DNA from: Hydrogenovibrio marinus
GTDB lineage: Bacteria > Pseudomonadota > Gammaproteobacteria > Thiomicrospirales > Thiomicrospiraceae
Direction: 5' to 3'
Length of the DNA: 64,000 bases
NCBI RefSeq assembly: GCF_013340845.1
Contig: NZ_AP020335.1
Coordinates: forward strand, 930,001 to 994,000
Each line of letters starts with the position of its first letter. Positions within the stretch are counted from its first letter, which is position 1. Below, one piece after another: positions 1 to 64,000 of the stretch. The notes under the pieces were generated by a model. It was not told the origin of the DNA and did not search any database. It saw only the letters and a program-made list of their open reading frames with translations. Both the position numbers and the translations under genes were made by a program.

Positions 1-1
1 G

Positions 2-469
2 AATCTTCTGGAAGAGAAAGTCTCCATTAAAGACTTGAGAACGATTTTGGAAACTTTGACAGAAAGTGCAGCTAAAATTCAAGATCCTAGTTTGCTAACG
101 ATTCAAGTGCGATCTGCATTGGGACGTTCGATTATTCAAAACCTTGTAGGTCCTGAGGGCGAGTTGAAAGTCATTACACTGGATCCGAGTTTGGAACAAT
201 TGTTGCTACAGGCATCTCAGGGTTCTCCAGAAGGACAGTTAGCGATTGAACCTGGCTTGGCTGAAAGATTGCATAATACTCTAAAAGAAGAGTCACAAAA
301 GGTCGAGATGGAAGGCCAAGCAGCCGTGCTACTGGTCGCACCGCAAATACGAGCGCAGTTGGCTAGGTTGTTTAAGTTTAGCTTGCCTAGCTTAAATATT
401 TTGGCATATTCCGAAGTGCCGGAAAACCGTCAGATTAGCGTGGTTGCAAATGTGGGGCAAGGAGGCTAG
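2..469 (+). CDS. flhA: Flagellar biosynthesis protein FlhA, C-terminal fragment
   Basis: The reading frame is open from the first bases of the window, so this is the 3' end of a longer gene. The segment carries the ending typical of FlhA: a VSIRDLRTILETL-like stretch (here VSIKDLRTILETL), then SALGRSIIQ and a run ending in APQIRAQLARLFKFSLPSLNILAYSEVP. FlhA is the integral-membrane core of the flagellar type III export gate, and its C-terminal cytoplasmic domain docks export chaperones and substrates. Only that cytoplasmic end is visible. The stop codon directly abuts the ATG of flhF, as expected for one flagellar operon. Confidence 0.93.
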   Translation, partial: NLLEEKVSIKDLRTILETLTESAAKIQDPSLLTIQVRSALGRSIIQNLVGPEGELKVITLDPSLEQLLLQASQGSPEGQLAIEPGLAERLHNTLKEESQKVEMEGQAAVLLVAPQIRAQLARLFKFSLPSLNILAYSEVPENRQISVVANVGQGG

Positions 470-1639
470 ATGAAGCTTAAACGTTATCTGGGACCAAATA
501 TGCGACAAGTGATGGCGCTGGTTCGTGATGAGCTGGGTGACGATGCTGTCATTATGTCAACGCGAAATACAGATGAGGGCGTTGAAATTGTTGCTGCTAT
601 TGATCCGGAATCGTCAATGAAGCAAGAAGCTCCTTTGCAACAGGGGGCGAGAGCGAGTTTTACTTCGCCTGAGTTGAGTCATCAAAGCGGGCAAGGATTT
701 GGCAAAGAAAACCAAGAAATACAGAAAATGGCAACTGAACTCCAGGCTGTCAAAACCATGTTAAAAGACCAATTGGCAGGGCTAGCTTGGAACCATTCGG
801 AAAAAATGGAACCTGAAAAAGTCAGGTTACTGAAGCGCCTAGTACAACTTGGTATTGGTTGGGATTTAGCACAAGAACTGGTTAGTGGGCTCGAAAGCCT
901 CAATGATAATTCTTGGTCTGAAGTTTTGGTCGAATTGGAAAGACGCATTCCAACTGGTATGGGAGATGTCGTAGACATGGGTGGGGTGGTTGCTCTGGTA
1001 GGACCCACCGGTGTTGGGAAAACCACTACTATCGCAAAAATGGCAAGCCGCTTTGTGATGAGGAACAGTCCTAGCCAATTAGCATTGATTACGACGGATT
1101 GTTATAAAATAGGAGCACAAGCTCAACTTAAGACGTTTGCAGATTTGTTGGGTGTTCCTGTTTATGTCGCTGCTTCAGAAGGCGAGCTGTTAAATTTACT
1201 GGCATCCTTGACCAGTAAAAAATTGATATTGATTGATACAGCGGGTCTAAGCCAAAAAGACTCATTAATTGAACAGCAGCCAACTAAAACAAAAATGGGG
1301 CTGGAGACGATACGAAATTATTTGGTGATGTCTGCAGCAACACAGTTGAGCGTAATGAAGGACATTGTTAGCGCCTTTGGCAAAGTTGGTTTAAAAGGCT
1401 GTATTTTGACAAAGCTGGATGAAGCAACGCAGTTGGGTAATATTTTGACGGTGTTGATTGAACATAAGTTGCCGCCAGTCTATGTGTCTAATGGACAGCG
1501 AGTTCCAGAAGATTTGGAACCAGTAAAAATAAGAGATTTAGTTGATAAAGCCATGGTCTTAGGACAGCAAAAATCAGTAAATGAAGAAGAAGTGGCATTT
1601 CGTTTAGGAATGGGTAAGGATATTTCAGATGCACAATGA
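470..1639 (+). CDS. flhF: Flagellar SRP-like GTPase FlhF
   Basis: This is a 389-residue SRP-type GTPase that helps place polar flagella. The N-terminus (MKLKRYLGPNMRQVMALVRDELG) is the typical FlhF B domain, followed by a variable linker. The G domain starts near residue 175 with the P-loop GPTGVGKTTT, followed by ITTDCYKIGAQAQL, LIDTAGLSQ and a TKLDEA motif. FlhF binds GTP at the inner membrane and works with the neighbouring FlhG ATPase to set flagellar position and number. It follows flhA without a gap and overlaps flhG by 11 bp, so translational coupling is likely. Confidence 0.95.
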   Translation: MKLKRYLGPNMRQVMALVRDELGDDAVIMSTRNTDEGVEIVAAIDPESSMKQEAPLQQGARASFTSPELSHQSGQGFGKENQEIQKMATELQAVKTMLKDQLAGLAWNHSEKMEPEKVRLLKRLVQLGIGWDLAQELVSGLESLNDNSWSEVLVELERRIPTGMGDVVDMGGVVALVGPTGVGKTTTIAKMASRFVMRNSPSQLALITTDCYKIGAQAQLKTFADLLGVPVYVAASEGELLNLLASLTSKKLILIDTAGLSQKDSLIEQQPTKTKMGLETIRNYLVMSAATQLSVMKDIVSAFGKVGLKGCILTKLDEATQLGNILTVLIEHKLPPVYVSNGQRVPEDLEPVKIRDLVDKAMVLGQQKSVNEEEVAFRLGMGKDISDAQ

Positions 1640-2543
1640 TCAAGCAGCGGGCTTAAGAGCCATGCAATCCAGCCAAACCAGCGCTCCGGTAAGTGAAGAG
1701 AGCGCTCCGAAAAAGACTTCGGGAAGACCTCCAAAGCCGGTTAGAGTACTCGCGGTTGCAAGTGGTAAGGGAGGGGTTGGTAAAACGAATGTGTCTGTTA
1801 ACCTATCTGTTTCACTGGCTCAGCTAGGTAATCGCGTCTTATTGATGGATGCGGATATGGGGTTGGCGAATGTCGATATCATGCTGGGTCTGCAAACCAA
1901 ATATAACCTTGCGCATGTGTTGGATGGAGAAAAGACGTTACGTGAAGTAATGGTGGACGCTCCTGGCGGAATTAAAGTGATTCCTGCGGCATCTGGCGTC
2001 AAACGTATGGCTCAATTGTCGACTGCTGAAAATGCGGGGATTATCAACGCATTTTCCGAGATTGACGGTTTCTTAGATATTTTGGTTATTGACACAGCGG
2101 CCGGTATTGCAGATAGCGTGGTAAGCTTTTGTAGAGCATCTCAAGACGTAATTGTGGTTGTAAATGATGAACCGGCGTCTATGACGGATGCTTACGCGTT
2201 GATAAAAGTATTAAGTAAAGAATATAATCTAACAAAGTTCAAGTTACTGGCGAATATGGTTCGCACCGAGAAGCATGGCTTAATGCTTTATGATAAATTC
2301 TCAAAAGTATGTGAACAGTTCTTAGATGTTTACATTGATTATTTAGGAACCGTTCCTTTCGATCATGATTTGAGAGAAGCGATTCAGCGCCAAACACCTG
2401 TAACGATTGCTAAGCCGAATAGTGAATCGGCAAAAGCGTTTAGAAAGATCGCGGCAGAAATAAATAACTGGCCGATACCAACGGGAATTACCGGGTATTT
2501 GCAGTTTTTTGTCGAGCGATTGTTTCAATCGCAAAATAGTTAA
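1629..2543 (+). CDS. flhG: MinD-like ATPase FlhG (FleN), flagellar number regulator
   Basis: This 304-residue ParA/MinD-family ATPase limits flagellar number. The start is supported by the N-terminal DQAAGLR motif, which is characteristic of FleN/FlhG and binds partners. A deviant Walker A (SGKGGVGKTNVSVNLS) begins near residue 44, followed by DADMGLANVD and a Walker B-like LVIDTAAGI. A C-terminal amphipathic stretch is expected to act in membrane binding. The ATG lies inside the end of flhF in another frame. In family members FlhG stimulates the FlhF GTPase and can antagonise the flagellar master regulator. Confidence 0.94.
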   Translation: MHNDQAAGLRAMQSSQTSAPVSEESAPKKTSGRPPKPVRVLAVASGKGGVGKTNVSVNLSVSLAQLGNRVLLMDADMGLANVDIMLGLQTKYNLAHVLDGEKTLREVMVDAPGGIKVIPAASGVKRMAQLSTAENAGIINAFSEIDGFLDILVIDTAAGIADSVVSFCRASQDVIVVVNDEPASMTDAYALIKVLSKEYNLTKFKLLANMVRTEKHGLMLYDKFSKVCEQFLDVYIDYLGTVPFDHDLREAIQRQTPVTIAKPNSESAKAFRKIAAEINNWPIPTGITGYLQFFVERLFQSQNS

Positions 2544-2562
2544 TCAAGGATTGGGTTAATTC

Positions 2563-3285
2563 ATGACAGGCACGCAAATTTATGCAAATATTCAAAAACA
2601 ATCCGGACAACCGATTGATATTGAAGAGTTTTTGCCGCTTGTCAATAGAATTGCTTATCATTTAAAAGGTCGCTTACCTGATAGTGTCATGGTAGATGAC
2701 TTGATTCAGTCAGGTGTGGTTGGATTGATTGAAGCGGCGCAAAAGTTTGATGCGAGTCAAGGCGCCAGCTTTGAAACTTATGCTGGAATTAGAATCCGTG
2801 GGGCGATGTTAGATGAAATTCGCCGCGGAGATTGGACACCGAGGTCTGTTTACCGTAAGTCTCGAGAAGTATCCGATGCGATTGCTAAAATCGAGGCGAA
2901 GCAAGGACGGGAAGCAAAAGACCCTGAAATCGCTGAAGAAATGCAAATCAGTTTAGATGACTATTACCATATTCTTCAGGACACGAATTCAGTACAATTG
3001 CTGTCCATTGATGAGCCCGATCATGATGAGCTTTCTGAAGACAGAATGGTTGGACAAATGAAGTCTCAGTTGGCTGAGATTTCTGAAGAAGGGTTTCATA
3101 AGGCACTGTCGCAAGAAATTGCGAATCTGCCTGAAAAAGAAAAACTGGTGATGGCTCTTTACTATGATGAAGAGTTGAACCTAAAAGAAATCGGTGAAGT
3201 CTTGGACGTAAGCGAATCTCGTGTCAGCCAGATTCACAGTCAAGCGATAAAGCGTCTTAAAGCACGCTTGGATGATTGGATTTAG
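2563..3285 (+). CDS. fliA: RNA polymerase sigma factor FliA (sigma-28)
   Basis: This 240-residue sigma-70 family factor drives late flagellar and chemotaxis genes. Region 2 is visible as LVNRIAYHLKGRLPDSVMVDDLIQSG and GASFETYAGIRIRGAMLDEIRRGDW. Region 4 is the helix-turn-helix near residues 195-235 (LPEKEKLVMALYYDEELNLKEIGEVL, then SESRVSQIHSQAIKRL). The length is normal for FliA. It lies 19 bp after flhG and is followed by cheY, the usual order in polar-flagellate gammaproteobacteria. FliA is probably held by an anti-sigma factor FlgM encoded elsewhere. Confidence 0.96.
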   Translation: MTGTQIYANIQKQSGQPIDIEEFLPLVNRIAYHLKGRLPDSVMVDDLIQSGVVGLIEAAQKFDASQGASFETYAGIRIRGAMLDEIRRGDWTPRSVYRKSREVSDAIAKIEAKQGREAKDPEIAEEMQISLDDYYHILQDTNSVQLLSIDEPDHDELSEDRMVGQMKSQLAEISEEGFHKALSQEIANLPEKEKLVMALYYDEELNLKEIGEVLDVSESRVSQIHSQAIKRLKARLDDWI

Positions 3286-3324
3286 AATTGAAGGAATATC
3301 AGTATTAAACTGAAGGAATAAACG

Positions 3325-3738
3325 ATGCAAATTGATAGAAATATGAACATCTTGGTGGTAGATGATTTTTCTACGATGAGAAGAATTGTTAAAAACCTGC
3401 TGAAAGAACTAGGGTTTAGCAAGTTTGATGAAGCAGACGATGGTGCTAATGCTTGGCCTATGATTCAAACGGGCAAGTACGACTTCATCGTCAGTGACTG
3501 GAACATGCCTCAAATGACTGGTATTGATTTGCTAAGACATGTTCGTGCGGATGCAAAATTAAAGGATACGCCATTCCTGTTGATTACAGCAGAAGCGAAA
3601 AGAAGCCAAATCCTTGAAGCGGCTGAGGCAGGTGTGGATGGTTATATTGTTAAGCCATTTACTGCTGCGACTCTGAACGCGAAAATTCAGAAGATTTTTG
3701 AGCGAGTTGAAGAACGTAAGAAAACCAATGCCGGCTAA
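3325..3738 (+). CDS. cheY: Chemotaxis response regulator CheY
   Basis: This 137-residue single receiver domain carries the acidic pair D13-D14 (VVDDFSTMRRIVKNLL), the phospho-acceptor D58 in FIVSDWNMPQMTG, the conserved Thr in FLLITAEA and the Lys in VKPF. Phosphorylated CheY binds the flagellar switch protein FliM and changes rotation. It directly follows fliA and is closed by a strong terminator, while cheZ and cheA come next. It is more likely to be the motor-binding CheY than the second receiver at 7800-8159, because it sits in the canonical fliA-cheY-cheZ context and keeps the MRRIVKNLL motif. Confidence 0.95.
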   Translation: MQIDRNMNILVVDDFSTMRRIVKNLLKELGFSKFDEADDGANAWPMIQTGKYDFIVSDWNMPQMTGIDLLRHVRADAKLKDTPFLLITAEAKRSQILEAAEAGVDGYIVKPFTAATLNAKIQKIFERVEERKKTNAG

Positions 3739-3761
3739 CGGAAGCTCATAAATATAATATT

Positions 3762-3802
3762 AAAAGCCTTATATAACTTAAGTTATATAAGGCTTTTTTT
3801 TT
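3762..3802 (+). terminator. Rho-independent terminator after cheY
   Basis: A perfect palindrome built on AAAAGCCTTATATAACTT and its complement is followed by a run of eight T. The stem is about 17 bp with almost no loop. It sits between cheY and cheZ, so cheZ and the genes after it need read-through or their own promoter. Confidence 0.85.
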
Positions 3803-3819
3803 AGCAAAGAGGGGAAAAA

Positions 3820-4473
3820 ATGGAAAACATTAGTGTTGCTCAAGTGGAGTCTTTGTTAAAGTCGATTAAAGACAAGAATTATCAAGAAGCCGCATCCATT
3901 ATTGATGACTTGGTGAAGATGAAAAATGAAAGCCTAGTGAATGAAGTTAAAGAATTATCGGCGGGCTTACATAAATCTCTGGAAAGCTTTGGAAATGACA
4001 CAATAATCTTAAAACACACCAAGCATGACTTGCCGGATGCTTCGGAAAGACTGAAATATGTTATTGAAGCCACCGAAGAAGCCAGTAACAAAACACTTGA
4101 AACTGCAGAATCGGTGTTGGAGAAACTTGAATCGTTGGAGTCCAAAATCACTGATGAATCCATTCTAGCAGCCTTGTCCACCGTACAAACACAAATGACA
4201 GATATTATGGTTGCCCAGTCTTTCCAGGATTTAACAGGGCAAGTGCTGAATCGCATAGTTGATTTAGTGACCAGCTTGGAAAAAAACCTGAATGAGCTTA
4301 TTCTCAATGCAGGCGTTGATTTGGATAGCGTTACTGGGTTAGAAACGTCCGATGAGCAACGCCATGCCGATGAAATGAAGGGAATTGGCCCTAACGTTAC
4401 TAAGTCCAGTAAGAAAGATTCAGTTTCTTCTCAGGATGATGTGGATGACCTTCTAGGTGATCTGGGGTTGTAA
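3820..4473 (+). CDS. cheZ: CheY-P phosphatase CheZ
   Basis: This 217-residue, mostly helical protein has the CheZ catalytic helix near residues 125-150 (IMVAQSFQDLTGQVLNRIV, containing the conserved Asp and Gln that attack CheY-P). The acidic C-terminal tail DDVDDLLGDLGL is the short CheY-binding helix. CheZ dephosphorylates CheY-P and so ends the tumbling or reversal signal. Strong ribosome-binding bases (gaggggaa) lie just before the ATG. It is separated from cheY by a terminator and from cheA by about 95 bp. Confidence 0.93.
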   Translation: MENISVAQVESLLKSIKDKNYQEAASIIDDLVKMKNESLVNEVKELSAGLHKSLESFGNDTIILKHTKHDLPDASERLKYVIEATEEASNKTLETAESVLEKLESLESKITDESILAALSTVQTQMTDIMVAQSFQDLTGQVLNRIVDLVTSLEKNLNELILNAGVDLDSVTGLETSDEQRHADEMKGIGPNVTKSSKKDSVSSQDDVDDLLGDLGL

Positions 4474-4567
4474 TTTGGGCTGGCATGCTCGTTGCTTAAA
4501 GTTTTCTAGATTTAATTATCAGAAAATAAGTCACTATGTTGACAGGCACCTAGACGAGGTATGAATT

Positions 4568-6592
4568 GTGGATGAAGAAATTTTACAGGATTTTTTAATT
4601 GAAGCATCAGAGCTGGTAGAACAGCTGGATGAGCAATTAACCGATCTGGCCAATTCACCAACAGACTCTGATTTACTGAATGCCATTTTTAGAGGCTTTC
4701 ATACCATTAAAGGCGGGGCAGGCTTTTTGGGCGTGACACCTTTGATTGAGGTGTGTCACAGAGCTGAGAACGTCTTTGACAAAATCCGAAATGATGAAGT
4801 TGCTTATGATAATGTTGCTAGTGACGTTATCATGCGTGCTTTCGATGTGATTTCAGACTATATTGAGCAATTGAAAGACGGCGCCCGTGAGCTTGAAGAA
4901 GCAGACGACGGACTACTCGCCGAGTTAGATGCTTTATGGCGTGGCCAAGCTGCTACGGCGTCTCATGAGGAAGAAATTGCCACTCCAGAGGCGGAAGTTG
5001 CCCCGTCACAGCCTGAAGTGAAGCTTCAACTTGCCGAAGGTGTCGATCCTGACGGTGATATTAGTGACGATGAATTTGAAGCATTGCTGAATCAACGCGA
5101 TTCACTTTCTATATCTGCTGATGAAGAACCAGAAGCAACTTCGGCTTCCGGTGTAAAACTTCAATTAGAAGAAGGTCTTGATCCTGATGGGGATATTACC
5201 GATGACGAATTTGAAGCTCTATTGAATCAAAGAGATATGCTTGGTTTAGACGAACCTTCTGCCCCGGCTGAATCGCCACAACCTGCTCCAGCCCCTAAAC
5301 CTGCTGCCGCGCCACAACCTGCTCCAGCCCCTAAACCTGCTGCCGCGCCACAACCTGCTCCAGCCCCTAAACCTGCTGCTAAAGAAGATGATGGTGACAA
5401 GGGTGAGGATAAGCCTTCGAAAGCTGCCGCAGAATCTACCGTTCGTGTTGACACGCGTCGTTTGGACGAGATTATGAACTTGGTGGGGGAGTTGGTGCTT
5501 GTCCGTAACCGTCTTTTGACATTGAAATCTTTAGAAGATGCACAAGAAGAGTTATCGAATGCCGTAGGGAATCTGGATCACGTTACCACGGACCTGCAAA
5601 CATCTGTCATGAAGACACGTATGCAACCGGTTAAAAAAGTATTTGGCCGTTTCCCTCGTGTTGTCAGAGATTTGGCAAGAAAGCTTGGTAAAGAAATAGA
5701 GCTTGAACTGCAAGGGGAAGAGACAGATCTTGATAAAAACCTTGTTGAAGCACTGGCAGATCCATTGGTCCACTTGGTGAGAAACTCCGTTGACCATGGC
5801 ATTGAAATGCCTAGTGATCGTGAAAACGCCAACAAGCCGAGAAAGGGTACGGTCATTCTTGCCGCTGAACAGGAAGGGGATCATATCCTTCTATCGATTA
5901 CCGATGATGGGAAAGGGATGGATCCTGATGTGTTGAGACGCAAAGCCGTCGAAAAAGGTATGATGGATGAAGTTAGTGCAAACCAGTTGGATGATAAGGC
6001 TGCGTTTGAATTAATCATGTCAGCGGGCTTTTCGACAGCTGAAACGATTAGCGATATTTCCGGCCGTGGCGTTGGTATGGATGTTGTAAAAAACATGATT
6101 ACCAAGCTGAACGGTAGTATCGATATCCACTCTGTTTTGGGTAAAGGGACGCAGATTAATATTCGTGTACCTTTGACATTGGCTATCTTACCAACATTGA
6201 TGGTTTCTTTCGGTGAAGACAGTTATGCAATTCCATTAACGAGTGTTCAAGAAATTTTCGATTTTGATTCTGATCAAACGAATAAAATTGATGGTCAGAT
6301 GATGGTTCGCTTACGCGAAAAAAGTATCCCGCTTATTTTCCTTTCGGAATGGCTGTCTCCTGAGTGTGACAAGACCACTTATGACGGAGATAAGGTCATT
6401 ATCGTGTCGATAGGTAATCAGCGTGCAGGATTTGTTGTTGATCAGGTTAATGGTCAGGAAGAAGTGGTAATCAAGCCACTGGGTGTAATGATGAAGCATA
6501 TTGAAGGCTATGCCGGTGCTACCATCACGGGTAATGGAAATATTGCTTTGATTCTGGATTTACCAGGTGTCATTCAACGTTTTCAATATTAA
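4568..6592 (+). CDS. cheA: Chemotaxis histidine kinase CheA
   Basis: This 674-residue kinase phosphorylates CheY and CheB on signals from receptors. The P1 HPt domain carries the phosphorylated His45 in FRGFHTIKGGAGFLG. A long linker (about residues 130-290) replaces a recognisable P2 domain and contains two acidic repeat blocks plus a Pro-Ala-Lys tract. P3 starts at TRRLDEIMNLVGELV, the P4 ATPase shows HLVRNSVDHGIE, DDGKGMD and GRGVGMDVV, and P5 is the CheW-like C-terminus. The start is GTG, because the nearby ATG at 4561 meets a stop after four codons. It is followed by cheW 12 bp downstream. Confidence 0.96.
   Translation: MDEEILQDFLIEASELVEQLDEQLTDLANSPTDSDLLNAIFRGFHTIKGGAGFLGVTPLIEVCHRAENVFDKIRNDEVAYDNVASDVIMRAFDVISDYIEQLKDGARELEEADDGLLAELDALWRGQAATASHEEEIATPEAEVAPSQPEVKLQLAEGVDPDGDISDDEFEALLNQRDSLSISADEEPEATSASGVKLQLEEGLDPDGDITDDEFEALLNQRDMLGLDEPSAPAESPQPAPAPKPAAAPQPAPAPKPAAAPQPAPAPKPAAKEDDGDKGEDKPSKAAAESTVRVDTRRLDEIMNLVGELVLVRNRLLTLKSLEDAQEELSNAVGNLDHVTTDLQTSVMKTRMQPVKKVFGRFPRVVRDLARKLGKEIELELQGEETDLDKNLVEALADPLVHLVRNSVDHGIEMPSDRENANKPRKGTVILAAEQEGDHILLSITDDGKGMDPDVLRRKAVEKGMMDEVSANQLDDKAAFELIMSAGFSTAETISDISGRGVGMDVVKNMITKLNGSIDIHSVLGKGTQINIRVPLTLAILPTLMVSFGEDSYAIPLTSVQEIFDFDSDQTNKIDGQMMVRLREKSIPLIFLSEWLSPECDKTTYDGDKVIIVSIGNQRAGFVVDQVNGQEEVVIKPLGVMMKHIEGYAGATITGNGNIALILDLPGVIQRFQY
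5276..5383 (+). repeat. Three 36-bp tandem repeats in the cheA linker
   Basis: Three consecutive 36-bp units (5276-5311, 5312-5347, 5348-5383) each encode the 12-residue block PQPAPAPKPAAA, with the last unit ending slightly differently. The first two are identical in bases, so the array arose recently or is kept uniform by slippage or recombination. The length is a multiple of three, so copy-number change would keep CheA in frame and only alter linker length between P1 and P3. Confidence 0.9.
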
Positions 6593-6604
6593 GGAAGGAT
6601 ACAC

Positions 6605-7105
6605 ATGGCTTTAGTAGCAGCAAACAAAAACAAAGACTTTGATCTAACGCTTATGAGCGAAGAAGATCAGGAAAAGTATTCTGGTCCAAGCATTCGTTGT
6701 GTGTTATTTGAATTGGATTCCGAGATTTACGGCATCAATGTTAAAAAAATCCGTGAAGTATTGAGGGTTGGCTCAATCCGTAAAGTTGAGGGGTCTGGCT
6801 ACAATGTTCTAGGTGTTATCAATGTTCGTGGTGTCATTGTTACCGTAGTGGACACTCGTCTATCCTATGGCATTTCTCCTAAGGCAATTGATGACCTTTC
6901 CAGAATCATTATTGTTGAACTTGATGACGATAATATAGTGGGTATGTTGGTTGACTGTGTTTTGGAAGTAAAAGATATCCCTGAAAAACAATTTGAGTCG
7001 ATGTCAGCTACCAAAGAGGGCGCTTCGAGATACCTTCAGGGTATCGCGCACTTTAACGGAAATGTTATTATTCTGGTGGACGTTGACAGCATGTTTAAGG
7101 TTTAA
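6605..7105 (+). CDS. cheW: Chemotaxis coupling protein CheW
   Basis: This 166-residue CheW-like protein links chemoreceptors to CheA. Family signatures are IRCVLFELDSEIYGINVKKIREVLR, a VLGVINVRGVIVTVVD segment and a C-terminal NGNVIILVDVDSMF. It follows cheA by 12 bp in the same direction. Its 3' end overlaps by 11 bp the convergent FlhB-like gene on the other strand. A second CheW homologue is at 8208-8738. Confidence 0.94.
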   Translation: MALVAANKNKDFDLTLMSEEDQEKYSGPSIRCVLFELDSEIYGINVKKIREVLRVGSIRKVEGSGYNVLGVINVRGVIVTVVDTRLSYGISPKAIDDLSRIIIVELDDDNIVGMLVDCVLEVKDIPEKQFESMSATKEGASRYLQGIAHFNGNVIILVDVDSMFKV

Positions 7106-7376
7106 GTTCTGGTTGTTTGCCGGAAATTTGATAGGCAAAAATCAAAACTTGAACCACTGCTTCATAAAGCGATTCTGGAATTTCACTATCTAGCTCTACC
7201 TGAGACAGTAGAGCAGCCAAATTTTCATCCGAAGTGATAGGGATATCGTTTTCCTTGGCTATCTGGATGATTGCTTCAGCAACATATCCATAGCCTTTTG
7301 CAGACACCGTTGGCGCTCCCTTACCATCATACTCAAGCGAAATAGCAACAGACTTGTCTAGCGTGACTTTTTCCAA
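7095..7376 (-). CDS. FlhB C-terminal-domain-like protein (FhlB/YlqH type)
   Basis: This 93-residue protein resembles only the cytoplasmic C-terminal domain of the flagellar export switch FlhB. It has AISLEYDGKGAPTVSAKG, then a VAEAIIQIAKENDIPI stretch and LLSQVELDSEIPESLYEAVVQVLIF. The autocleavage motif NPTH of true FlhB is absent, which is normal for these stand-alone paralogues. Family members can partly substitute for the cleaved FlhB domain in substrate switching. It is convergent with cheW and downstream of the STAS/receiver/CheW group on the minus strand, with FliK further upstream, which fits a role in hook-length or export-specificity control (inferred). Confidence 0.8.
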   Translation of the reverse strand: MEKVTLDKSVAISLEYDGKGAPTVSAKGYGYVAEAIIQIAKENDIPITSDENLAALLSQVELDSEIPESLYEAVVQVLIFAYQISGKQPELKP

Positions 7377-7423
7377 AACAGCGTTTCCTTTTGGTGGTTT
7401 GAAAAGGTGTGCTTGGTGAATGA

Positions 7424-7449
7424 TGCCGCTATAGAGATCTATAGCGGCA
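7424..7449. other. Perfect 12-bp inverted repeat
   Basis: The arm TGCCGCTATAGA is repeated in inverted orientation two bases later. The hairpin lies between the STAS gene and the FlhB-like gene. It has no T run on the minus strand, so it is not a typical intrinsic terminator for those genes; mRNA processing or partial attenuation is possible. Confidence 0.6.
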
Positions 7450-7483
7450 ATAATTTAATTTCTGATAGAGACCCGAGAGGGGT

Positions 7484-7762
7484 TTAGGAAAGCATTAATT
7501 TTTCGCTCAAGCCAAGTTTGCTTGCGCTAGTGGTCAATTGTTCTGAAGGGGTTGTCCACTGGATTGTCTTATCATTTGCTTGCGCGCTTTTAATCAGTGC
7601 AAGCAATAATTGCAAACCTGAGGTGTCAATGGTTTCAACTTTTGAACCTTCCAAATTAAAAGTTTCAGCATCGGACTGAAAGGCCAGTCTTAAATCACCA
7701 AGCTGACCTTCAATGTGGTGAATCGTCAGACTTTCTGGAAGAGTGATAGTAGTTTCGCTCAT
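7484..7762 (-). CDS. STAS-domain protein (anti-anti-sigma-like)
   Basis: This 92-residue STAS domain has the conserved phosphorylatable Ser region in VETIDTSGLQLLLALIKSA, which matches the D-S/T-S-G motif of SpoIIAA-type proteins. It sits directly beside a CheY-like receiver and a CheW on the same strand. STAS proteins in chemotaxis clusters are often part of phosphorelay or partner-switch modules, but no cognate kinase is visible here, so its partner is unknown. Confidence 0.85.
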   Translation of the reverse strand: MSETTITLPESLTIHHIEGQLGDLRLAFQSDAETFNLEGSKVETIDTSGLQLLLALIKSAQANDKTIQWTTPSEQLTTSASKLGLSEKLMLS

Positions 7763-7799
7763 GACGTTCTTCTCCAGTTCTGAAAAAAAGGTGATACGC

Positions 7800-8159
7800 T
7801 TATAGAACGCGTGTAATAACTGACAGTAGTTTTTCTGGACTGAAAGGCTTAACGATCCAACCAGTTGCTCCCGCTTCCTTACCTTTTTGTTTCATATCGC
7901 CAGAGGATTCCGTAGTCAAACACAGAATAGGCGTAAACTTGTAGTTTGGTAAAACTCTCAACGCTTGGATAAGCTCGATTCCATTCATGTTCGGCATATT
8001 GATATCCGTAACAATCAGATCGAATTGTTCGCGTTTCGCAATATCGAGTGCCATAGCGCCATCTTCAGCTTCCGTGACATCATGGCCAGCAGATTTTAGA
8101 GACATGCTCACCATTTGACGCATTGATTTAGAATCATCTACTGCGAGAATTTTAGACAT
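7800..8159 (-). CDS. CheY-like single-domain response regulator
   Basis: This 119-residue receiver has the acidic pair at residues 8-9 (ILAVDDSKSMRQMV), phospho-acceptor D52 in LIVTDINMPNMNG, the Thr in LCLTTESS and the Lys in WIVKPF. It is of the type found beside chemosensory STAS/CheW genes and may act as a phosphate sink or a partner for a dedicated output rather than on the motor. It lies in a minus-strand group: CheW (8208-8738), this gene, STAS, FlhB-like. Confidence 0.92.
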   Translation of the reverse strand: MSKILAVDDSKSMRQMVSMSLKSAGHDVTEAEDGAMALDIAKREQFDLIVTDINMPNMNGIELIQALRVLPNYKFTPILCLTTESSGDMKQKGKEAGATGWIVKPFSPEKLLSVITRVL

Positions 8160-8207
8160 TGTTTTCCTCTCAAAAAATTTTTTAGATTATTAAGAATAAT
8201 TATAACG

Positions 8208-8738
8208 TTATTCTTCAATACGCAAGTTTTTTTTAATAGCTGCCAATACCCCTTGTGTGATCAACTGATCAACATTCAGGACGATAACCATTTTTTCGGC
8301 AACAGTCGCCAGTCCTTTCACATAATCTGAATGAATGGAACCATTGATATCCGGTGCGCTTTGAATCGTGTTGCTATCTAGGGTGTGCACATCCGAGACA
8401 CCATCGACAACAATTCCGATAATTTTTTGTGTGCCAGTGTTTTCATCGTTGGATCTAAGGATAATGACAACGGTACTGTCGTCATAAGTGACGTTTGGCA
8501 GGCCGAATCTTACACGAAGATCAATGACAGGAACTACGGCGCCCCTTAGGTTTATGACACCCATGACATAATCTGGAGAGTTCGGAATACCGGTGGTTTT
8601 TTCCCAATCTTTGATTTCTTGGACTCGGAGGATATCGACGCCATATTCCTCTCCACCAAGAACAAAACTCAGGATTTGCTCATCATTTCCATCTGAAGGT
8701 TCATACTGGCTAGAATTATTTTCTTCTTCTGTACTCAT
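8208..8738 (-). CDS. cheW: CheW-like chemotaxis coupling protein
   Basis: This 176-residue CheW homologue shows ILSFVLGGEEYGVDILRVQEIK, then YVMGVINLRGAVVPVIDLRVRFG and VEKM-type C-terminal beta strands. An acidic/Asn-rich N-terminal tail of about 20 residues precedes the domain. It is the second CheW in 2.1 kb, and the two are only modestly similar. Duplicate couplers suggest either two receptor array types or partial redundancy. Confidence 0.93.
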   Translation of the reverse strand: MSTEEENNSSQYEPSDGNDEQILSFVLGGEEYGVDILRVQEIKDWEKTTGIPNSPDYVMGVINLRGAVVPVIDLRVRFGLPNVTYDDSTVVIILRSNDENTGTQKIIGIVVDGVSDVHTLDSNTIQSAPDINGSIHSDYVKGLATVAEKMVIVLNVDQLITQGVLAAIKKNLRIEE

Positions 8739-8918
8739 AAACCACCTTTAGTACCCGAAATCATTTCATTAATGGGTAAAAGTTAACCGATTTATCTCAA
8801 AAGGTCTAGCCCAATTTATACGATATTTCATCTTCTAACACCTAAATTAATGCATTGATAAAAGTATGTTGTTGTTTTCTCGATGGAAAGGTGCATTTAA
8901 ACCTTTTAAATAAAGGTT

Positions 8919-9974
8919 TTAAACTCTAATGTCAATCAACGCAATTTTCGTTGCCATTGGGTTGACCTCAGGTTTTTGCGCATTCATCAGTATGTGTTTC
9001 ACCCTAAGGCCGTTCTGCCTTAGCTGCTCTCTGAAACCGCTCAAGTTATCTTCAATTCTTTGTCCTAGTTCAGTCTGTTCTGTCCAAAACTGAAACCCAA
9101 ACTCTTCATTTTGCATAATGCACTTAGCAACCATTGTGCCCATGTCGCTTATATCTAGAGAAATAATGGTTTCCCAGATGCCATCTTGTTGTCCTGTGGT
9201 TTTCCTGATATCCAGTTGAAATTCGATCAAAGGGAGATTGTTAGGAGACGTGGGAAGTTGAATATTCCATGCATTTGGATTTTCAATCGCTTGAATTTGC
9301 TGATGAGTGACTTTGTTTAGGAGTTGATGTAGTGTTTTTGCCAGAGATTTAAGCTCAGGTGATTGGGTAGGTTCGTTACGAATGATATCCAGTAATTTGA
9401 GCAAGTGCGCCTTAAAATCATTGCTATAAGGCTTTTTATTTTTTGCCAAACTATTTTCCAGAAAAAGTCCGCTGCTGAGCAGAGCCGCTTTAAATTCTTC
9501 GACTTTGACTTTATCGGATAGCTTGAAGAGGCCATCAAATAACTTAAATAGATAAGTCTGAATGATAGTTGGCAAGCCACCAGTTTGAGTCAATTGGACC
9601 AGTTGAGTTAAGCCTTGAGAAACTGAGGTCTGATCCGGAAGTATTTGCGTAAGAACCTGTTGTAGTATCTTGTCGGAGCTCACCTGAGCCGGTTGGTTTT
9701 GATTGTTGGAAAAAGTCAGTACAACATTGGGTTTGATTTGGGTGACTTTGGCTTGTAGTTGCTGTCCTTCAATGAGAGGCATTTCCGGAGATGTTTTTGC
9801 GGCAAAGGTTTGCCCAGCAACGTTCAGTAAGGCTTGTCCATTGCTCACTTTCAGCACAGTTGCAGCCAGCGTTTGCCCAACAGAAATTTGCAATCCTTTT
9901 CCTGTTGCCCCTAATTTTGCCAAGGAAGATAGCGTGTCGGTTGCTGATGGATTGTTCGGTGGTGTTATCGCCAT
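8919..9974 (-). CDS. fliK: Flagellar hook-length control protein FliK-like
   Basis: This 351-residue protein is recognised by its C-terminal domain (FWTEQTELGQRIEDNLSGFREQL followed by RQNGLRVKHILM), which matches the FliK C-terminal substrate-specificity domain. The N-terminal and middle parts are Gln/Leu/Thr-rich and low in complexity, as in FliK rulers. FliK measures the hook and triggers the FlhB switch. Its position here, away from the hook genes and near an FlhB-like gene, makes it possible that it is a second FliK-type paralogue rather than the main one. Confidence 0.75.
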   Translation of the reverse strand: MAITPPNNPSATDTLSSLAKLGATGKGLQISVGQTLAATVLKVSNGQALLNVAGQTFAAKTSPEMPLIEGQQLQAKVTQIKPNVVLTFSNNQNQPAQVSSDKILQQVLTQILPDQTSVSQGLTQLVQLTQTGGLPTIIQTYLFKLFDGLFKLSDKVKVEEFKAALLSSGLFLENSLAKNKKPYSNDFKAHLLKLLDIIRNEPTQSPELKSLAKTLHQLLNKVTHQQIQAIENPNAWNIQLPTSPNNLPLIEFQLDIRKTTGQQDGIWETIISLDISDMGTMVAKCIMQNEEFGFQFWTEQTELGQRIEDNLSGFREQLRQNGLRVKHILMNAQKPEVNPMATKIALIDIRV

Positions 9975-10114
9975 AGTGTTTTCATACAGAAACGAGTGAA
10001 TTTAGTTAGGTTCAAGCCTATTTGTTTTATATAATCTAATCATAGATGATGCGCGTGTGAAAAGAAAATTCTGAATGGATTTCGGAAGGCATTAGTTCGT
10101 GAAAAAGGTGGCAG

Positions 10115-10945
10115 ATGAATTCGGAAAGAGAGTTTGAATATACGGAAACAGATTTTTTAAGGGTCAAAAACCTGGTTTATAACTTTGCTGGAATTGATCT
10201 GAATGAGTCTAAAAAGAACCTGGTTTATAATAGATTGGCAAAGCGTATACGCTTTTTGCAACAAGATTCTTTTGATGAATATCTGAATTACGTTGAAGCT
10301 CAAGGGGAAGCGGAGTTCATTCATCTTATCAATGCCATTACCACTAACCTTACATTTTTCTTTAGAGAGAATCATCATTTCGAGTTTTTGGCAGAAACAG
10401 TCATTCCCGAACTGTTGCAGAAAAACCAGACGACCAAAAAAATTCGTGTTTGGTCAGCGGGCTGCTCAACAGGCGAAGAGCCTTATTCAATTGCAATTGT
10501 TCTGAAAGAAGCAGTGCCTCCTGGGTGGGATGCAAAAGTGATCGCAACCGATTTGGATACAAATGTGGTCAATACGGCTAGTAATGGTGTGTATAAAATT
10601 GATAGACTCAAGGGTGTGTCCGAAACCAGAAAGAAAAATTGGTTTATGAGGGGTAAGGGGAGTAATGATGGCTATGTCAAAGTGAAACCTGACCTCCAAT
10701 CCATTATTGAGTTTGGACAAATTAACCTCATGAACGAATGGCCTATTAAAGATCAGATAGATGTCATTTTTTGCCGTAATGTGGTGATTTATTTTGATAA
10801 AGAAACGCAGTCCAAACTGTTTAATCGCTATGCTGATCTATTGAGGGAAAAGGGGTATTTGTTTGTAGGACACTCGGAATCATTATATAAAGTCTGTGAT
10901 CGATTTGAATTGCTCGGAAAAACGATTTACCAGAAAAAAGATTGA
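10115..10945 (+). CDS. cheR: Chemoreceptor methyltransferase CheR
   Basis: This 276-residue SAM-dependent enzyme methylates receptor glutamates. The N-terminal helical domain (FLRVKNLVYNFAGIDLNESKK) is followed by FFRENHHFEFL and the SAM motif VWSAGCSTGEEPYSIAI. Later motifs are IATDLDTN and IDVIFCRNVVIYFD, with a GHSES near the end. The gene is divergent from fliK, with a promoter-like TATAAT about 90 bp upstream. It is followed by cheB 76 bp downstream, the usual adaptation pair. Confidence 0.95.
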   Translation: MNSEREFEYTETDFLRVKNLVYNFAGIDLNESKKNLVYNRLAKRIRFLQQDSFDEYLNYVEAQGEAEFIHLINAITTNLTFFFRENHHFEFLAETVIPELLQKNQTTKKIRVWSAGCSTGEEPYSIAIVLKEAVPPGWDAKVIATDLDTNVVNTASNGVYKIDRLKGVSETRKKNWFMRGKGSNDGYVKVKPDLQSIIEFGQINLMNEWPIKDQIDVIFCRNVVIYFDKETQSKLFNRYADLLREKGYLFVGHSESLYKVCDRFELLGKTIYQKKD

Positions 10946-11021
10946 GACAGAAAATAGGATTAGCAATCCTAAATAAGACCAAGAATAGAAGAACAAGAAT
11001 AATGAAAAGCAGGGTGGCAGT

Positions 11022-12149
11022 ATGTCAAAAGTAAAAGTACTGATAGTTGACGACTCTTCATTGGTAAGGCAGATGTTGTCAGATATGCTCGACTCGGATC
11101 CTTTTATTGAAGTAGTGGGGACGGCATCAGATCCCTATGACGCGAGAGAAAAAGTCAAAACGCTTCGTCCGGATGTGTTGACGCTGGATATTGAGATGCC
11201 GCGTATGGATGGTGTGACCTTTCTAAAAAATTTGATGAGATTACATCCTATGCCGGTGGTGATGGTTTCCACCTTGACGGAAAAAGGTGCTGACATCACA
11301 TTTGAAGCACTGGATCTTGGAGCGGTAGATTTCGTTACCAAACCCAAAATTGATTTAGAGCATACCTTTGAAGCCTACTCGTTGGAGATTCGCCGTAAAG
11401 TCAAAATTGCAGCGAAAGTTTCAAAAGAACAATTGGTTAGACAATATGAGCGTTATGTTCAGAACTTGAATTCCAAGCCAGCATTCAAACCCAACTTGGC
11501 AGCTAAGGCAGATAGAGTGCCTGATAAGTTGAACGTCGATGCGATTATTCCATCTAAACCTGTTCCCAAGAGTTTTGGTAAAACACACCAAGTCATTGCC
11601 TTAGGTGCTTCGACGGGGGGAACAGAAGCCATCAAAGAAGTGCTGATGCGTTTACCGGAAAATACGCCACCAATTGTTATCACCCAGCACATTCCGGCGG
11701 CATTTAGTTTGCCATTTGCTAATCGTATGGACACGATTGCGGCAATGAGAGTGGTGCAAGCGGAAGATGGGCAGGAAATTCTGCCAGGTTGGGTCTATAT
11801 CGCACCTGGTGACCGCCATCTACTTGTCGAGAAACAAGGTGCTAAATACATTTGTCGTTTAAATGACGGCCCACCAGTGAACCGTCATAAGCCTTCTGTA
11901 GACGTTATGTTTAGAAGTGTGTTGCAAACCGTTGGAACCAATGCAATTGGGGTGATCTTGACGGGAATGGGCGCAGATGGCGCGCAAGGGTTGAAAGAGT
12001 TAAGAGAGATAGGTGTTCACACAGTTGCTCAGGATGAAAAAACCAGTGTGGTGTGGGGAATGCCGGGTGAAGCAACCAAAATCGGTGCGGCAGAAGAAGT
12101 GATGCCACTAGATAAGGTTGCGGAAAAAATTCTCAGTTGGGTCAAATAA
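11022..12149 (+). CDS. cheB: Chemoreceptor methylesterase/deamidase CheB
   Basis: This 375-residue two-domain protein begins with a receiver (LIVDDSSLVRQML, then LTLDIEMPRMDGVTFLK with the phospho-Asp). The C-terminal methylesterase carries the catalytic Ser in ALGASTGGTEAIKEVL near residue 196, the His in IVITQHIPAAFS and the Asp in LTGMGADGAQGL. It removes methyl groups from receptors, opposing CheR encoded just upstream. The length and domain order are normal. Confidence 0.96.
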   Translation: MSKVKVLIVDDSSLVRQMLSDMLDSDPFIEVVGTASDPYDAREKVKTLRPDVLTLDIEMPRMDGVTFLKNLMRLHPMPVVMVSTLTEKGADITFEALDLGAVDFVTKPKIDLEHTFEAYSLEIRRKVKIAAKVSKEQLVRQYERYVQNLNSKPAFKPNLAAKADRVPDKLNVDAIIPSKPVPKSFGKTHQVIALGASTGGTEAIKEVLMRLPENTPPIVITQHIPAAFSLPFANRMDTIAAMRVVQAEDGQEILPGWVYIAPGDRHLLVEKQGAKYICRLNDGPPVNRHKPSVDVMFRSVLQTVGTNAIGVILTGMGADGAQGLKELREIGVHTVAQDEKTSVVWGMPGEATKIGAAEEVMPLDKVAEKILSWVK

Positions 12150-12204
12150 GTTTGGCATTGATTTTATTTGGCATAATGCCTGCTTTACACAAAGCATAGT
12201 TAAT

Positions 12205-12212
12205 GTCGATAT
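12205..12212 (+). promoter_or_regulatory. Possible sigma-28 -10 element before the chemoreceptor gene
   Basis: GTCGATAT resembles the FliA -10 consensus GCCGATAA and lies 12 bp before the receptor ATG. The matching -35 (consensus TAAAGTTT) is poor at the expected distance, so only the -10 half supports this. FliA is encoded in this same region, which makes such control plausible. Confidence 0.25.
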
Positions 12213-12223
12213 AAGGGCTCAGT

Positions 12224-13459
12224 ATGTTACTAGTTTTACAGCGTTATTGGATTGCATGGTTGCTTACATTGGTTGGTGTAGGCCTATCCTTTACCGTCAT
12301 ACCTTATATAGGGGTGATTTTCCTATTTACTGTGTCCATCACTTGGACACTTCTTGCGGCAAATTCTGCCGATAAAACCACGCACGTCGTTTCTGCGACG
12401 TCCGCAGAGCCTGTTAAAGTAAGTGGTGGTGCGGTTCCTGATGCTGAAATCAACCTTATTGAAAACACGCTGGCAACCATTTTGGCAGATATTGACTCCG
12501 TAATGGGACAAGAGGTTGAAGTGGTTAGAGGTGAATTGACACAGGTTAAGACACTAGTTGGAGAAGCCATCGAGACATTGAACGATAGCTTCATGGGGCT
12601 GCATGAGCAGACACAAGCGGAATACAACTTGGTTCTGTCTTTGATCGACAACTTGGGTGGCGGCTCTTCTGAAGGGATGAGTATTCAGAAGTTCTCTGAA
12701 GAAATCAAAACGTTGTTGAGCTATCTGATTGAACTGCTCACTATTTCCAGTCAGCGCAGTAATGAAACGGTTAGTAAGATCGATAACATGGTTGAGCAAA
12801 TCGAATCTATCTTTATCTTATTGGAAGATGTAAAAGGGATTGCTGACCAAACCAACCTGTTGGCGTTGAATGCGGCAATTGAAGCGGCAAGAGCGGGTGA
12901 AGCTGGTCGAGGGTTTGCCGTTGTTGCAGATGAAGTTCGAAAACTATCACTTAACTCTAACTTGTTGAACGAACAGATTCGTAAGCAAGCAGAGAAGGCA
13001 AAGCAAACAGTTGATCATGTTCGTAAGTTGGTGAGCGATACTGCGGCCAAAGACATTCAAGAAGCCAATAGTTCAAAAGACCAGGTTACTGGTTTGTTGA
13101 CGGACTTGGAATCCATGAACACAGGTATCTCTGGTAAGCTAGGTGATGTCTCTGGTATTATTTCGGAAATCGAAGTTTCTGTATCCAATGCAATGCGTTC
13201 ACTACAGTTTGAAGATATTGTTCGTCAGTTAGTAGAGCAAATTATGCATCACTTGGATAACTTGCATTCTTTCTCGGAAGAGATTAACAAGCAAGTTGAA
13301 GAGGATAAGGATAAGCCACCTGTGAGCTATGACGAATATAAAGAAAGAATGGCGATTTTCAGAGCCAAGATTCACAGCCAAAGAGAAGCAATTGAAGCTC
13401 AGCGTATGAAGCGCGTGACGTCTTCAACGATGGAAGAGGGAGAAGTTGATCTTTTCTAA
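12224..13459 (+). CDS. Methyl-accepting chemotaxis protein without periplasmic sensor domain
   Basis: This 411-residue receptor begins with two closely spaced hydrophobic segments (about residues 5-45) separated by a few residues, so almost nothing is exposed to the periplasm. The signalling hairpin tip is clear: [22 protein letters not shown] followed by [15 protein letters not shown]. No HAMP domain is evident. The long C-terminal coiled coil ends with [17 protein letters not shown]. Such receptors sense membrane or cytoplasmic cues. It closes the cheR-cheB cluster and is followed by a strong terminator. Confidence 0.92.
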
Positions 13460-13480
13460 TCTTGTAAGTTTCTGACAATA

Positions 13481-13507
13481 AAAAAGCCCGCCTAGTGCGG
13501 GCTTTTT
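13481..13507. terminator. Bidirectional terminator between the chemoreceptor and a small membrane gene
   Basis: The hairpin AAAAAGCCCGCCTAGTGCGGGCTTTTT (positions 13481-13507) has an A run on one side and a T run on the other. It can terminate the chemoreceptor gene from the left and the convergent small membrane gene from the right. Confidence 0.9.
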
Positions 13508-13531
13508 TATGGCTAGAAAATGATGGGGGGC

Positions 13532-13819
13532 TTACATGCCGCCCATTTGAGAGTTCCAGAATGTTCCGAAGATCAAACTGAAAAACAAACCTGTCGCAAA
13601 TACGACATACCAATATTTCTTATAGGTGGCAACTTTAGCTGCTACTTCTGAGTTACCGTCATCTTTTGATGAAGGGTCCTTGAAAAAGACCAACATAAAA
13701 CCAATCGCGGCGATGAAACCAGCGATATTGGCAAAGTAGTGTACTTTTGTCACTATAGAAAGAATGCCGAGAGCAAGGATAGTGGCATAGGTAATCAAAA
13801 TCAGTTTCATAGATTGCAT
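13532..13819 (-). CDS. Small membrane protein of unknown function
   Basis: This 95-residue protein has hydrophobic segments near residues 5-25, 28-45 and 70-88, with a charged loop (KDPSSKDDGNSE) between the second and third. No catalytic motif is recognised. The start could be the first Met or Met4 (13810). It is convergent with the chemoreceptor across a shared terminator and divergent from the NIF3-like gene, so it appears to be a single-gene unit. Confidence 0.7.
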   Translation of the reverse strand: MQSMKLILITYATILALGILSIVTKVHYFANIAGFIAAIGFMLVFFKDPSSKDDGNSEVAAKVATYKKYWYVVFATGLFFSLIFGTFWNSQMGGM

Positions 13820-13882
13820 ATCAAGTATCCTAGGTTTTTTGTATATTGTATCTGCTATTCGTTTTAACGAGGGAGATTCGGT

Positions 13883-14206
13883 TTGTTAAAGTTAACGTTT
13901 TTTGTTCCCAATTCCCATTTGGAGCAGGTTAAGTCAGCCTTGTTTTCAGTCGGTGCCGGCAAGATAGGACATTATGATAGTTGTTGTTGGCAAGTGCAAG
14001 GGCAAGGACAATTTAGACCGATGGAAGGGAGTCAGCCTTTTTTAGGGCAGCAGGGTACTGTTGAAACAGTCAATGAATATAAAGTTGAGATGGTATTGGA
14101 AGAATCTTTTGCAAAAATTGCTCTAAAAGTGCTTCTTGAGGCTCATCCGTATGAAACGCCAGCCTATGAATTTTACCGATTGTTTGATGTGGAAGCGGGA
14201 AAATAA
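13883..14206 (+). CDS. Stand-alone NIF3/YqfO-type domain protein
   Basis: This 107-residue protein matches the inserted domain of NIF3/YqfO family proteins: LTFFVPNSHLEQVKSALFSVGAG, IGHYDSCCWQVQGQGQFRP and a C-terminal AHPYETPAYEFYRL. The HPYE-TPAYE motif is diagnostic, and free-standing copies are common in gammaproteobacteria. Function is unknown; a metal or small-ligand role has been suggested from the CutA-like fold. Translation starts at TTG (13883) behind a GAGGGAGA ribosome-binding site; there is no in-frame ATG nearby. Confidence 0.85.
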   Translation: MLKLTFFVPNSHLEQVKSALFSVGAGKIGHYDSCCWQVQGQGQFRPMEGSQPFLGQQGTVETVNEYKVEMVLEESFAKIALKVLLEAHPYETPAYEFYRLFDVEAGK

Positions 14207-14280
14207 AGCCTATATATCAACTTTATCTATAGTTATAAAAGAATATTATATTAGTAAAAAATAATGCGGTAACTTAATAT

Positions 14281-14357
14281 GGGCGGCTGTTGAAAACATC
14301 AACAATCCTCCCTTGGTATTTAGAACATAATACAGCCCCAAATTTTGGGGCTTTTTT
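14281..14357 (+). ncRNA. Candidate small structured RNA
   Basis: In the gap between the NIF3-like gene and the convergent FKBP gene there is a hairpin at 14281-14312. Its arms TGTTGA/TCAACA, GG/CC and GGG/CCC stack with symmetric bulges. About 20 unpaired bases follow, then a strong intrinsic terminator (14334-14357). An AT-rich stretch with TAATAT precedes it, but no convincing -35 is seen. It could be a free small RNA or just the 3' UTR of the NIF3-like gene. Confidence 0.25.
14334..14357 (+). terminator. Rho-independent terminator
   Basis: AGCCCCAAA and TTTGGGGCT form a stem followed by six T on the plus strand. It ends transcription from the NIF3-like gene or the candidate small RNA. The minus side lacks a T run. 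Confidence 0.85.
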
Positions 14358-14379
14358 GTATGCGGGAGTAAGAGAAAGC

Positions 14380-15087
14380 TTAGTGACTGGGTTTGTCTTT
14401 ACTATAGGTAATCATTTCGATTGTAAAGATCAGTGTTTGGTTTGGTCCAATCACTTTCCCAGCACCTTTTGAACCATAGCCCAATGAAGGTGGAACAAAG
14501 ATTTTCCATTTAGAGCCTGGCTTCATCATCTTCAGCGCTTCCCCCCAACCAGCAATCACGTCGTGCATTTGGATTTCAATCGGTGTGCCACGTTGATATG
14601 AGCTATCAAACACTTTTCCGTCGATATCTGTTCCTTCGTAGTTGGCAGTGATGTAGTCGCTATCCGTTGGAGGGGCACCTTTACCTGCTTTTAATACAAC
14701 ATATTGAAGACCGCTTTTAGTCACTTTAACGCCAGGCTTGTTCTTGTTTTGTTCCAAGAAAGCTTGACCTGCTTTAGCATTTTTTTCGCCTAAAGCTTTG
14801 CGGGCTTCCATTTGCTTTTTGATTAGGTTCTGCTTAACCGTTTCTACAGCTTGCTGCATTTCTTCTGGCGTTAAACGGATTTTCTCTTTGTTCATAACAT
14901 CGGTCAGACCCAGCATCAATGCTTTTGAGTCGACTTCCAAGCCTTGTTTCTCAAAGCTTTTTGCCAAGTCAATTCCCAGAGCGTAGCTTGCTTTTTGGTT
15001 TGCAGTTTTTAAATCAACATTCGCAGCAAAAGCGGAAGGGGCAAGCAAAGAAGTTGTGAGTATTGAAATTAAGGCGGTGTGTTTCAT
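14380..15087 (-). CDS. Periplasmic FKBP-type peptidyl-prolyl isomerase (FkpA/Mip type)
   Basis: This 235-residue protein starts with a signal peptide (MKHTALISILTTSLLAPSAFA). The N-terminal helical dimerisation domain (ASYALGIDLAKSFEKQGLEVD, then a long Lys/Gln-rich helix) is typical of FkpA/Mip. The C-terminal FKBP domain shows GLQYVVLKAGKGAPP, YEGTDIDGKVFDSSYQRG, VIAGWGEALKMMKPGSKW and PPSLGYGSKG. It catalyses proline isomerisation and assists folding in the periplasm. It is transcribed alone, convergent with the NIF3-like gene. Confidence 0.93.
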   Translation of the reverse strand: MKHTALISILTTSLLAPSAFAANVDLKTANQKASYALGIDLAKSFEKQGLEVDSKALMLGLTDVMNKEKIRLTPEEMQQAVETVKQNLIKKQMEARKALGEKNAKAGQAFLEQNKNKPGVKVTKSGLQYVVLKAGKGAPPTDSDYITANYEGTDIDGKVFDSSYQRGTPIEIQMHDVIAGWGEALKMMKPGSKWKIFVPPSLGYGSKGAGKVIGPNQTLIFTIEMITYSKDKPSH

Positions 15088-15195
15088 ATCAATCCTTGGA
15101 TTTATTTGTGATTAAAATCTGCCAGATTGAGCCGGCAGATTTAAACTAGACTTGACTATACAAGAAGATGTAGCGTTATTCAAACCCTTTTGGGG

Positions 15196-16474
<1,279 letters not shown>

Positions 16475-18916
16475 TTGAAAAAAAACATGCCTGATTATTC
16501 TCAATCGAACCTTTCCAGAAAAAGTGGCGAAAGCTCAGATGCGCCTACACAGCGCTTTCATTGGATAATGAAAGATGCAATTGTATTGGCGTGCATCGGT
16601 GTGTCTTTCTTTTTGTTTTTAGTATTGTTCAGTTACAACGGGTCTGATCCTGGATTTGAAACAGCTTCTTCATCACAAAACATCCAAAACTACGGTGGCA
16701 GAACCGGTGCTTGGATTGCTTCGCTTTTGCTATATCTATTTGGATTGTTCGGCTTTTTGATTCCATTTGGTATTTTCATGGCGGGAATGGTGACGTTGAA
16801 AATCCGTTCTGAAGGTGATACCGACTACTTGCACTTCGGGCTAAGTCTGACCGGGCTAATTCTTTTGATTGTATCTGGCTCTGCGCTATCGACACTGTTC
16901 CTGTCTCCTGACCTTGGGTTCCTCAAGCTGCCTTATTCCGGTGGTGGGGTGTTAGGTTACGAAGTCAGTAATGTGCTGGTGTCCGCGATTGACTTGTTGG
17001 GTACAACATTATTTTTACTGGTCATTTTCGCTGTTGGTATCAGCCTTTTCACCCAGTTGTCCTGGATGACTATTCTGGATAAAACCGGGCAAATCAGTTG
17101 GGTATTGATCAATAAAGTTAAGCCGCATCTTCAAGCATTGTGGGGCAATGTCTCTTCCAAGACTGAAGGCAAAGCGTCAGCTGACTCGTCTTTTCCGGTT
17201 ATTGCATCACGAAATGAACATGAGCAAAAGGTTAGAAGCCCATTGGTTGGTAAGCTGGCAGAAAAAGTTAAAACCAAAACCTTGGCTGTGCTTGAAAAGC
17301 CGCAGGAAAAAATGTCTACCGCAGCCGATCATGAGATCGCTATTGGTGACGAATTGTCTGAAAGTAGCGCTTCTCTAAAAGTAGGTCGTAAAGCCTCTTC
17401 AAATATCACTGTGCCTGTACACCAAGGCGGCGATTTGCCTGGTGTGGATTTATTAGATCCTATCCCAGACTCTGAAGAAGGCTTTTCATCTGAAGAGCTG
17501 ACATCGTTATCCTTCTTGCTTGAACAACGCCTGGAAGAGTTTGGTGTTTCCATTAAGGTTGAAGCTGTTCAACCAGGGCCAGTCGTGACCCGTTTCGAGG
17601 TGTTGCCGGCAGCGGGCGTGAAGGTTAGTCAAATTTCCAATCTGGCGAAAGACTTGGCTCGTGTACTTTCAGTGAAGTCAGTACGTGTAGTTGATGTTAT
17701 TCCAGGTAAAGCGGTTGTTGGGATTGAAATTCCGAATGAAAAGCGTGAAGTGGTGAGCTTCCGTGAAGTGATTTCTTCTGAAGAATTTCAAACTTCTAAA
17801 TCTCCTCTGACGGTTGCTTTAGGAAAAGACATTTCCGGTAAGCCAGTTGTGGCAGATATTGCCAAGATGCCGCATTTGTTGGTGGCGGGTACCACGGGTT
17901 CCGGTAAGTCGGTCGGGGTCAATAGTATGATTCTGAGCTTGCTGTATAAAAGTACGCCAGAAGAGGTTCGCCTCATTATGGTCGACCCAAAAATGCTTGA
18001 GCTTTCCATCTATGAAGATATTCCTCATTTGTTGACCCCTGTGGTCACAGACATGTCGGAAGCGGCAAATGCCTTGCGTTGGAGTGTGTTTGAGATGGAT
18101 CGTCGCTATCAACTCATGGCGAAGCTTGGAGTGAGAAATATTGCTGGCTTCAATGCTAAAGTCCGCGGCGCTATCGAAAAAGGTGAGCCTTTGATTGATC
18201 CGTTGTATCAGCAAGCGGCAAACTTTGGTCATGAGTTGGGTGAAAAACCGCCAACGTTGGAACCATTACCTTTTATTGTGGTGGTGGTTGATGAGTTCGC
18301 CGACATGATTATGGTGGTGGGTAAAGAAGTTGAGCAGCTGATTGCGCGTATCGCACAAAAAGCACGTGCCGCGGGTATTCACCTGATTTTGGCAACCCAA
18401 AGACCTTCTGTGAATGTTATTACTGGTTTGATTAAAGCCAATATTCCGACCCGTATCTCTTTTATGGTCAACACCAAAATCGACTCCCGAACCATTCTTG
18501 ACCAAGGTGGCGCTGAACAACTACTGGGAATGGGGGATATGCTGTTCATGCCGCCGGGGAGTGGTAATCCACGCCGGGTGCATGGTGCATTCATGACTGA
18601 TGAAGAAGTGCATCGCGTCGCCGATTTCGTGAAGTCTCAAGGTGAACCACAGTATTTGGAAAGCATCACTCAGCCGACATCAGCCGATGGTGGAGATTTG
18701 TTGGGTGAGGATGCCGAGCAGGACTTGCTCTATGATCAAGTAGTTTCCTTTGTGACTGACAATCAGCGTGTGTCCGTATCTTTGGTGCAGCGCCACTTTA
18801 AAATCGGCTATAACCGCGCTGCCAGAATCGTTGAGGCAATGGAGTCTTCCGGTGTGGTTTCGTCAATGAAATCCAATGGTAACCGTGACGTTCTTGCGCC
18901 AAAATCGCCACAGTAA
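16475..18916 (+). CDS. ftsK: DNA translocase FtsK
   Basis: This 813-residue protein is a chromosome-segregation translocase acting at the division septum with XerCD. The N-terminus has about four membrane spans (residues 28-200), then a short charged linker. The motor shows a Walker A GTTGSGKSVGVNSMI near residue 473 and Walker B IVVVVDEFADMIM, with ATQRPSVNVITGLIK. The C-terminal gamma winged helix (VSVSLVQRHFKIGYNRAARIV) reads KOPS sequences. The start is TTG at 16475 or ATG at 16487. Its linker is shorter than that of the E. coli protein. Confidence 0.96.
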   Translation: MKKNMPDYSQSNLSRKSGESSDAPTQRFHWIMKDAIVLACIGVSFFLFLVLFSYNGSDPGFETASSSQNIQNYGGRTGAWIASLLLYLFGLFGFLIPFGIFMAGMVTLKIRSEGDTDYLHFGLSLTGLILLIVSGSALSTLFLSPDLGFLKLPYSGGGVLGYEVSNVLVSAIDLLGTTLFLLVIFAVGISLFTQLSWMTILDKTGQISWVLINKVKPHLQALWGNVSSKTEGKASADSSFPVIASRNEHEQKVRSPLVGKLAEKVKTKTLAVLEKPQEKMSTAADHEIAIGDELSESSASLKVGRKASSNITVPVHQGGDLPGVDLLDPIPDSEEGFSSEELTSLSFLLEQRLEEFGVSIKVEAVQPGPVVTRFEVLPAAGVKVSQISNLAKDLARVLSVKSVRVVDVIPGKAVVGIEIPNEKREVVSFREVISSEEFQTSKSPLTVALGKDISGKPVVADIAKMPHLLVAGTTGSGKSVGVNSMILSLLYKSTPEEVRLIMVDPKMLELSIYEDIPHLLTPVVTDMSEAANALRWSVFEMDRRYQLMAKLGVRNIAGFNAKVRGAIEKGEPLIDPLYQQAANFGHELGEKPPTLEPLPFIVVVVDEFADMIMVVGKEVEQLIARIAQKARAAGIHLILATQRPSVNVITGLIKANIPTRISFMVNTKIDSRTILDQGGAEQLLGMGDMLFMPPGSGNPRRVHGAFMTDEEVHRVADFVKSQGEPQYLESITQPTSADGGDLLGEDAEQDLLYDQVVSFVTDNQRVSVSLVQRHFKIGYNRAARIVEAMESSGVVSSMKSNGNRDVLAPKSPQ

Positions 18917-18943
18917 AGTTCCCGATTTAATTTTTAGTGAAAT

Positions 18944-18971
18944 ACCGGGTACCCCAACCTGGTAGATTTTT
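18944..18971 (+). terminator. Weak terminator-like hairpin after ftsK
   Basis: ACCGGGT and ACCTGGT pair (one G-T) around the loop ACCCCA and are followed by ATTTTTG. The hairpin lies between ftsK and lolA, which are close enough that some read-through is likely. Confidence 0.45.
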
Positions 18972-18997
18972 GAATACAAACGTGTGAAGAAGAAAAT

Positions 18998-19648
18998 ATG
19001 AAAAAGCAGTTTTTAACTTGGTTGGGTTTTATTGTCTTAGTGGCCAGTAGTTGGCAGGCACTGGCAGAGTCGCCAAAATCCAAGATAGAAACCCTGCACC
19101 ATTTTTTGGAAAACCTTCACACCTTTAAAGCCAACTTCATCCAAACCCAGCCTGATGAACAGCTGTTTCAAGAAAACAAATCCACAGGTTATGTTGTGTT
19201 GTCCCGCCCTGGGAAGCTGATTTGGGTTTATAAGAAACCAGATCGTCAGGAGATTATTTCTGACAGCCTGAACCTATGGGTGTTTGAACCGGATATTGAC
19301 CAGGTTACCGTGCGTCCATTGACATCGGTTCAGTCCGACTTTCCATTACGCTGGTTGCTGTATAACGACAATATCGAAAGTAACTTCAATGTTTTGCCTG
19401 AGAGCATTAAAGACGGCATTAGCTGGTATAATCTGACGCCTAAAGATTCGACTTTTTTCCAAAGTTTGGAAGTCGCCATCAAAGGGGATAAGTTGGTTCA
19501 GATTTGGATGTATCAGAGCATGGACAACATCACCAAGGTGAAGTTTACCGATATTCAGCAAAACGTTAACATCGCCAGCAACCAGTTTGATTTCAGCCCA
19601 CCAGAAGGGGTGGATGTCATTGGGCAGCAGGTCAATAATCTAAAATAG
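18998..19648 (+). CDS. lolA: Outer-membrane lipoprotein carrier protein LolA
   Basis: This 216-residue periplasmic chaperone moves lipoproteins from the LolCDE transporter to LolB. A signal peptide ends at QALA-ES (about residue 23). Mature-protein features are FKANFIQTQPDEQLFQENKSTG, GYVVLSRPGKLIWVYKKPD, the NLWVFEPDIDQVTV strand and the C-terminal FDFSPPEGVDVI. The ftsK-lolA-rarA order is conserved widely in gammaproteobacteria and supports the call. The rarA ATG begins 2 bp after its stop. Confidence 0.94.
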   Translation: MKKQFLTWLGFIVLVASSWQALAESPKSKIETLHHFLENLHTFKANFIQTQPDEQLFQENKSTGYVVLSRPGKLIWVYKKPDRQEIISDSLNLWVFEPDIDQVTVRPLTSVQSDFPLRWLLYNDNIESNFNVLPESIKDGISWYNLTPKDSTFFQSLEVAIKGDKLVQIWMYQSMDNITKVKFTDIQQNVNIASNQFDFSPPEGVDVIGQQVNNLK

Positions 19649-19650
19649 AC

Positions 19651-20964
19651 ATGAGCTATAAGCCACTTTCCGACAGGCTTCGACCAACCGAGCTAGCACA
19701 TTACGTCGGGCAAAAGCATTTGCTCGGGTCGAATCGTGCCTTGTCTAAACTGTTAAATTCTGGTCGCTTGCACTCCATGATTTTTTGGGGGCCGCCGGGC
19801 ACAGGCAAAACCACGCTGGCAAGATTAATCGCGCAGCAATCGGATTTACAGTTCATCAGTTTGTCTGCAGTACTGGATGGGGTGAAATCAGTACGTGAGG
19901 CGGTTGGGCAAGCCAAGCTTCACCAAGCGCAGTTTAATCAAGGCACTTTGTTATTTGTTGATGAAGTTCATCGCTTCAATAAAGCGCAGCAAGATGCGTT
20001 TTTACCTTATATTGAAGATGGCACCTTCATCTTCATCGGGGCGACGACAGAAAACCCGTCATTTGAGCTTAATAACGCTTTGCTTTCACGAGCACGTGTC
20101 TATGTGTTGAGACCGCTGGAACAAGAAGATTTGATGCAAGTATTGCAACGCGGCATTGAACTTCTGAGTGAAGACCTGGGTACAACCCTTGAATTGGAAC
20201 CACAAGCCGAGGAGTTGTTGGTGCAATATGCGGATGGCGATGCACGACGCTTATTGAATATGTTGGAGCAGGCGGTCGATTTCGCCGAGCAAAATCTGCC
20301 AGGTCGGGTGGTGCTGACTGCCGACCATTGCCGAGAAGTCGTGCAGGGTGGTGTACGCCGTCAAGACAAAGGCGGTGAGTTGTTTTATGATCAGATTTCC
20401 GCATTGCATAAATCCATACGTGGCTCAGATCCAAACGCTGCATTATATTGGCTGACGAGAATGTTGGAAACAGGGGTTGATGCCCGTTATCTTTCCAGAC
20501 GATTGATTCGCATGGCGAGTGAAGATATTGGTAATGCTGATGTGAAAGCTTTAGGCTTGTGCTTGGATGCGGCGGAAGCCTATGAACGACTCGGTTCTCC
20601 AGAAGGTGAATTGGCGTTGGCACAAGCGGCGGTTTACCTTGCGGTCGCCCCTAAGTCCAATGCCGTTTACATGGGGTATAAAGCTGCGGTAAGAGACATT
20701 CAGGAGCATGGTACCTCCGAAGTGCCATTGCACTTGCGCAATGCGCCGACCAAATTGATGAAGAACCTAGATTATGGCGAAGGCTACCGTTATGCGCATG
20801 ACGAACCTGAAGCCTTTGCTGCGGGAGAATGCTATTTCCCCGAAGACATGCCGGAACGCGATTACTACCAGCCAGTGCCGAGAGGGTTGGAGATAAAAAT
20901 TGGCGAGAAAATGACTCGACTCAAACAAATGAATTTGCAGTCACCACAAAAAAGACGACCATAA
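19651..20964 (+). CDS. rarA: Replication-associated recombination ATPase RarA (MgsA)
   Basis: This 437-residue AAA+ protein is related to clamp loaders and to eukaryotic Mgs1/WRNIP1, and acts at stalled forks. It shows RPTELAHYVGQKHLLG, Walker A WGPPGTGKTTLARLIA, Walker B LLFVDEVHRFNKAQQDAFLP, sensor 1 IGATTENPSFELNNALLSR and the C-terminal tetramerisation part with RMASEDIGNAD and YLAVAPKSNAVY. Its length is typical. It is translationally close to lolA. Confidence 0.95.
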   Translation: MSYKPLSDRLRPTELAHYVGQKHLLGSNRALSKLLNSGRLHSMIFWGPPGTGKTTLARLIAQQSDLQFISLSAVLDGVKSVREAVGQAKLHQAQFNQGTLLFVDEVHRFNKAQQDAFLPYIEDGTFIFIGATTENPSFELNNALLSRARVYVLRPLEQEDLMQVLQRGIELLSEDLGTTLELEPQAEELLVQYADGDARRLLNMLEQAVDFAEQNLPGRVVLTADHCREVVQGGVRRQDKGGELFYDQISALHKSIRGSDPNAALYWLTRMLETGVDARYLSRRLIRMASEDIGNADVKALGLCLDAAEAYERLGSPEGELALAQAAVYLAVAPKSNAVYMGYKAAVRDIQEHGTSEVPLHLRNAPTKLMKNLDYGEGYRYAHDEPEAFAAGECYFPEDMPERDYYQPVPRGLEIKIGEKMTRLKQMNLQSPQKRRP

Positions 20965-21029
20965 GTCGCTGAATACAAAACTAGAATAGATTGACATAGT
21001 ACAGATTGAAATAGATTAGGAGAATTTTT

Positions 21030-21425
21030 GTGCAAAGTTTTCACTTGATGCAATTACTCGCTGTCGGGATCGGAGGTACGTTTGGTGCCATGTCCCGTTT
21101 TTTGCTGTCGAACCAGATGTATGCCTGGTGGGGGCGTGATTTCGTTTGGGGAACTTTGACGGTAAACGCCTTGGGTTCTTTTCTAATCGGGCTTTTAACG
21201 ATTTTGATGATTGATAAATTACAGCTTGCCCTTGAGTGGCGTGCGTTATTGATTGTTGGTTTTCTGGGATCTTTTACAACGTTTTCGACATTCGCTTTTG
21301 AAACCCTGCTGTTCTTACAGGAAGGTTTGTTTGAAAAAGCGATGATGAACATTGTCGCCAATGTCGTGCTGTGTGTTTACATGGTTTGGTTTGGTGTTTG
21401 GTCAGGCAAACAGTTCTTGTTGTAA
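21030..21425 (+). CDS. crcB: Fluoride efflux channel CrcB/Fluc
   Basis: This 131-residue four-helix membrane protein is a Fluc fluoride exporter. It shows GGTFGAMSRFLLS, the GTLTVNALGSFLIGLL motif with the polar Asn, and GFLGSFTTFSTFAFE with the Phe/Thr/Ser pore track. Fluc channels work as dual-topology dimers. The start is GTG with an AGGAGAA ribosome-binding site. The 65 bp upstream does not show a fluoride riboswitch. Confidence 0.94.
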   Translation: MQSFHLMQLLAVGIGGTFGAMSRFLLSNQMYAWWGRDFVWGTLTVNALGSFLIGLLTILMIDKLQLALEWRALLIVGFLGSFTTFSTFAFETLLFLQEGLFEKAMMNIVANVVLCVYMVWFGVWSGKQFLL

Positions 21426-21430
21426 ATGAA

Positions 21431-21462
21431 GGTTTCTGTTGAGAAGTTTTCAACAAGAAACC
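21431..21462 (+). terminator. Hairpin after crcB, possible terminator
   Basis: GGTTTCTGTTGA pairs with TCAACAAGAAACC (one bulge) around GAAGTTT, 5 bp after the crcB stop. No long T run follows, so terminator activity is uncertain. Confidence 0.45.
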
Positions 21463-21559
21463 CTAAAGAATTTAACGAATATTTTTTCTCCATAAGTTCA
21501 CATTTTGATAAACTTTTGACTTCAAATTTTCGCAAATTAACGTCAGTTAGAGAGACGCC

Positions 21560-22687
21560 ATGACAGAGTCCACCAACCTTCTAAAAACCCCTTTTTACGA
21601 CCTTCATGTCGAAGCAGGTGCCAGAATGGTTCCTTTCGCGGGTTACGATATGCCGGTGCAATACCCGATGGGCATTAAAAAGGAGCATTTGCATACGCGA
21701 GAAAAAGCGGGTTTGTTTGATGTTTCTCACATGGGACAGGTCAAGCTCAAGGGTGAAAAAGCAGCCCAAGCATTAGAAGCGCTGGTGCCAGTCGACATTA
21801 TTGACCTGTCATTATTGAAACAGCGCTATGCATTGTTCACCAACGATAAGGGTGGCGTGCTGGATGACTTAATGGTCACTTGTGTTGAAGATGGTCTGTT
21901 TTTGGTCGTCAATGCAGCCTGTAAAGAACAGGATATTGCGCACCTGAAAGCCAACCTTGATGGCTCAGTCGAAGTGGAAGTATTGGATGATAAAGCCTTG
22001 TTGGCTTTGCAAGGCCCGGAAGCTAAAAATGTGATGGCAAAGCTAGCGCCAGAATCACAATCCATGACATTTATGACAGCCAAATCTTTGGAGATTGGTG
22101 GTATTAAGTGTTTTGTGACACGTTCCGGCTATACCGGTGAAGATGGTTTTGAAATTTCTGTTGCCAATGATCAAGCCGTTGCCTTGGCAAAAATGCTATT
22201 GGCAGAAGACGCTGTGGAGTGGATTGGCTTAGGCGCACGTGATTCTTTGCGATTGGAAGCCGGATTGTGCTTGTACGGACATGAGCTGACAACTGAAATC
22301 ACGCCGATTGAAGCCAGTTTGAACTGGGCAATTTCCAAAGCAAGACGTCCAGATGGTGCCAGAGCAGGTGGTTACCCGGGGGCGGATGTGATTGGCAGGC
22401 AAATGCTGTCTGGCGCACCGCGCAAACGCGTTGCGATTCTACCGCAAGGGAAGATGCCTGTGCGCGATGGCGCGGAAATCGTTACAGAAGGTGAAACTCT
22501 TGTCGGTATCGTGACGAGTGGTGGTTTTGGCCCTAGTTTGAATGTGCCGATAGCGATGGCGTTATTGGATAAGGATGCAGCTCAAGGTCAACAACCGTTA
22601 TTTGCAATGGTTAGAGGTAAGGCGATTCCTGTTGAGATAACGCCTTTGCCGTTTGTTAAACAAAATTATTACCGCGGTGCTCGATGA
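21560..22687 (+). CDS. gcvT: Aminomethyltransferase, glycine cleavage T-protein
   Basis: This 375-residue T-protein transfers the C1 unit from aminomethyl-lipoyl-GcvH to tetrahydrofolate and releases ammonia. It shows the TPFYDLHVEAGARMVPFAGYDMP start, KAGLFDVSHMGQV, GVLDDLMV, SGYTGEDGFEI, and DSLRLEAGLCLYGHEL. It is the first gene of gcvT-gcvH-gcvP. The sequence upstream is AT-rich and shows no glycine riboswitch. Confidence 0.96.
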   Translation: MTESTNLLKTPFYDLHVEAGARMVPFAGYDMPVQYPMGIKKEHLHTREKAGLFDVSHMGQVKLKGEKAAQALEALVPVDIIDLSLLKQRYALFTNDKGGVLDDLMVTCVEDGLFLVVNAACKEQDIAHLKANLDGSVEVEVLDDKALLALQGPEAKNVMAKLAPESQSMTFMTAKSLEIGGIKCFVTRSGYTGEDGFEISVANDQAVALAKMLLAEDAVEWIGLGARDSLRLEAGLCLYGHELTTEITPIEASLNWAISKARRPDGARAGGYPGADVIGRQMLSGAPRKRVAILPQGKMPVRDGAEIVTEGETLVGIVTSGGFGPSLNVPIAMALLDKDAAQGQQPLFAMVRGKAIPVEITPLPFVKQNYYRGAR

Positions 22688-22751
22688 TAAATTCAACCAG
22701 CACGCTAAAACAATTTAATAGAACAGTTTATTGATTCAGAGGAGATAAGTG

Positions 22752-23123
22752 ATGAGTCAAATTAAATATACAGAAGATCACGAGTGGATTGAAATTCATG
22801 GTGATGGTACAGCGACTATCGGTATTACGGATTTCGCTCAAGAACAACTAGGTGACCTAGTTTACGTTGAAGTGCCTGAAGAAGGTTCTGAAATTACCAA
22901 GGGCGAAGCTGTTTCAGTTATTGAGTCTGTAAAAGCCGCTTCAGATTTGATTGCACCTGTTTCTGGAACAATCATCGAATCAAACCAATCTTTGGAAGAT
23001 GAACCTGAAAAGGTCAACGAAGACCCAATGGGCGCTGGTTGGTTTATCAAAGTTCAAATCGCTGACGAATCAGAGTTGGAAGATTTGATGGATGAAGCAG
23101 CTTACCAAGCTTGTATCGAGTAA
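22752..23123 (+). CDS. gcvH: Glycine cleavage system H protein
   Basis: This lipoyl carrier protein of about 123 residues shuttles the aminomethyl group among P, T and L proteins. The lipoylated Lys61 lies in VSVIESVKAASD. The N-terminus has KYTEDHEWIEI and the C-terminus NEDPMGAGWFIKVQI. The ATG at 22752 is preferred over the GTG one codon earlier because GAGGAGA lies at ideal distance. It is 61 bp after gcvT and 53 bp before gcvP. Confidence 0.96.
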   Translation: MSQIKYTEDHEWIEIHGDGTATIGITDFAQEQLGDLVYVEVPEEGSEITKGEAVSVIESVKAASDLIAPVSGTIIESNQSLEDEPEKVNEDPMGAGWFIKVQIADESELEDLMDEAAYQACIE

Positions 23124-23176
23124 CTCGACTCTCATTAAGTAATATGTACTGACAGCAAATTGATTAAGAGAAGATT

Positions 23177-26014
23177 ATGAGCGGAAAAATTGCAGACTTG
23201 ATGACGACCGATAATTTTAGTCAGCGTCACATTGGTTCAAATAACGAGCAACAACAATTAATGTTGTCTGCATTAGGTTATAACTCTCTTGAGCAGCTTT
23301 TGGACGGGGTGGTACCTAAGTCTATTCGTCGTCAGTCTGAGATGGCGCTTGGTGAAGGTTTGTCAGAGCATGATGCTTTGGCAAAACTCAAGGCTATGGC
23401 AAGCCAAAATCAAACGATTAAATCTTTTATCGGCATGGGGTTCTACAATACCCTAACGCCGCCGGTGGTGCTACGTAACGTATTGGAAAATCCGGCTTGG
23501 TACACAGCCTATACACCTTACCAAGCGGAAATCTCTCAAGGTCGAATGGAAGCCATGTTGAACTTTCAGACCATGATTGCTGATATGACCGGCATGGAGC
23601 TTGCCAACGCTTCCATGTTGGATGAGGCTACAGCCTGTGCCGAAGCCATGACTTTATGTCAACGCATGTCAAAATCGAAGGGCAATGTGTTTTTCGTTGC
23701 AGAAGATTGTCATCCGCAAAATATTGAAGTACTGAAAACCCGTGCTGAACCATTGGGTATTGAAGTGGTGGTTGGCAATCCAGAAGACGGGTTTGCAGAC
23801 TTGGAATTGTTCGGTGTTTTGCTGCAATATCCGGGTACCTATGGTGATGTAAAAGAGCTATCTGCCATTATCGATGAAGCGCATGAAAAGAAAGCCTTGG
23901 TTGCCGTTGCAACAGACTTGCTAGCACTGACGTTGTTGAAATCCCCAGGTGAAATGGGGGCGGATGTCGCCATTGGTAACTCACAACGCTTTGGCGTGCC
24001 TTTAGGGTATGGCGGACCACATGCTGCCTTTATGGCAACCAAAGATGACTTTAAACGTTCCATGCCGGGGCGTTTGATTGGGGTATCTGTCGATCGTTTA
24101 GGCAATCCGGCTTATCGCTTGGCACTACAAACGCGTGAGCAACATATCCGTCGCGAAAAAGCGACCAGTAACATTTGTACCGCACAAGCACTCTTGGCGG
24201 TGATGGCGAGCTTTTACGCTGCTTATCATGGGCCAGAAGGTCTAAAACGTATCGCCAATAAAGTCTTTCAGCTAACCGCAGCTTTTGCTGATGCGCTCAA
24301 TAAAACAGGCATCAAGGTTCAAAATACCACTTACTTTGATACGGTCTCTTTTGAAGTCGCTTCTGCTGATGCGACTTTGCAAATAGCTGAGCAAGCAGGT
24401 TATAACTTAAGAAAAATTAACGATACGCTAATTGGGGTATCTTTTGATGAATCCACGACTTTAGAAGATGTTACAACCCTATTGAGTGTGTTGAAAGCAT
24501 CTACGGAGATTGCGGATAACACGCCATATGCTTTACCAGCAAAACTACAGCGCACATCAGATTTTCTAACGCATGAAGTCTTTAACCGTTATCACTCTGA
24601 AACGGAAATGATGCGCTACATGCGTCATCTTGCCGATAAGGATTTGGCGCTAGATAGAGCAATGATTCCGCTAGGGTCTTGTACCATGAAGTTGAATGCT
24701 GCTGCAGAATTGATGCCGGTATCTTGGAAAGAATTCAGCGGAATCCATCCTTTTGCCCCTTTGCACCAAGTGCAAGGCTATCAGCAAATGATTGAAGACT
24801 TGGAGCGCATGCTTTGCGAAGCCACAGGCTATGATGCGGTTTCCCTACAACCTAACTCAGGCGCACAAGGCGAATATGCCGGTTTGTTGGCGATTCGAGC
24901 TTACCATGAAAGCCGTGGCGAAGGGCATCGTGATATCTGTTTGATTCCAGCCTCCGCTCACGGAACCAATCCTGCCTCTGCACACATGGCAGGGATGAAG
25001 GTTGTGGTCGTTAAGACGTCTGAAAAAGGCGATATTGATCTTGCTGATCTTCAAGCCAAGTGTGAGCAGCACGGGCAAAATATTTCTGCGATTATGATTA
25101 CCTATCCTTCAACGCATGGTGTGTTTGAAGAAGATGTGAAAACTGTCTGTGACATGGTACACCAACAAGGTGGACAGGTTTATATCGATGGTGCCAACAT
25201 GAATGCGATGGTTGGGGTTTCATCACCGGGTGAATTTGGTGGTGATGTTTCCCACTTGAACCTTCACAAAACCTTTGCCATTCCACATGGTGGCGGTGGG
25301 CCAGGTGTCGGACCAATCGGTGTGGGTAAACATCTTGCACCTTTTTTGCCGCGCACGCCTAAGCAGGATTCAAGTGTAGGACAGGTTTCTGCCGCTCCTT
25401 GGGGAAGTGCAGGGATTTTGCCAATCAGTTGGATGTATATCGCCATGATGGGTAAAACCGGGCTGTACCAAGCAACTGCCAATGCAATTTTGAACGCCAA
25501 CTATATTGCGCATCGTTTGGCGCCGCATTTCCCGATTTTGTATACCGACAAAAACGGTCATGTTGCTCATGAGTGTATTGTTGATTTACGTCCAATCAAA
25601 GCAGAATCAGGCATTACTGTCGATGACATTGCCAAACGTTTGATTGACTATGGCTTCCACGCACCTACCATGTCGTTCCCAGTTGCAGGAACCTTGATGA
25701 TTGAGCCGACCGAGTCGGAATCACAAGTGGAGTTGGATCGTTTCTGTGACGCTATGATTCAAATCAAATACGAAATCGCACAAGTGATGGAAGGGCAGTT
25801 TACTGCGGAAGATAATCCATTGGTGAATGCGCCTCATACCGCTCTGGAAGTCACAGGCGATTACTGGGCGCACAGTTACTCAAGACAACAGGCGGCTTAT
25901 CCGTTGGAAAGCTTGAAGCGTGAAAAATACTGGTCACCGGTGGCAAGGGTCGATAACGTTTATGGTGATAAGAATCTTGTGTGCTCTTGTTTGCCAGTAT
26001 CGGCTTATGAGTAA
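23177..26014 (+). CDS. gcvP: Glycine dehydrogenase (decarboxylating), P-protein
   Basis: This 945-residue single-chain P-protein decarboxylates glycine using PLP and passes the aminomethyl group to lipoyl-GcvH. N-terminal features are FSQRHIGSN and [18 protein letters not shown]. The PLP-binding Lys is in [17 protein letters not shown] near residue 698. [17 protein letters not shown] and [13 protein letters not shown] follow the family pattern. Being one polypeptide rather than split GcvPA/PB is typical for gammaproteobacteria. Confidence 0.97.
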
Positions 26015-26044
26015 CGTCCCAATACAAAAACAAGAGGTGATGAG

Positions 26045-26563
26045 ATGAGACAATCGATTGTAGTCAGTGTGTTGGGTGAAGACTCTCCGGGCTTGGTCGC
26101 GGCATTATCCAAACTGATTGTCAGCTATCATGGCGACTGGGTGGAAAGTAGCATGGCAAGCTTGGCGGGTAAATTCGCCGGCATCCTACGTGTTGATCTG
26201 CCTAGAGAGCAAGTTGAAGGCTTTACCAAGGCGCTTGAGTCCGAAAACCTAGGGCTGAAAGTGATGTATGAAGTGTCTGAACCCGAAACAGCTGCTCATG
26301 CATTCAAACGATACGACATTGAGTTGATTGGGCAAGATCGTCCAGGTATTGTCCATCGCCTAACGGATGCTTTGGCAAGACTTGGCGGCAGCGTTGAGAG
26401 TTTGGAGTCTGAAGTGATTGAAGCCAGTATGTCTGGAGAGCAGTTGTTCAAGGCTCAGCTATCGCTGAAGATTCCGTTGGATGTGAATCGTAACGACATT
26501 CAAGAGGCACTGGAAGCCATTGCCAATGAATTGATTGCTGACATTCAATTGGCAGATGCTTAA
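26045..26563 (+). CDS. gcvR: ACT-domain glycine cleavage regulator GcvR-like
   Basis: This 172-residue protein has two ACT domains: the first begins SIVVSVLGEDSPGLVAALSKLI and the second YDIELIGQDRPGIVHRLTDALA. ACT domains bind amino acids. GcvR-type proteins repress the gcv operon by contacting the activator GcvA when glycine is scarce. Its place directly after gcvP (30 bp) supports regulation of this operon. It could also be another ACT regulator, since no gcvA is in the window. Confidence 0.82.
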   Translation: MRQSIVVSVLGEDSPGLVAALSKLIVSYHGDWVESSMASLAGKFAGILRVDLPREQVEGFTKALESENLGLKVMYEVSEPETAAHAFKRYDIELIGQDRPGIVHRLTDALARLGGSVESLESEVIEASMSGEQLFKAQLSLKIPLDVNRNDIQEALEAIANELIADIQLADA

Positions 26564-26621
26564 AGCTCACTTACAATACGCCCATTAAGAATTTATTAAT
26601 TAAAAATAGAAAGAAAACTAA

Positions 26622-27917
<1,296 letters not shown>

Positions 27918-27957
27918 TCAAGCCTGTAATAAAAATTCAAAAAAGTGCGTTATTTGC

Positions 27958-27985
27958 TTGCAATTATTTTGCCACACTCTATAAT
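27958..27985 (+). promoter_or_regulatory. Promoter of tRNA-Ser
   Basis: TTGCAA (27958-27963) and TATAAT (27980-27985) are separated by 16 bp. Transcription would start about 8 bp before the mature tRNA. Confidence 0.7.
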
Positions 27986-27998
27986 ACGCACCTGTTCC

Positions 27999-28089
27999 GG
28001 TGGACTGGCTGAGTGGTTGAAGGCGGCGGTCTTGAAAACCGTTGTAGGTTAGTAGCCTACCTGGGGTTCGAATCCCTAGTCCACCGCCA
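27999..28089 (+). tRNA. tRNA-Ser (anticodon TGA)
   Basis: The 91-nt cloverleaf has a perfect acceptor stem GGTGGAC/GTCCACC, discriminator G and encoded CCA. The anticodon loop is CTTGAAA, giving TGA. A long variable arm and the T loop TTCGAAT are as expected for a class II tRNA-Ser. It follows its own synthetase gene. Confidence 0.95.
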
Positions 28090-28141
28090 TTTTTCAATGC
28101 TTCGCAACGAGAAATAGGAACAAACCGAATTGGAAGAAAAC

Positions 28142-28169
28142 TTGACGCAACGTCAAAAATCCTTACAAT
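28142..28169 (+). promoter_or_regulatory. Promoter of tRNA-Arg
   Basis: TTGACG (28142-28147) and TACAAT (28164-28169) with 16-bp spacing lie about 40 bp upstream of the tRNA-Arg. This promoter is outside the prophage, so the tRNA stays expressed in the lysogen. Confidence 0.7.
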
Positions 28170-28210
28170 TCACAGCTTACTTTGAACCTTCGTTACAAAG
28201 TTCTCAATAA

Positions 28211-28287
28211 GCGCCCGTAGCTCAATTGGATAGAGTACTCGGCTACGAACCGAGCGGTTAGGGGTTCGACTCCCTTCGGGCGCGCCA
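28211..28287 (+). tRNA. tRNA-Arg (anticodon ACG), prophage integration site
   Basis: The 77-nt cloverleaf has acceptor GCGCCCG/CGGGCGC, discriminator G and CCA. The anticodon stem-loop CTCGG-CTACGAA-CCGAG gives ACG. The 3' part from 28239 onward is duplicated exactly at the right prophage border, so integration reconstituted a complete tRNA gene here. Confidence 0.96.
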
Positions 28288-28289
28288 TT
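28239..28289 (+). repeat. attL, 51-bp core repeat inside tRNA-Arg
   Basis: The 51 bp from the anticodon stem to just past CCA is identical to 58665-58715. Bases outside differ on both sides (C versus A on the left, A versus T on the right). This is the core attachment site of the prophage. Confidence 0.95.
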
Positions 28290-28334
28290 ACCCATGCGGG
28301 TTTCAAGCGTTTCACCATTTACTTATATTTGCAT

Positions 28335-28356
28335 TTTCCCACAAGATTTCCCACAA
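28335..28356 (+). promoter_or_regulatory. Putative integrase arm-type sites, left
   Basis: TTTCCCACAA occurs twice (28335-28344 and 28347-28356) at 12-bp spacing, between attL and the integrase gene. The same decamer appears twice near attR, once inverted. This distribution is what arm-binding sites of a lambda-type integrase would show. Confidence 0.6.
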
Positions 28357-28383
28357 AATTGAACAAAAAAATAGAATTTTAGT

Positions 28384-29460
28384 CTATTTTGTAGCTTCAA
28401 CCTCTTTCACTTTTCGCATATAAACGGCCTTTGCTTTTTCTGATTTATGGCCTGATTCATTCAGCGCATGATCACTCACACCTTTTGCCTTAATATCATG
28501 AAACGTGAACCGTTTATCTGGATCCTTACTCGCTTTTCCAAGTTTTACTAATTTTGCATACGCTGATCGCCATGCAGATGACCTTGAACTTTTATTGAAT
28601 GGCAACCCATCCTGTGAGATCAATAGATGATTATTTAATGGAACGGCTTTACCTTTGCGCTTCAATTCAGACTGTGTTTTCTTTCTAAGCTTCAGTGCTT
28701 TATCAATGACTGATCGAAGTCGTGGTGTCCATGTTGTCCATTCTGGCAAAGATCCTTTAGTCCTTTGAATGAATATCCCTTTATTGTCATCTATTTTATC
28801 TAGCGTTATATCCCAGGCCTCAAATCCCCTTGCTCGACATAGATAGGTAATCTCTGCAGCAATATTGAGCGGCTTTCCTTCAGTAACTTCAAGCAAGGCT
28901 TCATATTCATCATCTTCAATATATTTTTCACGTGGTTTTTCAGAGTTATGGCGAACGCCTTCACATGGGTTTTTTGTTGCAATGTCTCTTTCGTATGCCC
29001 AATTATAAGCAGCGCTAAGTAATTCAACTTCTCTATTTGCACCAGTTGTGACACCTTGTGAAACCCTAATATCAAGATAAGTTCTTATTGTCCCGGGTGT
29101 AACGATTCCGAAAGGCATCTCACCAAATGTTTTACCATTTGACATTTTCATTTCAGTAATTGTTTTGTAATAGAAACTATATCCATCCCTTGTTGATTGA
29201 GATAATCCTTGAACGTGTGTGCTGTTCAAGTATTTATCTAAAAGAATTTGAATAGTCTTTGATGGCGCCTCTAACATTTCATGAATCATTTCATGAAGGA
29301 CATGACACGGAGTGTCTTCTCGTAGAGGTTTTTTATTTTTTTGAAGCGTTATTTCTTTTCGTGGTTGTCCAGGTATAGAAGGGTAATAAACCCAGCGACC
29401 TTTTCTAAAATAACAGTATTTAGGTGCGCGCTTGCACCGTATCGAAGTTCCATTGCTCAT
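28384..29460 (-). CDS. int: Tyrosine recombinase / phage integrase
   Basis: This 358-residue site-specific recombinase has an N-terminal arm/core-binding part (PSKTIQILLDKYLN, LSQSTRDGYSFYYKTI). The catalytic domain shows the first Arg in LCRARGFEAWDITLDKI, an FHDIKAKGVSDHA box and the C-terminal nucleophile Tyr in AKAVYMRKV. The gene points toward tRNA-Arg and ends about 95 bp from attL, as expected for the enzyme that integrated this prophage. It overlaps the DUF4224 gene by 41 bp. Confidence 0.9.
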   Translation of the reverse strand: MSNGTSIRCKRAPKYCYFRKGRWVYYPSIPGQPRKEITLQKNKKPLREDTPCHVLHEMIHEMLEAPSKTIQILLDKYLNSTHVQGLSQSTRDGYSFYYKTITEMKMSNGKTFGEMPFGIVTPGTIRTYLDIRVSQGVTTGANREVELLSAAYNWAYERDIATKNPCEGVRHNSEKPREKYIEDDEYEALLEVTEGKPLNIAAEITYLCRARGFEAWDITLDKIDDNKGIFIQRTKGSLPEWTTWTPRLRSVIDKALKLRKKTQSELKRKGKAVPLNNHLLISQDGLPFNKSSRSSAWRSAYAKLVKLGKASKDPDKRFTFHDIKAKGVSDHALNESGHKSEKAKAVYMRKVKEVEATK

Positions 29461-29638
29461 GGTTCGGCTCTCCTAGCAATGCTTTGTTTATAGCTTGATG
29501 TGTCGTTATCGGCTCTCCATTAAACGCAACCTCATAGGGTATATGCTTATTTTCAAGCCAATTAATGATGTCTGCTTTTCTATTGTAGCCCGTCCAGATC
29601 TGCAAATCATCAAATGACACAAGGAAGCTATTCGACAT
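29420..29638 (-). CDS. DUF4224-like small protein upstream of integrase
   Basis: This 72-residue protein has FLVSFDDLQIWTGYNRKADIINWLENKHIPYEV, matching the short DUF4224 domain often encoded right before phage integrases. The domain looks like a small winged or MerR-like fold and may act as an excisionase or DNA-bending helper, but that is inferred from position. It overlaps the integrase start, suggesting translational coupling. Confidence 0.7.
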   Translation of the reverse strand: MSNSFLVSFDDLQIWTGYNRKADIINWLENKHIPYEVAFNGEPITTHQAINKALLGEPNHEQWNFDTVQART

Positions 29639-29641
29639 CGA

Positions 29642-29872
29642 TCAGGCCTTCTTGAATATCCATGTCTTGATGCCGACAAGGTTTGAATAGACAAAGACCA
29701 GTTCCATGATGAAAGCAGGGTAGAGTTCTTTGTATAAAAAGAAAATTGCCATCGACACACTAGCGAGTAGAAAGGCCACCCATCCATAGGTGAATCCTGG
29801 TAGCTTGTGAGTCAACCAAATGGATCCAATGATGGCGCAGAGTGCGCCTAAATATTGAAGTAGGTCGATCAT
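29642..29872 (-). CDS. Small phage membrane protein
   Basis: This 76-residue protein has three hydrophobic segments (about residues 5-20, 28-47 and 52-70), with IWLTHKLPGFTYGWVAFLLASVSMAIFFLYKE. No family is firmly recognised; the pattern slightly recalls a fragment of PnuC/YgjV-type proteins. It lies between two early genes on the same strand with gaps of 3 bp, so it is part of the early operon. Confidence 0.65.
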   Translation of the reverse strand: MIDLLQYLGALCAIIGSIWLTHKLPGFTYGWVAFLLASVSMAIFFLYKELYPAFIMELVFVYSNLVGIKTWIFKKA

Positions 29873-29875
29873 GGT

Positions 29876-30133
29876 CTATTCCTCTACCGGCTCTAAGAAT
29901 GTTTCGCCATTGTTTATTGCTTCTGAACAAACAGAGTCAATAAATCGTCCAAACTTTGCATCATCATCAAAGTTTTCAAATTGCTTGCAAAAATAATGAA
30001 GCATGTCATTTTCATCAGTGATAATTGCTCTATCATTTGTTGTTACTCCGGCAAAAAATTGACGCTTCAAATAGTCAGTTGGTATGGTCAGTTGAATACC
30101 ATCCTTTCTAATTACTGCTTCTACTAGCTGCAT
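29876..30133 (-). CDS. Hypothetical early phage protein
   Basis: This 85-residue acidic protein (starts MQLVEAVIRKDGIQLTIP, ends FLEPVEE) has no recognised motif. A GGAGCAAAT-type ribosome-binding site precedes it. It sits in the left early operon between a membrane protein and the Gln-rich gene. Confidence 0.6.
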   Translation of the reverse strand: MQLVEAVIRKDGIQLTIPTDYLKRQFFAGVTTNDRAIITDENDMLHYFCKQFENFDDDAKFGRFIDSVCSEAINNGETFLEPVEE

Positions 30134-30160
30134 GATTTGCTCCTTATCTACCAGGCTTGG

Positions 30161-30610
30161 TTAGCGCGGTTGTTGCGCTGAAAAGTGTGCTATTTCGTTT
30201 GGTGTCATTTGTTGGCCGTCTGACCATGACCATTGATCGTTGTGAAATAGCGGTGGGTTGATTTGTTGGTTTTGGTACCGGCTGACTTCTTGCGGTGTCA
30301 TCGGTTGGTTATTGTGTGGCCACACGTATGTTTGTGTTTGCGGAGAATGTTGCTGTGGTGGTGTTTGCTGTTGGCCGTTGTTATCGTTACGGCCGTCAAC
30401 CGGATATTTTGAAACCATCACGCCGGACTTACCTGGTTTACGTGGTAATGCTGCCAGGTTGATATGAGATTCAAGGATAATGAAACGGCCACCGTCATCG
30501 GTTTCCATCTCTACGCCGATATTCAGGTACTTGTTTTTATCCAGCCCTGTTTGCGGATCCTTATAAGTCTCGATCGCCACTGCTAGGTCGTTAATCTTTC
30601 TTGTTGCCAT
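30161..30610 (-). CDS. Early phage protein with Gln/Pro-rich tail, possibly ssDNA-binding-like
   Basis: This 149-residue protein has a folded N-terminal part (residues 1-70, MATRKINDLAVAIETYKD, then KYLNIGVEMETDDGGRFIILE) that looks like a beta-barrel. A Gln/Pro/Asn-rich tail follows. The tail contains two related units, QPMTPQEVSRYQNQQ and QQMTPNEIAHFSAQQ. Layout resembles single-stranded-DNA-binding proteins with flexible tails and the primase-helicase is nearby, but the OB fold is only inferred. Confidence 0.6.
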   Translation of the reverse strand: MATRKINDLAVAIETYKDPQTGLDKNKYLNIGVEMETDDGGRFIILESHINLAALPRKPGKSGVMVSKYPVDGRNDNNGQQQTPPQQHSPQTQTYVWPHNNQPMTPQEVSRYQNQQINPPLFHNDQWSWSDGQQMTPNEIAHFSAQQPR

Positions 30611-30791
30611 GTGTTACTCCTTTTTTTGATTCAAGTAGTTCGGTTAATTTTGCGAATTGAACAAGGCCGATAAGATTCAGGCTTACCGCCTCATCCAGAA
30701 AGTCTTTGATGATGTCGTTTTCATCATCAGCCAGTTCTTCAAGACGGCGCGCTCTATCTGCCAGTTTGTCGTCATAGGTTTGTGGGTTCAT
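30591..30791 (-). CDS. Hypothetical early phage protein
   Basis: This 66-residue acidic, helical protein (YDDKLADRARRLEELADDEND) has no known motif. It overlaps the next gene by 20 bp, typical of packed early operons. Confidence 0.55.
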   Translation of the reverse strand: MNPQTYDDKLADRARRLEELADDENDIIKDFLDEAVSLNLIGLVQFAKLTELLESKKGVTHGNKKD

Positions 30792-30830
30792 TTACTTCTA
30801 CCTCGCATTGTTTATGGATGTTTTATTAAG

Positions 30831-31325
30831 TTAGATTCCCCAAACTCTTTCAGTTAGATCGATGGCATAGACTTCTTGTTTTCCATCGAACTCTGGGTGT
30901 TTTACTATCATTGGAAAGTAGCCATTCCAGACAAACACTATGATCCTGTCAATCTGTGTTTTTGATGGGTAGCCAAGCTTTACGAAAACAAAGTCGTATT
31001 GCTTACCTACCAGTCGTTTAAACCAGTATTGATTTCTTAGTCTGTACTCAAGTGTTTTGATGCCGGAATTGATCTCATTCCACCATTGTTCTTTTAGGTT
31101 CAAGTGCAGGATTCTGAGTTTGTCTTGGTTGCACTGTAGGCATGGAATACCTCGCTTTGCTTTAGTGATGGTTTTCTCTACCATCCAGCTAGTTTCAAGG
31201 TTGCAGCAAAAACACTGATAACGGACGCTATTAACACCATGAACCTCACCGGCATCAATAACCGTCATACGCTTCAAATAGGGTGCTTTTGGCTTAGTTC
31301 CGAATAGATCACCTTGTTTCATCAT
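30831..31325 (-). CDS. ASCH-domain protein with N-terminal zinc finger
   Basis: This 164-residue protein has a Cys cluster (YQCFCCN and GIPCLQC) in the first half that could bind zinc. The C-terminal half shows LHLNLKEQWWNEINSGIKTLEYRL and FVFVKLGYP, matching ASCH/PUA-like domains common in phages. ASCH domains bind RNA or modified nucleosides, and some act as amidohydrolases. It overlaps the primase-helicase by 4 bp. Confidence 0.72.
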   Translation of the reverse strand: MMKQGDLFGTKPKAPYLKRMTVIDAGEVHGVNSVRYQCFCCNLETSWMVEKTITKAKRGIPCLQCNQDKLRILHLNLKEQWWNEINSGIKTLEYRLRNQYWFKRLVGKQYDFVFVKLGYPSKTQIDRIIVFVWNGYFPMIVKHPEFDGKQEVYAIDLTERVWGI

Positions 31326-34009
31326 TTCTTCTCCTCAAATATGTAACAGCGGACGCTTTTGCCTTCCTGTATGCCTGAATTAACCACTGCGTATTCCTTG
31401 AATTTGTGTCTGTGAGATTGCTTGATGTGACGCTTTAGTTCTGTGATGTCAGGTGCTTTGACACCTTGATCTCTACAGACGCGCTCAAAATGAACCAGGT
31501 TGATGGCAATGGTGTCTGTGTTCTTACTGTGGTTGATGAATTGCTTCACGCCGCCATAATCGTTGCTGTCTTCCTTGATATTGAGAAATTCATAAATGTC
31601 CCACATGGCATGCACAGCAGGGTGATCGACCTGGGTATCAAGCTGACGTTGCACCGCACGTTGTCGAATGAGTGAGTAGGCGGCAGGGATTAGGTCTTTG
31701 TCTATCGGCAAGATAGTTGCCAATGTCTCCAATATAGCTGCAAGCATGGCGTGGTTGTCACGGATCCTATCGATGCGCAGTTTCAGGCCATCCATGTCTT
31801 TGTAGTAAACCGGTGTGCGCTCGATTATCTTTGCAACAAAGGCTTTCTCATGCTGCAGCATGAATGGCAAGAATCCGGATAGGTCCTCAACGTCAGTTCT
31901 AGCCAAAGCCTCTGCATGGTCTTTACCACCTGGTAGATGATGTGTTCTGTCAAGCGGTAGGTGAATGAAACGCGATAGGATAGCTTCTGAGCCTTCAATC
32001 GCTGTGTTTTGTGCTGCCATTAGGGTTCCCCTGAATGGATTGAATACCGTTTCATTCCCGCCGTTCTGAATACCACGTTCTTTGAGAGGTTCACCGGTAT
32101 AGGCGTTTTTCATGTGTTCCCAGTTGAATTTCTTGCCGTTGCGCTGGTCATCGTTGGCATCTGACTCGATCAAGACAACCGGTAGGTTTGATACTTTGGC
32201 AAAGTTACGGTCGATAGCACTGAATGATGAGTTAAGCGGGTTAAACCCTTCATAGTCAGAGCGGCCATATAGCTTCCATAGGATCTTGATTAATGTCGAC
32301 TTACCTGATGATGCCTGACCCTGCAGTTCAAAGAATGGATAGCCCTGGAAGTGATCACGAAGCTGTTCTGCAAATAAGGATCCAACCCACCAGGCTAAAA
32401 CAAGCAGACCACGTTCACCGTATGCACCTTGAAAGTGGTTTAGGAAGGTATTGGCATTGAACCTATTTGATATTTTAAGGCGAGTGTCCTTATTGACTGT
32501 TTTGATTGCTGTGGTGCGGTTGATATCGAAGAAACCTTGCTTATTGATCTGTTCGCGTTTGCCGTTTAGGAATGCCGTGTCGTTATAGACATAGGTGCCA
32601 CTGATCTTGTCGTAGCCGATGAAATTTAGAGTTTTAACCTCTTTGGCCGGCTTATAAAACCAGACCTTTTCATGTAGGTGTTCTATATGAGCCTTGCCAC
32701 CGGTAAAACGCGCACCAGGTGTATGGCGCAATAGTGCCTGGTTGAATGATCCGGCATCCGCAAGGGCGGTACCAGGAATGCTGATGGTAGACTTTGGCGA
32801 TCCGTTCTCGTATGAGATCTCGAAATAGTTCAATCTGTCCTGGTCGTTGTATTGGTCAACCTGTTGGTATTCAAACTTTGCCACGCAGTTGGATAGCTTC
32901 TCGATTGAGATCGCGCTTCTGATCTGGCTTAGAAATTTATCGTCCATCAGCACTTCAAGCGTGTCTCGGTTAAAGTAGCTGTTAAGCATTTCAGGGTCGT
33001 CTTTGTCGCCTACGTCTTTTTCCAGCTTATTGCGGCTGTATTTGGCTTCAAAATAGGCATTGTTCTTTTGGAATATGCGGTAAGGCCTACGGGTTTGTGC
33101 GACATAGATGGCGGCGGTGTCACCGGCTGTCGGCGCTTGGATTGCCGCGCCATTCCATAGGGCTTTATCCATGACATCGTGCATGCCATCTTCACCGCGA
33201 ATTTTGTAAATATCGTTCCAGTCCTTTGTGTTGTCCGGTATGGCAATGAATGATTGATAACCGCGTTCTGTACTGGTCTTGTGGAATTTCTTGGCGGCAT
33301 TGATGCCGGCTTTGTTATTGTCCAATGCCCATATGACAATCTGGTTTGACTTAAGTTTTTTTGTCAGTTCTTCTGGCCAGTTATTCGATGACATAATGCT
33401 GACAACCTGGACACCGCAGAACCATAATGCGATTGCATCGAAAATGCCTTCAACCAAATAGAGTGGACGTTCAGGGTCGATGTGCTTTTGTGTTGGAGGT
33501 TCCCAATAAAGGCCGCTATATGATCCTTTAAAGTGGGCTTTTTTATCGAAATTGTCTGCATCTGTGTAATCGATCAAACGTTCCCAGGACACAGTTTTCT
33601 TTTTGTCTAGCCAAAACTTTACCGTGGCTGTAGTGACATGGGTTTTATCATGCAACATCAAACCTTGCTCGAACCATCCTTCAAGCTTAGAGACATCAAA
33701 CCCACGTGCAATGCTTAGATATTGTTTAGCGGTGATGTTTTGGTCATCTGCAGTCGGCGGGTATTTCTTGGTGAAATGCTCGAACAGATCAGGGTATAGA
33801 TCCTTGATCGTTTCTTCATATCCACAGTTATTGATGCGATTGCATTTGATAGAAAATGGTTTTTCAACGTGGGTATGAAGTTCTTTTTTACCGCATTCAG
33901 GGCATCGCCCTTGTGAAAGGTGTTTGCCAGAACGCTTGAAACTGAAATCAGTAATTAAGCGATCGACAACCGAATCATAGTCAATTGGATGGTATTGGTT
34001 TGATTGCAT
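31322..34009 (-). CDS. Phage primase-helicase (zinc finger, TOPRIM, SF3/P4-type ATPase)
   Basis: This 895-residue replication protein begins with a zinc motif (C36, C39, C56, C62; CPECGKK and CNRINNCGYEE). A TOPRIM part shows PLYLVEGIFDAIALW and IMSSNNWPEEL near residues 178-205, with WALDNNKAG. The C-terminal ATPase has Walker A GQASSGKSTLIKILWKLYG near residue 560 and Walker B VVLIESDANDDQ. It should unwind the origin and synthesise primers for phage replication, like the P4 alpha class. It is the largest early gene. Confidence 0.88.
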   Translation of the reverse strand: MQSNQYHPIDYDSVVDRLITDFSFKRSGKHLSQGRCPECGKKELHTHVEKPFSIKCNRINNCGYEETIKDLYPDLFEHFTKKYPPTADDQNITAKQYLSIARGFDVSKLEGWFEQGLMLHDKTHVTTATVKFWLDKKKTVSWERLIDYTDADNFDKKAHFKGSYSGLYWEPPTQKHIDPERPLYLVEGIFDAIALWFCGVQVVSIMSSNNWPEELTKKLKSNQIVIWALDNNKAGINAAKKFHKTSTERGYQSFIAIPDNTKDWNDIYKIRGEDGMHDVMDKALWNGAAIQAPTAGDTAAIYVAQTRRPYRIFQKNNAYFEAKYSRNKLEKDVGDKDDPEMLNSYFNRDTLEVLMDDKFLSQIRSAISIEKLSNCVAKFEYQQVDQYNDQDRLNYFEISYENGSPKSTISIPGTALADAGSFNQALLRHTPGARFTGGKAHIEHLHEKVWFYKPAKEVKTLNFIGYDKISGTYVYNDTAFLNGKREQINKQGFFDINRTTAIKTVNKDTRLKISNRFNANTFLNHFQGAYGERGLLVLAWWVGSLFAEQLRDHFQGYPFFELQGQASSGKSTLIKILWKLYGRSDYEGFNPLNSSFSAIDRNFAKVSNLPVVLIESDANDDQRNGKKFNWEHMKNAYTGEPLKERGIQNGGNETVFNPFRGTLMAAQNTAIEGSEAILSRFIHLPLDRTHHLPGGKDHAEALARTDVEDLSGFLPFMLQHEKAFVAKIIERTPVYYKDMDGLKLRIDRIRDNHAMLAAILETLATILPIDKDLIPAAYSLIRQRAVQRQLDTQVDHPAVHAMWDIYEFLNIKEDSNDYGGVKQFINHSKNTDTIAINLVHFERVCRDQGVKAPDITELKRHIKQSHRHKFKEYAVVNSGIQEGKSVRCYIFEEKK

Positions 34010-34013
34010 TGTT

Positions 34014-34307
34014 TTATTCTTCTATTGCTTTTAACTCGACAAAAACATTCCGGCGGTTGCCGAAAACATAGCCTCTGATGGTATGGATCTTCTCGCCATC
34101 AGAATCACCGTTTAAAAACTCCAACAGTTCTGACCAAAGATTGAATGAATGATCGTTTTTATCGCTAAACGCACGATAGTTGATGCTTTCTTGGTAAGAA
34201 TGGCGGCGCATATCACACTGATCTTTAAAGCATGAAAGCGGGTTTGCTTTAGGTTCATATCTATCTTTTAAATCGCCGTCGACAATGTAGGAAATTTCAT
34301 GGCGCAT
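34014..34307 (-). CDS. Hypothetical early phage protein
   Basis: This 97-residue protein (starts MRHEISYIVDGDLKDRYEPK) has no recognised domain; the C-terminal IRGYVFGNRRNVFVELK looks like beta strands. It lies 4 bp upstream of the primase-helicase start, so it is in the same transcript. Confidence 0.6.
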   Translation of the reverse strand: MRHEISYIVDGDLKDRYEPKANPLSCFKDQCDMRRHSYQESINYRAFSDKNDHSFNLWSELLEFLNGDSDGEKIHTIRGYVFGNRRNVFVELKAIEE

Positions 34308-34310
34308 GGC

Positions 34311-34517
34311 TTACTCCTGAATAGTTGGTATGCCATTTAAGATGGCATTGAACGCTTTGATTTGACCTGTTAGGTCATACAAATCTGCAATGATTGGTAA
34401 AGCTTGGTTTAGATCGCGTAGATCAGAGAATTTGATGTTTTTCAGTTCTGATTGCTTGTTCTTCAGCATCTCAAGGTGAGATTCGATGGCATGAATTGAC
34501 AGTATTTGTTGTGACAT
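34311..34517 (-). CDS. Hypothetical early phage protein
   Basis: This 68-residue all-helical protein (HAIESHLEMLKNKQSELKNI, LPIIADLYDLTGQIKAFNAIL) looks like a small coiled coil. No family recognised. It is in the early minus-strand operon starting near the operators at 34834-34877. Confidence 0.55.
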   Translation of the reverse strand: MSQQILSIHAIESHLEMLKNKQSELKNIKFSDLRDLNQALPIIADLYDLTGQIKAFNAILNGIPTIQE

Positions 34518-34542
34518 GACAGCCCCTTATGCATTGACGAAA

Positions 34543-34812
34543 CTAGAAAAAAAGTGTGACAATGAAGCCCACTACTTTTTTGGAAACTGGAGCCGAACCC
34601 AATACCAAGTAGATTGAGAATGCCAAAATCGTTGGAGAAAAAGCATTCGCAAACAGAAAGCAGTGGACTTCATTCTCACACCTTAGATCCGTTCCTAGCG
34701 GGTCTGCAGCGATTGCGGAAGTCTTTTGTTTTCCCACACGTAAAAAACCATTAACCATGCTTTGAATGGCTGTTTTGCAGTTGTTCTGTGTGTGAGTGGT
34801 AGAAATATTCAT
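34543..34812 (-). CDS. First early-operon protein, possibly Ash/Icd-like
   Basis: This 89-residue protein contains VGKQKTSAIAADPLGTDL, then CENEVHCFLFANAFSPTILAF and a hydrophobic C-terminal half. This wording recalls the small Ash/Icd-like phage protein group, but I recall the family only loosely and the match is tentative. Its start lies 22 bp from the left operator palindrome, so it is the first gene under repressor control on the minus strand. Confidence 0.45.
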   Translation of the reverse strand: MNISTTHTQNNCKTAIQSMVNGFLRVGKQKTSAIAADPLGTDLRCENEVHCFLFANAFSPTILAFSIYLVLGSAPVSKKVVGFIVTLFF

Positions 34813-34833
34813 GGGTTCGGCTCCATTAAATTA

Positions 34834-34877
34834 TTACCGTATGCGGTAACTGTTTTAGATATTACCGAAAGAGGTAA
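34834..34877. promoter_or_regulatory. Twin palindromic operators of the phage repressor
   Basis: TTACCGTATGCGGTAA (34834-34849) and TTACCGAAAGAGGTAA (34862-34877) share TTACC-N6-GGTAA arms and are 28 bp apart centre to centre. The second lies directly over the repressor ribosome-binding region. They sit between the divergent early operon and the repressor gene, so they probably serve both early repression and autoregulation. Confidence 0.75.
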
Positions 34878-34881
34878 CAGG

Positions 34882-35169
34882 ATGTCAAACAAAAAATTTA
34901 ATGAAAAGCTGAAATTGATACGAGAAGCCGAAAACTTATCTCAAAGTGAACTGGCTGAAAAGACTGGTATTCCAAAAAGAAGCATCATCAATTACGAAAA
35001 TAGCGATAGACAGCCGGCATTTGATGCCGTCAAAAAAGTTTGCGAGTCATTCCCTGAGTACACCATGTATTTGATGCTGGATGATATGCCTGAAAATACT
35101 GGTAGTGACCAGATAAAACCTGAAGAGAAAAAGCTGCGGGATTTGTCTACGTCGGAGCAAACGGCTTGA
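34882..35169 (+). CDS. XRE/CI-like phage repressor
   Basis: This protein of about 95 residues (start ATG 34882, MSNKKFNEKLKLIREAE) has an N-terminal helix-turn-helix: LSQSELAEKTGIPKRSIINYENSDRQP. The C-terminal tail is short and charged, without the LexA-type cleavage domain of lambda CI, so it resembles small P2 C-type repressors. A longer frame starts at 34762 but would run through the operators and is unlikely. Palindromic sites directly upstream suggest autoregulation. Confidence 0.85.
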   Translation: MSNKKFNEKLKLIREAENLSQSELAEKTGIPKRSIINYENSDRQPAFDAVKKVCESFPEYTMYLMLDDMPENTGSDQIKPEEKKLRDLSTSEQTA

Positions 35170-35263
35170 GATTATGGCTATGGGTCAACGAGAAACTCTG
35201 CAATAGCAATTTAGACACTTTGCCAACTTTTTATTAACAAAATTTATACCAAGGGCGACAAAT

Positions 35264-35818
35264 ATGAGTAGAAAAGCGCAGTGGGTTACTGTTGCCATCA
35301 TCTTTTTTTTATTAGCACTGTTCTTTATGTTGATGTTTGCAGTTGCATCGGTTTCCGAAGATGAACAGTCACAGAAAAACGCCGTATCTAATGATACGGT
35401 TAAGCAAGCGTATCTTGAAACTGCTGGTATAGACTTGAATGCAGTATTGAAAAACTCTTTGCCTAAAGACATGAGTTATATGAAAGGTCGGGTTGATAAG
35501 GTATCAATCGACATGGATAAGCTAAAAGACAATTTGCTAGTGATAAGGTTGAATGTCATTCCAGACCATCGTAAAGAGTACATGGTTGATAGGATGATGT
35601 TTGATAGAGATATGATTCTTAGTATTGCTAAGAATTCGATAAAGTATCTTGTCAAAATAGGACAGTCACCTGATGACAAAGGGTTTAGTATTCGAGTTTC
35701 AGCGACTATGATTTCTCCAAATAAAACACCTACTGGAAAAGAAATTTGGCTCCCTATAGGTGTTGCAAGATATTCACCAAGTGCAGTGCATATAAACTAC
35801 CAGGCTGGGCATTTCTAA
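35264..35818 (+). CDS. Membrane-anchored hypothetical protein of the lysogeny region
   Basis: This 184-residue protein has one N-terminal membrane span (WVTVAIIFFLLALFFMLMFAVA) and a soluble domain, likely periplasmic, with MSYMKGRVDKVSIDMDKL and IWLPIGVARYSPSAVH. No family recognised. It is codirectional with the repressor and its stop overlaps the nuclease start (TAATG), so the two are coupled and likely expressed in the lysogen. Confidence 0.7.
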   Translation: MSRKAQWVTVAIIFFLLALFFMLMFAVASVSEDEQSQKNAVSNDTVKQAYLETAGIDLNAVLKNSLPKDMSYMKGRVDKVSIDMDKLKDNLLVIRLNVIPDHRKEYMVDRMMFDRDMILSIAKNSIKYLVKIGQSPDDKGFSIRVSATMISPNKTPTGKEIWLPIGVARYSPSAVHINYQAGHF

Positions 35819-36246
35819 TGCGCTTACTTTTAGCCATGGCTTTAATGGTTATTTCAGTGGGTTCGTTTGCCACTGAAAAAACTTATGGAAGTGCCATGGT
35901 AAGTGAAGTTACAAGCATTTATGACGGTGATACATTTCGTGTAAATATCAATGGTTGGCCTGCAGTCGTTGGCCACCATATTCCAATCAGATTGAATGGC
36001 GCCGATACGCCGGAAATGAGAGGGAAATGTCAGTTTGAAAAGGATCTTGCAAGACAAGCAAAACAGTTCACCGTTAGTCAGCTTAGATCGGCAAAGGTAA
36101 TCGAGTTGAAGAACATCATGCGTGGAAAATACTTTCGCCTGGTAGCCGATGTTTATGTCGACGGAAAAAGTCTTGCTGAAGAACTACTGCAGAGAAAGCT
36201 TGCAGTAGCATACGAAGGCGGAACGAAAACAAATTGGTGCCAATAA
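35818..36246 (+). CDS. Secreted thermonuclease-like (SNase family) nuclease
   Basis: The ATG at 35818 gives a 142-residue protein with a signal peptide (MRLLLAMALMVISVGSFA). The SNase domain shows SIYDGDTFRVNI (acidic metal ligand), IPIRLNGADTPEMRGKCQFE (Arg and Asp of the active site) and KNIMRGKYFRLVADVYVDG, then LAEELLQRKLAV. It would act in the periplasm or outside. It is coupled to the preceding membrane protein and ends in a terminator; a role in degrading incoming DNA is possible but inferred. Confidence 0.85.
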   Translation: MRLLLAMALMVISVGSFATEKTYGSAMVSEVTSIYDGDTFRVNINGWPAVVGHHIPIRLNGADTPEMRGKCQFEKDLARQAKQFTVSQLRSAKVIELKNIMRGKYFRLVADVYVDGKSLAEELLQRKLAVAYEGGTKTNWCQ

Positions 36247-36270
36247 AAAAGCCTATTATTGAGGCTTTTT
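36246..36270. terminator. Bidirectional terminator between nuclease and Rz1 genes
   Basis: AAAAAGCCT and AGGCTTTTT form a stem around ATTATTG, overlapping the ends of both convergent genes. A and T runs on either side support use in both directions. Confidence 0.8.
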
Positions 36271-36552
36271 GTAGGTCTTTATCAGGGCGTTATGCCTAGT
36301 GCGGCAATCCTTATACTCAAGGATAACTGCCTTTTTCCATAGCAGGTGGTCGGTGTCTTTTGTGCTGTTTGGCATTGGCAGATCCGCACATGGCAACAGC
36401 CATGAATTATCCACCTGGTTTTGCATCATCTGCAGTTTTTGTTCCGTTTGCGAATCTGGTAAGGTCTTGGAGGATGCGCAGCTCGTCAGTGCTGATGTCA
36501 CCAGTATTGCAATCGCCAGCTTTTGGAGTTTGTTTTGCTTTGTCTTCAACAT
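36256..36552 (-). CDS. Rz1-like outer-membrane spanin lipoprotein
   Basis: This 98-residue lipoprotein has a signal peptide with lipobox LTSC (Cys24) and a short Pro-containing mature part. It begins inside the upstream Rz-like gene in a different frame, the classic nested Rz/Rz1 design. With Rz it would fuse inner and outer membranes at the last step of lysis. Confidence 0.85.
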   Translation of the reverse strand: MLKTKQNKLQKLAIAILVTSALTSCASSKTLPDSQTEQKLQMMQNQVDNSWLLPCADLPMPNSTKDTDHLLWKKAVILEYKDCRTRHNALIKTYKKPQ

Positions 36553-36856
36553 ACTTTGTCACCTTTTGTTCTATGGCTTGAGCTTGTGGCTTTTCTGCTT
36601 GCCTATCTGCCCAAAATTGCTGTGAGATCTCATTGTTTTGCTGGTTAATTTCGTTTGCCTGGTCAATGGCATTTTTGATGCTGGCCAGCTTTTCTTTTTG
36701 CTCTTTGATTTGGTCTTCTTTGGCAGTTTTGTCTCTGGCATCAAAACCGCTGCTATACCCAACCTGGTAGATTTTCAGTGCTGCCAGTGTAATGGCGATT
36801 ATTAAGGCGATACCGCCGATTATTTTTGCTCGGGCTTTTAACCATTCAATAATCAT
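36407..36856 (-). CDS. Rz-like inner-membrane spanin
   Basis: This 149-residue protein has one N-terminal membrane span (IIGGIALIIAITLAALKIY) and a long coiled coil rich in Lys/Glu/Gln (about residues 38-105). It partly overlaps the Rz1-like lipoprotein frame. It follows the holin-like and lysozyme genes, which completes a standard lysis cassette. Confidence 0.85.
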   Translation of the reverse strand: MIIEWLKARAKIIGGIALIIAITLAALKIYQVGYSSGFDARDKTAKEDQIKEQKEKLASIKNAIDQANEINQQNNEISQQFWADRQAEKPQAQAIEQKVTKYVEDKAKQTPKAGDCNTGDISTDELRILQDLTRFANGTKTADDAKPGG

Positions 36857-37164
36857 TTTTTCAAAATCTCAATAATGCCCTGAATCTTGGTGAGATCTTC
36901 ACGGTTCGCGCCGGTCATGTAGATGATGATCGGCACCAAAAGAAACAGGTAAAGAATGACGGAAACCCCTACGAATGGGAAGTCTTTCACCGTGGTGAAG
37001 TGGTACACCAGAAGGCAAGCTATGGCATATATAGCACCAAAAGCAAGGCTTGCGTATGCTAGTGCGCGACGGTGTACCCAATAGGTTGCCGGAAACGCCG
37101 GTATTTTTGGTTGCTCTGATGGCAGTGGACGAAGTGGTCCTTGTGTTAATGTTTCGTCAGGCAT
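36853..37164 (-). CDS. Two-span membrane protein, putative holin
   Basis: The ATG at 37164 (MPDETLTQGPLRPLP) gives a protein of about 103 residues with two membrane spans (ALAYASLAFGAIYAIACLLVY and FVGVSVILYLFLLVPIIIYM). It overlaps the end of the lysozyme gene by 8 bp and the Rz start by 4 bp. A holin or antiholin role is inferred from its place in the cassette. Confidence 0.65.
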   Translation of the reverse strand: MPDETLTQGPLRPLPSEQPKIPAFPATYWVHRRALAYASLAFGAIYAIACLLVYHFTTVKDFPFVGVSVILYLFLLVPIIIYMTGANREDLTKIQGIIEILKK

Positions 37165-37627
37165 TGTCTTCTCCAAGTGCTGCAAGTTTGTCTGATAGTT
37201 GCTTTGCTCGATCTGGTGTTTGCTCTCTAGCCCACTTTGAATCAAGCATTTCATTGGCTGCATTTTCCCACTGGCCAAGTTCTGCATAACGCCATGTATT
37301 TTTGAAGTCCATCAAATCTTCAATTCCCATCTGATATGCCATCTCGACAAAAATGTCCTGGGCTTTGATTGGCATGGAAGTGAAAAAAGACTTCCGTCTG
37401 GCTAACTCATGACGGATATCGTACAGCATCATGGCCGTACACATTCTTGCTTGTTCTTCGGTGATGAATGTCATGCCATAGCCGAAAGTGATTTTCAGAC
37501 GGTCAAACCATTTGAGTATGATTACCTTTTCGGTATGTGGAATCTCGCGCATGACCAAAGGGTCAATGTATGGCTTTTCTCTAAAGCCTTCATGCTGGGT
37601 TACGCTGTCGAGTACCTCGTCCATCAC
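37157..37627 (-). CDS. Phage lysozyme (GH24-like endolysin)
   Basis: This 156-residue muramidase shows the GH24 pattern: catalytic Glu in VTQHEGFREKPYIDPL and LKITFGYGMT after an unusually long insert (about 20 residues, LVMREIPHTEKVIILKWFD). The rest has AQDIFVEMAYQMG and WAREQTPDRAKQLSDKL near the end, as in T4/P22-type lysozymes. No signal peptide is seen, so release would depend on a holin. Confidence 0.82.
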   Translation of the reverse strand: MMDEVLDSVTQHEGFREKPYIDPLVMREIPHTEKVIILKWFDRLKITFGYGMTFITEEQARMCTAMMLYDIRHELARRKSFFTSMPIKAQDIFVEMAYQMGIEDLMDFKNTWRYAELGQWENAANEMLDSKWAREQTPDRAKQLSDKLAALGEDNA

Positions 37628-37887
37628 CGGTGTTCTTTCTTGTTTGATTCAAGGATTGAAACGCGCACCTTTAGGCTTTCGACATCGTTTCGCATTTTGA
37701 CGACATCATCAAGCTTATTACTGAGTGCGATAATACGCTCATCAAGTCTTCCGAATAGTTCTTGATATGAAGTGAGTTTGACTGCAGACCACAAAATTGC
37801 GGCTGTAATGATGCTGACAAGGATAGTTTGCACGTGCCTTTCCATCCGTGGGCTTTTTGGTTGTTCGTTGTCTGTTTGTTGTGTCAT
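37624..37887 (-). CDS. Membrane coiled-coil protein, putative holin component
   Basis: This 87-residue protein has one membrane span (QTILVSIITAAILWSAVKL) followed by a heptad-rich coiled coil (LFGRLDERIIALSNKLDDVVKM). It overlaps the lysozyme gene by 4 bp. Single-span plus coiled-coil proteins at this site often act as pinholin or holin partners; this is inferred from position. Confidence 0.65.
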   Translation of the reverse strand: MTQQTDNEQPKSPRMERHVQTILVSIITAAILWSAVKLTSYQELFGRLDERIIALSNKLDDVVKMRNDVESLKVRVSILESNKKEHR

Positions 37888-37955
37888 GTTGGCACCTGTT
37901 TAACTGTTAAGTTAATTCTTTATAAATATTTGATTTTTATCAATTTAATAAGTTT

Positions 37956-38960
37956 TTAAATGGCTTTGTTAAAACTAGAGTTTACAAGCTTATTAAGTAG
38001 TCTTGCGCCATCCGCATGTTTAGAATGAGCAATAAACGCTTTGGTGCGCTTATTGATTTGTTTAGCTTGTTGCTCTGGGTTCTGGTAGTGCTTTTTGATG
38101 AACTTGATGTCGCGTTTGAACTGTACTATTGCGCGTTTTCTCAGTAGCTTATGGGTTGGCCAGATGCGATAGCCAACCATATTCACGCCTTGTGTTGCTC
38201 TATGTATGCTGACTTTTGAGAATTTAAGCTCAAGACTTTCGCTGAGTTTTGAGAGTTCGGCAAAGTAGAGTTGCGCTTCTATCTTTGAGCCAAATATTGC
38301 CACGCAGTCGTCCATGTATCTCAAGTAGCGTTTCACTCGTAAATTGCGCTTTACGTGTTGGTCAATGATATTTCCGACTAGATTCGCCAACCATTGTGAT
38401 AGCAGGTTGCCAACCGGCATGCCGGGTGATGGCACGCTGTCTATGATGTTAAATATTGCTTTTAGCGTAAGTTGGCAGTCGATGCCTTTTGCTGCTACTT
38501 GTTTCAGTATGTCATGATTCAGGCTTTGAAAGTATTTGCTGTAGTCGGTTTTAACTATCCAGATGTTTTCAAGCGATTGGTTTTTTGCCATGCCTTTCAG
38601 CCAGTGTTGAATGCGGGTTGCCGCCTGGTGTGTGCCTTTTCCTTTTCGGCAGGCGTAGGTGTCATCAATCAGTCTTTTATCCCATTGTGCTTCAAGAATA
38701 TTGAGCATGGCATGTTGAACTACTCTATCCCTAAAAGGTGCAGCGAGTATTTGTCTTTTCTTGGGTTCGTAAACTACGAACTCTCGGTATGTGCCTATCT
38801 GGTAAGTGCCGCTTAATAGGTGTAGCTGGATATTACCGAGATTAAGCCAAAGGTTGGCGCCAAATCTTTCTACTTCATTGATGCCGGATTTTCCTTTTCT
38901 GGCTTTTTGGTAGGCGAGTAGTAGGTTATCCCAGTCGGCTATTTGTTCGATAAGTGTCAT
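37956..38960 (-). CDS. Diversity-generating retroelement reverse transcriptase
   Basis: The ATG at 38960 (MTLIEQIADWDN) gives a 334-residue reverse transcriptase. Motifs are PFRDRVVQHAMLN, catalytic Asp139 in KTDYSKYFQSL, GMPVGNLLSQWLANL (VGNLLSQ, the GxxxSQ form found in DGR enzymes in place of QGxxxSP), and the YMDD box at 215-218. A thumb region with Lys/Arg-rich helices ends the protein, and no maturase or endonuclease domain is present. It lies just downstream of the template repeat, as in the Bordetella phage BPP-1 system. It would copy template RNA with adenine-directed errors, together with Avd. Confidence 0.95.
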   Translation of the reverse strand: MTLIEQIADWDNLLLAYQKARKGKSGINEVERFGANLWLNLGNIQLHLLSGTYQIGTYREFVVYEPKKRQILAAPFRDRVVQHAMLNILEAQWDKRLIDDTYACRKGKGTHQAATRIQHWLKGMAKNQSLENIWIVKTDYSKYFQSLNHDILKQVAAKGIDCQLTLKAIFNIIDSVPSPGMPVGNLLSQWLANLVGNIIDQHVKRNLRVKRYLRYMDDCVAIFGSKIEAQLYFAELSKLSESLELKFSKVSIHRATQGVNMVGYRIWPTHKLLRKRAIVQFKRDIKFIKKHYQNPEQQAKQINKRTKAFIAHSKHADGARLLNKLVNSSFNKAI

Positions 38961-39110
38961 TTTATTGCTCTGTAATAGCGCACGGCTTGTGTGGTACATG
39001 CGGTACGCTATCGGTTTTTGATATTTGACCATGTGGCCAGGATGGCATGGCTGATCCATAGGATTCTAGGTAGCCTGTAAAACAAGACTCTCTCTATTAG
39101 ATAATGCATC

Positions 39111-39226
39111 ACTGAAGCCGCGCACACCAACATTGCCATTGGTATTCCAGGCATTGGCATTCAAGTTGAGACAAGCGGAGCCGCAGTGAGCACCCTCATT
39201 CCAATTGCCGCCAGCGATAGCGTAGC
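39111..39226 (-). other. DGR template repeat (TR)
   Basis: This 116-bp noncoding segment is nearly identical (106 of 116 positions) to 39680-39795 in the target gene, offset by 569 bp. All 10 mismatches are T on the plus strand here, which is A on the sense strand: 39134, 39139, 39140, 39145, 39146, 39154, 39155, 39167, 39187, 39218. Read in the target frame it contains eight AAY (Asn) codons, ideal for adenine mutagenesis. The 150 bp to the RT start holds no gene and probably forms part of the template RNA. Confidence 0.96.
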
Positions 39227-39245
39227 TTACGAAACCCATACCATC

Positions 39246-39665
39246 CTATTTCTTCGTTTTTGCCTTGTTAAGCATAGACCTTGATATAGCGGCTAACTGC
39301 CATAATTCACCACCCGGATGTTCATCTGATTTTGGTTGCATGATAGATGCTATATAGCCGCCTTTTATCAACTTATTAGCTGCGCCAATCTCAAGCATAT
39401 CATGCAGTAAATCAATGCTATCAACCAGTGCTGCGCACTTGGTGATGGTCTTTGCTCTCGGCGCTTCTATTGATAGTTTTAAAACTTCATGCATCACTCC
39501 TTCTAATCTTGACACGTACCGATACCTTTGAGCGCGATGCACTCTGTCCAGCATGGGTAGGGTTTTGGTGATTAATCTTTTCGCCAAAGACCTAGTAATT
39601 AAGTCTTGGCTATTTCTTGAAATTTGATGACGACCACTGCCGTGGCCGTCTTGAGATGGCATCAT
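39246..39665 (-). CDS. Avd-like DGR accessory protein
   Basis: The ATG at 39665 overlaps the target-gene stop (ATGA) and gives about 139 residues. The protein is basic and helical (LAKRLITKTLPMLDRVHRAQRYRY, LEGVMHEVLKLSIEAPRAKT, CAALVDSIDLLHDMLEIG), consistent with the four-helix-bundle Avd that forms a pentamer and binds reverse transcriptase and template RNA. It lies exactly between the variable gene and the template repeat, as in BPP-1. An upstream extension of the frame runs through the variable repeat and is not a believable start. Confidence 0.85.
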   Translation of the reverse strand: MMPSQDGHGSGRHQISRNSQDLITRSLAKRLITKTLPMLDRVHRAQRYRYVSRLEGVMHEVLKLSIEAPRAKTITKCAALVDSIDLLHDMLEIGAANKLIKGGYIASIMQPKSDEHPGGELWQLAAISRSMLNKAKTKK

Positions 39666-40714
39666 GCGCGACGGGATCGACTGAAGCCGCGCACACCAAC
39701 ATAGCCAGCGGTAGACCAGGCACCGGCATTCAAGTAGAGACAAGCGGAGCCGCAGCGAGCACCCTCATTCCAATTGCCGCCAGCGAGAGCGTAGCGCCAA
39801 GCGGAGTGGTAAACAGCGCCACGGCCATAAGCAGCATCTTGACCAGTATTAACAACACTGGTATCCCAGTTGTAGGTGCCAACCTGGTCGAAGTTATGGC
39901 AAAGTCTTTCCCAAAGGTTGCCAGAGGTATCGACTATGTTTTGGCAGGAGACTGCCTTTTCAACATAACCGGTAGTGCATGGACCGGTGTTCGATGTCAT
40001 TGACCATGCCAATGTATTATCACCATCATTACCTTGTGGTGCGCCATAAGCGCCGATTTTCCAATCGTCATAAGTCGGCTCAAAGTAGCCGCTGGCACGC
40101 AGCCCTTTATTCAAGTCAGCTTCGCAATATCCACCAGCTGAGCGTACAGGTGTTGCGCCATACACGCTGCCAAACCTAACGTCAGGCCAAGTGCCAGATA
40201 CCACGCTTAAAAGATAAATAGATGCCCAAAGTCCAGGTGCAATCTCTGCCATGCCTTCTGTTAAGCTTTCAGGTCTATGTCCTTCATCCCAAACAGAGTT
40301 TGGTACGATTTCAACCGTTGGCACATAAGCAGTATCAAATCGGTTGGCAATTGGTCGGGTTCGACCGACATGAAAGCCGCCAATCTTTCGCGAATTGGTA
40401 GCATCATATCCAGTAGGGTAGGTTGCATTTTTTGAGCAAACCAATTTTGCATAAGGTGAGCCTGCTGCTTGGCAAGCATAAATGTAAATATCATCACCAA
40501 GTATTACGCCGGAATAAGATGCATCTGTATTGGCAGAATTATATGGGTCAAATGCAGCATCAGCCTGCAAAATATAGCCATAGCCATTACCGCCGATATT
40601 CACCATACCTTCTGGGATGGAGAGTGTGTTATCTGCGTTTTTGGCGATTTGACCTTGTAGGCTGATAAAACCAGCGGCCATCGCTGGGATAATTGAATAA
40701 TCTCCTGATTGCAT
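39662..40714 (-). CDS. DGR-diversified receptor-binding protein with C-type-lectin-like domain
   Basis: This 350-residue protein ends in the variable repeat. The C-terminal half has the FGE-sulfatase/C-type-lectin pattern seen in DGR targets: CQNIVDTSGNLWERLCHNFD, RYALAGGNWNEGARCG and GYVGVRGFSRSRRA. Variable residues, judged from TR/VR differences, are 310, 320, 327, 331, 334, 336 and 338. The N-terminal part (IIPAMAAGFISLQGQ) probably attaches it to the phage tail. It is the last gene of the baseplate/fibre operon, so it most likely recognises the host surface. An ATGA overlap couples it to Avd. Confidence 0.92.
   Translation of the reverse strand: MQSGDYSIIPAMAAGFISLQGQIAKNADNTLSIPEGMVNIGGNGYGYILQADAAFDPYNSANTDASYSGVILGDDIYIYACQAAGSPYAKLVCSKNATYPTGYDATNSRKIGGFHVGRTRPIANRFDTAYVPTVEIVPNSVWDEGHRPESLTEGMAEIAPGLWASIYLLSVVSGTWPDVRFGSVYGATPVRSAGGYCEADLNKGLRASGYFEPTYDDWKIGAYGAPQGNDGDNTLAWSMTSNTGPCTTGYVEKAVSCQNIVDTSGNLWERLCHNFDQVGTYNWDTSVVNTGQDAAYGRGAVYHSAWRYALAGGNWNEGARCGSACLYLNAGAWSTAGYVGVRGFSRSRRA
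39680..39795 (-). other. DGR variable repeat (VR)
   Basis: This is the 116-bp partner of the template repeat at 39111-39226, located at the very 3' end of the target gene. Relative to the template it changes Asn to Tyr (residues 327, 338), Gly (331), Ser (334) and Ala (336), plus His to Arg (320) and Ile to Leu (310). Three template Asn codons are unchanged. The 3' end (on the coding strand) is an invariant GC-rich stretch, as expected for the initiation-of-mutagenic-homing region. Confidence 0.96.
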
Positions 40715-40715
40715 G

Positions 40716-41048
40716 CTATGCCTCCAAGCTGATAATTAAGGATTGAACGTCAGCTACTTGATAGCCAAGGTTGAAAAGTCGTGCAGTAGTGTTCTCTGCA
40801 CGCTTTAATTGCTGACGTGTAGTGACATTGGTTTTCATATCTGTGTTTTCAACGACGATATAATCAGGCTCCGCGCCATCTGGCGACTCAGTATCACCAA
40901 GATTTCTATCAAAGTCATACTGATAGGCGCTCTCGATTAAGCCGTTCAAAAAGTCGATGATTTTCGCCTTTTCAATCGCTGTGCCTGCATTGGCAATAGC
41001 ATTATCAATGTCTTGCTTGGTTTGAAGCATTTTTGGTGTGTTAATCAT
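40716..41048 (-). CDS. Small tail-operon protein upstream of the DGR target
   Basis: This 110-residue helical protein (ends YQVADVQSLIISLEA, Gln/Asn-rich) has no recognised domain. It ends 2 bp before the DGR target start and follows a tail fibre gene by 9 bp. It could be a fibre assembly chaperone or a linker for the receptor-binding protein, but this is inferred from position only. Confidence 0.6.
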   Translation of the reverse strand: MINTPKMLQTKQDIDNAIANAGTAIEKAKIIDFLNGLIESAYQYDFDRNLGDTESPDGAEPDYIVVENTDMKTNVTTRQQLKRAENTTARLFNLGYQVADVQSLIISLEA

Positions 41049-41057
41049 GATGGTTCC

Positions 41058-41663
41058 TTAGATCATTTTGATAGCAGCAACCACGGTATCAACGGTTACG
41101 ATTTTGTGTGTTGCGCTTAGTGGATTTGCAGCATCAATAGCTTGCTTGGTTTTTAAAGGGGTCATTGCCTTTGTATCATTTGACAGATCCGATGCATCTT
41201 GTTGCGTTGCGATTTTCATCACACCGCTAACCGTTTCACTCGCCGGTGGATTTGAAAACGAAGTATCACCAAACGTCAGATTTTTTGCATCCAGTGTTCC
41301 AAGCACAATGTCAACTGCCATATTTAGTGTTCCATCTGCTGACTTTTGCATGATATCGCTTGGTGCTGAGTAAACTGCAAATAGAGTACCACTGTCAGTA
41401 AATACACCAAATTCACTGAAACTATATGCATCTGTTGTCAAGTCTTGAACGGTTACATGAATAGTGTCTGCAGATACAGCTAAACCACTGATACTGTTTA
41501 GACGTTTAAATTCATTTTGAAGTTCTGTTTGTGAAGGATCGCTTGCGTTTGTTCCACTTCCGAAAGCAATTTGTGATAAGACAACAGGACCGGTACCTGT
41601 ATTGTCTGCATTGATGACTTCTGCACGACCTGCATCGGTAATAATTAAACTAATAGCTGACAT
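41058..41663 (-). CDS. Tail fibre protein, P2 H-like N-terminal type
   Basis: This 201-residue protein begins MSAISLIITDAGRAEVINA and continues VLSQIAFGSGT, a pattern seen in the DUF3751-type N-terminal part of contractile-phage fibres. The second half has the collar-like SETVSGVMKIATQQDASDLSND and AMTPLKTKQAID repeats typical of such fibres. It is shorter than P2 gpH, so it is probably a base segment to which the DGR target or its partner attaches. Confidence 0.82.
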   Translation of the reverse strand: MSAISLIITDAGRAEVINADNTGTGPVVLSQIAFGSGTNASDPSQTELQNEFKRLNSISGLAVSADTIHVTVQDLTTDAYSFSEFGVFTDSGTLFAVYSAPSDIMQKSADGTLNMAVDIVLGTLDAKNLTFGDTSFSNPPASETVSGVMKIATQQDASDLSNDTKAMTPLKTKQAIDAANPLSATHKIVTVDTVVAAIKMI

Positions 41664-41664
41664 A

Positions 41665-42198
41665 TCATGTTGCCTCTGTTGCGGTTAATCTTAAAAAGTT
41701 CATAGGTCTAGAAAACCCTTCAAATCCTATGCCTCCAGAATATGGGGCTTCTATTGCTTCTAGTCTTCTGTAGATCATTGTTCTACAAGTTCCAATAAGG
41801 CCTAGATAGCCTGTTTTCATCCATACAACTCGTATATTAGATAGATTGAGTTCATTTACCTGGTTGAACACTGCTAGTGAGTCTTCTAGGTTATTGATGT
41901 TGAAATAAATGTAGCTTGGCATTGATTTATCATCGAATACTGTTCCATCAATACCGTTCTCATCTAATAGTCTTTGATAGTCTGAAATTTTCCAACCAAA
42001 CAGCGTATTATTAGCACCAAATAAAATGTTTGTTTTTAGTTCATCTGCTGTGGTTTTCCACTCTTGAGCGATTGCCCAGTAGAGGTTATCCAAATCACTA
42101 TCATCCTCTGGTTGTTCCCAATATTTACCAGGTGGAAAAAGCTTTTCTACGGCATTACGGTAGTCTTGAAGTGTATATTCCTGTGTATCTACTGCCAT
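41665..42198 (-). CDS. Baseplate protein, Mu gp48/YmfQ-like
   Basis: This 177-residue protein (YTLQDYRNAVEKLFPPGKYWE at the start, then a LYWAIAQEWKTTADELKTNI helix) resembles Mu gp48/DUF2313 baseplate proteins. It overlaps the upstream baseplate J gene by 10 bp and ends 2 bp before the fibre gene. In Mu-like phages this protein links baseplate and fibre. Confidence 0.8.
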   Translation of the reverse strand: MAVDTQEYTLQDYRNAVEKLFPPGKYWEQPEDDSDLDNLYWAIAQEWKTTADELKTNILFGANNTLFGWKISDYQRLLDENGIDGTVFDDKSMPSYIYFNINNLEDSLAVFNQVNELNLSNIRVVWMKTGYLGLIGTCRTMIYRRLEAIEAPYSGGIGFEGFSRPMNFLRLTATEAT

Positions 42199-43205
42199 GT
42201 AACACCTCCAAACGTAATGACTTCACTTTTTGCAGGTGTTACAGATGTTGTTGGTGAAATGAGACTGAATGTTTCAGTTATTTTAGAGATCTCAATTACC
42301 AGTTGACCAGGTGTTATAGGATCATCATCACCCATGCGATCATTTATGTAGGTTTGTAGTGCCTGTTCAATGCTTTGTCTTGTTGTTACATCGCTGACAT
42401 CTGCAAGAGTGACAGATAATGAATTTGTGCTTATATGTAGAACATAAACGATGACACCGCCAATTCGCTGACTATCAATAAATATTTGCGCTGCATCTTT
42501 AACGCCATCTGTTAGGACCGGATCATTTTCTTTCTGTCCGATATAAACGGTTACATTTCCAGCATCAGGGAAGCAATCTGCAACTTTTGCGAAATCTACA
42601 TCTGGATGAGATGAAATCGCCCAAATTTTATAGTCTTCAGGGCGACCTACGGCATAACGTTCGTTATAAGCAGCTTCAACTCTTGTACGATAGTGCGAAA
42701 TATCTTCAATATCTGTTCCGCCGCTAATATCATTCGATGTAATTGAATCTGGATCCAAACCGGTTACCGCAGTTACCAAAAATAGACTGACACCTGCAGC
42801 GATATTTCCGGTTGTTCCTGAAGATAGGCATTGAACTGGTACCGGTTGGTCTGATTGTGTTTCTGCAGTGACTTCGTATTCAACACCACTTTGAGTTTTG
42901 ATGATTGTTTCAGCCGGTATGCTAACGATATTCGTAAGGCCTGAGAAAACGACTGTTCCAGTTGCATAGGTTCCTTGAACTCTGGTTACTTTTAATCTGG
43001 CACCCCAGACATATAGCCAATCTTCATCACATGAACTTGGGTGCTGTTGTTTTGCTAAATAATCTTGATAGGCATAAAGACTATAAGTTCCACCGCCTAA
43101 AGCAGCGGCAATGGCATCTGTTGCAGGATTTTGTGCTTTAGTTTTCTGAATAATAGATGCTTTGGCGCGATCAATCAGAGTTTGAAGACTTGGTTTTGTA
43201 CTCAT
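42189..43205 (-). CDS. Baseplate protein J / Mu gp47-like
   Basis: This 338-residue baseplate wedge protein shows the J-like YAYQDYLAKQQHPSSCDEDWLYVWG, GVRLKVT-type segment and a run ending YRTRVEAAYNERYAVGRPEDYKIWA, plus GGVIVYVLH later. Family members form the baseplate wedge of contractile tails. It overlaps its neighbours on both sides. Confidence 0.9.
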   Translation of the reverse strand: MSTKPSLQTLIDRAKASIIQKTKAQNPATDAIAAALGGGTYSLYAYQDYLAKQQHPSSCDEDWLYVWGARLKVTRVQGTYATGTVVFSGLTNIVSIPAETIIKTQSGVEYEVTAETQSDQPVPVQCLSSGTTGNIAAGVSLFLVTAVTGLDPDSITSNDISGGTDIEDISHYRTRVEAAYNERYAVGRPEDYKIWAISSHPDVDFAKVADCFPDAGNVTVYIGQKENDPVLTDGVKDAAQIFIDSQRIGGVIVYVLHISTNSLSVTLADVSDVTTRQSIEQALQTYINDRMGDDDPITPGQLVIEISKITETFSLISPTTSVTPAKSEVITFGGVTWQ

Positions 43206-43588
43206 ACTTTCACCTCAAATTTTGTTCCGTCTTTTAGGGTTACTGTGATGACACGAATGAGCCAGTCTTTATCGTAATATGCAGTGACATCGATCGCTTT
43301 TGCATTGTCATTCGTTATTAGCCAATCAAGTGCTACTTTTGTGTAGTGAATTGCTTTACTTTTTGTCTCATCAGTTTGCTTTGATCTTTCTAAAGTCCAG
43401 TCCCTGCAGTCAACTCCAGATAGAAATTCATTTGCCCACCATCCGCGTTTGCTTTTGTCAGGTTCAAGATCATCGTTTGCATGAGCCTTACCGAAATTCA
43501 GTAGGCTTTGCAATATGGCATGCCTTAGACCTATTTGTGTTGACAGTGGCTCATACAATGCTGAAAACTCAAATTTGTTATCGCTCAT
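43202..43588 (-). CDS. Mu gp46-like baseplate protein
   Basis: The ATG at 43588 (MSDNKFEFSALYEP), behind GAGGA, gives 128 residues. The core GWWANEFLSGVDCRDWTLERSK followed by VALDWLITNDNAKAIDV matches the gp46/PF07409 pattern. It is the wedge subunit equivalent to gpW/gp25. The 4-bp overlap with the gp47-like gene fits the Mu gene order 45-46-47-48. Confidence 0.83.
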   Translation of the reverse strand: MSDNKFEFSALYEPLSTQIGLRHAILQSLLNFGKAHANDDLEPDKSKRGWWANEFLSGVDCRDWTLERSKQTDETKSKAIHYTKVALDWLITNDNAKAIDVTAYYDKDWLIRVITVTLKDGTKFEVKV

Positions 43589-43598
43589 TTCTTCCTCG

Positions 43599-44258
43599 CT
43601 ATGGCAAAGATGGTGAAGTTGGATTACCAAGAGAATCTTCGTGGTGATGACCTTTCACGCCTATTCCATCGACAGTGATGTCACCGCCTATCATATCCAT
43701 ACCACCTTCAGCCTGAACTGCACCACCTCCGGCAGCGGCTAGTCCACCAACCGAACAAACATCAGTAACAGTTGCCTTTCCATTCACTTCAAGATCATTG
43801 TTTATGGTGGTTTTTCCGTTGATCTCTGTTTCTGAATTGATAGTGGTTTTTGTAGCTTTTACCGTGGCATTTTCACAAGTTACATTGACGTTCTGTGTTG
43901 CTTCAATATCAACCGTAAATGGTGTTTTTACCTTGATCCCTTGATCTGTGAAATGTACTAAGTTTCCTTTGTTATCAAGAATGGCAACTTCACCTGGTTG
44001 TAATTCCATTTGATAGCGTTCATCTTCAATGCAAACAGCAATACCTCTTGAGGTGTCTCCGGCAACAAATAGGGTATAAGCCTTACTACCTTCAAGTGGC
44101 CGGCTCATAAATCCATAATTGTGTACACGCTTTATGCGATCATTCACCACACCGGTAGCCATTTTCAACTGAACAATAAACGTGGTTGCACGCTGCGTGA
44201 TTCCAGTACCGAAAATCAGCTTTAAACGCTGGATAATTTGTTCAATACGATCACTCAT
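43599..44258 (-). CDS. Baseplate spike protein, Mu gp45/P2 V-like
   Basis: This 219-residue protein has an N-terminal OB-fold-type part (YGFMSRPLEGSKAYTLFVAGD) and a C-terminal beta-helix-like repeat region (ENATVKATKTTINSETEING, KTTINNDLEVNGKATVTD). It ends KGHHHEDSLGNPTSPSLP, as in spike tips that bind metal with His. It would form the membrane-piercing central spike. Confidence 0.88.
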   Translation of the reverse strand: MSDRIEQIIQRLKLIFGTGITQRATTFIVQLKMATGVVNDRIKRVHNYGFMSRPLEGSKAYTLFVAGDTSRGIAVCIEDERYQMELQPGEVAILDNKGNLVHFTDQGIKVKTPFTVDIEATQNVNVTCENATVKATKTTINSETEINGKTTINNDLEVNGKATVTDVCSVGGLAAAGGGAVQAEGGMDMIGGDITVDGIGVKGHHHEDSLGNPTSPSLP

Positions 44259-45177
44259 GGAATGGCCTCATAAACTCTATCTGTGTATTTCTTGTAGTAC
44301 CTGTTTCAGATAGGGTTATTGTCTTAATCAAAAGCTGTTCATTTATTTCATCGCTTGGTATATCAACCTGGATCAACTTGTTTAATTCTTCTCCGGTCAT
44401 ATTTGAGTGAAGACCTGGTATTGTTCCAGATACATGAAGTCCTTTTGCGATAGCTAGGTCACGTTCATATTCTGCACGAAGCTTGCAGCTTTCTTGGTTT
44501 TGCAATTTATCCGATATGATTATTTTTTCTCTGCAGGTATTAGCGCCTGCGTATTTAACAACAGCATAGGATTCATCCCATGCACCTTGCACTTCATAGT
44601 GGTAGAAGAGGTCTACGAATGATTCCTTTACATTGATAGTTTTTAGGTTAATCCCTTCTGTCAGTTTTAAATTAGTTACCTTGAATTGACCAGGCTGTTG
44701 AATAACTAGGTTTCCATCTCTCTCGATCAGCATAAGCTTTTGTTGTTTTGCAATTTGTGAAAGCCCTGGTATTGGGCTTTCTGCATTCAACTGGAACTCT
44801 GGTACTAGTGGCAATTTAGTTACATCTGATTTTGCGCCAAGACCAAACTTAGGAACAATCTGCTTTAGGATCTGAAGTAAGTTTTGCGTATAGATTGCAT
44901 TGATCTTAATTCGGCTATCAATGAGGTTTGCTGATAAGGATCTACCAGAAATAGACATCTTATTTGCGCTAGTGTCAATTGATCTGTCTCGTTCATCAAT
45001 CTGGCCTTTAAAAATAGTTGTATTGTCCAGTTTTATTTCAATAGGAAGTGGTTGCTTTACCTTCATTTTTTTTATGGTTGCAGCGAAGGTGTGTGCAAGC
45101 TGTTCAATACTGAATGTCACTGATAAAGATGTATGTTTTACCAGTTCGTTGTTGATGAATAAATTGAGTTTAGACAT
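44251..45177 (-). CDS. Tail hub protein, Mu gpP / P2 D-like
   Basis: The ATG at 45177 (MSKLNLFINNELVK), preceded by GGTGGAAAGA, gives 308 residues. The N-terminal SVTFSIEQLAHTFAATIKKM and FKGQIDERDRSIDTSANKMSI are typical of baseplate hub proteins of the gpD/gp44 family. It overlaps the spike gene by 8 bp. The hub joins the tail tube to the spike. Confidence 0.85.
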   Translation of the reverse strand: MSKLNLFINNELVKHTSLSVTFSIEQLAHTFAATIKKMKVKQPLPIEIKLDNTTIFKGQIDERDRSIDTSANKMSISGRSLSANLIDSRIKINAIYTQNLLQILKQIVPKFGLGAKSDVTKLPLVPEFQLNAESPIPGLSQIAKQQKLMLIERDGNLVIQQPGQFKVTNLKLTEGINLKTINVKESFVDLFYHYEVQGAWDESYAVVKYAGANTCREKIIISDKLQNQESCKLRAEYERDLAIAKGLHVSGTIPGLHSNMTGEELNKLIQVDIPSDEINEQLLIKTITLSETGTTRNTQIEFMRPFHE

Positions 45178-46378
45178 CTTCTTTCCACCTGATTTGTCCA
45201 CTAACAAATAGTGGGTGAGTGATGGAATTTAGCGATTGCATGGTTGTTGTTTTGGATCCAAGTTCTTGTGATAAAGACAAAAGTGGAACCGGTGAAAACT
45301 GGTCCTTTGTTTTCATTGATTCAATCAGTTGTTCAACCTTTGTTTTTTGATCAGAAATATTAACGCTGAGTTGTTGAAGTGCATCTAGTAAATCAAGTGA
45401 TTCATATGTAGCACTTTGTGTTGACTCATCAATGCGAGAAGACACGCGGTCATTTAATGCAGATATCTCGAGTAAAACTGTATCTGCACTGTATTGATAA
45501 ATACCATCTTGTCCACTTTGATTGATGGCCATTAAATATCTGTTTGTGTTGATACTTGCAGTTGTTGCCAAAAGTTTTATGTGATTATTTGTACTGCTAT
45601 CCTCTGTATTCTTAAATTCATATTGAGCAACACGCTCTGGTGAAACAGTAATCAATAGTGGATTATCAGGATTGGTTTGATCCTGAATAGTGATCGCATT
45701 TACTTCGTTTGAAATACCTTGCAGTGTGGCCACGAATGTATTCAAGAATGTGCGAGGTTCATTTGCAATGGTTGAAATAGCAGATGTTGCTGTTTTGACT
45801 TGAGTATGGATCTGGTCCATTACATCATTAGGCGCCTGAACACGTTCAGCAATTCTTTGAAGGCTTGAAATGAAACTAGTGAACTCAGACTGAATAGTAT
45901 TTATTTCATCTGGAGATGCATTGTCGACGTCTGATACAAACTGATTTGCTGACTTCTCAATAACTGAACTAGTCAAGTCATCTGTGGTTGTAGGGTAGAA
46001 GTCAGTAATTTCTGTTGGATTTCCAGCCTTATAGAATTTTATGTCGACAACGGCAGCACCTTGCTCAAGTGTTGAATAGCTGATGCTGCTATCTTCATAA
46101 ACCAGATCAAGTTCACCTTCGTATGGGTGTTCAATTTTTCCGTTTGGTTCTGATTCAAGAATGCTGATGAAGTTATTTGCTTCTTTAAGTGAGGTAGGGC
46201 CAACGAAAATAGCTTTAATATTTATTGTTGGTGTCTTAGCACCAAGGTCTTCAATGTCTGGTTCATCAGATCCAGGGTACTCGCTAACTTGCAGGCGGCG
46301 ACCTTGGTTCTTACCTGTTGAAAGCAGGTTGAACTCTATACCATTCCATTTCGCTTTTTCAAACTCTGTTTCCCACAT
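45170..46378 (-). CDS. Mu gpN-like DNA circularisation / tail protein
   Basis: This 402-residue protein starts MWETEFEKAKWNGIEFNL, then GRRLQVSEYPGSDEPDIEDLG, which matches the N-terminal domain of the DNA-circulation family (Mu N). The long middle and C-terminal parts are helical. In Mu, gpN is a tail/baseplate component, and the name circularisation is historical. It overlaps the hub gene start. Confidence 0.82.
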   Translation of the reverse strand: MWETEFEKAKWNGIEFNLLSTGKNQGRRLQVSEYPGSDEPDIEDLGAKTPTINIKAIFVGPTSLKEANNFISILESEPNGKIEHPYEGELDLVYEDSSISYSTLEQGAAVVDIKFYKAGNPTEITDFYPTTTDDLTSSVIEKSANQFVSDVDNASPDEINTIQSEFTSFISSLQRIAERVQAPNDVMDQIHTQVKTATSAISTIANEPRTFLNTFVATLQGISNEVNAITIQDQTNPDNPLLITVSPERVAQYEFKNTEDSSTNNHIKLLATTASINTNRYLMAINQSGQDGIYQYSADTVLLEISALNDRVSSRIDESTQSATYESLDLLDALQQLSVNISDQKTKVEQLIESMKTKDQFSPVPLLSLSQELGSKTTTMQSLNSITHPLFVSGQIRWKEDV

Positions 46379-46522
46379 ACGTGAAACCCTTATAAACAGT
46401 GGCTTTCAAGCCTTATCATCTCGCGTTTTTCCCCGTCAATGCTAACGTCCTCGATTCCGCTCCCCTCCTCCTCCGCTCAAAAAGTCCTTACAAAAAGAGC
46501 GAAATGGTGAAGCGAAGTGTTT

Positions 46523-46804
46523 TTAGACGTTTGCAACCTCTGAAACTAGCCTATATTCGGTAGTTTCACCAAAAATATCCATTTGATCAGGGTTGTTTGC
46601 TAATTCGGGTTGTTTCGTCGGATCAGGTGGTTGCGAACCAGTATCCGGTGCTTTGATGATTTCTTGAATTTCAAGGTAACCCCTGAATGTTCCAGAGCAT
46701 CTTATATTCAAGCATTGAATGTAAATGTATCTTGTGCTTGATGTAAGTTGTTCTGATGCAGCTATTCTTGCTTTTGAATGACAAAGCGGGCAGCGTATAA
46801 GCAT
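46523..46804 (-). CDS. Ogr/Delta-like late transcription activator
   Basis: This 93-residue zinc-finger protein has the exact C-X2-C-X22-C-X4-C spacing of P2 Ogr (C5, C8, C31, C36) in RCPLCHSKARIAASE and IQCLNIRCSGTF. Ogr proteins bind late promoters and contact RNA polymerase alpha to switch on head, tail and lysis genes. Its presence fits the P2-type head module. Its own upstream region is the repeat-rich gap. Confidence 0.88.
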   Translation of the reverse strand: MLIRCPLCHSKARIAASEQLTSSTRYIYIQCLNIRCSGTFRGYLEIQEIIKAPDTGSQPPDPTKQPELANNPDQMDIFGETTEYRLVSEVANV

Positions 46805-47221
46805 AAGAAACCATCCTTTAAAATCGGCTAACTTCTCATACCTTCGGCTAGGTGAAATCTATTGAAAAATTCCACGGCATGGGTGTTTAATAAAAAGTGT
46901 AATTTTTAACTTTTTACAGCATAAATTTTAACATAACCAAATGATTTATAAAAAGAATATCTAAAAAAAAATAGTGTAATTTAATAGTAATTATCAAGTA
47001 TTTAAACTGTAATCACATTACACTTTAAAAGTGTAATTATTTTAAAAACAAAACAGTAAAAAAACTTAAACAAATCATATACTTATAAAAAAGTGTAATT
47101 TTTCATTACAAATAATTACACTTTTTTGTAATTTTAAATCCTTTATTTATCAACTACTTGCATTTAAAAAAACCGTTAATTACACTTTTTGGCACTTTTA
47201 AACCCCAAAAAGGTTAGAAGC
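46805..47221. repeat. AT-rich gap with iterated AAAGTGTAATT motif
   Basis: This 417-bp noncoding region between the Ogr-like and portal genes holds repeated copies of AGTGTAAT or its complement: 46892-46907, 46973-46980, an inverted pair within 47017-47037, 47087-47103, 47114-47127 and 47178-47190. Several extend to AAAAAGTGTAATTTTT. Copies occur in both orientations and many are flanked by A or T tracts. This is an iteron-like layout, possibly an origin, partition site or regulator array. Confidence 0.75.
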
Positions 47222-48184
47222 CTATTCAACCGCTTGATATTCGTTGATGTCCAATAAGTCAATTCTGAGTTCATCATTTACTTCGATTAAAGATTCCGCG
47301 ATCGGCAACAACTCATTCTTGTAGAAGATCCTGTCTACCTTATTCAAGTCTGTTGATGTATTGAAACCATCTTGTACAACACTCATCAATTCAAGCGGTA
47401 TTCTATGCGCGGTTAGAATGTCTCCCTTTGATACGTTCTTAATGTTCAAGAACTCATCTCGAGCATCTATCTTTCCAACGGGTATCAATTCAGGCTTTGT
47501 TTTGTCGGTATCTTTTCCTTTACCGTTAATAAACAGGTTCTTGAAATTACCTAGTCCTTTTTGAGAGTTCAATGCCTTTATAATTTCCTCTTCATCTTTA
47601 TCGGATAAGTTGGCATTGTTCATATACAGCAAGAACCCTGAATGTGCGCCATTCATGTAGTATTTTCTGCGAAATAGGGTAGCGTCTTCGTTCAACCAAA
47701 CAGCACTTAGCGTTGCGAACCACTCAGGTACGCCATAGATTTCTTGCGTGACATCATATTCATTGAATGACCAAACAGTACCTGGAGGATAGTAGACGGT
47801 TTGGTTGCTTGTTCTGAATGAATGTGATTCAAGATCCTCTTCACGTCTCATATAGAGCGCCGGCAAGTGTTTAAGTTTGACTATTTTTCCAAATCCATTT
47901 CTGATGATATTCAGATAAGCGTTTCCAAAAGTTCTGAAATCAAGAATGAAGTTTTTCAAATCCTTTCTTGATAATAGATCTTTTGATTTTATTTGCATGA
48001 CCGCTAATAGAAGATTGCGCTTGGCAAATATTGCAGAACTGTGAGTAGAGTTTGCTCTGGTTGATTGAGCAAGACCTTCTAGTGATATCGGTGGTTCATA
48101 GTAGCCATCAAACAAGGCACTTTCAGCATAATCCAATATGCTTTCATTTCGTACTGATACCGGATCGCCAAATTTTACGCTCAT
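47222..48184 (-). CDS. Portal protein, P2 Q-like
   Basis: This 320-residue portal shows ILDYAESALFDGYYEPPISLEGLAQ, NAYLNIIRNGFGKIVKLKHLPA, YGVPEWFATLSAVWLNEDATLFRRK and IPLELMSVVQ, all typical of the PBSX/P2 Q portal family. It forms the dodecameric vertex through which DNA enters. It is transcribed away from the capsid genes, together with the terminase, as in P2 where Q and P diverge from O. Confidence 0.93.
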   Translation of the reverse strand: MSVKFGDPVSVRNESILDYAESALFDGYYEPPISLEGLAQSTRANSTHSSAIFAKRNLLLAVMQIKSKDLLSRKDLKNFILDFRTFGNAYLNIIRNGFGKIVKLKHLPALYMRREEDLESHSFRTSNQTVYYPPGTVWSFNEYDVTQEIYGVPEWFATLSAVWLNEDATLFRRKYYMNGAHSGFLLYMNNANLSDKDEEEIIKALNSQKGLGNFKNLFINGKGKDTDKTKPELIPVGKIDARDEFLNIKNVSKGDILTAHRIPLELMSVVQDGFNTSTDLNKVDRIFYKNELLPIAESLIEVNDELRIDLLDINEYQAVE

Positions 48185-48195
48185 ATTATTTCCTT

Positions 48196-49929
48196 TTAAA
48201 TGACCTTAACAGTCGATTTTGTTTCAAAAGAACTATCCATTGGCTCAAGCGAGAATAAGTGCATTGCAGCCATTGCTAAATCTGCGTGAGAGTTCTCTTT
48301 TGTCCTGGTCGCGGCAAATGTAACCTGGTTACTCTTCGGTGTAACAACTCGCTTAATCATCAAAAACGCATGAACTAAGTCATCCCACGCAGCATCAAAC
48401 TCAACCCTTGCATCGTTAAAAATTTGCTTGGCCTTATAAACCATGTTCGATTTTGTATTAATGCTGTAGATGATTGGCGTTACACGCGGGAAGAATTTTT
48501 CAACTAACTTGCATACAGGACCACCGATTCCTGTCACATCAATCGCAATTTCAGTGACGTTATATTTCTCAGTTAATGCTTTAATCTCATCTGCCTGGTC
48601 TTCATAAACAACGCCTTTCAATCTAATTTTTTCAATCAGTCTGAATTTACCTTTTAAAGTCGTCGGTGGTATCGCGACAATAATTGCAGCTTCATCTTGC
48701 ATACCTGAAGGATCATAACCAATCCAAACAGGTGTATTTCCAACAGGCCGTTTGCTTTCAAGGTCTACGTCTTTCCATTTATCCGTGTCAACCTTGCATG
48801 CCATCAACTCTTTCAATGCAAATGCTGCTTTAGAGTCATCTCTAAATTTACACATGAACAGGCTATCGAATACTTCTTTAATCGGGTATCGCATTTCAAT
48901 TTTCTTCATATTGAAGAAATTTGCGCCGCCGGCAATCGCATCTTTTACAGTGATGATTTGTCTGTAAATTCCATCAATACCCATGGCACCTTTTTTCAAT
49001 GCCTTATGGCTTATGTCGATATTCTGCTCTTTGGTACCAGACCATTTCGGATAAGCCTCATGAGCAACACTTGATGGTGTCGACAAATAAGTCGTTCTCC
49101 ATTTCTCATGAATTGACATACCACCGGCAAGATCATCCAACTCAGCAAATTTATTGATCCAAAAAACTTCATCAACATACAAATGACCGTGATACCCTTG
49201 CGATGTTCTTGAGTTTGTCGACAAGAAGTACAACGTGGCACCATTTCCAAGCTGATACTCATCTTTTCCTTTCAACTCTATACCACCGAGTTCCATGGCA
49301 AAGTCTTTGATGTAATTTTTAAAGATCTCGCTTTGTTTCTTTGATGCTGATATGAAAATCTGGTTATCACCTGTCAATACAGCATCTTCAAAAGCTTCGT
49401 ACGCGAAATAGTATGTCAAACCGATCTGGCGAGACTTCAAATAGAATCGTACCCAACTTAAAAGAGGGTTGTTTTTTACACGCCAAGCCTGTTTTTGATA
49501 CTCGAAAAATGTCTTTTCTCGGTACTCATCCAACATTTCTTTAGTAATGCTAGACACATCATTTTTAACTTTGTTAGATGGCCTACCACGATTTGAACCA
49601 TCCTTAGCTTTGTTATTCTTTTTCTGTGGATCACCAAGGTTATGCTTTAGCAACATATCAAGTTCACGCATTTGTGAATCTGATTTTGGATCCTGCCAAA
49701 GCAAGTAAGCAATACGTTGTCTAATTGCTAATTCAGTTGGTGAATCATCTCGTAGTTGCTTCCACTTGAATTTGTTTATCCAAATTTGTACAGTTCTCTG
49801 ACCTACCTTTATACGGTCAGCTATTTCACGTGTATTCAACTGTTGCAGATATAAAGCCAGTGCTTTTGTCTGTTCCTGTGAATATAAAATCGTTTCTTCG
49901 ATTGCGTTATCCATGCCTGAATTATGCAA
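48196..49929 (-). CDS. Terminase large subunit, P2 P-like
   Basis: This 577-residue packaging ATPase/nuclease starts with a helix-turn-helix (LNTREIADRIKVGQRTVQIWINK). The ATPase part has FYLKSRQIGLTYYFAYEAFEDA and HLYVDEVFWINKFAEL, and the C-terminal nuclease shows WIGYDPSGMQDEAAIIV and AIDVTGIGGPVCKLV with catalytic acidic residues. It pairs with the small subunit found, unusually, at 55284-55964. Confidence 0.93.
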   Translation of the reverse strand: MHNSGMDNAIEETILYSQEQTKALALYLQQLNTREIADRIKVGQRTVQIWINKFKWKQLRDDSPTELAIRQRIAYLLWQDPKSDSQMRELDMLLKHNLGDPQKKNNKAKDGSNRGRPSNKVKNDVSSITKEMLDEYREKTFFEYQKQAWRVKNNPLLSWVRFYLKSRQIGLTYYFAYEAFEDAVLTGDNQIFISASKKQSEIFKNYIKDFAMELGGIELKGKDEYQLGNGATLYFLSTNSRTSQGYHGHLYVDEVFWINKFAELDDLAGGMSIHEKWRTTYLSTPSSVAHEAYPKWSGTKEQNIDISHKALKKGAMGIDGIYRQIITVKDAIAGGANFFNMKKIEMRYPIKEVFDSLFMCKFRDDSKAAFALKELMACKVDTDKWKDVDLESKRPVGNTPVWIGYDPSGMQDEAAIIVAIPPTTLKGKFRLIEKIRLKGVVYEDQADEIKALTEKYNVTEIAIDVTGIGGPVCKLVEKFFPRVTPIIYSINTKSNMVYKAKQIFNDARVEFDAAWDDLVHAFLMIKRVVTPKSNQVTFAATRTKENSHADLAMAAMHLFSLEPMDSSFETKSTVKVI

Positions 49930-50066
49930 CGAAACACCACTTATATATTCTTGTCCGTCTTTTAAGATGCAGATTTAAAAAGTCATTCAGTTTCAATCTC
50001 TTATCGCTCGTCAGATACTAAGGCCTAACGAATAAAACACAGTTTTTCGATAAGAGGAAATTTGAA

Positions 50067-50927
50067 ATGTTGAAACTTGGTTGGCTGGTTATTCTCACAT
50101 CTGGTTTTACTGCTGATAAGCGTGAGATCACTCCAGAAATGATCAAACAAATGGCTGAAGACTATGATCAGAAAAAGTACAACGCCCGCATCAATATCGA
50201 CCATGCCAAGTTTGCAACAAAATTCGGATCTGTTCTTGAGTTGCAGGCTGTTGAAAATAATGGCGTAACTGAACTTCAGGCAATGTTGGAGCCAAATGCT
50301 TATATGTTGTCTGTTATCCAGTCAGGTCAAAAACTTCACACTTCATGTGAAATCCGACCGAACTTTGCCAACACAGGCCGTTATTACCTTACCGGCCTAG
50401 CATTAACAGATGAGCCAGCAAGCCTTGGAACATCAATTATCAAACTTTCTTCTAATGATCCAGATTCAAACTTCTACTCAACAGATGAAGTTATTGAAGG
50501 ATCTTCAAAAGAAGAAAAGAACATCTTCAAAAAACTGTTATCACTTACCAATGAGGAAGAATCAATGAGTAAAGAAACACAAGCATTGCTAACAAAAGTA
50601 GCTGAAGAACAGAGCAAGACCACCGAGGCTTTGCTTGAGTTGACAGAAAAATTAACTGCAGGAAAACCAGGTGGAAACCAAGAAGATACTGCACAAAATA
50701 ACAACCATGGCACAGAAGAAAATGCCACTGAAAAAGGTGACAAAGAGTTTGCAACTAAAGAAGAAATGCAGGAATTGACAACTGCATTGAACACTGCAGT
50801 TAAGGCGTTTGCTGAATCTAACAAGACAGTGAATGACCTTATTACGAAACTCTCAGCCCAAACAGATGAGCCTGCACGTCAACCTGCAAATGGTGCATCT
50901 GCAGACGAAGAGTCTGGTTGCTTGTAA
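50067..50927 (+). CDS. Capsid scaffold/protease, P2 O-like
   Basis: This 286-residue scaffold resembles P2 gpO: ITPEMIKQMAEDYDQKKYNARIN, then SCEIRPNFANTGRYYLTGLAL and TDEPASLGT. A serine protease triad aligned to that of P2 gpO can be placed at Asp17, His46 (INIDHAKF) and Ser93 (HTSCEI). The C-terminal half is a coiled-coil scaffold rich in Glu and Lys. It diverges from the terminase gene, with about 137 bp between. Confidence 0.9.
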   Translation: MLKLGWLVILTSGFTADKREITPEMIKQMAEDYDQKKYNARINIDHAKFATKFGSVLELQAVENNGVTELQAMLEPNAYMLSVIQSGQKLHTSCEIRPNFANTGRYYLTGLALTDEPASLGTSIIKLSSNDPDSNFYSTDEVIEGSSKEEKNIFKKLLSLTNEEESMSKETQALLTKVAEEQSKTTEALLELTEKLTAGKPGGNQEDTAQNNNHGTEENATEKGDKEFATKEEMQELTTALNTAVKAFAESNKTVNDLITKLSAQTDEPARQPANGASADEESGCL

Positions 50928-50968
50928 TAACAGTCAACTTTATTTGAACTCATAAAAGGAACAAAGAA

Positions 50969-52024
50969 ATGAATCAAAATACCCGACTTCAGTTTAATGC
51001 ATTGTCTGCAGCAATGGCTAAACAGTATGGTGTCGAAGATGTAACACAAACATTTGCTGTAACACCATCAAAACACCAGGAAATCATCGCGGCTACTAAG
51101 GAAAAGATCGACTTCCTAGACAAGATCAACACGATTACTGTTGACCAACAAAGTGGTACAGCAATTGGTCTTGATGCATCCGGCATGATTATGGGCAGAA
51201 CTGACACATCTGCTAATCCTCGTGTTCCTCGTGATCCTACTAGTATGTCTGGTACAGACTATAACTGTACACAAACAAACTCGGATACATTCCTTTCTTA
51301 CGCGAAAATGGATGCCTGGGCACACAAGAAAAACTTCAAATCAATCGTTGCAGAGCAAATCCGTAAATTGATTGCCTTGAACAAAATTCAGATCGGTTGG
51401 TACGGTGAGTCTGAAGCCGCAACCACAGATCCGAATACCTATACAAAAGGTGAAGATGTCAAAAAAGGATGGTTGCAGAAGTTGCGTGAGCAATATGCAG
51501 AAAACTTCCTTTCTGAAGGCACGACACCTGGTGAGATCCGTATCGGTCTAGGTGTTGATGGTGGTGCAAATGCTACTGACTTCAAAAACCTTGATTTGTT
51601 GGTGAATGATGTCAAGCAAATGATTGATACAGAATTTGAAGATGATGAAGATTTAGTAGTCATTATCGGTTCTGAGTTACTTGGTTATGAAAAAGCTAAG
51701 TTCTATTCGGATCATGGCAATACGCCATCTGAAAAATCAAAAATCGAAGATATGCAGGTCATTGGAACTTATGGCGGGTTGCCTGCCTATAAAACACCAA
51801 AGTTCCCAGGTCGCGGAATTGTAGTTACATCTTTCAGTAACCTATCAATCTACGAACAGAATGGAACAATGCGTCGTCGTGTAAAAGATAACCCTGATTA
51901 TGACCGTGTTGATACTTTCCAGTCTCAAAACATGGACTACGTAATCGAGAAGCTAGGAAAAATGGCAGCTATTGAGTTCAAAAACGTTAAGTTGTGGAAC
52001 GAAGCTACATCAGCCTGGTATTAA
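50969..52024 (+). CDS. Major capsid protein, P2 N-like
   Basis: This 351-residue protein begins MNQNTRLQFNALSAAMAKQYGVEDVTQTF, typical of the N family, with DFLDKINTITVDQQSG near residue 50 and DKLGKMAAIEFKNVKLWNE-like C-terminus. Its length is close to P2 gpN. The scaffold protease is expected to remove the N-terminal propeptide during head maturation. Confidence 0.92.
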   Translation: MNQNTRLQFNALSAAMAKQYGVEDVTQTFAVTPSKHQEIIAATKEKIDFLDKINTITVDQQSGTAIGLDASGMIMGRTDTSANPRVPRDPTSMSGTDYNCTQTNSDTFLSYAKMDAWAHKKNFKSIVAEQIRKLIALNKIQIGWYGESEAATTDPNTYTKGEDVKKGWLQKLREQYAENFLSEGTTPGEIRIGLGVDGGANATDFKNLDLLVNDVKQMIDTEFEDDEDLVVIIGSELLGYEKAKFYSDHGNTPSEKSKIEDMQVIGTYGGLPAYKTPKFPGRGIVVTSFSNLSIYEQNGTMRRRVKDNPDYDRVDTFQSQNMDYVIEKLGKMAAIEFKNVKLWNEATSAWY

Positions 52025-52047
52025 CTTCTACCTCCTCCGTGGGTGTT

Positions 52048-52091
52048 GGTGTCCAAATTGACCGAACTTTGTTGAAGTCTTTTTGGACGCC
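52048..52091 (+). other. Hairpin between capsid and head-completion genes
   Basis: GGTGTCCAAA pairs with TTTGGACGCC (one G-T) across a loop of about 25 nt, in the 105-bp gap where P2 has gene M. The region after it ends with CTTTTTT. It may be a processing site or partial terminator. Confidence 0.35.
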
Positions 52092-52129
52092 ATAAGCCCG
52101 CTTTTTTAACCTTTAACCTTGGAAAGAGC

Positions 52130-52582
52130 ATGGCGACATATACAGGTGATACAACTGGAAACTACAGTTCTGATTTGCCGGCAACCGCGTTTTTCCCAAG
52201 CTTAAAGATTGCTGATTTTCAGCAAATGTTTGCCTTTAAAGACACGTTTTCAGAAGAGGCAATATTGCAACAAATGAAAGTTGATCGTGTTTCGATCCAT
52301 AAAGAACTGTCATTGCTTGTTTCTACCTATTCAACACTGGAAGCTATGTCACAAACAATATTCAGTGATGACACAACGGCAGCGACACTTTACCAACAAG
52401 CTGTTTTTTGCCTAACTGCATCAAATCTTATAGGTAATAGGATGGCAACTGATGCAACGAAAGATGGTGCAGACCGTCAGCAAGCATTGATAGAGCGTAA
52501 GGATCACTTGCTTGATATGTTTAGACGGGCTATTGATCAGTTAAAACCAGATAGCACTGGTTACACCATGAAGGTGGTTTGA
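52130..52582 (+). CDS. Head completion/stabilisation protein, P2 L-like
   Basis: This 150-residue protein has FFPSLKIADFQQMFAFKDTFSEEAI and a helical HKELSLLVSTYSTLEAMSQ, then QQAVFCLTASNLIGNRMATD. These match the P2 gpL family, which stabilises the DNA-filled head. It follows the capsid gene at the place where P2 would first carry gpM. Confidence 0.78.
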   Translation: MATYTGDTTGNYSSDLPATAFFPSLKIADFQQMFAFKDTFSEEAILQQMKVDRVSIHKELSLLVSTYSTLEAMSQTIFSDDTTAATLYQQAVFCLTASNLIGNRMATDATKDGADRQQALIERKDHLLDMFRRAIDQLKPDSTGYTMKVV

Positions 52583-52583
52583 A

Positions 52584-53048
52584 ATGGACTTTTTGCAAGG
52601 ACTTACAGATCACCTTATTAAGAATGGTGTGCCGCCTGAAAGATTAGAAAGTTGGGCTGAAGACGGTGAGTTAACCACAACAATGACATTCAAAGAGGAT
52701 GGATTCGAGAGAACGTACATCGCAAATTTTGAGATGTCATCAGTCCGAATGGATCCAAACGTACTTGATGCTTTGGTGCTGTCATGGTTGCAAATTTATG
52801 ATCCAGGTAGAGATGGAAAAAAACTCGATAAACCGCAGTTTTTTTGCCAGCCGCTTGATGGTGGAAAGTATGACATAGGGTACAAAATTCAGTTTAAAGA
52901 GACCTGCAAATTTGTACCAAGTGAAACAGGGAAGTGGGATATTGGCGGCGTGAAAATGTCCATAGAGACTAATTACAAAGAGCCAGAATCATTTGGTGAA
53001 TTGCTTGAATTCGACGCGGTAACACAAGACACAGAGTTGACTAACTGA
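52584..53048 (+). CDS. Tail completion protein, P2 R-like
   Basis: This 154-residue protein (LTDHLIKNGVPPERLESWAEDG, then MTFKEDGFERTYIANFEM and LDALVLSWLQIYDP) resembles P2 gpR tail-completion proteins. It is 1 bp from the L-like gene and overlaps the S-like gene by 1 bp, matching the P2 L-...-R-S order. Confidence 0.8.
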   Translation: MDFLQGLTDHLIKNGVPPERLESWAEDGELTTTMTFKEDGFERTYIANFEMSSVRMDPNVLDALVLSWLQIYDPGRDGKKLDKPQFFCQPLDGGKYDIGYKIQFKETCKFVPSETGKWDIGGVKMSIETNYKEPESFGELLEFDAVTQDTELTN

Positions 53049-53563
53049 TGCAAAACATTTCAACGCCAGAACAAGTACTGCAGTTGCTTAAAAGCGTTGA
53101 TTTGCCTGCATCAGAACGAAAAAAACTAAATAGAGACCTAGCCAACACAACTAGGCGCTATTTCCACGAACAGATCCGTGAACAGAAAGACATTTATGGT
53201 AAGTCATACAAACCACGAAGAAAGCGCAAGTATGAGGCATCAAAAAGCGGGAAAGTACACTCTCGTTTAAGCATGTTCTTGGGGTTCTCAAGAATGATGA
53301 AAGCAATGTCTGATGAAAATGGTTTTGAGGTTGGCCTTGCCGGTTTAGCCGGAAAGATTGCAAAGGTTCATAACGATGGTGAAACCGTAACGCTTCCAAC
53401 AAGAATGCATGGTTGGTTCAACTCAAAAACCAATCAGTGGGAAGGCGGCGTTAAACGAAAAATGCAGGTGAGAATGCCAGAAAGAACATTTATCGGTTGG
53501 ACGCAAGAACTCGAGAAGCAAATTACAACAAAAATCATCAAAGCTATGGAGATTAAGCCATGA
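53048..53563 (+). CDS. Tail completion/virion morphogenesis protein, P2 S-like
   Basis: This 171-residue basic protein shows LPASERKKLNRDLANTTRRYFHEQIREQKD followed by YKPRRKRKY and HNDGETVTLPTR, with PERTFIGWTQELEK near the C-terminus. This is the pattern of the gpS / Mu gpG virion morphogenesis family. It overlaps both neighbours. Confidence 0.85.
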   Translation: MQNISTPEQVLQLLKSVDLPASERKKLNRDLANTTRRYFHEQIREQKDIYGKSYKPRRKRKYEASKSGKVHSRLSMFLGFSRMMKAMSDENGFEVGLAGLAGKIAKVHNDGETVTLPTRMHGWFNSKTNQWEGGVKRKMQVRMPERTFIGWTQELEKQITTKIIKAMEIKP

Positions 53564-53742
53564 CAGGACAAACATTTAAGATCAAGCCAGCAAAAAAAGG
53601 TCTTCAGGTCTTGGATCCAAAAACACGCGATCCGCTAGATGAGGCGGGTGAAGAAAAACCACGCGATGAATACTGGCTTCGCCGCCTGAAAGACGGTGAC
53701 GTTGTTATCATAAAATCAATTAAGAAGGAGACATCTGAATGA
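53560..53742 (+). CDS. DUF2635-like small tail protein
   Basis: This 60-residue protein (FKIKPAKKGLQVLDPKTRDPL, then DEYWLRRLKDGDVV) matches the small DUF2635 family encoded directly before Mu-type sheath genes. It overlaps the genes on both sides by 4 bp. Confidence 0.82.
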   Translation: MTGQTFKIKPAKKGLQVLDPKTRDPLDEAGEEKPRDEYWLRRLKDGDVVIIKSIKKETSE

Positions 53743-54887
53743 GCGGTGTTAGTTTTAATGAAGTTCCGGCGAATACTCGTATTCCTGGTGCCTATATTGA
53801 GATTGATAACTCACTGGCAAATAACGCCGAAGATCAACAGGAAGTTTTGATCCTGGGTGATATCGGTACCGGCGGTGATGTAGCAATCAATATTTTAACG
53901 CAAACTACCTTGCCAGATGATGCGGCAACACATTTTGGTGCTGATAGCCCAATCTATAAGATGGCTTCTCGATTCTATGATCAAAACAAGGTACTTCCGA
54001 TGTCTGCTATTGCATTGGATAAGGTAACGCCGGATATTTCCGCAGCATTATCCGCTATCGGTAGTAAGCAGTTTCATCACATTATCTGCCAATACACTGA
54101 TGACACTACGCTAAACGCGCTTGATGTCTTCTTGAAGGACCGTTTTTCTGCATTACAGCAAATCCCTGGTGAGGCATACGCTGCTAAGAAAGATACGAAT
54201 GCAAATCTTGTTACCTTTGGAACATCAAAAAACTCGCCATTTGTCACAGTTATGTCTATCAATAGCGTTGCTGATATTAATGGTGATGCAGTTGAAGACT
54301 ATGAAGTTGCAGCAGCTTATGCCGGACAAGTAAGCAAAAGTGTTTCAATTGACCCTGCAAGGCCAGTTCAAACCCTGCAATTGATGGGGCTTTACTCAAG
54401 TGCTTCGACAGAGTGGATCTACAGCGAACGCAACTTGCTTTTGTATTCAGGCATGTCTACATACCGAACCAATAATGCAAAAGAAATTTTTATCGAACGT
54501 GCCATCACTATGTATCAGGAAAATGCTGCAGGTGTTGCCGATGATAGTTACTTGGATATTGAGACGGTTTTCACTGCAATGTATGTCCGTGCACGTCAAC
54601 GCAGTGAAATTTTAAGCAAGTACCCTCGCCATAAACTGGCAAAAGATGGTACTGATTTTGCACCAGGTCAAGCGGTTGTAACACCATCAATTATTAGAGG
54701 AACATTGATTGCGCTTTATCTTGAAATGGAATATGCCGCTATCGTTCAGGATTCCGACAACTACAAAGACACCATGTATGTCGAAATCGATCCTAATAAC
54801 CCGAATCGAATTAACCTGGTAGATGAGCCGATCTTTGTGAATGGCTTCATGATCTACGCCGGCAAGATTCGTTTTCGTAAAAATTAA
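53739..54887 (+). CDS. Contractile tail sheath protein, Mu L-like
   Basis: This 382-residue sheath begins SGVSFNEVPANTRIPGAYIEID and has VLILGDIGTGGDVAINILTQ, then a C-terminal NRINLVDEPIFVNGFMIYAGKI. These fit the Mu gpL family rather than P2 FI. The sheath contracts to drive the tube through the envelope. Confidence 0.9.
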   Translation: MSGVSFNEVPANTRIPGAYIEIDNSLANNAEDQQEVLILGDIGTGGDVAINILTQTTLPDDAATHFGADSPIYKMASRFYDQNKVLPMSAIALDKVTPDISAALSAIGSKQFHHIICQYTDDTTLNALDVFLKDRFSALQQIPGEAYAAKKDTNANLVTFGTSKNSPFVTVMSINSVADINGDAVEDYEVAAAYAGQVSKSVSIDPARPVQTLQLMGLYSSASTEWIYSERNLLLYSGMSTYRTNNAKEIFIERAITMYQENAAGVADDSYLDIETVFTAMYVRARQRSEILSKYPRHKLAKDGTDFAPGQAVVTPSIIRGTLIALYLEMEYAAIVQDSDNYKDTMYVEIDPNNPNRINLVDEPIFVNGFMIYAGKIRFRKN

Positions 54888-54908
54888 TGAAGGATAAGGG
54901 GTAAACCT

Positions 54909-55271
54909 ATGGGAATTATCACAAGTGAAGCACTTATTGATGCCGGTAGCCTTGGTCGTTTACCGGTAAAGCCTGGTGCCAAATACAAGTTTGGAAAAAA
55001 AACACGAGGTGCAGTATTCGGTAATGGTGGTGTTCTTGGCCACACTGAAAAAAATGAGAATGTTCCTACCATTACCTGCACTTTGGCAGATTCTGATGCT
55101 GTAGACAAGGATGCTCTAGGGGAGTTCTCAAATGAAACCGTCGTTTTACATACAAATAACGGTCAAAGTTTCGTACTAACTGGCGCATGGGTATCAAATG
55201 ATCTTGAAGTTGATACCAATGAAGGTGACTTGGAAGTCATCTTTATGGGCAAAAAACTGGTTAGACAATAA
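54909..55271 (+). CDS. Tail tube protein, Mu M-like
   Basis: This 120-residue protein shows GRLPVKPGAKYKFGKKTRGAVFGNGG near the start and ETVVLHTNNGQSFVLTGAW, then LEVIFMGKKLVRQ at the end, which match Mu-type tube proteins. It follows the sheath gene by 21 bp. Confidence 0.88.
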   Translation: MGIITSEALIDAGSLGRLPVKPGAKYKFGKKTRGAVFGNGGVLGHTEKNENVPTITCTLADSDAVDKDALGEFSNETVVLHTNNGQSFVLTGAWVSNDLEVDTNEGDLEVIFMGKKLVRQ

Positions 55272-55283
55272 TCTGGAGGTAGT

Positions 55284-55964
55284 ATGAGCATTGCATTAGC
55301 ACACAAACGCAAAATGAGACAGCTTCAACAAGAAGCTGAACAAAAACAGCCAGAATCACTTGAAACAGGTACTGTTGAAAAACCAGTATTAACACAGGCT
55401 GATCTTGCTAAGTCATCGACTGATTTAGATGCAGATTTGACAGCATTACGAGCAATTCCTGATCACAAAGACCGAGATGAACTGAAAAAGCAGTTAATCG
55501 AGAAGTACCGTCAGCCTGTCATGGAAATCATGAAAGACTATGGCAGCTTTGCAGGTCAAAAACTCGTATTCTGGTGGATCATGTGGCGCCTTGATGTTGA
55601 AGGCTTTGAACCTGTTCAAGCTGATATGTTGGTAGGTGTTGAAAAAGGCCTGACAACTGAAGAACCATTCAGCAGAGACTTTGCTACGTTATATCTTGAT
55701 AGCGTTCAAGACTTTACTGCAGCAGGCATGAAGTCAGGTGCAGATTTTGATGAATCATATCTGAATGGTGCGATCGCCATGCTTGAATCTGGGAAAGTCA
55801 TCACAAACGATGCTGTTAAGTCAAAACTTTACGTCTGCCATGGAAGATTGGCATTAGCACGTGATGACAACAAGGTTGCCATTGACAGCTTAGAGAAGGC
55901 ATTGAAGTACAACGATAAGGCCGGCGTTAAAACTGACCTTAAAAAAGCGAAAGCAAAGGGTTAA
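55284..55964 (+). CDS. Terminase small subunit, P2 M-like, in an unusual place
   Basis: This 226-residue protein resembles P2 gpM through HKRKMRQLQQEAE at the start, an IMWRLDVEGFEPVQADMLVG helix with GLTTEEPFSRDFATLYLDSV, and the C-terminal SKLYVCHGRLALARDDNKVAIDSLEKAL and DKAGVKTDLKK. P2 gpM has the corresponding MLWRLDTGDIAGALE and LFLRDGGDAAGALAHLQRA blocks. In P2 it lies between N and L; here it lies after the tail tube. No other small-subunit candidate is visible. Confidence 0.83.
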   Translation: MSIALAHKRKMRQLQQEAEQKQPESLETGTVEKPVLTQADLAKSSTDLDADLTALRAIPDHKDRDELKKQLIEKYRQPVMEIMKDYGSFAGQKLVFWWIMWRLDVEGFEPVQADMLVGVEKGLTTEEPFSRDFATLYLDSVQDFTAAGMKSGADFDESYLNGAIAMLESGKVITNDAVKSKLYVCHGRLALARDDNKVAIDSLEKALKYNDKAGVKTDLKKAKAKG

Positions 55965-55968
55965 GTTG

Positions 55969-56244
55969 ATGGAAAAGAAAACAGAAACAGTTGAACTTGA
56001 TTTTCCGATCGAGCAAGTAAAAGGGGATGAAAAATCCGCACTTAAAACGGTTGAAATCAAAGAACCAGATTCTGGTAGTTTGCGCGGCCTTCAGCTTTCT
56101 ATGGTAATGGCACAGGACATGGACACTATGTTTGAACTGGTACCGCGTATTTCAAACTTAACTAAAACAGATATGCATAAACTCAAGGTATCAGATCTTT
56201 TGAAGGTGTGTATTACTGTTGTGGGTTTTTTCGTAACGGTTTAG
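55969..56244 (+). CDS. Tail assembly chaperone, Mu gp41/P2 E-like
   Basis: This protein of about 91 residues (start ATG 55969; a TTG one codon earlier is less likely) shows VELDFPIEQVKG, VEIKEPDSGSLRGLQLSMVMA and ITVVGFFVTV at the end. Tail assembly chaperones of this type are made in a short and a frameshifted long form, both needed to load the tape measure protein. The slippery site is at 56226-56232. Confidence 0.85.
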   Translation: MEKKTETVELDFPIEQVKGDEKSALKTVEIKEPDSGSLRGLQLSMVMAQDMDTMFELVPRISNLTKTDMHKLKVSDLLKVCITVVGFFVTV

Positions 56245-56423
56245 TTCTTTGTCATGACACAGTAGAGGATTATTACGCAGACATCGCCACGGTTTTTCAC
56301 TGGGATCCATTTTGCTTGGATAGGTTCAAACTTGATGAATTAGCTATGTGGAGAGATAAAGCGGCAGATCGTAATAGTCCATCAAGAAGCAATGAAGCGG
56401 ATGAAGAGGCGGATGAAGATTAA
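56208..56423 (+). CDS. Frameshift extension of the tail chaperone, P2 GpE'-like
   Basis: The -1 frame after the chaperone contains YYADIATVFHWDPFCLDRFKLDELAMWRDKA, clearly the GpE family motif (DIAxxFHW...LxELxxWRxxA). It is expected to be made mainly as a fusion to the upstream chaperone via frameshifting at 56226-56232. An internal ATG at 56208 exists but independent translation is doubtful. Confidence 0.85.
   Translation: MYYCCGFFRNGLVLCHDTVEDYYADIATVFHWDPFCLDRFKLDELAMWRDKAADRNSPSRSNEADEEADED
56226..56232 (+). other. Programmed -1 frameshift site
   Basis: The heptamer TTTTTTC is read as T-TTT-TTC in the chaperone frame (X-XXY-YYZ) and lies four codons before the chaperone stop. Slipping by -1 joins the GpE'-like frame exactly. 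Confidence 0.8.
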
Positions 56424-56435
56424 TCCGCCTTTTTT
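56407..56435 (+). terminator. Rho-independent terminator after the chaperone extension
   Basis: AGGCGGAT and ATCCGCCT form a stem around an 8-nt loop, followed by a T run. It overlaps the stop codon of the GpE'-like frame, so the tape measure gene downstream must be reached by read-through or have its own promoter. Confidence 0.75.
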
Positions 56436-56635
56436 GTATTTACGCCATTGAAATAGTCAGCGATTTTTTTAGTACCCCAAAAAAATAGAATTACGCCAGG
56501 GATAACTAGCAATTTTGGAAATACGGCAAAAAATATCATAGCAACGAAGATGATAACGCCAAGAATTAAAGATTTTAACGATCTGAATAAGGAATAAGCC
56601 ATGGCTAAATTGAACCTTTCTGTCGTAATGGGCAT
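56420..56635 (-). CDS. Small antisense-strand membrane protein between tail genes
   Basis: This protein of up to 71 residues (60 if it starts at 56602, MAYSLFRSLKSL) has a long hydrophobic region (LILGVIIFVAMIFFAVFPKLLVIPGVILFF) and a charged C-terminus (ADYFNGVNTKKAD). It fills the gap between the GpE'-like frame and the tape measure start, in the opposite direction to the whole tail operon. It could be a moron-like gene active in the lysogen. No family recognised; it may also be a chance frame. Confidence 0.45.
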   Translation of the reverse strand: MPITTERFNLAMAYSLFRSLKSLILGVIIFVAMIFFAVFPKLLVIPGVILFFWGTKKIADYFNGVNTKKAD

Positions 56636-58553
56636 TATTGACCAGGTATCTGGTCCAGTTAAACAAATGTCCGGTGAATATGGTCAGTTTACAACAAAAA
56701 TTCGAGCTGTTCAAAAAGCAATGAAAAGCAATGCTGACGCTATTTCAAATATTCAGTCTTTGAAAAAAGTGCAACAGCAGTATATGGCAAACAAAGATGC
56801 CATTAATGCGGCTCAAGAAAAGATGGCACAACTTGAAAATAGAATTAAGAGTTCAAAGGTACCTAGTGCAGCACTGACAGCACAATACAACAAGCAGCAA
56901 GCAAAATTACGCGATCTGCAAGATAATGGAACTGGTTATCTGCAGGTGTTGAAAAAAACAGGGCAGGCCCTAAAAAAAGCAGGTGTAAATACCAAAAACT
57001 TAACTGCTGAAGAATCACGTCTAAACAGAGAAAACAATAAGTCAATCTCAGTGTTAAATCGCCTGAAAGGACGGTATAACCTAATTCAAAAGGCTAGAGA
57101 TAAAATATCTAAGCCATTCTCATTTGGTAACCTAAAAAATCAGGCTCTAGTGTTCGGCGGAATCTTTGGTGGTTGGGCTTTTGGTGTTAATAGCACAGCA
57201 CAAGAGATGGATAAACTATCAAAGACGGCACAAAACCTGAATATGCCGGTTGAAGAACTGCAAGTATATCGATCTCAGGCAGAGCATGCCGGTATTGCAA
57301 ATGAAACACTTGATAAATCATTCATTCGTTTCACTAAACGATTAGGTGTTTTACAGACAACTGGCGCCGGTGCGCTTGGATCATTCTTGAAGCAAGGCAA
57401 AAGCCCACTGTATCAACAGTTGAAAATGGCTAAAACAACAGATGAAGCCTATCAAAAGATTCTTGAAACGTTCTCTAAGCTTAAAACTAACCAACAGAAA
57501 ATGGCTTTTGCTGATGCTGCATTCGGTCAGGATGGACGCCGAATGCTTATCATGCTTAAAGAGGGCACTAAAGGCCTTTCAGACGCTAGAAAAGAATACA
57601 ACGCACTTGGTGGAGGAGTTACAACAAAAGACGCTAAATCAGCAGAGGCCTATGACGATGCCATGCAAAAAATTGCAGAGGTATGGAAGTCAATCAAGTA
57701 TGCTGCAGTCGCACCGGTACTTAGACAAGTGACAACACTGCTTAATCAGTTTTTGACACAGTTCAAAAATGCAGACTGGAGACAAAATACCATTGAGAGA
57801 GTGAAAATCGTACTCATGCAGATTTTTACCGTATTGACATCAGTTGGTGGAGCCTTTGTATTCCTTAACAACCACTTACCTGAAGTTATCCTTGGAATAA
57901 CCATGCTGAAAATAGGAATGATTGCTCTGAATGCTGCCATGGCATCTAATCCGATCGGTTTAGTTGTTGCGGCTATTGCGACATTGGTTACCGGTTTGAT
58001 TTATGCCTATCACAAGTCAGAAAAATTCCGAAACATCATCAATGGTGTTTGGTCAGTTTTGACTAATATTGGAAAAGGTATGATCGGGTTTACAGGACGA
58101 TTAGTTGGTGGTTTTTTAACTATTGGAAGCGTTATCATCTCAAGCGTTATCAAGCCAGTTAAATGGTTGTTTGGATTACTGTCTAAAATTCCTAAATCAA
58201 TGCTGCCGGATAGTATTGCCGGAGGTATCTCTGGCACAAATAAATTCCTATCAGACCTTGATAAGAAAATGGCCGGCTATAAAAAGCATGGGATCCAGTT
58301 GGCACTAAATGGACCATCATCAGAAAATGCCAAACCTCTGGCAAAAGTACAACCGCTTAATCCAGGTTCAGGCACAACGCTTGCAAATAACAATGTATCA
58401 ATTAATGGCCAGAATGATACAGCAACAAAATCACAGTCCACAGTACACTTGAAAATTGACTCTGATAAGCCGGTGAAAATTGCTCGAGTTGAGACTGATA
58501 GAAAGACAGATTTGATGGTCGATACTGGTGGGCTTTTAAGCCATGGTTTTTAG
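56601..58553 (+). CDS. Tail tape measure protein, P2 T / TP901-like
   Basis: This 650-residue protein sets tail length. The N-terminal third is coiled coil (VSGPVKQMSGEYGQFTTKIRAV, Ala/Lys/Gln-rich). The middle has the TP901 core pattern with EMDKLSKTAQNLNMPVEELQVY and TKRLGVLQTTG, then hydrophobic segments (VLTSVGGAFVFLNNHLPEVILGI, LVVAAIATLVTGLIYAY). It is the last gene before attR; P2 U- and D-type genes that normally follow are replaced by Mu-type baseplate genes on the other strand. Confidence 0.88.
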   Translation: MAKLNLSVVMGIIDQVSGPVKQMSGEYGQFTTKIRAVQKAMKSNADAISNIQSLKKVQQQYMANKDAINAAQEKMAQLENRIKSSKVPSAALTAQYNKQQAKLRDLQDNGTGYLQVLKKTGQALKKAGVNTKNLTAEESRLNRENNKSISVLNRLKGRYNLIQKARDKISKPFSFGNLKNQALVFGGIFGGWAFGVNSTAQEMDKLSKTAQNLNMPVEELQVYRSQAEHAGIANETLDKSFIRFTKRLGVLQTTGAGALGSFLKQGKSPLYQQLKMAKTTDEAYQKILETFSKLKTNQQKMAFADAAFGQDGRRMLIMLKEGTKGLSDARKEYNALGGGVTTKDAKSAEAYDDAMQKIAEVWKSIKYAAVAPVLRQVTTLLNQFLTQFKNADWRQNTIERVKIVLMQIFTVLTSVGGAFVFLNNHLPEVILGITMLKIGMIALNAAMASNPIGLVVAAIATLVTGLIYAYHKSEKFRNIINGVWSVLTNIGKGMIGFTGRLVGGFLTIGSVIISSVIKPVKWLFGLLSKIPKSMLPDSIAGGISGTNKFLSDLDKKMAGYKKHGIQLALNGPSSENAKPLAKVQPLNPGSGTTLANNNVSINGQNDTATKSQSTVHLKIDSDKPVKIARVETDRKTDLMVDTGGLLSHGF

Positions 58554-58562
58554 TGCAAAAAA

Positions 58563-58628
58563 TTTCCCACAAGAATTGCTTGAAACCGCATATAAAAAGG
58601 GGGTAAACAGGCCAAACTTGTGGGAAAA
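58563..58628. promoter_or_regulatory. Putative integrase arm-type sites, right
   Basis: TTTCCCACAA (58563-58572) and its complement TTGTGGGAAA (58619-58628) lie between the tape measure stop and attR. The same decamer occurs twice beside attL, supporting a role in integration and excision. Confidence 0.6.
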
Positions 58629-58664
58629 GTAATTGTAAGTAATTGATTTTAAAGTATTGTTTTA

Positions 58665-58715
58665 TCGGCTACGAACCGAGCGGTTAGGGGTTCGACTCCC
58701 TTCGGGCGCGCCATT
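58665..58715 (+). repeat. attR, 51-bp duplicate of the tRNA-Arg 3' part
   Basis: This perfect copy of 28239-28289 carries the 3' half of tRNA-Arg (from the anticodon stem through CCA) but no 5' half, so it is not a functional tRNA. It marks the right border of the prophage. Confidence 0.95.
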
Positions 58716-58769
58716 TACATTATTTATCAGGTTGTTATTTAAAGACTTTTTTTGTTTTTATTTTTTTTG

Positions 58770-58789
58770 ATACCGTAAAAAATACCGTA
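58770..58789. repeat. ATACCGTA direct repeat just outside attR
   Basis: ATACCGTA occurs at 58770-58777 and 58782-58789 with 12-bp spacing. This mimics the paired 12-bp-spaced arm sites inside attL but with another sequence, so it could belong to a different tRNA-targeted element. Confidence 0.4.
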
Positions 58790-58820
58790 TTTTGTTTTAA
58801 GGGCTGATGATTTAATATTG

Positions 58821-59654
58821 CTAGTTTTGAGTTTTTTTCAATAATTCATTCATTTCAGTAAGATTAACTTTAGGTGATCTTTCTTTGAGCGATTCTGCAA
58901 TTGTATAGATATCTTGGTCTTGGTGTCGGATGATTCGTCCATAGCGTTTAAGTTTCTTTGTATCGATTTTTGTTTCCGCATACGCTGGAAAGTTCTTTGA
59001 AAAATCAAGAAACTGAATTATAAGCTCGTCGGTCATAGTTATAGCACTTTCATTTACCTCAATTAGCTTGGCTACAATGGTTTGGTTTGTATCTTCGATG
59101 GCGCTTTTTAGGGTGATTTCAGCAAATGCATTGTTATCGTGCTTTGCCATCAATAGATTTCCAAACTCTTCGTATAACTCATCTCTTTTTTTCCAAACTT
59201 CGAGAGCTAGATTGTAGTTGGCTGTCATTGATTGTATTTTAGCAATGCGAGACCATTTATTGTTTTGCTGTTCCTGTTCCTCAATTGAAGAGGGAATTAT
59301 GAAAGATAGTTCATGTATATCATTTTCGAAATATTTATATATATTTATAGCTTGTTTAATGCAAGCTATCCTTTGAATAGGGTCGTCCTTCAGTTTTCCT
59401 ATGTAGTTAGCCTTGATGGCTATTAAAGCGGAGAGGGCATCAGAAATATTAAGCATCCACTTGTTTGCAATATTTAGCTTGTCTTTTTCTATTTGAAGGT
59501 ATTCTTGATGTTTTAGAGTGCCATACGCAATACCCGCGCCCAGCATAGATGAGAAAAAAGCACTAGCTATTGGAAAAAAATAGTCTTTAGTGAAACTGCT
59601 TTCTGGCTTCAGACTAGTAATGGCATCAATCAATTGCTGTGTTTCTTGTATCAT
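58821..59654 (-). CDS. Hypothetical membrane-anchored protein
   Basis: This 277-residue protein has one membrane span near residues 28-45 (PIASAFFSSMLGAGIAYG) followed by long helices (DKLNIANKWMLNISDALSALIAIKAN). It has no recognised domain. Orientation matches the next two genes to the right, but the gaps are long, so a shared transcript is not certain. Confidence 0.65.
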   Translation of the reverse strand: MIQETQQLIDAITSLKPESSFTKDYFFPIASAFFSSMLGAGIAYGTLKHQEYLQIEKDKLNIANKWMLNISDALSALIAIKANYIGKLKDDPIQRIACIKQAINIYKYFENDIHELSFIIPSSIEEQEQQNNKWSRIAKIQSMTANYNLALEVWKKRDELYEEFGNLLMAKHDNNAFAEITLKSAIEDTNQTIVAKLIEVNESAITMTDELIIQFLDFSKNFPAYAETKIDTKKLKRYGRIIRHQDQDIYTIAESLKERSPKVNLTEMNELLKKTQN

Positions 59655-59962
59655 TATCCACGAGCTCCCATTTATTCTGTTGGACGATTTTTAGGTAATA
59701 TAAAGTTTAAGAATTTTTTAGTCTAAATTTTTGCTTTTCCAACCTTTTGAGGATGTCTTATTTTTCTTTGTTCATTTATTGGGAATTGTTCTTTTTATCG
59801 TGTCGCAAAATGCTTGCGTATGTTGTTCTGAAAACTCTTTTTATGGTCGCAAGAAACTTTTAAAGTTGTTGTGGGTGGGAATAAAGATTAGCTTTTTAGG
59901 GAGTTCGAGCCTTTGTGTTGGCTATCTTAAGTGTATTAGTTGATGCTATTTTTTATAACCAC
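59655..59962. other. AT-rich noncoding gap with a degenerate repeat
   Basis: This 308-bp gap has no convincing gene; a 70-codon plus-strand frame lacks a good start context. It contains a roughly 95-bp segment (about 59755-59850) that resembles 60560-60645, sharing GTGTCGCAA and TCGCAAGAA blocks. Confidence 0.4.
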
Positions 59963-60511
59963 TCATTTATTCTTTATTATGTCAAACTGTTTGTTCATGG
60001 TGACTTCTTGTCTTAGTTTGTCGAAGTTCCAAAAAGAAAAGTCCGTATGAACTTTAAATCCATCTAAATCCTCATCCCAAGTGATGTCATAATTTTGTGA
60101 TGTGTTTGCAAATGTTGTTGAATAAAACAAGCCTGCACCACTGCTCAAGCACCTGAGAATTTTTTGCTCCCCTGATGAAAATTTTTGCGTAGTAACAATA
60201 AGGGAATTCGGTCGACATTTCTGCTCAAAAACAGCTGTCGCAATTAATTTGTAGTTGTCATCCAAAGTTGCAAAAACTACTAACTTTTGGTTCAGGTAGA
60301 CTTTCCGCAAAGTGCTCTTCCCGTTCTTCGTCTGAATCTGCACCCCATCCAATTTTTTATGCCACTTCCAAGGAGCTTTTGCGTGAAATTCTAATTCAGC
60401 GGCTTCACGTTTACTCTCTTGATACTTGTTATATCCAATTATGAAAGCAATAAAAGTCATAGTGAATAAGGCAATAAACAAGATTATTTTAAAAACTTTT
60501 TTTAGCCACAT
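59963..60511 (-). CDS. Hypothetical membrane-anchored protein
   Basis: This 182-residue protein starts with a membrane span (VFKIILFIALFTMTFIAFIIGY) and a basic linker, then a soluble domain with Cys residues (EQKCRPNSLI, KILRCLSSGAGLF) that could form a disulfide outside the cytoplasm. No family recognised. Confidence 0.65.
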   Translation of the reverse strand: MWLKKVFKIILFIALFTMTFIAFIIGYNKYQESKREAAELEFHAKAPWKWHKKLDGVQIQTKNGKSTLRKVYLNQKLVVFATLDDNYKLIATAVFEQKCRPNSLIVTTQKFSSGEQKILRCLSSGAGLFYSTTFANTSQNYDITWDEDLDGFKVHTDFSFWNFDKLRQEVTMNKQFDIIKNK

Positions 60512-60655
60512 GATATTGCTTCGTCCTTAAAAACAGATAGTGGGTTCATATTGTGTGCAACCTTCTCTTCTTATTTTTCTTTTAATTAGTGTCGCAACAT
60601 TGCTTGTGCTTATTGTGGTTTGTCCTCTTTTTTTCGCAAGAAGCTAGAGCAAGAA

Positions 60656-60994
60656 TTAATAACATAAGTTCGAATTAGATACTTCCCATTGCCTTCCATT
60701 TTGATCATAACCATTAACGCCAACTGGCGTGAGAAACGGGAAATCCATTTTTATAACACTAGCCTCATTAGGTTTCCAAAAAATTACTATGTACTTGTAT
60801 AAAGAGTTGTACTTGAAAGAGCTTGTTTTGAGATTTAATTCAGAACCATCTATGAATGTTGCGTTAACACTATAGCCGTGTGACCAGCCGTCTTGAGTGT
60901 GGTATTTAGCACAAATGTGAACATTCTCGGATGCAAAAAGATTTGAGGAGTAAGAGATAGAAAAGCCTAACAATATCAAAATGATTTTTTTCAT
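60656..60994 (-). CDS. Hypothetical secreted protein
   Basis: This 112-residue protein has a signal peptide (MKKIILILLGFSISYSSNLFA) and a beta-rich mature part with two Cys residues (VHICAKYH and the C-terminal NLCY) that may pair. No family recognised. It lies between the other small accessory genes and the IS element. Confidence 0.65.
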   Translation of the reverse strand: MKKIILILLGFSISYSSNLFASENVHICAKYHTQDGWSHGYSVNATFIDGSELNLKTSSFKYNSLYKYIVIFWKPNEASVIKMDFPFLTPVGVNGYDQNGRQWEVSNSNLCY

Positions 60995-61350
60995 GTTTTA
61001 GCCAATGGAAAATATACTTGTTATTACTTTAACTTATTGGTTTTAGTTTAGCAGTAAAACCTTGTCTAGTAGATTAGTGTTACACATTACTTTCAACTTC
61101 TACCAAGTTGTATCTAAAACACGGTCAAACAATTCATCCATTGTTTCATTTGGCATTTGGATGAAGTCAAAGCCGCCACTTTCATTTCTAACCATATATT
61201 CTTTATTAGATAAGGAAGCGTTATTAGCTAGTACCTCATTAGCTATTAGCAAGTAATTAGTAGATGAAATGTTGTTACTAACTGAACTGGTCTAATGGAA
61301 ACGGACACTTCAATGAGAGACAATAGATGTTGTCGAATCTAGGAGTGGTT

Positions 61351-61641
61351 ATGAATCAGAAGCGAGTTTATAAAACTTACACCAAAGAATTTAAACAAGA
61401 AGCGGTCGCGCTTGTCACTGAACAAGGTTATAGCGTTGCTGAAGCGGCGCAAGCGCTAGGCGTTAATCCAAACTTGCTTTACAAGTGGAAAGACAAGCTT
61501 GAAGCGCAAACCAATGGTGCGGCCTTAAGCGATAATGAGCGTGAAGAACTCAAAAAGCTGCGAGCTGAAAACAAGCGGCTTCGAATGGAAAAAGACATTT
61601 TAAAAAAGGCCTCAGCCTTCTTCGCCCGAGAAATGCACTAG
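61351..61641 (+). CDS. IS3-family transposase OrfA
   Basis: The ATG at 61351 behind AGGAG gives about 96 residues (MNQKRVYKTYTKEFKQEAV). It has the helix-turn-helix YSVAEAAQALGVNPNLLYKW and a leucine-zipper-like tail (EELKKLRAENKRLRMEKDILK). OrfA binds the IS ends. The slippery AAAAAAG at 61602-61608 allows -1 frameshifting to make OrfAB. Confidence 0.92.
   Translation: MNQKRVYKTYTKEFKQEAVALVTEQGYSVAEAAQALGVNPNLLYKWKDKLEAQTNGAALSDNEREELKKLRAENKRLRMEKDILKKASAFFAREMH
61602..61608 (+). other. IS programmed -1 frameshift site
   Basis: AAAAAAG lies near the end of orfA where the orfB frame is already open in -1, as in other IS3-family elements. Confidence 0.8.
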
Positions 61642-61661
61642 GATTTGAGTTTATCCATACG

Positions 61662-62513
61662 TTGGCGCAAGAAGGCTACTCGGTTAAATTAAGCTGTAAG
61701 GTGATGAGTTTTAGCCGCTCCGGCTATTACGATTGGATCAAGCGTCCCAAGGCTATTATTACCGAAGAACAACTGCGACTGTATCGGCGAGCTAAAGCCC
61801 TTTTTATAGCCAGTCGAAACAGTCTCGGTTCACGAGAACTGATGAAGCGATTACGTAAAGAAGGCTTTAAGGTTGGGCGCCACAAAGTCATCAAGTTAAT
61901 GGAAATCTTAAACCTAAAGGTTGAACAGCGTGTTGCATTCAAAGTCACCACAAAACGGGACCCAAGCCACGCTGTGGCAGATAACCTTGTGAACATGGAC
62001 TTTAACCCCACAGGCATGAATCAAGTGTGGGCCGGTGATATCACCTATTTAAAAACCGCACAGGGTTGGCTATACCTGAGCGTGGTGATGGACTTGTACT
62101 CACGCCGGATTATCGGTTGGTCAATCAGCCCGCGCATGACCACCGAACTCGTGCTTGAGTCGCTCAAGCAAGCCTACTGGCTTAGAAAGCCGCCCAAAGG
62201 GGTGATCTTCCATAGTGATCGTGGATCACAATACACCAGTGACGCATTTAGAGCGCAGCTGAAACAATTCAAAATCCGAGCCTCAATGGGCGATGTTGGC
62301 GCGTGTTGGGATAATGCCGTGGTTGAAAGGTTCTTTGGCAGTTTAAAGCATGACTGGCTGCTCAAAGTACATCAACCTAACCATGAGCATATGATTGACG
62401 ATGTGAAAGCGTATATGCGTTATTACAACTTAGAAAGGCTTCATACAAGCAATGGTGACATGAGTCCTATTGAATATGAAAATTATAAACGTGATGTGTC
62501 CGAAATTGCTTGA
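61662..62513 (+). CDS. IS3-family transposase OrfB (DDE catalytic part)
   Basis: This 283-residue frame carries the integrase core: first Asp in VWAGDITYLKTAQGWLYL, second in GVIFHSDRGSQYTSD and Glu in NAVVERFFGSLKHDWL. The frame is open upstream to the A6G site, so the active enzyme is an OrfAB fusion. No disruption is visible. Confidence 0.93.
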   Translation: MAQEGYSVKLSCKVMSFSRSGYYDWIKRPKAIITEEQLRLYRRAKALFIASRNSLGSRELMKRLRKEGFKVGRHKVIKLMEILNLKVEQRVAFKVTTKRDPSHAVADNLVNMDFNPTGMNQVWAGDITYLKTAQGWLYLSVVMDLYSRRIIGWSISPRMTTELVLESLKQAYWLRKPPKGVIFHSDRGSQYTSDAFRAQLKQFKIRASMGDVGACWDNAVVERFFGSLKHDWLLKVHQPNHEHMIDDVKAYMRYYNLERLHTSNGDMSPIEYENYKRDVSEIA

Positions 62514-62560
62514 CCAGTACAAACCAAGTTTTTATGCGGGTTTGAGGTCTGTTTCTCTTT

Positions 62561-62604
62561 CCAGCTTCTTTCCTGATGTTTTCCAGCTTCTTTCCTGATG
62601 TTTT
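62561..62604 (-). repeat. Two 22-bp tandem repeats in the interrupted gene
   Basis: The unit CCAGCTTCTTTCCTGATGTT plus TT occurs at 62561-62582 and 62583-62604, followed by a partial third copy. The unit is not a multiple of three, so a change of copy number would shift the reading frame. Confidence 0.85.
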
Positions 62605-63173
62605 CCAGTTTCTTTCCAGGTTGTGAGTTATATGCACCTCGTTTTCTGTTTATAAGTACACCTCTTTTTGAGTAAGCATCATCATAAACTGGTGAGCATG
62701 GGTTAAACTCTTTGACACAATAAAAGCTGTCATGATTCTTTGCTCTGAATTGTATTTTAGCCTTGCAGTTAAGTTCTGGCTGAATATCTACGAAATGTTG
62801 AATTAACTGTTCAGACTTCGAGAACCGGTCATTATTTACCATTCCAAAGCAGAGACGATAGGTGCAAGCAAATTTTGATTTTGTGCGTTCTGTTTTGTAA
62901 TTCTTTTTGTTTTTGGAAAGCGTAAAGTTATTAAAAAATAATTCGACTTCTTCATTAGATGTTTTTCCATAAAGTTTGAGGACTAGAGCAGGCTTTCCCT
63001 CATAATTGGTTTTGTACCAATCAAAAGGGATGTAGATGCCTGATATGATCTCATTAAGAATTTGAGGACGAGGGGTGCTATTTCTGGTCTCTATATCAGA
63101 AAATGCTTCTGGATTGTTCCAGTTGTCCATCAATTCAATGTTCACTAATTTGTGATGCTTATGTGGCTATTTT

Positions 63174-63368
63174 TTAAGCCAAGCCTTGGTTTCGGTCAAT
63201 TATTTTCTGATCTATCCACTCTTTGATTTCACTTTCAATCCAGGCGACTGATTTTTCTGAAAGTTTGACGGGTTTAGGGAATTTTCCATCCTTGGAAAGA
63301 GCGTAAACGTATGAACGGCTAAGGCCTGTTTCAGCCATGACCTGTTTAAGTCTTAATAATTTTTGCAT
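63174..63368 (-). CDS. AlpA-type transcriptional regulator
   Basis: This 64-residue protein has the AlpA pattern: LLRLKQVMAETGLSRSYVYAL and then GKFPKPVKLSEKSVAWIESEIKEW. These small helix-turn-helix proteins act as excisionase-like activators in integrative elements. It precedes the interrupted gene and follows a partial hypothetical gene on the same strand. Confidence 0.88.
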   Translation of the reverse strand: MQKLLRLKQVMAETGLSRSYVYALSKDGKFPKPVKLSEKSVAWIESEIKEWIDQKIIDRNQGLA

Positions 63369-63486
63369 GATATGACTCCATAGAAATTTTATAAATCAAA
63401 TATAGTTTTATCTGTGCTACGGAGTCGATTTTATGGATTGAGATATTGAAATGTTAGGGGGGTAAAAATCTTTTTTAAGCCCCTTG

Positions 63487-64000
63487 TTAATTGTGCGTAT
63501 TCCTGTATTTTCTATTCTCCCGTAGGAGGGTTTCAAAATCTGGTCTCTTTTGGTCTTTATAGATGTATGGGGTGTCTAAAGTATATGCAACTGCCTTTTC
63601 ATAGCTTCCTAAGTGTTCATGTAGGTAGCAGATAAAGTTTTGGATATAGGTTTGTTGCGGCTTGCCTCTGCCTTTGTGAAAGCGTTTTTTTATCAGTTCT
63701 TCCTCAAAGTTTATTGCTCTTTCGTGAAGTATCTCAAATAGCATTTTTTTTGCATTAGGATGAATGTCGGAATCATCTATTGCTAGGGCTAGAGATTCCG
63801 TTATTTCGATTCCCAGTCTCAGACGGTGGTGTTCAGGATTGCCTAGAAAATCTTCATCAGTCATTTCCTTTACTTGTGTAACCATGCAAGTAATGTATTG
63901 TCGATAATGCTTAAAATGGTTTGTTTCCCATTTTCTAGAGTCACCATAATGACTTTCAAGCATGGTTATCAAAGATGATTCCAATCGTTCAATAAGATTT
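63487..64000 (-). CDS. Hypothetical protein, truncated by the window edge
   Basis: The frame ends at 63487 and is open to the last bases of the window, so the 5' end is missing. About 170 residues are visible, with FLGNPEHHRLRLGIEITESLALAID in the middle, and no family is recognised. It is upstream of the AlpA-type gene on the same strand with a 118-bp gap. Confidence 0.6.
   Translation of the reverse strand, partial: NLIERLESSLITMLESHYGDSRKWETNHFKHYRQYITCMVTQVKEMTDEDFLGNPEHHRLRLGIEITESLALAIDDSDIHPNAKKMLFEILHERAINFEEELIKKRFHKGRGKPQQTYIQNFICYLHEHLGSYEKAVAYTLDTPYIYKDQKRPDFETLLRENRKYRNTHN

Follow-up and report, generated by a model that had tools for sequence, protein, structure and literature searches.

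Results and discussion

A predicted diversity-generating retroelement in a prophage tail operon

Does the prophage found in Hydrogenovibrio marinus carry all the parts of a diversity-generating retroelement (DGR), and which phage protein would such an element diversify? We addressed this question in a window of 64,000 nucleotides (contig NZ_AP020335.1, positions 930,001 to 994,000), the numbering of which is used for all coordinates below. A preliminary description of this DNA had recognized a target gene, an Avd-like gene, a template repeat (TR) and a reverse transcriptase (RT), all on the minus strand and in the order known from Bordetella phage BPP-1, and had assigned them to a temperate phage with a contractile tail. 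The order target-Avd-TR-RT indeed agrees with the BPP-1 annotation, and target, Avd, TR, variable repeat (VR) and RT are all present. On the strength of sequence comparisons, we consider it almost certain that this locus represents a complete DGR of the BPP-1/Mtd type, carried in the tail operon of a contractile-tailed phage that is integrated as a prophage.

The prophage is delimited by a perfect 51-bp direct repeat, the att sites, with the left copy at 28239-28289, over the 3' end of a tRNA-Arg(ACG) gene (28211-28287), and the right copy at 58665-58715. These repeats enclose about 30 kb, while the IMG/VR record of the same prophage is longer (35,630 bp). Its gene content includes an integrase (28384-29460), terminase, portal, major head protein, tail sheath, tape measure and baseplate proteins. 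The integrase, tail sheath, baseplate genes and att repeats support the temperate lifestyle and contractile tail that had been proposed. The target gene sits after the baseplate genes and the gene of a short tail-collar fibre protein that consists of the N-terminal domain only (41058-41663, minus strand; PF12571, E 1.2e-7; phrog_15547 and phrog_8443). Beyond the right end of the prophage lies a two-ORF transposase (61327-62513), by its appearance presumably of the IS3 type.

The TR and VR were recovered by a repeat search that had no preference for adenines, at exactly the positions first described, to the base. They form an ungapped direct repeat of 116 nt with 91% identity, both copies on the minus strand: the TR at 39111-39226 and the VR at 39680-39795, within the C-terminal part of the target gene. 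The two copies differ at 10 of 116 positions, and all 10 mismatches fall on the 22 adenines of the TR (A to G four times, A to C three times, and A to T three times). If 10 mismatches were placed randomly among 116 positions, 22 of them adenines, the chance that all would hit adenines is 7.9e-9. The final 23 nt of the VR are identical to the TR, which is an IMH-like feature. In the target frame, the TR adenines occupy 14 codons, eight of which are AAT or AAC, and none of the substitution sets that follow from changing these adenines contains a stop codon, as one would expect of a DGR template. The adenine codons of the VR correspond to residues 308-345 of the 350-aa target. No further copies of the TR or VR were found across the host genome.

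The RT gene (37956-38960, minus strand) encodes a protein of about 334 aa. Its likely start is the ATG at 38960, since the longer ORF (37956-39059) extends upstream into the spacer between TR and RT. GxxxSQ motifs are a mark of RTs of the DGR lineage, and both this variant (GNLLSQ) and the YMDD motif were found where the preliminary description had read them. The RT matched phrog_1423 (E 5.9e-101), and its best match among solved structures was 8ub7 (E 1.2e-55, 192 bits); the top-scoring group II intron RT reached 59 bits. The 8ub7 RT, presumably that of BPP-1, was solved together with Avd. We placed the enzyme in a tree of 39 rows, made up of the window, 33 DGR rows (six of them named records), four group II RTs and the retron Ec86, a flagged long branch. 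The window and the DGR rows fell on one side of a branch with support 100/97, apart from the group II intron RTs and the retron. The sample drew on 27 of the 84 loci L008-L091, and 27 of its 33 DGR rows owed their inclusion to similarity with the window RT or its relatives.

Between the TR and the RT lies a spacer of 150 nt (38961-39110, minus strand), recognized by its position as the counterpart of the BPP-1 spacer RNA. The latter is described as structured, recruiting RT-Avd and serving to prime cDNA synthesis (PMC12875486). Rfam gave no matches over positions 37900-41100, which include this spacer.

The Avd-like gene (39246-39665, minus strand) encodes 138-139 aa, depending on whether it starts at 39665 or at 39662; the start overlaps the stop codon of the target. 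An alternative TTG start at 39743 falls inside the VR and is not a likely one. Although the protein matched NF033474 only weakly (E 1.3e-4, 22.3 bits, below the curated cut-off of 80), all 11 sequences of an Avd profile built without BPP-1 matched this model at E 0.001 or better. Searching with that profile returned Bbp7 (4dwl) first (E 1e-4), followed by Avd (1.2e-3), with the next row at 0.13; Bbp7 is the Avd of BPP-1. By profile, the window's protein appears to be a divergent Avd.

The target is an N-terminally short relative of Mtd

The target gene (39662-40714, minus strand) encodes an Mtd-like variable tail protein of 350 aa. It matched PF21916, the second domain of Mtd (E 7.5e-23), and its residues 61-344 matched the sequence of Mtd in 1yu4 (E 3.9e-10). 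The predicted structure had a pLDDT of 71.5 and a pTM of 0.77, with pLDDT under 50 at residues 300-337, which make up most of the VR part. The C-type lectin fold that had been anticipated for this protein is borne out by the model, for which the strong structural matches were five Mtd structures only (Z 21.8-22.2 over 280-286 residues), the next row being at 7.5.

In this alignment, residues 8-350 of the model lie on Mtd residues 50-380. Because only 7-8 residues precede the part aligned to Mtd 50, the model makes the target an N-terminally shorter relative of Mtd rather than a full Mtd. Nothing in it corresponds to Mtd residues 1-49, and the protein therefore falls short of the full architecture of BPP-1 Mtd. 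We propose that the target binds the receptor. According to a survey of DGRs, most viral targets in DGR clades 1, 4 and 6 are tail proteins, and DGR-encoding viruses are linked to more diverse hosts (Roux et al. 2021, PMC8144416).

Two other readings of the cassette deserve consideration. One of them holds that the RT is of group II intron, retron or antiphage type and that the repeats next to it are coincidental. Generic RT models do match the enzyme (TIGR04416 at 105 bits, against a cut-off of 300, and several DRT models), but the tree places the RT with the DGR enzymes, the mismatches between the repeats are confined to adenines, and the neighbours are Avd and an Mtd-like protein. A group II intron or retron RT with coincidental repeats is contradicted by both tree and repeats, and we give this reading practically no credence. 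The other holds that the DGR diversifies some different variable virion or ligand-binding protein, and not a receptor-binding protein. The same fold class does occur in enzymes, as the formylglycine-generating enzyme and EgtB also matched the model, with Z up to about 7. Mtd nevertheless outscores every other listed structure by a wide margin (Z 22 vs 7.5), and the target gene belongs to a baseplate and tail-fibre operon. We regard a function other than receptor binding as very improbable for this Mtd-like protein.

A putative target-recognition hairpin inside avd

Downstream of the VR by 29 bp, and inside the avd frame, lies a putative target-recognition hairpin (39629-39650, minus strand) with a 9-bp stem, including one G-T pair, and a GGCA loop that follows the GRNA pattern. 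The hairpins of phage DGRs are described as having GC-rich stems of 7-10 bp and GRNA loops, placed 4-34 bp after the VR, and the hairpin of BPP-1 as needed for efficient homing (statements within Guo et al. 2011, PMC3240598). In stem length, loop and distance, the hairpin described here fits the published ranges.

We searched for such hairpins in relatives of the window, the viral ones among which were the best 80 of 531 in an RT alignment search. Their TR/VR pairs came from a finder that favours adenine mismatches by design, and whose counts illustrate, rather than prove, adenine bias; it returned no pair in three of 91 loci. The hairpin count used 80 of the 88 loci with a pair, with L012, L044, L074, L085 and L087 dropped for low score and L042, L046 and L091 for a low adenine share. 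L095 was kept, and its pair, which has a single mismatch, is probably not a true TR/VR. Among these 80 loci, which include the window's own record and near-copies, an unbroken GRNA hairpin followed the VR in 59 and the TR in one, as compared with 21 of 4000 shuffled sequences. When one stem mismatch was allowed, the counts were 61 after the VR and four after the TR.

By the rule used, 21 of the 80 loci displayed no GRNA hairpin, among them the fairly close relatives L015, L016 and L017, in which five pairs (GCCAC-GGCA-GTGGC) are followed by a mismatch. We also compared 15 picked hairpins, one from the window's own record and 14 from relatives; L015-L017, having no unbroken stem of six, were not among them. 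The loops were GGCA in 13 cases and GACA in two, and several stem pairs changed on both sides. As pairing of the first six positions was a condition for picking these hairpins, they are informative only as to how varied the pair types are. A hairpin that follows the VR and is absent after the TR could supply the direction of transfer.

A small conserved gene beside the target

Next to the target is a gene of an unannotated 110-aa protein (40716-41048, minus strand), conserved beside Mtd-like targets and a candidate adaptor or chaperone. We aligned 19 sequences of this protein, the window's included; four of them (L032, L053, L079 and L083) were added by eye on the basis of an N-terminal motif and, being 20-29% identical, are putative homologues. 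None of the 19 had a match better than E 0.019 in Pfam or PHROG. The structural model was of high confidence (pLDDT 89), and a fold search with it gave no match at E 0.001 in PDB or BFVD.

Mtd-like targets of this lineage occur in 64 loci, and in 57 of these the gene adjoins the target, a count that takes one target per locus, the one with the best E-value, and in which nine of the 64 loci come from contigs that also gave profile rows. Additional to these 57 is L131, where the gene lies beside the first of two tandem targets. In a single-sequence search of the phages collection, it was present in Chromohalobacter phage YPCBV-1 only. Among the 35 loci with enough downstream sequence, an RT was present in 27, three had the target and the small gene with no RT in reach, and none had an RT without the 110-aa gene. 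In these neighbourhoods, the presence of the gene tracks that of the target and not that of the retroelement, suggesting that its product is a structural partner or chaperone.

The tandem Mtd-like genes of L131 (5001-7179) share a 382-bp repeat with 37 differences, which, with seven of them at A, show no adenine bias. No RT was found near these genes.

We tentatively propose that the cassette belongs to a lineage of contractile-tailed phages whose Mtd is N-terminally short, in which the 110-aa protein may functionally replace the N-terminal region of Mtd, docking the target to the short collar fibre or else folding it, and in which the hairpin has been written into the avd frame. We hold this to be a possible arrangement rather than a probable one.

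Sister phages retain the footprint of template-to-target copying

Setting aside the strain's own record, the closest relatives among the matches listed were two IMG/VR contigs, 2788499856 (L008) and 3300000558_000429 (L009), which carry the same cassette and neighbours. Their RTs are 70% identical to that of the window and their VR alleles are different, while the two contigs are mutually 92.6% identical over 8.5 kb. The VRs of L008 and L009 differ at six of 25 adenines shared by their TRs and at none of 86 TR-conserved non-adenine sites, a distribution with a probability near 8e-5 by hand arithmetic. Conversely, all five non-adenine differences between the two TRs are mirrored in the VRs. At two further positions, an A is present in one TR only; at one of these the VRs show the difference seen between the TRs, and at the other they are alike. 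Because the VRs change at shared TR adenines and mirror non-adenine changes of the TR, the alignment indicates that template-to-target copying has happened in these phages.

It had been predicted that variation would gather in the VR and spare the TR. In this comparison of two sister phages only, the prediction was right for the adenine sites. Divergence over the whole VR (10.2%) did not exceed that over the remaining target gene (12.1%), the excess being confined to adenine sites. The least diverged of ten segments compared was the TR-RT spacer (4 of 169 nt, 2.4%), which fits the account of a structured spacer RNA in PMC12875486.

Potential activity of the element

The mechanism of such retrohoming is established for BPP-1. 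By analogy, an RNA spanning avd, TR and spacer would be bound by RT and Avd, the spacer would prime reverse transcription, and template adenines would be misread. The mutated cDNA would then replace the VR, helped by the identical 3' ends of VR and TR and by the GRNA hairpin downstream. The outcome would be a phage population with differing tips on its Mtd-like receptor-binding protein.

The element is predicted to be active in this strain at present, and with that to permit host-range switching. A limit on this prediction is that the only other copy of the phage (L007) shows no difference across the 13,005 bases fetched and yielded no second allele. At E 1e-40, the RT was found in the host alone among 62 genomes of the order. 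Weak RT matches (25-28% identity, E 6e-6 to 2e-8) came from three of the 10 other genomes of the genus, and none from the remaining seven. Scans of genome contigs recovered no relatives among 23 stretches in a first round and two distant ones in a second.

The single genome with a single allele, and the restriction of the RT to this host at E 1e-40, would also fit a real DGR that is no longer active in this prophage, in which case the TR/VR differences would be a fossil of past retrohoming. However, the ORFs of the cassette are intact and the RT motifs are kept, the prophage has an integrase along with genes for head and tail, its 51-bp att repeats are perfect, and TR and VR differ at adenines only, with no secondary decay. 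We consider an inactive element unlikely, and favour one that is still capable of diversifying the target.

These findings add an apparently intact prophage to the cases of Mtd-type diversification, together with relatives fit for comparison, of which L008 and L009 supply a clean footprint of template-to-target copying. The conserved 110-aa neighbour is a candidate for mounting on a contractile tail a variable receptor-binding protein that lacks the Mtd N-terminal region.

Comparison with known systems

RTs were reported earlier in P2-like phages (a statement in PMC3091744). In the literature on DGRs in Thiomicrospira, Thiomicrorhabdus and prophages, no paper on this phage was among the matches listed.

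Vibrio phage VP58.5 (Vhmlvirus) resembles the window in its tail sheath, Avd, RT and TR/VR differences (12 of 12 at A, with the adenine-favouring finder). Its RT is 36% identical to that of the window, and its target was not among the seven records matched by the window's target. Chromohalobacter phage YPCBV-1 (OP380511) has baseplate genes, a small hypothetical gene, target, Avd and RT in the same order as the window. The small gene matches the 110-aa gene, the RT and target are 46% and 48% identical to their counterparts, and the TR/VR differences are at A in 14 of 14 cases by the same finder. A plasmid of Ideonella dechloratans (L101, 2867-6266) displays two avd genes and two annotated reverse transcriptase genes in a row, and is possibly a double DGR.

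With the tropism-switching cassette of Bordetella phage BPP-1 (mtd, avd/bbp7, TR, brt), the window shares the gene order, a DGR RT, Avd and an Mtd-type target, as well as a GRNA-loop hairpin and a spacer of similar length. The TR/VR differences of BPP-1, as scored by the adenine-favouring finder, lie at adenines in 17 of 17 cases, as do those of the window. The two systems differ in that their RTs are about 37% identical, that the hairpin is inside avd in the window and before avd in BPP-1, and that the target is preceded by the 110-aa gene in the former, whereas bbp9 (1527 bp) precedes mtd in the latter. The window's phage, moreover, has a contractile tail and a target that lacks the part corresponding to Mtd residues 1-49. 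The cassette itself is a textbook DGR of the BPP-1 kind; the new points, all of them descriptive, are an Mtd lineage that is short at the N terminus, a hairpin located within avd, the footprint in the sister phages and the candidate adaptor protein.
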